This document shows, piece by piece, positions 1 to 26,363 of a stretch of 26,363 bases of DNA; the stretch's first letter is position 1; each line of letters begins with the position of its first letter. The notes beneath the pieces were generated by a model. That model did no database searches, was not told the DNA's origin, and saw only the letters and a list, made by a program, of their open reading frames with translations. The stretch spans positions 1-26,363 of IMG/VR virus record IMGVR_UViG_3300006874_000113. One strand, 5' to 3'. Position numbers and translations under genes: made by a program. This DNA comes from a virus.

Positions 1-81
1 ATATAATTTGAAAATATTTTCATATCGATTGTCTCCCAATTTTGGTAAACCATTAATATTTGTTTGATATGTTCCTTCCAT
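1..81 (-). CDS. 5' end of a further tail/baseplate gene (partial)
   Basis: An open frame starts with ATG at 81-79 and stays open to the left window edge, giving 27 residues that begin MEGTYQTNINGLPKLGDNRY. Its start overlaps the stop of the upstream gene by one base (TAATG), the coupling used by several gene pairs here, so it is probably the next gene of the tail operon. The position, after a probable gp48/54-like gene, and the asparagine- and aromatic-rich start would suit a small baseplate wedge protein such as a gp53 analogue, but 27 residues are too few to assign a family. Confidence 0.6.
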   Translation of the reverse strand, partial: MEGTYQTNINGLPKLGDNRYENIFKLY

Positions 82-1580
82 TATCCTACTACTCCCAAAT
101 CTGTTATATTTGCACTATTAGGTATCCCACCTAGTTGTGAGTTTAGAAATTCTCCAGTTGCAAAATCTGCTCGTACTACATCCTCTTGAATTGTTGTGAA
201 TAATAAGTTTTTTGAACTTGCAACCATTGGTTGTAACGTTAATTTAATCTCATACATGTCAGGTATAATCGTTTTAATTGTATCTGGTAATTTAACATCA
301 TTACCTCCCCCGGAATTACTTACACCCGCTAAGTTAATTTCCATCATCCGTGTACTACCTCTATGGTTTATTACTAATGATGATACATAACAATATGGCT
401 CACGCCTATTTCCTGGTATTGTTACATCATATAATACAGGTGGTTCAATAATAACTTTGTCTTGCCTTAATGGTAAATTCTGGTATAATAACAATAATAC
501 AAGTTTAAAATTATTGCAAATATCACCATACGTAGCTGGTCTGGTGTTATATAATGGTAAGGTCACCTCAATTGGTTGACCTTCTGTCGGATATTGATAA
601 TACTTCGTTCGTTCAATACGTGCTGAACCAGCTTGAGCTAAAACTTTAAATGTTCCTAATATTGTTTCTGCTACACTCGGTAATTTATCAACTATACCAG
701 TTAATTGACCAGATACATTTTCATTATTTGCTCCACTAAAACTATTGATTGTATTTAAAACGGTGTTGGATAAAAACGGTAATTTATATGTAAATCCGGT
801 TGGACCAACAATATAGAGTTTTTGATATGGAAATAATACCTTTTCAAGATCTGGGTTGTTGTATTTTTCAAATATTTGTTTTATATCAGCTGTTTCTTTT
901 ACAGTGTTGGAAATACTTTGAAAAACCGTATCAACAATACCAGCAACCCCTGTTTGATTAATCTGTTCAGACGATTCAGTTGTAATAAAATCTCTAACAC
1001 CACTGAATTCTGCTAAATTTACAATTTTACCTAAAAGTGATTTACCTATTTCGGTTGTAGCTCCAGCAATATTACTAGCTCCTGTTGTTGTTGCTCCTGT
1101 AACACCACTGTCTTCTAATGTAGCTGATAACGTATATAATGCTTGCGCAATAAGATTGTTAACCAGGAAATATTTCTCTTTCAAGATAATATATGGTACT
1201 TCATCATTAACGTTTCTATAGTTGTTATCCTTATATTTGTTTAAATCAGATTCACCGTTTCTACTTGATTTCGGAGATATTGTCCAAATATAATCTTTAA
1301 CTACATTAACATACTCTTGCCTAATGGAATCTAAATTACCAGCTTTAATCTTTTCAAACTGATAATTTCGAATTTTACTAAACGGGGTTACAGTACTATT
1401 ACGTTGTTGTTCTTTGTTGTTACCATTAACATCGACGGTTGATGTCGGTTGAGCTACATTGGTTTCTTGGATAGTACCAACCGATGATCCAGGGACAATG
1501 AGAGGAGTATATGCTCCATTTACTGGATTTTCATCAACCCCTAAAAACGTATAAGATAATTGTGTTCCGTTATCTGGCAT
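81..1580 (-). CDS. Probable baseplate / tail-tube-initiator protein (gp48/gp54-like)
   Basis: 499 aa, no signal peptide or membrane segments. The N-terminal 70 residues are low-complexity and polar. The middle is rich in Ala, Gly, Ser and Thr. The last 160 residues look like a tube-type beta domain: a stretch around YNTRPATYGDICNNF, a PPVLYDVTIPG segment, an RMMEINLAG strand and an IPDMYEIKLTLQPMV strand. This resembles the C-terminal part of T4 gp48/gp54, which cap the baseplate and start tail-tube polymerisation. It is longer than either (about 364 and 320 aa in T4). Position supports the call: in T4 genes 48 and 54 directly follow tape-measure gene 29, and here only one gene lies between. 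A TTAAATA box ends 6 nt before the ATG. The family call is from memory of the pattern and could be another baseplate component. Confidence 0.5.
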   Translation of the reverse strand: MPDNGTQLSYTFLGVDENPVNGAYTPLIVPGSSVGTIQETNVAQPTSTVDVNGNNKEQQRNSTVTPFSKIRNYQFEKIKAGNLDSIRQEYVNVVKDYIWTISPKSSRNGESDLNKYKDNNYRNVNDEVPYIILKEKYFLVNNLIAQALYTLSATLEDSGVTGATTTGASNIAGATTEIGKSLLGKIVNLAEFSGVRDFITTESSEQINQTGVAGIVDTVFQSISNTVKETADIKQIFEKYNNPDLEKVLFPYQKLYIVGPTGFTYKLPFLSNTVLNTINSFSGANNENVSGQLTGIVDKLPSVAETILGTFKVLAQAGSARIERTKYYQYPTEGQPIEVTLPLYNTRPATYGDICNNFKLVLLLLYQNLPLRQDKVIIEPPVLYDVTIPGNRREPYCYVSSLVINHRGSTRMMEINLAGVSNSGGGNDVKLPDTIKTIIPDMYEIKLTLQPMVASSKNLLFTTIQEDVVRADFATGEFLNSQLGGIPNSANITDLGVVG

Positions 1581-1586
1581 CGATAG

Positions 1587-1593
1587 TATTTAA
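1587..1593 (-). promoter_or_regulatory. Late-promoter-like box TTAAATA
   Basis: TTAAATA followed by CTATCG and then the ATG of the 499-aa baseplate gene. It resembles the T4 late promoter core TATAAATA. The 6-nt gap would put the predicted transcription start at or next to the start codon. Confidence 0.45.
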
Positions 1594-1602
1594 GACAAAC
1601 AA

Positions 1603-2451
1603 TCATATACCTAGAAGACTCTTAATTGCTGATAATTTTGTTGCACTCATTAAAAAGGTTTTCCACGGTGTTTTATCTTTATCAATTTGCATCATAACCG
1701 TTTTTTCGTTAAAATCTGCTCCAGTACCAGATATAACTTCTGCCTCAACAGCATATATTGTATAAGGACCAATATTAATTAACATCCCTTCATCTGTTCC
1801 TTGTTGATTAAATGCTCCGGATTTAATCATTTTAGTGTAAGCATTAGGTTGTCTTGATATGCTTTTTATTTTACCTCCAGCTAAAACTGATGATCTCCCA
1901 CGTGTTTCGTAATAATGAAGATTGTCATTAATCCATTTCATCATTTGATTAAACTTTTTTGGAGATGATTGCTCTTCTTGTTCGTTGTAAAATTGTTCAA
2001 AACTTTTTGGTTTTGTGATACGAAAGTATCGTTTCCATGCTTTAGATTTGTCTATATCATAATCAAATCCATATGTTTTAGATAATACCTTAATCATTTT
2101 TTCATATAATTTTTGTCTAGATGGTGATTCGGCACTAAACCTAACCTCTTTAACTTTTGGTTGTTCTTTAAAAAAGATTTTAAAAATTTTCAAAATGGTT
2201 GCAAATACCTGAAATGCATTCCCAGAATTGATTATTCCCATAGGTTCATCAATTGAATTGCCTTCAGGGTCATACAATGCTAGAAATTCAAAGTGATATC
2301 TTTCATGATATCTATCTTTGTCGCTCTGCCCGAACTGCGACACATATGCAATACCGTTATCTGATTCAAATTCATATTCATACGAACGTGGTGGTGAATG
2401 CATTATACCGTGACTAACATCATATGGTTTATTAAACGTTTCTTTTAACAT
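1603..2451 (-). CDS. Conserved phage structural-region protein, 282 aa, unknown function
   Basis: Starts one base after the stop of the upstream probable tape measure gene (TAA-T-ATG), so the two are translationally coupled. The N-terminal ~140 residues contain NSGNAFQVFATI (75-86) and then FSAESPSRQKLYEKM (105-119). This arrangement occurs in unassigned proteins of T4-like phages and faintly recalls an acetyltransferase-type fold with a bound-ligand arginine. The last ~110 residues form a separate beta-rich part (IGPYTIYAVEAEVISG) that ends in hydrophobic helices. No catalytic role can be shown. Location between the probable tape measure and baseplate genes argues for a tail-assembly function. 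A virion or chaperone role is inference. Confidence 0.75.
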   Translation of the reverse strand: MLKETFNKPYDVSHGIMHSPPRSYEYEFESDNGIAYVSQFGQSDKDRYHERYHFEFLALYDPEGNSIDEPMGIINSGNAFQVFATILKIFKIFFKEQPKVKEVRFSAESPSRQKLYEKMIKVLSKTYGFDYDIDKSKAWKRYFRITKPKSFEQFYNEQEEQSSPKKFNQMMKWINDNLHYYETRGRSSVLAGGKIKSISRQPNAYTKMIKSGAFNQQGTDEGMLINIGPYTIYAVEAEVISGTGADFNEKTVMMQIDKDKTPWKTFLMSATKLSAIKSLLGI

Positions 2452-2452
2452 A

Positions 2453-4186
2453 TTAACTTAAAGCTTTCCTAAATGCACTTACACCACTTTCTACTGTAAA
2501 TGTCATATTATTTGTTGTATTTGTTGATGGTGCCGCAATAATTGATTGTTTATTTTCTTCTAAATATGTTTGCAATAATTGAATTTGTTCTTTTCCAATG
2601 GAAATTAATGATTCTAAACCCTTTACCAAAGCTTCACCGTCTTTAAATCCAATAATGCTATCGTCTTTATTGAATGGTTGATATTTATCACCCATTACAA
2701 TACCATTGAGTTTATTATCAAATATTGAGAAATCGTTCATTTCTTTAATATCTGGATTATCTGTATTTGGATTATTTTTTAACCATTCTTGAAGTTCTTC
2801 TTCACTAATAATTGTTTCAGGTGGTTTACCTGGCTCCTGTTCTTCTAAATTGTTTTGCTTGTGTTTTTGTAATTTTCGGATTTCAGCTCCTAAAATACGA
2901 GCTTTAACTTGAGGCATTTCATCTGGTACATCCTTGGTCAATTCGTTTATTTGATCCACGGTATATTCATATTGTTCCTTTAATCTACCAAATAATTTTC
3001 GATAATTTTCACCCGAGCTTACAAGGGCATCTCCTTCAAGTATTTCGTCAGATGCTCTTACACCGTAAAACTCTTCCGCTATAGCTGATGGTGAATTGTC
3101 TTCAATCGTTTGTTTGACTTCGTTAATCATTTCTTCCCCGAAATTCTTAACAAATCTAATTGCTGCTGCTATTTGTTCTCCAACATAATCAAAGAAATTA
3201 ATTATTGGAGTAACTATATTATCCGCAACCCAAGAACTCATCCAATCAGTTAAAGATGTCATTTCACCGGCTTCATTTGTTAATCCAAGTAAATTACCAA
3301 CACCTTGATCGAATTTATTGAACATATCTCCTAACCAAACTAAACCTATATGTTCAAAATAATCATATAATGTATCAACTCCCGGGTTTTTGAAAACAGC
3401 TAACCATTTTTCGCCTAATTGTGTAAACCATTTCCCAACCGGTGAATTTAATATAGCATCTTTTATGATCCTATATATATCTCCAAATGTTTCAACCTTC
3501 TTACCTTCGGTTTCCGCTTCGTCAATTGTTTTCTCAAAAAAGTAATTTAACACATCAACCCCTAAACCTATGGCTGTACCTATTCCTGGAAACATATAAG
3601 ATATACCAGCTACTATATCCATCATACCGGATATAATATTCTTTGGTCCACCTTCTTTGAATTTACTCAATGCTTCTCCAGTACTAATTAACAACCCAAC
3701 TAAAGGTAATTTCCGAAGTAATTTACTAAATTTACCAGCAACCCCGAATACTGTAGATAATGCAGAAGTATCAATTCCAAGTTGACGAGCTGCAAACCCA
3801 CCAGCAACTGCTGTAACACCTAATAAAAGTCCACCAAGAACCTTTTCTAATAACCCACCGGAAGATTGGTTATTTATGGTTTTAATTGTGGTTGTATCAT
3901 CTCCATCTAATTTATCTGCAGCTTTTTTAGAAATATCATCTATAACAACTCTAATTGAATCTTCTTTAACTTTTCTAGGAGTTTTTTGAACATTAGTTGG
4001 ACGACCATGGAGATACCTTTTTTGGTTCTCGTTTTCATATTTTTGAGTTACGGATGGTATTGACTTAGATAATGTTTTCTCGATACTAATGAATGTTTTT
4101 TCAACGCGTTGTTGGAACTTTTGTTGTTGATCAACAAAGTCCTTAAACAATTCAGAAAATTGTGCTGCAAATATAGACGAATCCAT
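2453..4186 (-). CDS. Probable tail tape measure protein (gp29-like)
   Basis: 577 aa, close to T4 gp29 (590 aa). The N-terminus (about 1-45) is a charged amphipathic helix. Residues 50-110 are polar and probably disordered. Residues 111-136 and 160-216 are glycine-rich hydrophobic stretches of membrane-segment type (GLLLGVTAVAGG, MFPGIGTAIGLGV), a common feature of tape measure proteins, which leave the tail during DNA ejection. The C-terminal half is mostly helical and charged (KEQYEYTVDQINEL, AEIRKLQKHKQ). It follows a gp26-like hub gene. A TATAAATA box ends 6 nt before the ATG. If about 0.15 nm of tail is made per residue, as in other phages, the tail would be near 85-90 nm. The alternative is an internal virion protein. 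No sequence motif proves the call. Confidence 0.55.
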   Translation of the reverse strand: MDSSIFAAQFSELFKDFVDQQQKFQQRVEKTFISIEKTLSKSIPSVTQKYENENQKRYLHGRPTNVQKTPRKVKEDSIRVVIDDISKKAADKLDGDDTTTIKTINNQSSGGLLEKVLGGLLLGVTAVAGGFAARQLGIDTSALSTVFGVAGKFSKLLRKLPLVGLLISTGEALSKFKEGGPKNIISGMMDIVAGISYMFPGIGTAIGLGVDVLNYFFEKTIDEAETEGKKVETFGDIYRIIKDAILNSPVGKWFTQLGEKWLAVFKNPGVDTLYDYFEHIGLVWLGDMFNKFDQGVGNLLGLTNEAGEMTSLTDWMSSWVADNIVTPIINFFDYVGEQIAAAIRFVKNFGEEMINEVKQTIEDNSPSAIAEEFYGVRASDEILEGDALVSSGENYRKLFGRLKEQYEYTVDQINELTKDVPDEMPQVKARILGAEIRKLQKHKQNNLEEQEPGKPPETIISEEELQEWLKNNPNTDNPDIKEMNDFSIFDNKLNGIVMGDKYQPFNKDDSIIGFKDGEALVKGLESLISIGKEQIQLLQTYLEENKQSIIAAPSTNTTNNMTFTVESGVSAFRKALS

Positions 4187-4192
4187 CTATAT

Positions 4193-4200
4193 TATTTATA
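4193..4200 (-). promoter_or_regulatory. Late-promoter-like box TATAAATA
   Basis: An exact match to the T4 late promoter core, followed by ATATAG and the ATG of the probable tape measure gene (6-nt gap). It lies between the gp26-like stop and this start, so it could begin a tape measure-baseplate transcript. Confidence 0.55.
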
Positions 4201-4206
4201 TGAAAG

Positions 4207-4953
4207 TTAGGAGAATAACTCGCTACTCAATTCAACCTTAACTCCTTTAACAGTTGTTAACGTGTTTTCGATGGTTTTGACATCTTCAAGATATTTAAGG
4301 ATGAGTTTTATGAACGATCCGGGAAGTTGTTCAATGATATTAAGTTTATCGTCATATGCAAGATCATATAACTCAATTTGTTGATCGTCAATAGTGATGG
4401 ATTTAATATATTTTAACACTTCAGAAGTAAACAATTCACTCAATATTTGTTGTTGTGTGGAAGATTTATTGATTTTTTTGGTAATTTCGTTGTTAATTTT
4501 CCCATCATATGATAATGATGGTAGTTTAACCTCTGCAGATACATCTTGGTTTTTAATAACAGTTACCTCAAATTTGTCAGTGAAATCGAACTTTGATATG
4601 TTTTCAATCACTTTGTTGATATTTACTAGTTTATCATCAACGGATACTTTCTCTCCAATAGTATTGCTACGATATGATAAAACGATATTCAAACGATCGA
4701 AACCATTGATAGCATTAAGATCTAATGGTTCTACTGCATTCTCTGAAATGATATCGTTAAAAATATTATTAAAGGTAATAAGGCCACTAGTATCTTGTGG
4801 TAATTTAGCAAGGATTTGTTTTTGTTGTTTCAGGGTAAACGGTAAAAACTTAACAGATTTATTAAGCGACGGTAAATAGATAGAAATACTAGTCTTTTTA
4901 TTGACTTCTTTTAATTTCTCGAGAAATTGTTTAGCTTGATCACTCATACCCAT
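4207..4953 (-). CDS. 26: Baseplate hub assembly protein, T4 gp26-like
   Basis: 248 aa from the ATG at 4953. A longer reading to 4980 would need a TTG start inside the nuclease gene, while the ATG lies two bases after that gene's TAA, matching the coupling seen elsewhere. The N-terminus has the pattern of the T4 baseplate protein family around gp26 (T4_baseplate): a short helix, a strand pair (SISIYLPSLNKSVKFLPFTL), then KQQKQILAK. The rest is alternating short strands and helices. T4 gp26 is about 208 aa and acts in building the baseplate hub. Placement just before the probable tape measure gene fits the T4 hub-gene neighbourhood. Family assignment is by pattern, without a search. Confidence 0.7.
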   Translation of the reverse strand: MGMSDQAKQFLEKLKEVNKKTSISIYLPSLNKSVKFLPFTLKQQKQILAKLPQDTSGLITFNNIFNDIISENAVEPLDLNAINGFDRLNIVLSYRSNTIGEKVSVDDKLVNINKVIENISKFDFTDKFEVTVIKNQDVSAEVKLPSLSYDGKINNEITKKINKSSTQQQILSELFTSEVLKYIKSITIDDQQIELYDLAYDDKLNIIEQLPGSFIKLILKYLEDVKTIENTLTTVKGVKVELSSELFS

Positions 4954-4955
4954 AT

Positions 4956-5636
4956 TTACATCGATTGTTTCTTTTTCCAATCGCTTAACATCATTAAAAC
5001 CTCATACTTCATATATGGTGTGTTATACTTTACCCATTTTTCTTTATTGTAATAAAAACATGCAAGCTCACCAACCGGTTTCTTGCTCATCTTACTATAC
5101 ATATATGCATACAAACTTAATTGCAATGCGTATGTTGTATATTCACAGACCGGTAAATGATCTAATGGAGCTAACATATATTCATGATATTTACTAGTTG
5201 TGTTAAAACTGAACTTCTTATTTGTTTTGAAATCGTAGAGATTGAAATATTTTACATGTTCTTCCAAAACATCAGTAGTCCCTGCTAGCTTAAAATCGTC
5301 TAACCATAACAATCTTTCCGGGTAAATTTGTTTTAAATCGGGTTGCCAAATTTCTTGAATTGATGTAACATATTCATTTGGTTCAATTTCTACACCAAGA
5401 AGCCAAGTTTCCATAAATTTATGGATTTCAGTTCCACGTTTACAAGCTATATCAGTAGTTTGTTGCCAAACATCTTTAACAAAATCTTGAGGAACCCCTT
5501 CTTTTTTAGCAACCAAAGCTGACATTTTTTCAACATCAAATTTCGGTTTATATTTTCCAATTAACGTTGTAGCACTAATATACTCGACACCATCCGGATT
5601 GGTATATTTGTGTTCTTTTTCGTCGAATGTTATCAT
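4956..5636 (-). CDS. PD-(D/E)XK (RecB/Cas4-type) nuclease
   Basis: 226 aa from the ATG at 5636. An extension to 5645 would use TTG and looks unlikely. The active-site order of the RecB-like nuclease clan is visible, numbering from that ATG: GTEIH at 68-72, a conserved Asp in AGTTDV (Asp122), the DFK core (Asp135, Lys137) of YDFKTNK, and a QLSLYAYM helix beginning at Gln172. These would bind metal and cut DNA. No four-Cys iron-sulfur set like that of Cas4 or AddB is evident. Its stop lies two bases before the gp26-like ATG, so a DNA-processing enzyme sits inside the baseplate operon. Possible jobs are recombination, host DNA breakdown or end-processing for packaging. None is shown by the sequence. 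Confidence 0.85.
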   Translation of the reverse strand: MITFDEKEHKYTNPDGVEYISATTLIGKYKPKFDVEKMSALVAKKEGVPQDFVKDVWQQTTDIACKRGTEIHKFMETWLLGVEIEPNEYVTSIQEIWQPDLKQIYPERLLWLDDFKLAGTTDVLEEHVKYFNLYDFKTNKKFSFNTTSKYHEYMLAPLDHLPVCEYTTYALQLSLYAYMYSKMSKKPVGELACFYYNKEKWVKYNTPYMKYEVLMMLSDWKKKQSM

Positions 5637-5661
5637 TAAAGTCAATTTTAGTGATTAATCG

Positions 5662-5928
5662 CTAAAAATCAACATCATCTTCATCATATTCACCATCTTC
5701 ATCACACACATAAGAATCAGGTAAAAATTGGAACAAACAGACGATCTGCTTATCTTTTTTAAATTTAAACACTTCAAGGAAGGACAGTTTAACTAATCGT
5801 GTAGAAATAGCAGCATAATACCTTTTAGGTATATACATTAAAATAGACCCATTATAAGGGTCTATTAACGTTGTTTCGCAAAATTCTTCGCAAATCGATT
5901 GCGCAAAATTTATAACATCGTCATACAT
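5662..5928 (-). CDS. Hypothetical protein, 88 aa, acidic tail
   Basis: No family recognised. The first 70 residues alternate helix and strand with several aromatics. The last 15 are strongly acidic (DEDGEYDEDDVDF), a feature of some DNA-mimic or partner-binding proteins, though this alone does not show it. Uses a TAG stop. AATAAATA ends 5 nt before the ATG. Confidence 0.8.
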   Translation of the reverse strand: MYDDVINFAQSICEEFCETTLIDPYNGSILMYIPKRYYAAISTRLVKLSFLEVFKFKKDKQIVCLFQFLPDSYVCDEDGEYDEDDVDF

Positions 5929-5933
5929 TTAAG

Positions 5934-5941
5934 TATTTATT
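5934..5941 (-). promoter_or_regulatory. Late-promoter-like box AATAAATA
   Basis: AATAAATA, then CTTAA, then the ATG of the 88-aa gene (5-nt gap). Nearly the same string, AATAAATACTTAAA, precedes the plus-strand gene at 24989. Confidence 0.45.
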
Positions 5942-6278
5942 GTCTAACTTGAGGTGTAGACGAATAATACTGTGCACGACCATATAATGTTCCAGATAAA
6001 CCAACACAACTAAGTTGTTCGCTATTTGTTAATCCTTGAACAGTAAATTCTTGTCCATTTGGAATTAAGAATTCTGTGATATCTGCTGGATTACCAAGAG
6101 CACCGTCGCCGGCTTTAAAATAGATATCAGCTCCCGTATTGTTCAATAAGATAACTTCACTACATTTAACAGAACTTAACGGTTTTGTATAACTACCGGA
6201 AATCTCCCATTTTATAGAGTAACATTTGTTGATATTTACGTAAACCGTATTCGACGGTATATCTGGCATTGTGTACAT
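5937..6278 (-). CDS. Hypothetical beta-rich protein, 113 aa, possible virion protein
   Basis: No signal peptide. The sequence is almost all short strands broken by Gly, Asn and Pro (VILLNNTGADIYFKAG, FLIPNGQEFTVQGL), the look of small phage decoration or fibre-adaptor proteins with a jelly-roll or Ig-like fold. Two ATGs are possible, at 6278 and 6269. The first is favoured because TTAAATA ends exactly 5 nt before it. It sits in a run of small genes between the nuclease and the holin. The virion role is inferred from composition and neighbours. Confidence 0.75.
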   Translation of the reverse strand: MYTMPDIPSNTVYVNINKCYSIKWEISGSYTKPLSSVKCSEVILLNNTGADIYFKAGDGALGNPADITEFLIPNGQEFTVQGLTNSEQLSCVGLSGTLYGRAQYYSSTPQVRQ

Positions 6279-6283
6279 ATGTA

Positions 6284-6290
6284 TATTTAA
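6284..6290 (-). promoter_or_regulatory. Late-promoter-like box TTAAATA
   Basis: TTAAATA, then TACAT, then the ATG at 6278 (5-nt gap). The box overlaps the stop codon of the 87-aa gene upstream. Confidence 0.4.
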
Positions 6291-6550
6291 TTATACACCC
6301 ACACTTTTACCTTTTTCCTCTCTTGAGTTTTGGGTAGAAACCCTTCATCAGCTAAATATCCAATTACATAATCAACATCGTGTTGTCGACTTTCATTGGT
6401 TTCATAGTCTCTACTTGGAAGTTTGATGAATAGATTTTGATTCCTAGTTACAGCAATATCGAAATAACCTAGCCTTAAATACTTACTACCCGAAGTTAAA
6501 ATATTTAAATCTTGATTCGACTCAAAAAAATTACTGGTTTTTTGTGTCAT
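6287..6550 (-). CDS. Hypothetical protein, 87 aa
   Basis: Not recognised. A polar N-terminus (NFFESNQDLN) leads into a beta-rich core (KYLRLGYFDIAVTRNQNLFIKL). The C-terminus is basic and ends VKVWVYN. TTAAATA ends 5 nt before the ATG. Belongs to the row of small genes transcribed towards the nuclease. Confidence 0.75.
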   Translation of the reverse strand: MTQKTSNFFESNQDLNILTSGSKYLRLGYFDIAVTRNQNLFIKLPSRDYETNESRQHDVDYVIGYLADEGFLPKTQERKKVKVWVYN

Positions 6551-6555
6551 TATAA

Positions 6556-6562
6556 TATTTAA
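6556..6562 (-). promoter_or_regulatory. Late-promoter-like box TTAAATA
   Basis: TTAAATA, then TTATA, then the ATG at 6550 (5-nt gap). It overlaps the last codons of the 74-aa gene. Confidence 0.4.
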
Positions 6563-6783
6563 TCTTCCATGAAACCATCTTGTAATGTATATACCAATTT
6601 ATCTTCAGTGGATTCTGGAACGATATAGATTTCACTAATCTCTTGTAATCTCCAATCGATCTCATCTTGAACTTTTTTGTGTGCATCCATCGGTGTATAA
6701 GCATCAATATCAATTACATTATCCGATCCGGTAAATGAATTGGTCTCTTTAACCGACACTACAACTTTATAAGTGTTTTTCAT
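6559..6783 (-). CDS. Hypothetical protein, 74 aa
   Basis: Not recognised. Strand-helix-strand pattern: KNTYKVVVSVKET, then a helix from DAYTPMDAHKKVQDEIDW, then YIVPESTEDKLVYTL. The 'DAYTPMDAHKKVQ' piece resembles small phage proteins with a ferredoxin-like or dsRBD-like arrangement, but this is a weak hint. First gene of the minus-strand run that diverges from the holin gene, 47 bp away. Confidence 0.75.
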   Translation of the reverse strand: MKNTYKVVVSVKETNSFTGSDNVIDIDAYTPMDAHKKVQDEIDWRLQEISEIYIVPESTEDKLVYTLQDGFMED

Positions 6784-6818
6784 ATATATGATTTTAATAA
6801 ATTCTCAAAAAAAATCAA

Positions 6819-6825
6819 TTAAATA
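6819..6825 (+). promoter_or_regulatory. Late-promoter-like box TTAAATA before the holin
   Basis: TTAAATA, then ATTAT, then the ATG of the holin at 6831 (5-nt gap), in the 47-bp divergent gap at 6784-6830. It shows that the box-to-start geometry is kept on the plus strand. Confidence 0.45.
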
Positions 6826-6830
6826 ATTAT

Positions 6831-7382
6831 ATGATTGGTATTAGCCAGATTATACAAGGTGCTATTTCTCCTGTCTCTGATATTATCACGAAATTGATAA
6901 CTAAAAAAGAGGATAGAATGTTAGCAGAAGCAGAATTAAAACAGATCCAAGCAGATCTTGAAAAGAAAATTATTGAGCATCAAACAAATACATTGAATGC
7001 TCAAAAAGAAATTATTGTTGCTGAAGTTACAGGCTCGCCTATGCAACGTAATTGGAGACCAGCTTTAATGTGGGTAATTATCCTTATCATTGCAAATAAT
7101 TATTTACTTGCTCCGATATTGAATAATTTCATTGCATTGTTTGGTCCATCTGACTTATTACCTATTTTGGAATTACCAGATAAATTGTTTAATCTAATGA
7201 CTATCGGTCTAGGTGGATATGTTGCTGGTAGAACTGTTGAAAAAGTTGCTCCACAGTTTTTTGCAAAAACAGATAAAGAAACAGTTATAGATGCTACTCC
7301 TATTGAAGTTAGTGAAGGGGAAACTAAAACCGAAAATAAACCTAGATTTAAAGGTAGACCGTTACCTATTTCTAGAGTCTAA
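6831..7382 (+). CDS. Holin of the three-TM family (GTA-holin type)
   Basis: 183 aa. Residues 1-20 form an amphipathic helix, 25-65 a charged coiled coil, then the hallmark RNWRPALMW (73-81) runs into a membrane segment (about 78-102). A second hydrophobic stretch at 116-135 ends in GGYVAGRTVEK (128-138). This order matches the 'Holin of 3TMs' family known from gene transfer agents and many phages. Such holins form membrane lesions that start lysis. The C-terminal 40 residues are polar and basic. It is one of only three plus-strand genes and overlaps the convergent gene by 11 bp. A candidate terminator follows inside that neighbour. No endolysin is visible in the window. Confidence 0.85.
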   Translation: MIGISQIIQGAISPVSDIITKLITKKEDRMLAEAELKQIQADLEKKIIEHQTNTLNAQKEIIVAEVTGSPMQRNWRPALMWVIILIIANNYLLAPILNNFIALFGPSDLLPILELPDKLFNLMTIGLGGYVAGRTVEKVAPQFFAKTDKETVIDATPIEVSEGETKTENKPRFKGRPLPISRV

Positions 7383-7776
7383 ATAATGCCGTACTAGTAC
7401 CTCTCTTGAAAATAGTTAAACTCGACCATTTGTCAAGAGAGGTATTTTCATATAATGTTACCTTTGGCTTCGGATGTAAAAAATGAACTTGACAACCCTC
7501 AATTTCGTAATCCCCAACAACAGCGCAATATAAATGTTTGTATCCTTCACTATGACTCAATTGCATGTTAACGTTTTTGAAATTTTCATGTAATAATTTG
7601 TATATACTTGCAACGTTTGATGTTCCAGATTCACTGTAAATTGTCATTAATTTAGATTCAAAATTTTGAGGCTCCACAAATTTAGTGTGCTTGGAGATAC
7701 CCATAGTTTTTTCATACGGACTGTTGTGTGTAGTTCCGTAATATCGCTCTACAATTAATTGGTTGTCAATATCCAT
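7372..7776 (-). CDS. Hypothetical protein, 134 aa
   Basis: Not recognised. Soluble, mixed alpha/beta. The middle (ESGTSNVASIYKLLHENFKN) is helical and the end is beta-rich. ATGs occur in tandem at 7779 and 7776. The second is favoured because GATAAATA then ends 6 nt before it, as at other genes. Stop is TAG. Its last codons overlap the 3' end of the holin gene tail-to-tail by 11 bp, and its coding sequence carries a 12-bp perfect inverted repeat (7398-7444) that could terminate holin transcription. Confidence 0.75.
   Translation of the reverse strand: MDIDNQLIVERYYGTTHNSPYEKTMGISKHTKFVEPQNFESKLMTIYSESGTSNVASIYKLLHENFKNVNMQLSHSEGYKHLYCAVVGDYEIEGCQVHFLHPKPKVTLYENTSLDKWSSLTIFKRGTSTALFRL
7398..7448 (+). 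terminator. Candidate intrinsic terminator of the holin transcript
   Basis: TACCTCTCTTGA (7398-7409) and TCAAGAGAGGTA (7433-7444) are perfect 12-nt inverted repeats around a 23-nt loop, followed by TTTT (7445-7448) on the plus strand. The site lies 15 bp past the holin stop and wholly within the C-terminal coding part of the opposing gene. The long loop and short U-run make it less than classical. Confidence 0.5.
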
Positions 7777-7782
7777 CATTAA

Positions 7783-7790
7783 TATTTATC
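7783..7790 (-). promoter_or_regulatory. Late-promoter-like box GATAAATA
   Basis: GATAAATA followed by TTAATG and the ATG at 7776 (6-nt gap), or by TTA and the ATG at 7779. It overlaps the end of the zinc-ribbon gene. Confidence 0.4.
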
Positions 7791-7980
7791 CTAATAGGAT
7801 TTCATTTTTGTTGGTTGGTGGATATAATTTTTCATAACAGTTTTGACATAGCTGACCACACCCTTCTATGTAAAAATGTCTGTAATCAATATGTGTGTTC
7901 TCTGTGTATGGTGTTTCAGCATCACATGTTACACATTTATCCAATTTGACCTCTTCAACTTCGTTTAGTATTTCGTTCAT
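7786..7980 (-). CDS. Small zinc-ribbon protein, 64 aa
   Basis: Two CxxC knuckles, Cys16/Cys19 and Cys45/Cys48, with an extra Cys41 and His30/His35 between them, are spaced as in a zinc ribbon. Their likely role is to hold one zinc ion. Small proteins of this kind occur throughout phage genomes, and the partner (nucleic acid or protein) is unknown. The ATG overlaps the stop of the fibre gene upstream (ATGA, 7977-7980), so it is probably translated by coupling with that gene. Confidence 0.75.
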   Translation of the reverse strand: MNEILNEVEEVKLDKCVTCDAETPYTENTHIDYRHFYIEGCGQLCQNCYEKLYPPTNKNEILLG

Positions 7981-9221
7981 ATCGCTTTATAATATTCTAA
8001 TATAACAACCCCGTCTTTTCCAGTAAAATCTCCTGCACTTACTGAATCCATTCCACCCGAACCATATCCATTATTACCAAAATATGATGAAATTCGGGAT
8101 TGGCGATCTTTGGAATTATTATTACGAGCTACACCTGTAGTAATATCGATAACATCCCCTAAAGCAATGCTACTAGGAATAGTATTTGCAGTTGGTGTAT
8201 AGGATGTTGGCATCACAGCTGTTTCACCTCCAACTGCAGTAAATGTTTGAGCAACACCGCTAGAATCATATAATGTAACCGATGTGTTACCTCCTGTAGC
8301 TCCTGCAGTTGTTCCACCAGCTCCTACTGATACCGTAACATCTCTCTTTAGCGGATCGCTAGATACCTTCATGTAAAAGATTAATGTTCCACCAGCATTT
8401 CCTGTATATGATCCATTACCAGCAGAACCTCCACCTTGAACTGTTACTTTTACAACATAACAATTATCCGGTAATGTGAACGACCCAGCTCCAATTGAAC
8501 TGAATATTTTTAAATGAGGCAAACCACCCCAAGTAATACGACCATCATATCCGGTATTAACTAATCCTGCTCCGGATTGATTAGAATTATTTGCATATGG
8601 AGAACTAACTGTAAATTGCTGTAATCCTAATGTTACTGCATCTTGAAAGGTAATAGAACTGATATTATCTGATCCAGAACGACCTAATAAACTATTATTA
8701 CCTATAGCTATCGATAACGGGGTTGCATCATTTGCTGTATTATTACCTACAATCACGTTCGATGGTATTGTAGTAATATTATTCAATTCAATTGTTTTAA
8801 CAGCAACCTTACCAGATGTAAGTTGAATTGTTGTATTATCTGGGAGAACATTTAATTGACCAGAAGAAAGCTCCAATCCAGATCCAACAGTTGCAGCAAG
8901 ACCTATTTGAGTATAACCAGTTGAATCGTTAACGTTACCAGAACCGTCAACATTTCGTGCATATAGACCGGTTCCAGATTTAAAGAAATCACCTGGTTGT
9001 GGTGATTGAGCTCCGATTGTGCTAAAATCAGTTGTTTCGCCAAAGAATTTAATACCGGTGTTAAGTCCACCAACAGTTGATCCATCACCAATAAATAGTC
9101 TTCTAGTATCGGTTGTGTACCCTAATTCACCATCTGCTAGAGTCACCGTTTCTCTTTCCGAATTTGTACCTTTACGTATTAGAGCTCGTATAATTGTACT
9201 GTCTGTTATATTGACTGTCAT
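7977..9221 (-). CDS. Tail fibre protein with Mtd-like N-terminus and glycine-rich tip
   Basis: 414 aa. Residues about 13-52 match the pattern of the Mtd-type N-terminal domain (Bordetella phage major tropism determinant): RKGTNSERE, ADGELGYTTDTRRLFIGDGS, TVGGL. The middle is a Thr/Asn/Ser-rich beta shaft with two 'G(N)N' repeats (IVGNNTANDA, AIGNNSLLG). From about 238 it becomes a glycine-rich domain (SFTLPDNCYVVKVTVQGGG, SVGAGGTTAGATGG), ending GKDGVVILEYYKAI, typical of fibre tips whose polyglycine loops contact receptors. It lies directly downstream of a paralogous 667-aa fibre with the same N-terminal domain. Probable role: host recognition. Which fibre binds the receptor is not shown. 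Confidence 0.8.
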   Translation of the reverse strand: MTVNITDSTIIRALIRKGTNSERETVTLADGELGYTTDTRRLFIGDGSTVGGLNTGIKFFGETTDFSTIGAQSPQPGDFFKSGTGLYARNVDGSGNVNDSTGYTQIGLAATVGSGLELSSGQLNVLPDNTTIQLTSGKVAVKTIELNNITTIPSNVIVGNNTANDATPLSIAIGNNSLLGRSGSDNISSITFQDAVTLGLQQFTVSSPYANNSNQSGAGLVNTGYDGRITWGGLPHLKIFSSIGAGSFTLPDNCYVVKVTVQGGGSAGNGSYTGNAGGTLIFYMKVSSDPLKRDVTVSVGAGGTTAGATGGNTSVTLYDSSGVAQTFTAVGGETAVMPTSYTPTANTIPSSIALGDVIDITTGVARNNNSKDRQSRISSYFGNNGYGSGGMDSVSAGDFTGKDGVVILEYYKAI

Positions 9222-9222
9222 A

Positions 9223-11226
9223 TTATCTAAATTTTAAAAGTGTTGCAACATTTACTGTCGTTGAATTATCATCTACCAATGTTTGTTGTGTCTTACCTGG
9301 TATTACTAAACTTGTTTGTGGTATTGTAGATGGTGATGCGACCTTAAATGCATTGTAAAATGATCCTTGTAAAGCAGATACATTTGGTGTACCAGGTGTA
9401 CTATTAGGAGTTACTGTTAGAGTGCTACCTAATCCTACCGTTCTTCTATTAACAACTCCATCTGTATATCCTGGATTAACTGAAGTAAATGTCATTGTTG
9501 GTGATGAATATGAAACTGTATAAACTGTTGAAAAATAAGCATTACCTTGAAGAGCAGTAACAGTTGACGCTGCTAAATCATCTGCAGTTGCATCACCAGA
9601 TATATCTACTTCAATGAAAATGGTTTGATAACCATAATGTTGATATACTTCGGAGATCGTTGGAGCTGCAGTTCCTCCGGTATAGTCATACCAAACACAA
9701 AACCTATTACCATTAGTGTCATACAATAAGAGATACTTACCATCCAATGCAGCAGATGGTGTTGGAAAATTAGCAACTGTATGCACTGCAGCAACTCCAT
9801 TTACCGTAAATGTTTGGGTTGTTGTATTTAATATCAACCAACCAAACATTGCTGCTGATATGGTTCCGGAACCTTCATCACCAGCTGAGTACCCAGAACC
9901 AGATTTAGATTCATAATTATGAGAATTACCATATGTGACTGCGGCATCTCCAATAGCGGAACCACCGCCCTCTGAAAAGGTTTCATTAAAAGTGGTTGTA
10001 TATCCTCTAACTAAATTATGGATGTATATATCACCAATATTAGTTGTATCGTTCCATGCTTCAAATACACGCTCACCTTTTGTATTTTCAATTGAATTAA
10101 CAGCTGCAACAATATTTGAAATTAAAGTTGCTTGAGTTGCATCATAATCACAAGCAACAACAGTTAATTCAGGATGAGCTGCAATATACGCATCTAATGC
10201 TGTATCATCTCCAGGTGTTTGTATAAAGATTGAATACATCGTTCCATCTCCAGATGGAACTAACATACTTTTATCTTGATAATTTGCTGTACTCATATTA
10301 GTGCCAACACCACTCAAACTAATATTGCTAAATGATCCTTGATTGGTAATATAACTAGTTGGTACAGCAGAGTTAATAATTGTTCCTGGAAAATCTTCAC
10401 GATTTAAGAAAAATGATGGCGTTGTTAGTTCGTGTCCGGATAAAACTTGAACGGTTGATCCTACTTCACCTAAATATCGCCTCACTTCATTTGAATATTG
10501 AGCTGATGAAGCTGTAATTGCTCCGGTTAATCTCGATGCATCAATTTTAGTTGCTGTTGAGCGATTAACACCGGTCATCAATAGATTTGCATCTGCATCA
10601 GATGCAATGGGATATGTTGGAGCAGTACCTAATTTAACTTTATCTGCACTAGACATAAACCCGGGGGTTGAAGTAGTTGCATTGGCATGGTGTTGAGTTG
10701 CGGTGGATGTATCGATATATCCGAGACCACCATGAGAAATATCTGTCAACTTCCCGACTTCTAATGCACCGGCATTAAATCCCAAGAATGCTAATGTTTG
10801 AGCATCACCAGCTAAATCGATTTCAGGACCAGAACCACCAATTACCAAACCATCACCGACTGATGAAATAGTAACAGCAGATGGGTCGACATAGAGTTTA
10901 TTATCAGAATTGTATTTAATTGTAGAATTATCAACCCGTGGACTTAAAGCTAACCAATGTTCGGGGTTTGAGTAATCGGATCCAGATAAACAATAAAAGA
11001 TATTATTTTCAAATACAAAATCACCTACTTCTGCATTAGTAGATGTTGCAGAATTTACAAGAAAATTCTTAGCACCAGCAGAAATACCACCTAGTGTTGT
11101 TCCATCGCCAACGTATAACCGTTTAGTATCTGTAGTAAACCCGGGTTCGCCTGAATTAAGTATTACCTGTTTACGATCTAAATTTACACCTCTACGAAAT
11201 TTAATTTTAGATGCATTTACTTGCAT
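9223..11226 (-). CDS. Large tail fibre protein with Mtd-like N-terminus
   Basis: 667 aa from the ATG at 11226. A longer reading to 11232 needs TTG and would destroy the 6-nt spacing to the CTAAATA box. Residues about 7-50 repeat the module of the neighbouring fibre (KFRRGVNLDRKQ, GEPGFTTDTKRLYVGDGTTLGG). The remainder is beta-rich, low in charge and rich in Thr, Ser, Asn and Gly. Around 180-200 a segment (HHANATTSTPGFMSSADKVKLG) matches the short motif common to trimeric phage fibre shafts. No catalytic or lectin motif is recognised in the C-terminal 300 residues. It is followed by the second fibre with one base between the genes, so the two are made together. Confidence 0.8.
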   Translation of the reverse strand: MQVNASKIKFRRGVNLDRKQVILNSGEPGFTTDTKRLYVGDGTTLGGISAGAKNFLVNSATSTNAEVGDFVFENNIFYCLSGSDYSNPEHWLALSPRVDNSTIKYNSDNKLYVDPSAVTISSVGDGLVIGGSGPEIDLAGDAQTLAFLGFNAGALEVGKLTDISHGGLGYIDTSTATQHHANATTSTPGFMSSADKVKLGTAPTYPIASDADANLLMTGVNRSTATKIDASRLTGAITASSAQYSNEVRRYLGEVGSTVQVLSGHELTTPSFFLNREDFPGTIINSAVPTSYITNQGSFSNISLSGVGTNMSTANYQDKSMLVPSGDGTMYSIFIQTPGDDTALDAYIAAHPELTVVACDYDATQATLISNIVAAVNSIENTKGERVFEAWNDTTNIGDIYIHNLVRGYTTTFNETFSEGGGSAIGDAAVTYGNSHNYESKSGSGYSAGDEGSGTISAAMFGWLILNTTTQTFTVNGVAAVHTVANFPTPSAALDGKYLLLYDTNGNRFCVWYDYTGGTAAPTISEVYQHYGYQTIFIEVDISGDATADDLAASTVTALQGNAYFSTVYTVSYSSPTMTFTSVNPGYTDGVVNRRTVGLGSTLTVTPNSTPGTPNVSALQGSFYNAFKVASPSTIPQTSLVIPGKTQQTLVDDNSTTVNVATLLKFR

Positions 11227-11232
11227 ATTCAA

Positions 11233-11239
11233 TATTTAG
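11233..11239 (-). promoter_or_regulatory. Late-promoter-like box CTAAATA
   Basis: CTAAATA, then TTGAAT, then the ATG at 11226 (6-nt gap). It decides the start of the 667-aa fibre in favour of ATG over the TTG at 11232. Confidence 0.45.
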
Positions 11240-11241
11240 TC

Positions 11242-11454
11242 TTAAACCTCTAGAGAACATGTAAAATCATACTCATTAATACATGCACTTATATTATCTT
11301 TTTTTATTCGAAATTTTTGATTAATACATTCTTCAATTGAACTGTATATAATCACACCAAATACGCATTTTTTTGTTTGTTTAGTAACAGCGTATATAAA
11401 TTCTGCAGAGGGTGTTTTACGTAGCATGTAAAATTTAATATCCGCATTACTCAT
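11242..11454 (-). CDS. Hypothetical protein, 70 aa
   Basis: Not recognised. Basic, with three strands (DIKFYMLRK, EFIYAVTKQTKKCVFGVIIYS), a helix (IEECINQKFRI) and four cysteines without zinc-type spacing. The ATG lies one base past the stop of the 200-aa gene, suggesting coupled translation. Confidence 0.7.
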   Translation of the reverse strand: MSNADIKFYMLRKTPSAEFIYAVTKQTKKCVFGVIIYSSIEECINQKFRIKKDNISACINEYDFTCSLEV

Positions 11455-11455
11455 A

Positions 11456-12058
11456 TTATAAAATCGATTGTATCAACACTTCATCATTCCGACCAGATCT
11501 TTCATTTCCTGTAGGATACAAAATTATACCGACTTTTCCGTGATATTTACCTTCATGATATATTTGGGCTCTTTCTCCTCCAGTTATCTGTAAATCTTGT
11601 CCCATGTCGATAAATCCTTCAACTATTTCTTCGTCAATCTTAAGATGTACACCATACCCGTTCATTACAACTTCATCAAAATCTACATCACTTGTTAATA
11701 TTGGAATACTCTCCGGAGGTTCTGCTTGTTTGATGAGTGTAATCATTTCATTATGATTAGGTAAAACCGGGTTTATATAAGTTGTTTCAAGAGCTTCACA
11801 AAAGTTTACTGGTATGGATATAAACGGGTGATCGCTAATAGGGTCAGGAATATATTCAACACTATACGGGGACAGTCTATAACCATGTTCATTGATTGGA
11901 GGTGCAATCAACTCTATTGGGTTAGGGTTAACTATTACTTCAGGTACATCGACCTTAGAATTTTCTGAATAATATGCTTCTTCAATTGACCAACCATGTT
12001 TTTCTAAAAAACTTAATTTACTTTTTGGTCTAATTAAGTTAGTAATCCATTTTAGCAT
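11456..12058 (-). CDS. Hypothetical protein, 200 aa
   Basis: Not recognised. The first 30 residues are basic and helical (MLKWITNLIRPKSKLSFLEKH). Residues 35-105 are Pro-rich and probably extended (VIVNPNPIELIAPP, SPYSVEYIPDPI). The last 80 residues form a compact beta domain (VDFDEVVMNGYGVHLKIDEEIVEG, HEGKYHGKVGIILYPTG) resembling a small barrel. It may be a structural adaptor because it lies between the fibre genes and the 91-aa fibre-associated gene, but this rests on position only. GTAAATA ends 5 nt before the ATG. Confidence 0.75.
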   Translation of the reverse strand: MLKWITNLIRPKSKLSFLEKHGWSIEEAYYSENSKVDVPEVIVNPNPIELIAPPINEHGYRLSPYSVEYIPDPISDHPFISIPVNFCEALETTYINPVLPNHNEMITLIKQAEPPESIPILTSDVDFDEVVMNGYGVHLKIDEEIVEGFIDMGQDLQITGGERAQIYHEGKYHGKVGIILYPTGNERSGRNDEVLIQSIL

Positions 12059-12063
12059 TTAAC

Positions 12064-12070
12064 TATTTAC
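12064..12070 (-). promoter_or_regulatory. Late-promoter-like box GTAAATA
   Basis: GTAAATA, then GTTAA, then the ATG at 12058 (5-nt gap), in the 30-bp gap after the 91-aa gene. Confidence 0.4.
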
Positions 12071-12088
12071 ATTACCAATACATATATA

Positions 12089-12364
12089 TCAACTAACATT
12101 AGTGATAATACCATTAGTGATAGTAATAGTAGCAGTACCACCTGGTGTATTAACAGTTAAGCTTTCAGATACACCTTGCAAACCATCTGAATAAATTTCG
12201 GATGTACTTAACGAAATAACACTTAAATTGGCGAATCCATTAGTTCCATTCAAACCAGAGGTTGCATTAAATGTTGAATCGATTAAATCCCCAAATTCGC
12301 TTTCGGTTGGGACATCCCCTGTTTCAAAATACGCTTTTAATTCAGATACTGTTTTTATAGCCAT
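12089..12364 (-). CDS. Small fibre-associated/structural protein, 91 aa
   Basis: Residues 7-29 carry the motif SELKAYFETGDVPTESEF followed by a DLIDSTF helix, seen at the N-terminus of many phage tail-fibre and structural proteins, in my recollection mostly from Bacteroidota phages. The remainder is Thr-, Gly- and Ser-rich strand (ESLTVNTPGGTATITITNG). The protein is short enough to be an adaptor or a trimerisation/anchor module acting with the fibres downstream. Its start lies 8 nt after a perfect TATAAATA box that overlaps the portal gene's stop codon. Confidence 0.7.
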   Translation of the reverse strand: MAIKTVSELKAYFETGDVPTESEFGDLIDSTFNATSGLNGTNGFANLSVISLSTSEIYSDGLQGVSESLTVNTPGGTATITITNGIITNVS

Positions 12365-12372
12365 TGCATCTA

Positions 12373-12380
12373 TATTTATA
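12373..12380 (-). promoter_or_regulatory. Late-promoter-like box TATAAATA
   Basis: Exact T4-late-type core overlapping the TAA stop of the portal gene. It is followed by TAGATGCA and the ATG at 12364 (8-nt gap). It shares the string TATAAATATAGATG with the box before the protease gene at 15939. Confidence 0.5.
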
Positions 12381-14145
12381 CAGCTGGTGGTGGTTCTTCT
12401 TGAGTTGGAGGTACTGGTTCTTCAGCACCAGTAACATCGGGTCCGCCTTCTCCTGGAGGTGGTCCAAAATCTGGTGGAAGACCGCCACCCATTGGCGCTG
12501 CACCTCCCATAGCCCCCATACCTGGTTCAAGCCCTTCACCTTGTTCTCCACCTGCAACCATAACATCTCTCCAATTTGGTCCAGAGGATTCAATTTGCAT
12601 TAATTCCCATTGAAGTTCTTTATCTCTTCTCAACATTTCCCGATTTGCTTTGATTTCAATATCAGTCCAATTGAGATATTTCTTTTGAGCCCATGTATTT
12701 GAAACAAATTCACTACTAGTTAAAGAGGTCCAATTATTAACTCGTAATTCGAGTTTTTGTTGTTCTCTCATTTCAAAGAAGTTAGACGGTACATTAAATG
12801 CGACATCTAATTGAGTTTCTTTGAGCTTATATTTATCCCATAGTTTCTTTAATTTTAAGTGTGTAATGAACCCATTTTTTAAACCTGCAGCAAACTGCAT
12901 TTGCAAACGAATAATAAATCTAGCAAATTTCAGCTCTTCCCTTAAAATATCAACACCATCTTGAAACGACTGTTCTGGATTAAGTCTAGTTACAGGTACT
13001 TTAAGAGATTTGTATAATTTCTTCATGAAATACATCAAATCTTCTAATTCACCTAAATTTTGTCCTCCCGCTAATGTAGTAACAGATGTACCTTCACTCC
13101 CAGCACGTTTAGCAAACCAAAACGAATCCAACATAGACTGGGGGGAAAATTTCTGGACTGTTCCGTTTTGATCTTGATCGTATGTATGCCGACTCCAATA
13201 TTTTTGCTGAAGAGATCGTAAATAACCTTCAGCTTTCGGTGGAGACATATTACCTACGTCAACATTAAATACGAGCTTTTCTGGAGCACGAACTAACCTA
13301 TAAATAACTATTGCATCTTCAATTAATGATAATTGTCGATAAGCTCTTCTAGCATTTTCAAGGTATGGTAATCGAATTGTTTTATTATCATTCCAGATAC
13401 CAGAATTGATATATGTAACTTGATTCTTATCCATCGGGATAAGTTGCATATCTTCAATTTTAGTTGGATTTTCTTCGTTGAAAACTGGCTTTCTTAATAG
13501 GAATCCTTGGATAATACTGTTTTGAATATTACCAAATATCGGGTCAATTAATTCTGTTGGTATTTGAACAACACCTAAAATACCTTCATGTGGGTACTCT
13601 TTATGAATAATATGTTCCCAATATACTTCTCCTTCAACTAATAATTGTCTAAAATATTCCCACCCTTTATGTTCAAAATCAAAGTAATTAACGAATGTTT
13701 GAAATTCTTTTTGTAAACATTCCTGGTGATCAGTTTTAAATTCTCTTTGAATGAAATTCAATTTCAAAATATCTCCATTGATATCTTTATTGATAATTTC
13801 ATCACAAATTTCATCTAATGCATCACCAACCTCAGCAAATGCTGCCATAACCCGGTAATCTCGAATTCTAGCTGCTTTATCCTGTTGGATATTAGCATAC
13901 ATGTATTCTTGAAACCCTTTATCCATTGCGATATCACCAACAGATGAGTTGTTAACTTGTGTAGATGATGATATTGACTGTCGTTGTAATGCATCTTCAC
14001 GGCGACTGCCTTCACCTTGAAATAATTTGTATTTTGGGTTTACATCAGATAATGTTTCGACTGTTTGATATGATTGATATGGAAGCCTGCTTTGAACAAA
14101 CTTCATCATTGATCTGCCGAAAGTGTTTTTATTTCCTTGTCCCAT
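12376..14145 (-). CDS. 20: Portal vertex protein, T4 gp20-like
   Basis: 589 aa (T4 gp20 is 524). The family signature is strong: IYRLVRAPEKLVFNVDVGNM (281-300), PKAEGYLR, a QSMLDSFWFAKRAGSEGT block (336-353), TTLAGGQNLGELEDL (356-370), YFMKKLYKSLKVPVTRL (372-388). It would form the dodecameric ring at the capsid vertex through which DNA is packaged. The clip, wing and stem regions appear complete. The last ~65 residues are a Gly/Pro-rich tail (GGGLPPDFGPPPGEGG) absent from T4 gp20, probably disordered. It starts nine bases after the protease gene stop. In T4 the sheath and tube genes 18 and 19 lie just upstream. Here a serine protease does. Confidence 0.95.
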   Translation of the reverse strand: MGQGNKNTFGRSMMKFVQSRLPYQSYQTVETLSDVNPKYKLFQGEGSRREDALQRQSISSSTQVNNSSVGDIAMDKGFQEYMYANIQQDKAARIRDYRVMAAFAEVGDALDEICDEIINKDINGDILKLNFIQREFKTDHQECLQKEFQTFVNYFDFEHKGWEYFRQLLVEGEVYWEHIIHKEYPHEGILGVVQIPTELIDPIFGNIQNSIIQGFLLRKPVFNEENPTKIEDMQLIPMDKNQVTYINSGIWNDNKTIRLPYLENARRAYRQLSLIEDAIVIYRLVRAPEKLVFNVDVGNMSPPKAEGYLRSLQQKYWSRHTYDQDQNGTVQKFSPQSMLDSFWFAKRAGSEGTSVTTLAGGQNLGELEDLMYFMKKLYKSLKVPVTRLNPEQSFQDGVDILREELKFARFIIRLQMQFAAGLKNGFITHLKLKKLWDKYKLKETQLDVAFNVPSNFFEMREQQKLELRVNNWTSLTSSEFVSNTWAQKKYLNWTDIEIKANREMLRRDKELQWELMQIESSGPNWRDVMVAGGEQGEGLEPGMGAMGGAAPMGGGLPPDFGPPPGEGGPDVTGAEEPVPPTQEEPPPAV

Positions 14146-14154
14146 ATAATGTAA

Positions 14155-15933
14155 TTATGCTAATTGTTTCCAAATATTAACTCTATTAATAGTACCATCA
14201 CCACCTAATTGACTGTTAATTACTGACTGCACCTCATTTAAAAAGGCTGTTTGAGCGTAATTTGGTCCTGTAACTATAGTATGTGTCATAGATAGAAGTA
14301 ATATGTCGCTGTTATAAACTAAAAACCACGGGTTACCACTATCTCCTGAAGATAACCCGGATGGAAACCATAATGTACGATCTGGTAATAACGTACAAGC
14401 TGTACTTAAATTAGTTGTAGTATTTAAGGTAATTCGGTTACCCCCAGATGTTGAACCACAAGACCATGGTAATATTTGGTTATTTAATCCTACAGCAAAT
14501 GCATTGTCTAAGCATGTTGTTGTTCCAAAAGATCTACCGCCACCTACAATAATAGGAAATGAAAATGCAGGTATGGATTCACCTCCAGAAAAGTTTTTCA
14601 GTTCTGCAAATTTATATATTTTAATATCCGGGTCAGTAATAGGAGCAGCTAATTTACCAATAGCAACATCAGTATAATACCCATTTAATACAGAAGTCTG
14701 ATTAAAATAACATCCTTGTAAACCGGCACTATTTGTTGCAAAACAATCAATCGTAGCTTTTACACGATTACCGTCTGGTTTAATAAAATTGATATCATAC
14801 CCTGTAATTAAACCACCATATTGAGAATCCCCGAGTACTGTATTATGCGGTGTATTATGAGCAGCTACCAGAAAATGTCGATCGGTAATCATAATGTAAT
14901 TTGAAAACTCAACATTTAAAGTACATGCTCCGTTTTGGTAGAAGGTTGAACTGTTTCCACAACATGTTACAGGTGAAAATGACTCTGCAGTTAAACACGT
15001 ATAACATGCTGCGTATGATACACCTGACACATTAACAATATTTCTATTTGGATACACCCATGAAGATGTATTGATATTACCACCACTACAATTGATATAA
15101 TTATATGTAAATGAATTTGCTGCGGTAATAGAACTAACCGAATTTAATCCAAAACAATTAAACGTTGTATTTGTGTTATTTACAAACGGTGTATAACAAT
15201 CTATGTATCCGCATGTAGTCTCGCTAGTAGTAATTGATGGAGTTAAAGATACTGACGGTGTTCTACTTCTAGTTGGTGTTGGGTACGGTGATGGTGTTTG
15301 AGATCTTGTCGGTGTAACACAACAAGATGGTGATGATTGCGATGTCGGTGATTTAGATTGTGTCTGTGTTGGTGTTCTAGTATAGGTATATGTCGGTGTT
15401 GGTGTTACTCCATCACTCTTCGTCGGTGTTTGGGTTTTGGTTTGTGTTCTTGTTGGTGTTTCGGTTAAAGTACATGTAATTGTAGATGTTTTTGTTCTCG
15501 TTTGAGTGGCTGTCGAACTGTGTGTAAGACTAATTGTTATAGTTGGTGTTCTTGTTGGTGTTTGTGTTTTTGTTTGTGTTCTTGTAGGTGTTTGGGTCCT
15601 CGTTTCTGTTATAGTTGGTGTTTGAGTCCGGGTACTTGTTGGTGTTTGAGTATAAGTCTTGGTATATGTCGGGGTTAATGGTGGTGTGTTTGATCTTGTT
15701 ACAGTCCTAGTATTTGTTTGTGTGATCGTTCCTGTTATCGTTGGTGTTACTGCTGATGTACCGGTTTTAGTCGGCGATGGTGTTATTGTCGTTGTTGGTG
15801 ATGGTGTATAAACAAATGATGTTGATGGAGTTACAGCTGGTATGCCGTGAACATTTGCTTTAGCCCAGTTTGATCCATATTGAGGACCGCCTGCGCTATT
15901 AACAAGATCTCTAAATGTAGGTATTTGAGCCAC
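14155..15933 (-). CDS. Thr/Pro-rich stalk fused to a chymotrypsin-fold serine protease
   Basis: 592 aa, start GTG at 15933 (an ATG two bases earlier is out of frame). There is no signal peptide. Residues 1-34 may be an anchoring module. Residues 35-240 are a stalk with about 80 Thr in 206 positions, often every second residue (TQTPTRTQTKTQTPTRTPT). Residues 241-345 hold nine Cys, including C310-C313 and a CC pair at 324-325. The rest reads as an S1-type protease: VAAHN with His359, a DVAIGKL segment with Asp422, and SSGDSGNPW with Ser532, the triad order and rough spacing of trypsin relatives (Ser532 equals Ser195). Gapless alignment puts Gly at position 189, so trypsin-like Lys/Arg cleavage is not expected. 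Neighbours are portal and tail genes. Likely a virion-surface or assembly protease. The target is unknown. Confidence 0.85.
   Translation of the reverse strand: MAQIPTFRDLVNSAGGPQYGSNWAKANVHGIPAVTPSTSFVYTPSPTTTITPSPTKTGTSAVTPTITGTITQTNTRTVTRSNTPPLTPTYTKTYTQTPTSTRTQTPTITETRTQTPTRTQTKTQTPTRTPTITISLTHSSTATQTRTKTSTITCTLTETPTRTQTKTQTPTKSDGVTPTPTYTYTRTPTQTQSKSPTSQSSPSCCVTPTRSQTPSPYPTPTRSRTPSVSLTPSITTSETTCGYIDCYTPFVNNTNTTFNCFGLNSVSSITAANSFTYNYINCSGGNINTSSWVYPNRNIVNVSGVSYAACYTCLTAESFSPVTCCGNSSTFYQNGACTLNVEFSNYIMITDRHFLVAAHNTPHNTVLGDSQYGGLITGYDINFIKPDGNRVKATIDCFATNSAGLQGCYFNQTSVLNGYYTDVAIGKLAAPITDPDIKIYKFAELKNFSGGESIPAFSFPIIVGGGRSFGTTTCLDNAFAVGLNNQILPWSCGSTSGGNRITLNTTTNLSTACTLLPDRTLWFPSGLSSGDSGNPWFLVYNSDILLLSMTHTIVTGPNYAQTAFLNEVQSVINSQLGGDGTINRVNIWKQLA
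15214..15831 (-). repeat. Degenerate Thr/Pro codon repeat (stalk of the protease)
   Basis: The minus strand encodes an irregular T-x-T-P repeat over about 206 codons. On the plus strand this appears as runs of GTTGGTGTTTGTGTT-like units. Units differ in length and in the residue between threonines, so it is a diverged low-complexity tract and not a recent exact tandem duplication. Such tracts change length easily by slippage. Confidence 0.85.
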
Positions 15934-15938
15934 ATCTA

Positions 15939-15946
15939 TATTTATA
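15939..15946 (-). promoter_or_regulatory. Late-promoter-like box TATAAATA before the protease
   Basis: Exact T4-late-type core, then TAGAT, then the GTG start at 15933 (5-nt gap). It lies in the outgoing arm of the hairpin at 15940-15981, so the protease gene seems to be set off as its own transcription unit. Confidence 0.55.
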
Positions 15947-15981
15947 AAAGAAATAGTAATTTAAACTATTCTTTTATAAAT
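15940..15981 (-). terminator. AT-rich hairpin after the 167-aa gene, terminator-like
   Basis: Bases 15940-15957 pair with 15965-15981 in a 17-bp stem with one bulged A and a 7-nt loop (AATTTAA). The stem begins right after the TAA of the 167-aa gene (15982-15984). On the minus strand the second arm is U-rich (TTTCTTTTAT). The stem is almost all A-T, so its strength as a terminator is uncertain. Confidence 0.45.
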
Positions 15982-16485
15982 TTATGCTCCAGCGGAGGGA
16001 GTTGGTGTCATAGGTACATTTTTAGATTGAATATAATATGGGGTTGCTGATTCATCCGGAAATACGATATACCCACCAGGACCTGTTATGATAAACTTAA
16101 AGTGACCTACAGCTAAACCAGACAACGCTCCTAAATTAACTTGAACTGAACTACTATTTGCTGAAAAATAAACAGTTCCTCCTAAATCTACTAGATTATA
16201 CCCTTGAAATGTTGGATACTTAGCAGATAACGATGGGATATTTGAGTAATACGTTACACTACTTAAATTTACACTTGATAACGACCCCGTTAAAAATGTA
16301 GAAATATCACTTGCACTTAAATAGATTTGATATAGGGAATCTCTTCCAATAGTATCTCCACTAACCCCATCATATTGAAGCTTGTTAATTAATGGTGTTC
16401 GAAAAACAAATGATTTTTGAAATTCACTAAAAATTAATTTGTTTGGATCTGTATTGGATTTATAAATTTTAAAACCGTATTTCAT
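15982..16485 (-). CDS. Hypothetical structural-region protein, 167 aa
   Basis: Not recognised. Start placed at the ATG at 16485, one base past the stop of the gp15-like gene (TAA-T-ATG). A reading to 16503 needs a TTG inside that gene. The sequence is beta-rich and high in Ser, Tyr and Leu (IYLSASDISTFLTGSLSSVNLSSVTYYSN), with a GPGGYIVFP turn, and ends TPTPSAGA, a short echo of the Thr/Pro stalk encoded next. Coupling to the tail terminator gene suggests a neck, tail or head-fibre role. Nothing more can be shown. Confidence 0.75.
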   Translation of the reverse strand: MKYGFKIYKSNTDPNKLIFSEFQKSFVFRTPLINKLQYDGVSGDTIGRDSLYQIYLSASDISTFLTGSLSSVNLSSVTYYSNIPSLSAKYPTFQGYNLVDLGGTVYFSANSSSVQVNLGALSGLAVGHFKFIITGPGGYIVFPDESATPYYIQSKNVPMTPTPSAGA

Positions 16486-16486
16486 A

Positions 16487-17284
16487 TTATTGAGATAATT
16501 CAAAAGCTTCTATTTCTTGTGGTGTTGCAGATACCGATACCGTATCAGTAATATTAGGTATACCAGATAATTCGGATCTTAATGTTGGATAATTATCTAA
16601 TGTTAGGACGGTTCCAGTACCTTCTAAGCCACTAACAGCATAAAAATTAGATGTAACTGTATAGATATTTCCAATATCATTTTCTGCTGCTGGAAAGATC
16701 CAACCTTTTATTACAAAAGTAGTATCTGCTGTAACTCGAGCTTTATCAGTTGCATTTAATTCTACTGGGTAATTCAAACTTATATCACCAGACCATAAAA
16801 CCTCGCTTCGAATTTCTTGTTTTTGAGATAAACCAGTAATATCAGCTGGGACTGGCCAACTAATAATAATATACGGATTGGTATATGGAATAAAATTTGA
16901 AATAATTTGATCCATATCTAATTGATATCTAGTTATAATCGAAAAATTTATAGTGATATTAACTGGAACAGGTGAATTGTAAGTATTAGAAGAACTTTCA
17001 TTTGCGTAATAAAATCCACCTAGGTCATGAATTTTGTTAAAAACTCTCTCATTATCACGGGTAACACTAGCAACACTAATTGCCACTGCTGGGAGAGTAA
17101 TTGTTTTAGCTTTATTAATAATATCGTACAGAACACGTTGTTTTGGAGCATATAGATATCGTACAAAAATTCTATCCTTTTCTTCCCTATTTTTATTGTA
17201 TCTTCCGATAACAATACTATCAAATGCATTTGCAAATTGAATAATAAGGTCTTGAATTTCGAAGTATGTTGACCTAAATCTCAT
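16487..17284 (-). CDS. 15: Tail sheath terminator/stabiliser, T4 gp15-like
   Basis: 265 aa (T4 gp15 is 272). The colinear signature includes an N-terminal RFRSTYFEIQDLIIQFANAF helix, VRYLYAPKQRVLYDI, TITLPAVAISVAS, then the central INFSIITRYQLDMDQIISNF, equivalent to the 'ELSIFTRYEDDM' region of T4 gp15, followed by TDKARVTADTTFVIKGWIFP matching the 'RIEWSLTFEVNGWMYP' region. gp15 forms a hexameric ring that ends the tail tube and sheath and joins them to the head. TTAAATA ends 6 nt before the ATG. Its start faces the divergent GIY-YIG-like gene with only 15 bp between start codons. In T4 it is followed by 16-17-18-19, which are not in this window. Confidence 0.85.
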   Translation of the reverse strand: MRFRSTYFEIQDLIIQFANAFDSIVIGRYNKNREEKDRIFVRYLYAPKQRVLYDIINKAKTITLPAVAISVASVTRDNERVFNKIHDLGGFYYANESSSNTYNSPVPVNITINFSIITRYQLDMDQIISNFIPYTNPYIIISWPVPADITGLSQKQEIRSEVLWSGDISLNYPVELNATDKARVTADTTFVIKGWIFPAAENDIGNIYTVTSNFYAVSGLEGTGTVLTLDNYPTLRSELSGIPNITDTVSVSATPQEIEAFELSQ

Positions 17285-17290
17285 TACGAG

Positions 17291-17297
17291 TATTTAA
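17291..17297 (-). promoter_or_regulatory. Late-promoter-like box TTAAATA in a 15-bp divergent gap
   Basis: TTAAATA, then CTCGTA, then the ATG of the gp15-like gene (6-nt gap). TAAATACTC is close to the extended T4 late consensus. The whole divergent gap is 15 bp, so this box sits just in front of the start codon of the plus-strand gene. Confidence 0.5.
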
Positions 17298-17299
17298 TC

Positions 17300-17602
17300 A
17301 TGAAGAAAGAATATCTTTATATTATAACATGTGAAAACTTTCCGGAATGGGTTAAGGTAGGTATAACAACTAATCCAACTAAACGATTACAAACATATCA
17401 AACAGCCTCTCCATTTAGAAACTATAAGATGGTCTATACTCTAGAATGTGCGAATTCCCGCATAGCGGAAAAGAAAATACGCGATACCATGAAATATTTC
17501 GCACTCGATATGAAAAATGAATGGTATCGCGTTGATGTTAATATCGCTATTACACGATTAGAAGAGCAATTATCTGAGCCTACCGATAAAATGCTTTGGT
17601 AA
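17300..17602 (+). CDS. GIY-YIG-superfamily protein (T5orf172/MUG113-like)
   Basis: 100 aa. EYLYIITC (4-11) takes the place of the GIY strand and WVKVGITTNPTKRLQTYQT (17-35) that of the YIG strand with the conserved Arg29. IAEKKIRDTMKYF supplies the helix with Glu57, and NEWYRV (73-78) closes the fold. This layout is that of the compact T5orf172/MUG113 branch, thought to be nuclease-like or DNA-binding. The second Tyr of classic GIY-YIG enzymes is replaced (VKVG), so activity is uncertain. It reads against its neighbours, starts 15 bp from the divergent gp15-like gene and overlaps the helicase gene's end by 33 bp. It could be a free-standing homing-type endonuclease or a takeover nuclease. Confidence 0.8.
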   Translation: MKKEYLYIITCENFPEWVKVGITTNPTKRLQTYQTASPFRNYKMVYTLECANSRIAEKKIRDTMKYFALDMKNEWYRVDVNIAITRLEEQLSEPTDKMLW

Positions 17603-19198
17603 TTTTTCTTTGTTTTGCAATAACAAAACCCGAGCCCTACCATCCAATACGTATGTTACTGAATGATCTGTTTTTGATCTCGTACATCTTCCAGATGTTT
17701 GAATAAATGCACTCAACGTCTTATGTTGATACCATTCTGGCGATATATCTGCCATCTTCTTAATCCGTTTGTTTGATAGTGGTGGAAATGGGGTTTTGCA
17801 AATAATTTGAAATCTACCATTATCTCCATGCAAATCAGTTCCGAAAGTTAATGACGGTGAAACTAGGACCGTTGGTTCATCAGATTCAAAATGTTCTTCT
17901 AGAATTCGCTCGTTAGTTGCTGCTTCTTCTCTGAATAAAAATCTATGGCCTTTTAGATTGTCTTGCAAATATCTACAAATTTCTAATGTATGTGTGTGGA
18001 TAATGCCTTTTTCGTTTGCATGACGATCACATAATTGTTGGCAATAATCCGCAATCTTTGGAAGATTTGCTTTCAGATTTTTGTAGTTCAATACCGGTTG
18101 TTTCATCATATATATCGGAGATTTTTCCGATTCAAATGACGATTCAACCTCAATATATTTGTATTTGGAAATTCCTAACGTTTTTGCATATGCTTTATGA
18201 TCAGTGATGGTTGCCGACATCAATAGAACTTTATCTCCATATGAAAATATACTCCCGGAAAGCTTATCTACTTTTAATGGTGTGAACGATACGTGCTCAG
18301 CATCATAATCTACAATGTATTCACAATTAAACCATTTATCTCCAACAATTTGCAAATTACCTTGAAGGTTTCTTAAGAATTTTAATTTTGCTATATCTGC
18401 TGCAGACATTTTAACTGTCTTATTTTTACCTAATTCCAATAAATCATTTACTTTATCTGTTACAGATATAAGAAGTTCTGATAACCAGTTATATTGTTTG
18501 TAATAATCAGTTGTTTTTAATTTTGGTGTTTGAATACCTGCAAGGCTTATTTTTTTGTAATTAATAGACGCACTAAATTGTCTAACCAATTCATCTTCTA
18601 ATTCAGATGCTTCATCACAAATGATAAAATTCTTTCGTTTAAGATGATCTGGTAAATGTAAAAACATTTTATAGTTCAAAACAGAGAATTGATTTAATAG
18701 AGCGTCATTACGGGTATTGTAATAAACACAACAATTTTTATTCCAACAATCTGTTTTTAATTTGGAGGTATAAGTACAAGGTGCGGATTCAACATCAAAT
18801 TCATCACTAATTGCACAGATATAATTTGATTTACCTTTCAATATATCAATATCATTAAAGATGGATTTATATTGATCTTGTAATTGTTTGGTAATAGTTA
18901 ATGCAATAGTTCCACATGGTGGTTCAGCAAGACAATCATCCGCATATTGATATCCTCCATTTCCATCCGGATAAAAGGCTTTATATGATCGAACTAAGTT
19001 AGTGAACGCTTCTGTTGGAGGTTGACTTAAATTACCTAATGTTCTCGGAATAAAACTTTTACCGGTTCCGGTTGGTGCTGAAATAATAACAAATTTATAG
19101 CCTTCGTTATAAGCTTCTTCAATCCGGGTTAAAATATCTACTTGAGCATCGGATGGTTGATAACCATCCGGGAATTTGCTTACATATGTGCTTAACAT
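17570..19198 (-). CDS. DinG/XPD-like superfamily 2 helicase
   Basis: 542 aa. Walker A is APTGTGKS at 41-48. Cys128, Cys141, Cys151 and Cys156/157 follow in the place of the iron-sulfur cluster of XPD/DinG helicases. Motif II is CDEASELEDEL with DEAS at 195-198. The second motor domain has the VLVSPSLTFGTDLHG strand and a motif VI QTSGRCTRS from 500. Such enzymes unwind DNA 5' to 3' from single-stranded ends and clear R-loops or forks. It is shorter than E. coli DinG (about 716 aa), mostly through loss of inserted parts. It heads a replication-type block. Its last 33 bp overlap the convergent GIY-YIG-like gene. No TAAATA box precedes it, so it may be transcribed early or middle. Confidence 0.85.
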   Translation of the reverse strand: MLSTYVSKFPDGYQPSDAQVDILTRIEEAYNEGYKFVIISAPTGTGKSFIPRTLGNLSQPPTEAFTNLVRSYKAFYPDGNGGYQYADDCLAEPPCGTIALTITKQLQDQYKSIFNDIDILKGKSNYICAISDEFDVESAPCTYTSKLKTDCWNKNCCVYYNTRNDALLNQFSVLNYKMFLHLPDHLKRKNFIICDEASELEDELVRQFSASINYKKISLAGIQTPKLKTTDYYKQYNWLSELLISVTDKVNDLLELGKNKTVKMSAADIAKLKFLRNLQGNLQIVGDKWFNCEYIVDYDAEHVSFTPLKVDKLSGSIFSYGDKVLLMSATITDHKAYAKTLGISKYKYIEVESSFESEKSPIYMMKQPVLNYKNLKANLPKIADYCQQLCDRHANEKGIIHTHTLEICRYLQDNLKGHRFLFREEAATNERILEEHFESDEPTVLVSPSLTFGTDLHGDNGRFQIICKTPFPPLSNKRIKKMADISPEWYQHKTLSAFIQTSGRCTRSKTDHSVTYVLDGRARVLLLQNKEKLPKHFIGRLR

Positions 19199-19220
19199 AT
19201 GTTAATTATAACGTATAATC

Positions 19221-19502
19221 TCAAGAATTAAAGTCGTCTTTTTTTGTATGTAAACGAACATCCTGAACTTGATGTTCGGAAGATTTTTTAATAAAGGAAG
19301 GGCTAGCATCTCTTAAGAGACACTTACACATCACATAATGCAATGTTTTGGTATCTTTAAATGTATATCCTTTACCATAACAATGTTTGCAGTTAGTTTT
19401 TGGTGTATTGGTAATTTCCAATTGACCGCAATCTAATTGTTTGGTGTATTTTTCATCGAGAGTGTAAACTTCTCCGCTAAATAAGCTAAAAAATGTTTTC
19501 AT
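19221..19502 (-). CDS. Small zinc-binding protein with DnaJ-like knuckle, 93 aa
   Basis: CKHCYGKGYTF at 38-48 is a DnaJ-type CxxCxGxG knuckle. Cys25 and the CKC at 59-61 can complete the zinc site. The tail is charged and polar. Function is unknown. DnaJ-type single knuckles of this sort are common in small phage proteins. The ATG overlaps the TGA of the 115-aa gene upstream (ATGA). Confidence 0.75.
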   Translation of the reverse strand: MKTFFSLFSGEVYTLDEKYTKQLDCGQLEITNTPKTNCKHCYGKGYTFKDTKTLHYVMCKCLLRDASPSFIKKSSEHQVQDVRLHTKKDDFNS

Positions 19503-19846
19503 AATTGTATTAGAGTCATCTTAACGTCGTAAAATTTAGAGTTCTTTTTTGGAGTGAAATTTTTAGCTTTCACAAATTTATACGCATCATCATGTGTTAA
19601 TGTATTCAACGTATAATCGAATAAAAGACCGTCTTTGATTTTAATTATATCGTAAGGATATGGTATTTCAAATGTTTTTACTCCACCTTTTGTTATTTCC
19701 AATATAAAGGTTATGAAAAAATCCTTAACGGTTACATTAATTAATTTTCCCTTTTTAATAACCTTTTGGTTAATATTAAAAGACACAGTACTTTGAAAAA
19801 ACTCTTTAAACTGTTTTTCAACATCATCTATTACTTTAATAATCAT
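19499..19846 (-). CDS. Hypothetical protein, 115 aa
   Basis: Not recognised. Lys-, Phe- and Ile-rich with alternating strands (KLINVTVKDFFITFILEITKG) and a helix near HDDAYKFVKAK. It is linked by ATGA overlaps to both neighbours (19843-19846 and 19499-19502), so it is part of a tightly coupled replication-block operon. Confidence 0.75.
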   Translation of the reverse strand: MIIKVIDDVEKQFKEFFQSTVSFNINQKVIKKGKLINVTVKDFFITFILEITKGGVKTFEIPYPYDIIKIKDGLLFDYTLNTLTHDDAYKFVKAKNFTPKKNSKFYDVKMTLIQL

Positions 19847-20223
19847 GTATTTTGAAATTGTAGCTTTTCTTGTGGAGTTAAGTTAGCTAAATTCTTTGAA
19901 AAATATTCCCAAAATTCATCGTTAGCTGGAATGGTTTTTATTAAATCAACAGATCCATCAAAATTGATTTGCCTGTAGTTTTGCATGAATATATCCCATG
20001 TTATAATTAAGTTTTTAATTGTGGGGTCATATACAGGTAATTTTGAAGTGGCTCTGTAGTTTAACGTTAATCTCCCGTTTTCGCTGTTAAGTAATGTAAA
20101 ACTATTAGTACATAACATACGGCGAGTAGCGGGAGCGCCTGGTTTAAAAACACGTCTGACGAATTTAACTTCACAGACGTTATTTTTAAGAATGCCCATT
20201 AATTGTGATCTACTGACCCTCAT
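19843..20223 (-). CDS. SH3-like (WYL_2-type) small protein, 126 aa
   Basis: EVKFVRRVFKPGAPATRRMLCTN followed by a strand pair and an 'LPVYDPTIKNLIITWDIFMQNYRQINFDGSVD' segment recalls the Sm/SH3-like WYL_2 family common in T4-like phages, where the core reads V.F.K..G..R...CT and ends in V.D....WR.F. The match is partial and made from memory. The start overlaps the end of the co-chaperonin gene by 14 bp. Confidence 0.55.
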   Translation of the reverse strand: MRVSRSQLMGILKNNVCEVKFVRRVFKPGAPATRRMLCTNSFTLLNSENGRLTLNYRATSKLPVYDPTIKNLIITWDIFMQNYRQINFDGSVDLIKTIPANDEFWEYFSKNLANLTPQEKLQFQNT

Positions 20224-20623
20224 TCGGTTTAACTATACCAAAAATACGAGATTCGTTTAAAAATACGCCTTTCTTTACCTTCCCTTGTGATTCGACATCA
20301 ATATTGCTAATAGGCACCCCGAGATTATTAGGAAAACATACATGGTCTCCAACGTTAACATATTCACATTTTGTTCCTTTAAGTAATACTAAACCAATTC
20401 TCCATGCCTTGGTCTCAGCATTTAATGGAACATGTAATCCATTTCGGATCAATGAAGTTCCATCCTCACTTTCATCTACATATTTAACGAGAATAACATC
20501 TTCCATTAATGTAGACAAAGAATATCCCAGAATGGCAGAATCAAATGAACCATCTGGGGGAGCTGAGAGGTCAATTAAACTTCTCTTTGGTGTTAATAAA
20601 TCAATACTTGCGTTTGTTGGCAT
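20210..20623 (-). CDS. 31: GroES-like co-chaperonin, T4 gp31-like
   Basis: 137 aa (T4 gp31 is 111). After about 38 extra polar residues the barrel begins: MEDVILVKYVDESEDG, a loop with RNGLHVPLN where a mobile loop would contact the chaperonin, then AWRIGLVLLKGTKCEYVNVGDHVCFPNNLGVPI and LNESRIFGIVKP, the GroES strand order ending in the same place as GroES. gp31 replaces GroES on the host GroEL so that the large capsid protein can fold. The hydrophobic tripeptide normally found in the mobile loop is best read here as part of GLHVP. Stop is TAG. Confidence 0.75.
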   Translation of the reverse strand: MPTNASIDLLTPKRSLIDLSAPPDGSFDSAILGYSLSTLMEDVILVKYVDESEDGTSLIRNGLHVPLNAETKAWRIGLVLLKGTKCEYVNVGDHVCFPNNLGVPISNIDVESQGKVKKGVFLNESRIFGIVKPNEGQ

Positions 20624-20641
20624 GTAAAGATTTATTCCATG

Positions 20642-20649
20642 TATTTATT
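20642..20649 (-). promoter_or_regulatory. TAAATA box upstream of the co-chaperonin gene
   Basis: AATAAATA overlaps the TAA stop of the gp62-like gene and lies 18 nt before the co-chaperonin ATG, farther than the usual 5-6 nt. A weaker AATAAATC sits closer to the start. Function is less certain than for the other boxes. Confidence 0.3.
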
Positions 20650-21049
20650 ATTTCAATACCGTTTTTAACTTTGTTATATCTATTTTTCCCGATTCTAAGT
20701 ATTGTGTGATTTCTCTTTGTGATAATTCAAATCTGGTTGCTAAAAATTTAACAATTCCTTTGAAATTATCGACTGGAGGCTTTTTTTGTTTCTTAATGTA
20801 TCTGATCCCCCGAGAATGACCTCTCGGGATAATCTTAACTAAGAAATCATACCACTCTTGTTTGGTGTTAAATACTGTATAATATTGATTGACAGTCTCG
20901 TTAATGAGTTGTGCATATGCCGGAGAATACATACTCAACCATCTGCATATCATGTAGAGATTAAATTGATTTTCATTGTCAATATTATCCAATAAATTAC
21001 CTTTCTTGGTGGTAATAATATCGTTGAGAAAATCAAAAACAGTTACCAT
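20648..21049 (-). CDS. 62: Clamp-loader small subunit, T4 gp62-like
   Basis: 133 aa (T4 gp62 is 187). FDFLNDIITTKKGNLLDN opens the protein, followed by the signature NLYMICRWLSMYSPAYAQLINETVNQ, a WYDFLVKIIPRG helix and a basic RYIKKQKKPP. This is the pattern of gp62, which with gp44 loads the sliding clamp on DNA. The C-terminal ~40 residues form a helical piece. The shorter length suggests a loss in the collar-type region. No gp44 gene is in the window. GATAAATA ends 6 nt before the ATG. A replication gene with a late-type box suggests that these boxes are not only late, or that they act in translation. Confidence 0.75.
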   Translation of the reverse strand: MVTVFDFLNDIITTKKGNLLDNIDNENQFNLYMICRWLSMYSPAYAQLINETVNQYYTVFNTKQEWYDFLVKIIPRGHSRGIRYIKKQKKPPVDNFKGIVKFLATRFELSQREITQYLESGKIDITKLKTVLK

Positions 21050-21054
21050 AATAA

Positions 21055-21648
21055 TTATTTATCTATAATTTTGCTCGAACTCGTAAAAATATCATCGTTT
21101 AGTAGATAAAACCGATTGACTACTTCTCCAATAAAACCATTGATTTGATCTGCTGTGAAATTTGTACTAAATGCATATGCAGGTGCTTTTGAACCAGCAA
21201 CAACATTAATACCTGTATGCCCAAGAGTTACTCCGTTCTTTACATATGTAATAGATACACTCGCTTTACCCTCTTGTTGAGTTACACCACCTTGAACGAA
21301 CTCTTTTTCAACCATAATATCATCCCCCTTCATATGAACAGGACAATTTAAATACGATGGTTTAGCTAAAATGTTAGCGATTTCTGTGTTGAACAATCTT
21401 TGATATGCAATTGCTCCAAATGTGTTGTCTAAAATTGGGATCTCCCACAGAAAGTTAATTGCGTTTTCACTCCATATAAATTCTTGCTTATTAACGTCCT
21501 CTTGATCAATCATACCATCCGCTAGTACCTCCATTGGAGCTACAAACGCAATAATATTACCAATTGGTAGCACTCTTTTATTGAAGAATTTATAAGCAAA
21601 TCTACCATGCAACAGATTACCATCATATTTGTCGATATTTACAATCAT
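21055..21648 (-). CDS. DUF366-like protein, 197 aa
   Basis: The N-terminal half (YDGNLLHGRFAYKFF, IIAFVAPMEVLADGMIDQED, SENAINFLWEIP, AYQRLFNTEIANIL) follows the order of conserved pieces that I recall for DUF366, a family known mainly from archaea with a GDSIV..GPM.V, MIDLEDV and QR pattern. Biochemical function is unknown. The C-terminal half is beta-rich. The assignment is from memory and unsearched. Its ATG lies inside a 21-bp palindrome (21644-21664), the most symmetric site at any start in the window. Confidence 0.5.
   Translation of the reverse strand: MIVNIDKYDGNLLHGRFAYKFFNKRVLPIGNIIAFVAPMEVLADGMIDQEDVNKQEFIWSENAINFLWEIPILDNTFGAIAYQRLFNTEIANILAKPSYLNCPVHMKGDDIMVEKEFVQGGVTQQEGKASVSITYVKNGVTLGHTGINVVAGSKAPAYAFSTNFTADQINGFIGEVVNRFYLLNDDIFTSSSKIIDK
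21056..21063 (-). promoter_or_regulatory. Late-promoter-like box GATAAATA
   Basis: GATAAATA, then ATTATT, then the ATG of the gp62-like gene (6-nt gap). It overlaps the last codons and the stop of the DUF366-like gene upstream. Confidence 0.4.
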
Positions 21649-21664
21649 ATAATGATTATATGAT
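21644..21664. promoter_or_regulatory. 21-bp perfect palindrome over a start codon, possible operator
   Basis: ATCATATAAT (21644-21653), a central G, then ATTATATGAT (21655-21664) is a perfect 10+1+10 palindrome. It covers the start codon of the 197-aa gene and the 95-bp gap next to the truncated glycosyltransferase. A dimeric repressor site is one reading. A hairpin that hides the start codon is another. The region is AT-rich, which raises the chance background. Confidence 0.35.
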
Positions 21665-21685
21665 CAATCTCTTGAATTCAAAGAC

Positions 21686-21751
21686 CTATTTTTGTGTGTA
21701 AAAAATATCACCAATACCACCTGGTTGCTTTATTGTTAATGTTTTATGCAT
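21686..21751 (-). pseudogene. Truncated glycosyltransferase N-terminus (GT9-like remnant)
   Basis: A 21-codon frame, MHKTLTIKQPGGIGDIFYTQ then K and TAG, starts in the tail of the GT11 gene (ATG at 21751, GT11 stop at 21746-21744). Its KTLTIKQPGGIGDI resembles the first strand and glycine loop of GT9 (heptosyltransferase-type) enzymes, which begin 'LIVR.GALGD'. The 8-nt overlap with its neighbour equals the style of the cassette, so it looks like the start of a fifth transferase whose body was deleted. Beyond the TAG, reading on gives only ten codons to TAA. A chance short frame cannot be excluded. Confidence 0.5.
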
Positions 21752-22529
21752 CTAAAATAGTCCAGTCTTTATCATATAAATCTTTAAAATCGGGTCCTTC
21801 TGGTCCAAACCACGGATTTGGAGCAATAATCTTTTCTTTTTTCTTACCAAGATAACTTGCCCATGCAGCGAATGTACTGTTACCCATAATAATTGAATCG
21901 CAATAGCTCAATGTTATGAAATCATTAATTTCACTATTACCGTTAATGTATATGTTATTATTATCAAACGTAAATTCACTCCGAACTGATTGAAAATCAT
22001 CTGTTGCGTATAAGAAAATGTGGTCTTCAAATAACTCTTTAGCTTTATCGTAATAGCTTTTATTAATTTTGGGATGAATTTTGGGATAATTTAAGTAATC
22101 TCCTCTTCTAATATGAACACCTACAATCTTTTTACCGGTTTGGTCCCTTAATTGATCTAGTTTAGATGTAAACTTGATGTGCTCGTCTTCTTTATATGAG
22201 AACCAATCATTCAATTGGTCTTTATATTTGTTAAAATATTTTGGAGATTGAAAATACCCATCAAATACAACATCTTGTGCATATATTGGAATTGGATTAT
22301 ATGTAAATTTATCCTGCTGTTTGATTACATAATTTGAAGTAATTTTACCAGATAGGAAATTTCTATATAATGTGTCTTTATAGGTTACTGGGTGGCTACC
22401 TTGACCAGCTCCAAATCTTGCTGTATAATCAATAAAAAAACCACACTTCGTACCTAGGGTGTATGCATATATTGCAGCAATTTGATACAATTGATTTCCT
22501 AGTCCGCCTTTTAATAAAACTGTTTTCAT
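21744..22529 (-). CDS. GT11-family (alpha-1,2-fucosyltransferase-like) glycosyltransferase
   Basis: 261 aa. GGLGNQLYQIA at 8-18 and the HIRRGDY block at 139-145 are the hallmarks of GT11 alpha-1,2-fucosyltransferases; the NSTFAAWASYLG stretch (217-228) and APNPWFG complete the nucleotide-sugar (GDP-fucose) site. It would add a fucose to a galactose- or related-sugar end. Overlaps the GT10 gene upstream by four bases (ATGA, 22526-22529). No signal peptide or transmembrane helix, so it acts in the cytoplasm. The acceptor is unknown. It may be a virion protein, phage DNA or the host surface glycan pathway. Confidence 0.85.
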   Translation of the reverse strand: MKTVLLKGGLGNQLYQIAAIYAYTLGTKCGFFIDYTARFGAGQGSHPVTYKDTLYRNFLSGKITSNYVIKQQDKFTYNPIPIYAQDVVFDGYFQSPKYFNKYKDQLNDWFSYKEDEHIKFTSKLDQLRDQTGKKIVGVHIRRGDYLNYPKIHPKINKSYYDKAKELFEDHIFLYATDDFQSVRSEFTFDNNNIYINGNSEINDFITLSYCDSIIMGNSTFAAWASYLGKKKEKIIAPNPWFGPEGPDFKDLYDKDWTILDA

Positions 22530-23356
22530 TCAAATAAAAATGGGTAATTCTCAAAAATCCAATCTTCTGGAACTCTATAATCTTCAACTAAATTAAAGTT
22601 TTCATCAACAGCGTTAATACATTTATTGTATGACTTTCTATCAATGTTCAATAAAATATCATCTAATTCTTGAAGGTTTGTGAAAAATAATATTCCATCC
22701 GGATTAAAATACTTACTTACAGATTCTTTATCTCCATAATAGATAGGGATTGTTTTAGTTGCAAAACAATCTAATAGCTTTTCAGTCCAATAACCTGAGA
22801 TAATATCATTTTCAATTGCAATTGAATAATAATATAGAGCTAACCCATCTATTTTATCATCAATTCGATTTCCGGTATAATTACCAAAACAATCGAGTTG
22901 ATCTCGATGAGCATCAATTACGGTATGACGCAATCTATGACCAACAGTCATCCGTTTTTCACTTGCAAAAATACTACAAAGTTTAGTTTTTGGGGTATGT
23001 TGGTAATTTTTTATCCAACATCTACCATGTGGGTAATATATATAGTTTTCTCCTTTATCAAGTAGACTTTTATCGAACGTTAACACAAAGTCAAACAACC
23101 GATTATTTTGTTCAATCCAATTATATGTATGTGGATGAATACTACGAGGTTCTAATATCCAAGCAACCTTACGTTTAACATTAACTGCTTTATGTATGTC
23201 GGTTAAACATAAATCTGTAAGGAAACAAGATTTACTTACCTCTACATTATCTCTACACCATTCAATGTGTTTGGTTGGAGTATCAGCACATGATGATATA
23301 TCATGACTAAAATTTCGATCTCTAATATTAACTTTCTTTTTCATTACATTTGCCAT
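22526..23356 (-). CDS. GT10-family (fucosyltransferase-like) glycosyltransferase
   Basis: 276 aa. The GT10 C-terminal motif is evident: YYYSIAIEN at 175-183, GYWTEKLLDCFATKTIPIYYGD at 188-209, corresponding to the alpha-1,3/4-fucosyltransferase signature in which the Glu of IEN and the Lys of TEK contact GDP-fucose. The N-terminal half is less conserved, as usual. The start could also be the internal ATG at 23344. The longer start overlaps the next gene upstream by 13 bp. Enzymes of this family add fucose, but relatives with other GDP-sugars exist, so donor identity is not certain. Confidence 0.85.
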   Translation of the reverse strand: MANVMKKKVNIRDRNFSHDISSCADTPTKHIEWCRDNVEVSKSCFLTDLCLTDIHKAVNVKRKVAWILEPRSIHPHTYNWIEQNNRLFDFVLTFDKSLLDKGENYIYYPHGRCWIKNYQHTPKTKLCSIFASEKRMTVGHRLRHTVIDAHRDQLDCFGNYTGNRIDDKIDGLALYYYSIAIENDIISGYWTEKLLDCFATKTIPIYYGDKESVSKYFNPDGILFFTNLQELDDILLNIDRKSYNKCINAVDENFNLVEDYRVPEDWIFENYPFLFE

Positions 23357-24153
23357 GTTGTACTATACAAATACAACAACTTGTTATCCATTTTTTCAAC
23401 TAAATTACAAATGTTATTGTTTTGTTTATAATACGGGTTGGTTTCGCGTTCAGCATTCTCGTGATTTATATGAAATATCGGTTTAAATGATCCGCTTAAT
23501 CGACATACCGTATATCCCATTTTGTTAAATCGAATTAATGTCTCGTTGTCTTCATATCCCCATCCAATAAAATTTGGATTAAACCCATTGCAATTAAATA
23601 TGTTACGTTTTTTTGTAATAAAACCACCACCGGGGGATTGGGTATGACCAACATGAATCTTTTCATCATGATAGTTAATGGTATGGTAATAACTCATATT
23701 AATTTGAGCACATAAGTAATTGTAATCCAAATTTTTAACAAACTCGTCTCGGACAGGTTGTTTAATGCAAATAAAATGGCCATCATTAGGTAATATAACT
23801 TTCTTGTTATCTTTTGATAAAATTTCTAGTGTTTCTTCGATTGCTGTTGGACCAAAAATAACATCGACATCATTGAATATCAAATTATCATAAAAGGATT
23901 GTTTAACAGCTTCGTTATATGCTTTCATTTTATTCCAATTATTTGGAATAGAATCTATAACAATATGCCGAACTTTATCGTATTTGGTGAAATCTATTGT
24001 ATGCTGTTTATGTGGTTGTTCAACAACTATAAACTCGTAATTATCGTAATGTTTGTTGTAAAATTCAATCAGAGTTTTAAGATTTAATTCCCGGTCTGCA
24101 CTGTCTTTCCGGTAGAAAACTATTACAGATGAATTTAAATTAATTTTGTCCAT
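23344..24153 (-). CDS. GT-A glycosyltransferase with galactosyltransferase-type C-terminus
   Basis: 269 aa. A Rossmann-like start (SSVIVFYRKDSADRELNL) leads to NDVDVIF at 94-100, the DxD metal site. After it comes the galactosyltransferase C-terminal block: SPGGGFITKKRNIFNCNGF (173-191) and GWGYEDNETLIRF (197-209), where GWGxEDxE is the diagnostic piece of the Glyco_transf_7C domain. Probably transfers galactose or N-acetyl-hexosamine to the growing glycan. It overlaps both adjoining transferase genes (13-14 bp each), so the cassette is one operon. Confidence 0.8.
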   Translation of the reverse strand: MDKINLNSSVIVFYRKDSADRELNLKTLIEFYNKHYDNYEFIVVEQPHKQHTIDFTKYDKVRHIVIDSIPNNWNKMKAYNEAVKQSFYDNLIFNDVDVIFGPTAIEETLEILSKDNKKVILPNDGHFICIKQPVRDEFVKNLDYNYLCAQINMSYYHTINYHDEKIHVGHTQSPGGGFITKKRNIFNCNGFNPNFIGWGYEDNETLIRFNKMGYTVCRLSGSFKPIFHINHENAERETNPYYKQNNNICNLVEKMDNKLLYLYSTTWQM

Positions 24154-24961
24154 GCTTTTCTTTTATTATTTTGATCTTTTCATAAATTACTTGTCTCCCT
24201 TCAGTTGGCACTTCAACTGGTAAGTAACTATGTTTTTCTTTAAAATGGTGTGCTCCGTTAATTATATTAGTTCTCCAATCTTCTCTTGGACGTATCGTTG
24301 AATTATTTTCAGAACAGGCTTGTTCGCCAATATAATCCATCGAATTAGCGAGGTCCGGCCAATACCAATATCCAGGTAAATAGCCAGCTTTCACAATATT
24401 ATATGAATGATCAACATGTTCCCATGCATTTGTATAATTTTCATCAAATATACCAACATCTTCTAAAACCGATTTGTGGTAGTAACAAAACGAACCAACA
24501 CAATGTGTATTATATGCAATCTTAATATCATTTGGATATGGTACCGTAAATAAGGGCATCGGTTTGTTGTTAACTTTGTTTGCTGGTCCGTGATATCCGT
24601 ATAATAAATGCTTCAATCCAGATGTTTTTGATGCCTCAATATACTTTTCAAATACTGTAACATCTTTTATAACCATATCATCTTCAATAATAAAGATATG
24701 GTCACATTGTTGTTCTAGTAATTTTCGAAATAAAATATTTTTAGATTTACCGACACCAAGATTAGTTTTATTGTCAATAAAATCATCAAAAAAGCATCCA
24801 TGAAGGGTGTTTTGATAGTCAAACGGTTCTCCATCATTAACACCTACAATATAATCGATTTTATCTCTTCCTCCTCTAACAAAGAGTGATTTTAATAAGT
24901 TATCAAAAAACTCATTCCTATTACATGTGACTATACCAATACCTATTTTTTCGTTGGTCAT
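24140..24961 (-). CDS. GT2-like GT-A glycosyltransferase
   Basis: 273 aa. IGIGIVTCNRNEFFDNLLKS at 6-25 is the start of a GT-A fold. The DxD-type IIEDDMVIKD lies at 91-100. A later segment, GIFDENYTNAWEHVDHSYN, recalls the ED/H catalytic helix seen in GT2 enzymes. First gene of the four-transferase operon, diverging from the fibre-like gene at 24989 with 27 bp between the start codons. No TAAATA box in canonical form, only TAAAATA then GATTA then ATG. Likely adds the inner sugar, but the order of action cannot be read from the sequence. Confidence 0.8.
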   Translation of the reverse strand: MTNEKIGIGIVTCNRNEFFDNLLKSLFVRGGRDKIDYIVGVNDGEPFDYQNTLHGCFFDDFIDNKTNLGVGKSKNILFRKLLEQQCDHIFIIEDDMVIKDVTVFEKYIEASKTSGLKHLLYGYHGPANKVNNKPMPLFTVPYPNDIKIAYNTHCVGSFCYYHKSVLEDVGIFDENYTNAWEHVDHSYNIVKAGYLPGYWYWPDLANSMDYIGEQACSENNSTIRPREDWRTNIINGAHHFKEKHSYLPVEVPTEGRQVIYEKIKIIKEKHGQN

Positions 24962-24974
24962 TAATCTATTTTAG

Positions 24975-24982
24975 AATAAATA
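24975..24982 (+). promoter_or_regulatory. Late-promoter-like box AATAAATA
   Basis: AATAAATA, then CTTAAA, then the ATG at 24989 (6-nt gap), in the 27-bp divergent gap. Near-identical to the box at 5934-5941. Confidence 0.5.
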
Positions 24983-24988
24983 CTTAAA

Positions 24989-25903
24989 ATGTCAACAGGA
25001 AACGACAACTTTATCACATTGGATGTTATTAATGAAATACAAGATATTAACAACGGGGACTTTCTATTTACTGTTGTTGATGGTCAAATCTATAAATTGG
25101 ATTTCCAAAATTTTATAGTTTCACGCAACAATACAGATTTCTTTACATTAATTGACTCATTATCTGCTCAAGTAGCTACTAATACACAATCATTGTGTGC
25201 AATTAATGCATATCTAAACGATAATAAAGATGAAATATCTGAGTTAATTGGATTATCATCAACGTTCGTTTCATTGAGTAGTAATTGGGAAAGTACATAT
25301 GCAACAACCAAATCTCTTAGTGCTCAAACATGGCTACCAATTCCAACAGAAGCTAATCCGTTCAAAACTGGTTCGATGATTTATTATGATGGGAACGTTC
25401 GTGATTGGAAACCAATTGATGCTGGGACTCAAAACAATATTATAACAGTTGATCCAGATACAGGTTTGCCAGTATTTGGTAAAGGAAACTCAACCGGTAC
25501 TAGCGAATTATTAGCAACCGGGCAAGCTACAGTTTATTCAGCTGATAATTTAATTTTTAAAGTTATATCAAATTCCGGAGAATATCCATATGATGCAACC
25601 GTTCAATTGGCTACTCTTACAGATAGATATACAGATATTATAATCCAAACATCTATAATTGGAACCACACTTGAAAGTAATATTTCTACCAACCCGGCAC
25701 TTCAACCAACATTTACATCATCAGTTCAACTATTAAATAAAGGATCTGTTATAGGTAACACCTTACCGCAAGGTAATAAGGATTCTGGATCACCATTACA
25801 AATATCTGCAAATGTTACAGGTATAGTTAATGTCCAGAAGTCAAGTTATCTTAATACTGTTGAAATTGTATTGAACTATACAATATTTGGAACTAAAGTA
25901 TAA
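24989..25903 (+). CDS. Fibre-like structural protein, 304 aa
   Basis: No enzymatic motif. A short N-terminal head (NDNFITLDVINEIQDINNGD) is followed by a Ser/Thr/Leu-rich trimeric-shaft-like section (about 45-115: SLSAQVATNTQSLCAINAYL, ISELIGLSSTFVSLSSNW) and a beta-rich C-terminal domain of about 130 residues. This head-shaft-tip layout is that of short phage fibres or whiskers. It reads opposite to the glycosyltransferase operon with a 27-bp gap. Its stop (25901-25903) abuts the stop of the convergent gene (25904-25906) with no base between. Whether it is in the virion is an inference from sequence style. Confidence 0.6.
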   Translation: MSTGNDNFITLDVINEIQDINNGDFLFTVVDGQIYKLDFQNFIVSRNNTDFFTLIDSLSAQVATNTQSLCAINAYLNDNKDEISELIGLSSTFVSLSSNWESTYATTKSLSAQTWLPIPTEANPFKTGSMIYYDGNVRDWKPIDAGTQNNIITVDPDTGLPVFGKGNSTGTSELLATGQATVYSADNLIFKVISNSGEYPYDATVQLATLTDRYTDIIIQTSIIGTTLESNISTNPALQPTFTSSVQLLNKGSVIGNTLPQGNKDSGSPLQISANVTGIVNVQKSSYLNTVEIVLNYTIFGTKV

Positions 25904-25910
25904 TTACTTT
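25895..25910. terminator. Short inverted repeat across abutting convergent stops
   Basis: AAAGTA, TAAT, TACTTT: a 6-bp stem with 4-nt loop, with a weak outer AACT/AGTT pair, lies exactly over the two stop codons. It could serve as a small two-way terminator, but the stem is short and AT-rich. Confidence 0.25.
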
Positions 25911-26363
25911 CTTTTAGTTGACATAATTTGGCGCACTAATTCATTATATTGCGCCTTTTCTTTGTTTAATTGTCGTTGTTGGTCAACCAATATTTGTTCC
26001 ATATCCAAAGCTTCTTCACCTAAAATGGTAGATCCGGTTTCACCAATTAGATCTCCTTCAGCGTCAATATATTGTTTAATTAAGTGAAGTCGTTGTTCTC
26101 TTGTACCGAAAATTTCAACTATTGCTGGGCAATCTTCAGCTGGAAAAAAAGGAGATTTACTAGCTCCTTGAAAATATTGTTGTTCGAACCCTTTAAAAAT
26201 ATGATCGATTTCTTCGATAAAAATTTTATCAGTATCTCTCATACCATCATTTTCAATTTGAACAGGAGCTGCAGCAGTTAATGGTATGAAAAATATAACA
26301 TCTAACATGCGTAAACTCTCCCGGATGATTGGGATACATTTATTTACAAACTCTTTATCTACA
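25904..26363 (-). CDS. Hypothetical protein, 5'-truncated by the window edge
   Basis: The frame that ends at 25904 stays open past an internal ATG at 26308 all the way to the right edge, adding VDKEFVNKCIPIIRESLRML and more upstream. The true start is therefore outside the window, and the 134-aa version is an artefact of the first in-frame ATG. The visible part is acidic in the middle (IEEIDHIFKGFEQQYFQGAS) and ends in a Gln/Lys-rich amphipathic helix (RQLNKEKAQYNELVRQIMSTKRK), coiled-coil-like. Family not recognised. Confidence 0.75.
   Translation of the reverse strand, partial: VDKEFVNKCIPIIRESLRMLDVIFFIPLTAAAPVQIENDGMRDTDKIFIEEIDHIFKGFEQQYFQGASKSPFFPAEDCPAIVEIFGTREQRLHLIKQYIDAEGDLIGETGSTILGEEALDMEQILVDQQRQLNKEKAQYNELVRQIMSTKRK

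Follow-up and report, generated by a model that had tools for sequence, protein, structure and literature searches.

The depolymerases of phage tail fibres and tailspikes are enzymatic tips on arms bound to the particle, and their end domains are modular and exchanged horizontally. The enzymatic tips known from phage particles are directed mainly at polysaccharide or peptidoglycan. The locus described here lies in a 26,363-nt window (positions 1 to 26,363 of IMG/VR record IMGVR_UViG_3300006874_000113), a 26-kb fragment of an uncultured T4-like virus with 33% GC. It encodes a probable arm that departs from depolymerase tailspikes in its protease-like rather than polysaccharide-degrading tip, its stalk of alternating threonines and its position between the gp15 and portal genes. 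The T4 prohead protease gp21 (peptidase S77) is also a serine protease that a T4-like phage encodes in the portal region, but it belongs to another family and is a separate gene in relatives, whereas the locus in the window is optional. The S1 (chymotrypsin/trypsin) peptidases of clan PA share with the window domain the AAH, DVAIGKL and GDSG segments and a later Ser segment, in equal order; unlike them, the window domain has no profile match, is led by a Cys-rich segment and is carried on a phage stalk and anchor. Serine protease motifs are likewise found in the NAL1-like, trypsin-fold proteases of PHROG family 20754, which relatives of the window phage encode as a separate gene at the same locus, yet the window domain has no sequence similarity to these enzymes and is fused to the stalk. 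The moraphages are also metagenomic T4-like phages with a portal protein, a UvsW helicase, several glycosyltransferases and a core putative peptidase, but the accessible portion of their description mentions neither a Thr stalk nor a stalk-protease fusion (PMC12619734). We found no description of a stalk-protease of this form in the open literature searched (partial coverage), as the initial annotation of the window had anticipated.

Architecture and gene neighbourhood

The stalk-protease gene (stalk2) spans positions 14155 to 15933 on the minus strand, a strand that the initial annotation had left unnamed when it correctly placed the open reading frame beside the portal gene. It starts with GTG at 15933 and encodes a protein of 592 amino acids made of an anchor, a Thr/Pro stalk, a Cys-rich segment and a protease-like domain; the stop codon ends at 14155, 9 bp ahead of the start (14145) of the gene for the portal protein (T4 gp20 family; 12376 to 14145, minus strand; Portal_T4, E 3.5e-106). 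The gene for the tail sheath stabiliser (T4 gp15 family; 16487 to 17284, minus strand; T4-gp15_tss, E 1.7e-21) is located two genes upstream, and between it and stalk2 lies stalk1 (15982 to 16503, minus strand), which in the window consists of an N-terminal domain with only a TPTP stub and in relatives carries a long Thr/Pro stalk. The matches to Portal_T4, T4-gp15_tss and T4_baseplate identify a T4-like structural region and bear out the virion-gene neighbourhood originally proposed for the protease. The T4 late-promoter consensus TATAAATA is present on the minus strand at 15946, 12380 and 4200, each time 13-16 nt ahead of a start codon, with a distance of 13 nt for the stalk2 start. Because the motif occurs only four times in the window, which is below chance expectation at 33% GC, we set it aside as promoter evidence for stalk2. 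Elsewhere in the window, positions 7977 to 11232 encode two tail-fibre-like proteins that share an Mtd_N (major tropism determinant N-terminal) domain, a Gly-rich domain being present in one of them, and a GTA-type 3TM holin gene (6831 to 7382) lies on the plus strand within a block of minus-strand genes. An attempt at host assignment through relatives of the portal protein returned none in the species genomes searched.

The anchor (residues 1-34; 15832 to 15933, minus strand) has the form MAQIPTFRDL...GSNW...N.HGIP and is conserved in relatives, together with the GTG start; positions I4 P5 T6 F7, D9 L10, G16 P17, W23, N27, G30 and P32 are invariant in an alignment of nine sequences. It is followed by a Thr/Pro stalk (residues 35-240; 15214 to 15831, minus strand) with 81 Thr, 28 Pro and 25 Ser per 206 residues, a dense Thr/Ser/Pro tract of the mucin type. 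The stalk keeps a strict TxTx register, as had been noticed earlier: between residues 43 and 200, Thr occupies 67 of the 79 odd positions and one of the 79 even positions, a parity bias matched by none of 20,000 shuffles. All four Thr codons are in use and tandem repeats in the DNA are only short and weak, which argues against a fresh microsatellite. In relatives, the residues between the threonines vary while the alternating register is retained in both stalk genes, and the stalk-only form of the protein measures 235-240 aa in every phage type except one (284). This constancy of register and length looks like the product of selection on a physical structure rather than of a microsatellite. 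The Cys-rich segment (residues 241-335; 14929 to 15213, minus strand) matches no family. The Cys-rich linker recognized in the initial annotation is real, with 17 Cys in the protein. As also stated there, no signal sequence is visible in the stalk-protease.

Motifs and identity of the protease-like domain

The C-terminal domain (residues 336-592; 14158 to 14928, minus strand) carries in succession VAAHN, DVAIGKLAAP, GDSGNPWF and, later, LLLSMT. The order of these segments agrees with the S1 consensus, and the three S1-type motifs are in the arrangement reported originally, with predicted catalytic residues His359 (codon at 14857 to 14859), Asp422 (14668 to 14670) and Ser532 (14338 to 14340), all on the minus strand. 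When residues 241-592 were shuffled (n = 200,000), a loose version of the motif triple appeared three times and the strict version never. Among 3,367 ORF segments from about 1 Mb of related phage DNA, the loose triple was found only in the stalk-protease and in the separate protease that relatives encode at the same locus. Values of dN 0.036 and dS 0.19 indicate purifying selection on the domain. The only full relative retains all three catalytic residues but is 93% identical and thus adds little weight.

Searches with profiles and structures contributed less. The domain had no Pfam, PDB or PHROG match, and AlphaFold modelled it at a mean pLDDT of only 27.8 from a two-sequence alignment, a low confidence that reflects the lack of homologues. 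The domain was not ranked by a custom S1A profile, which was based on bovine trypsin together with 14 proteases of bacteria and phages; the profile missed the NAL1-like controls as well, so this outcome carries no weight. Protein, profile and DNA-pattern searches of viral contigs, species genomes, phages and plasmids retrieved no homologue of the fused domain beyond contigs L001 and L002, and the flanking triad was absent from 50 other contigs containing TDVAIGK. The fusion thus extends to other phage contigs, as had been suggested for a search, but to these two only, for a total of three with the window. Considering the motifs together with the genuine protease family that relatives encode at this locus, we regard the C-terminal domain of stalk2 as very probably a serine protease. 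From its motifs, the domain is a candidate for the chymotrypsin fold, and catalysis is likely.

The rarity of chymotrypsin-fold proteases in T4-like phages, remarked upon in the initial annotation, fits with the single match that a bovine trypsin query (E 0.01) produced among 50,697 phage records. That match is gp109 of the cultured Rhodococcus phage Shagrat (L167, 57371 to 58144), encoded amid non-structural genes and adjoining a gene annotated as a serine hydrolase.

A probable protease as an optional and exchangeable module

We collected relatives by scanning for the portal and the anchor, using a DNA pattern to locate the anchor genes as their starts are GTG. The same anchor-stalk gene is present in 19 contigs (window included), or about 13 phage types after grouping the near-identical ones, and it directly precedes the portal gene in every contig long enough to reach that position. 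In all contigs except the window, L001 and L002 (near-identical to the window), the gene has no protease domain. Five phage types, L003, L004, L006/L012, L007 and L009, carry instead a separate protease gene just upstream (453-540 codons, with H156, D237 and S355 invariant). The L006 enzyme matches PHROG protease family 20754 (E 1e-17). Its structural model, of moderate confidence (pLDDT 55), is closest to NAL1 of rice, with a Foldseek E of 2.6e-10 and, across 301 residues, Z 18.9 and rmsd 4.9; bacterial alpha-lytic-type proteases come next. Fused and separate proteases never occur together in one contig and have no sequence similarity (hhalign probability 0.15%), and about half of the phage types have no protease beside their stalks. 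A further NAL1-like protease is contained in a 1041-residue frame of contig L028 (G014:68168-70585), from a 209-kb related phage without the stalk locus.

The three states of the locus can be compared within what is nearly one phage. Contigs L001, L004, L005 and L011 have gp15 proteins that are 97-100% identical where present and are 95-100% identical over the 5' 990 nt of the portal gene, and they carry the fused protease (L001), the separate protease (L004) or none (L005 and L011). In L011 (1968-2860), stalk1 has an in-frame TGA within the stalk that near-identical L005 reads through, either a truncated allele or a sequencing error. The L001 stalk follows that of L005 (90%) until nucleotide 686, beyond which the protease cassette stands in place of the stalk end as far as the portal start. 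The exchanged tract that L001 has in common with the window runs from the end of the stalk into the start of the portal gene (14053 to 15218, minus strand; 92.6% of 1169 nt). Synonymous divergence between the two phages is low in the cassette (dS 0.19) and saturated in the flanking genes (dS 1.5-2.7), which demonstrates that the fused protease has recently passed from one diverged phage to another through recombination next to the stalk. The initial annotation, confirmed in its observation and supported in part in its interpretation, was sound on the motifs, the stalk, the virion neighbourhood and a function unlike that of gp21; it missed that the stalk is mostly protease-free, that the protease is exchangeable and that the protease at the same site in relatives is unrelated.

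Neighbouring genes and possible placement on the particle

From its gene neighbourhood, stalk2 is likely to be present on the particle, and its position there is judged from the neighbouring genes only. In relatives, gp15 has a C-terminal extension or is followed by a short gene, and the N-terminal domain of stalk1 weakly resembles these sequences (64.6% probability; 0.1-0.3% for two controls). This resemblance would seat stalk1 at the tail terminator, a placement that we hold with moderate confidence. In some relatives, stalk1 has lectin-like or Gly-rich domains amid Thr/Pro stretches, with matches to Laminin_G_3 in L006 (E 5.9e-24) and to Gly_rich_2 in L003 (E 4.8e-22). In six of the seven separate-protease types, the gene before the protease overlaps or abuts it and has a terminal NQ[IL]Y.[RS]Y tag, which takes a looser form in L009; examples are L004:2522-3484, L006:1891-5904, L055:3767-4966 and L056:4388-4966. 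The tag is absent in L003 and in the loci without a separate protease. That it might serve as a docking or recognition site for the separate protease is only an idea.

The window also contains a row of minus-strand glycosyltransferase genes, with members of the fucosyltransferase families GT11 (21744 to 22529; Glyco_transf_11, E 3.8e-23) and GT10 (22526 to 23356; Glyco_transf_10, E 2.7e-07) and a GT7-type galactosyltransferase-like gene (23344 to 24153; Glyco_transf_7C, E 5.5e-12). Beside the row, the frame at 24140-24961 appears GT2-like by eye, without confirmation by Pfam. The GT7, GT10 and GT11 families match an identical set of nine of 25 records, eight of the 12 with stalk2 and one of the 13 without, although these records are fragments and related by descent. 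There are also stalks without these genes (L003) and the genes without the stalk pattern (L027). Large aquatic T4-like moraphages carry several core glycosyltransferases, and virion glycosylation is cited for mycobacteriophages in the same report (PMC12619734). The glycosyltransferase genes that accompany the stalk, considered with those of moraphages, make O-glycosylation of the stalk plausible.

Probable function of the stalk-protease

The explanation that we favour, at a probability of roughly 55%, is that stalk2 encodes an accessory, probably particle-borne arm with a trypsin-type protease tip that acts outside the capsid. The short N-terminal anchor would fix the protein at the head-tail region, and the long alternating-Thr stalk would keep its end off the surface, where the tip could cut proteins outside the capsid. 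Cutting would most likely take place during adsorption, at the host cell or in its surroundings, and its substrate can only be guessed at. Recombination in or beside the repetitive stalk may then add, remove or swap the protease, and such an optional, mobile module fits a role in interaction with the host or environment rather than in essential head maturation.

The strongest competitor, though an improbable one, is a catalytically dead or otherwise non-proteolytic domain of trypsin fold (or another beta fold) that works as a binding tip, as do phage receptor-binding domains. The lectin-like and Gly-rich domains between the Thr/Pro stretches of stalk1 in relatives are consistent with such a tip, as is the lack of an enzyme-family profile match for the fused domain. 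Against a binding tip stand the presence of all three catalytic motifs in order, the purifying selection on the domain, and the invariant triad of the protease that forms the alternative module at this locus. We judge somewhat less probable still an action inside the cell or at lysis, in which the protease would not be part of the particle and would process phage proteins or attack host proteases. No signal sequence is visible and the trypsin-like gp109 of Shagrat sits among non-structural genes, but the domain is fused to an anchor and stalk that are kept before the portal gene in about 13 types, mostly free of protease, and a free enzyme would hardly need a long stalk whose length is conserved.

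There is only a slim chance that the protease cleaves its own or a neighbouring stalk to release or activate an adhesin tip. The enzyme is joined to long stalk proteins or encoded beside them, and the stalk1-position gene next to the separate protease often ends in the NQ[IL]Y.[RS]Y-like tag; against cleavage, about half of the phage types have stalks without a protease and L003 has no tag. Least probable of all is a head or neck maturation protease that replaces or assists gp21: although the gene adjoins the portal gene and no Peptidase_S77 match was found in the stalk-protease protein or anywhere in the 26-kb record, we rejected this identity because the locus is free of any protease in the near-identical sisters L005 and L011, making an essential role in capsid maturation very unlikely, and because four related records encode a gp21-type S77 protease as a separate gene, in agreement with the distinction from gp21 drawn at the outset.

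Beyond the favoured reading of a particle-borne arm with a protease tip, we tentatively consider a more specific arrangement, which is possible but doubtful in its entirety: a mucin-like stalk, coated with glycans and placed near the neck, with an exchangeable protease tip from two unrelated sources, which are the orphan domain in the fused form and, as a separate protein, a NAL1-like enzyme that may dock through the tag. If true, this would be a particle-tethered proteolysis system of a kind not described before. The exchangeable module is the more interesting aspect of the locus than any single fusion, and the three states among near-identical phages amount to a natural experiment through which its role can be tested. 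The alternating-Thr stalk and the fucosyltransferase-family genes of the same region raise the possibility, also open to test, that the phage makes its own mucin-like decoration. If a protease is displayed on an exposed stalk, it would differ from the enzymatic tips of other phage particles as a means to break through or remodel a layer of protein, such as the S-layer, outer-membrane proteins or adhesion proteins, or to counter the proteases of the host.
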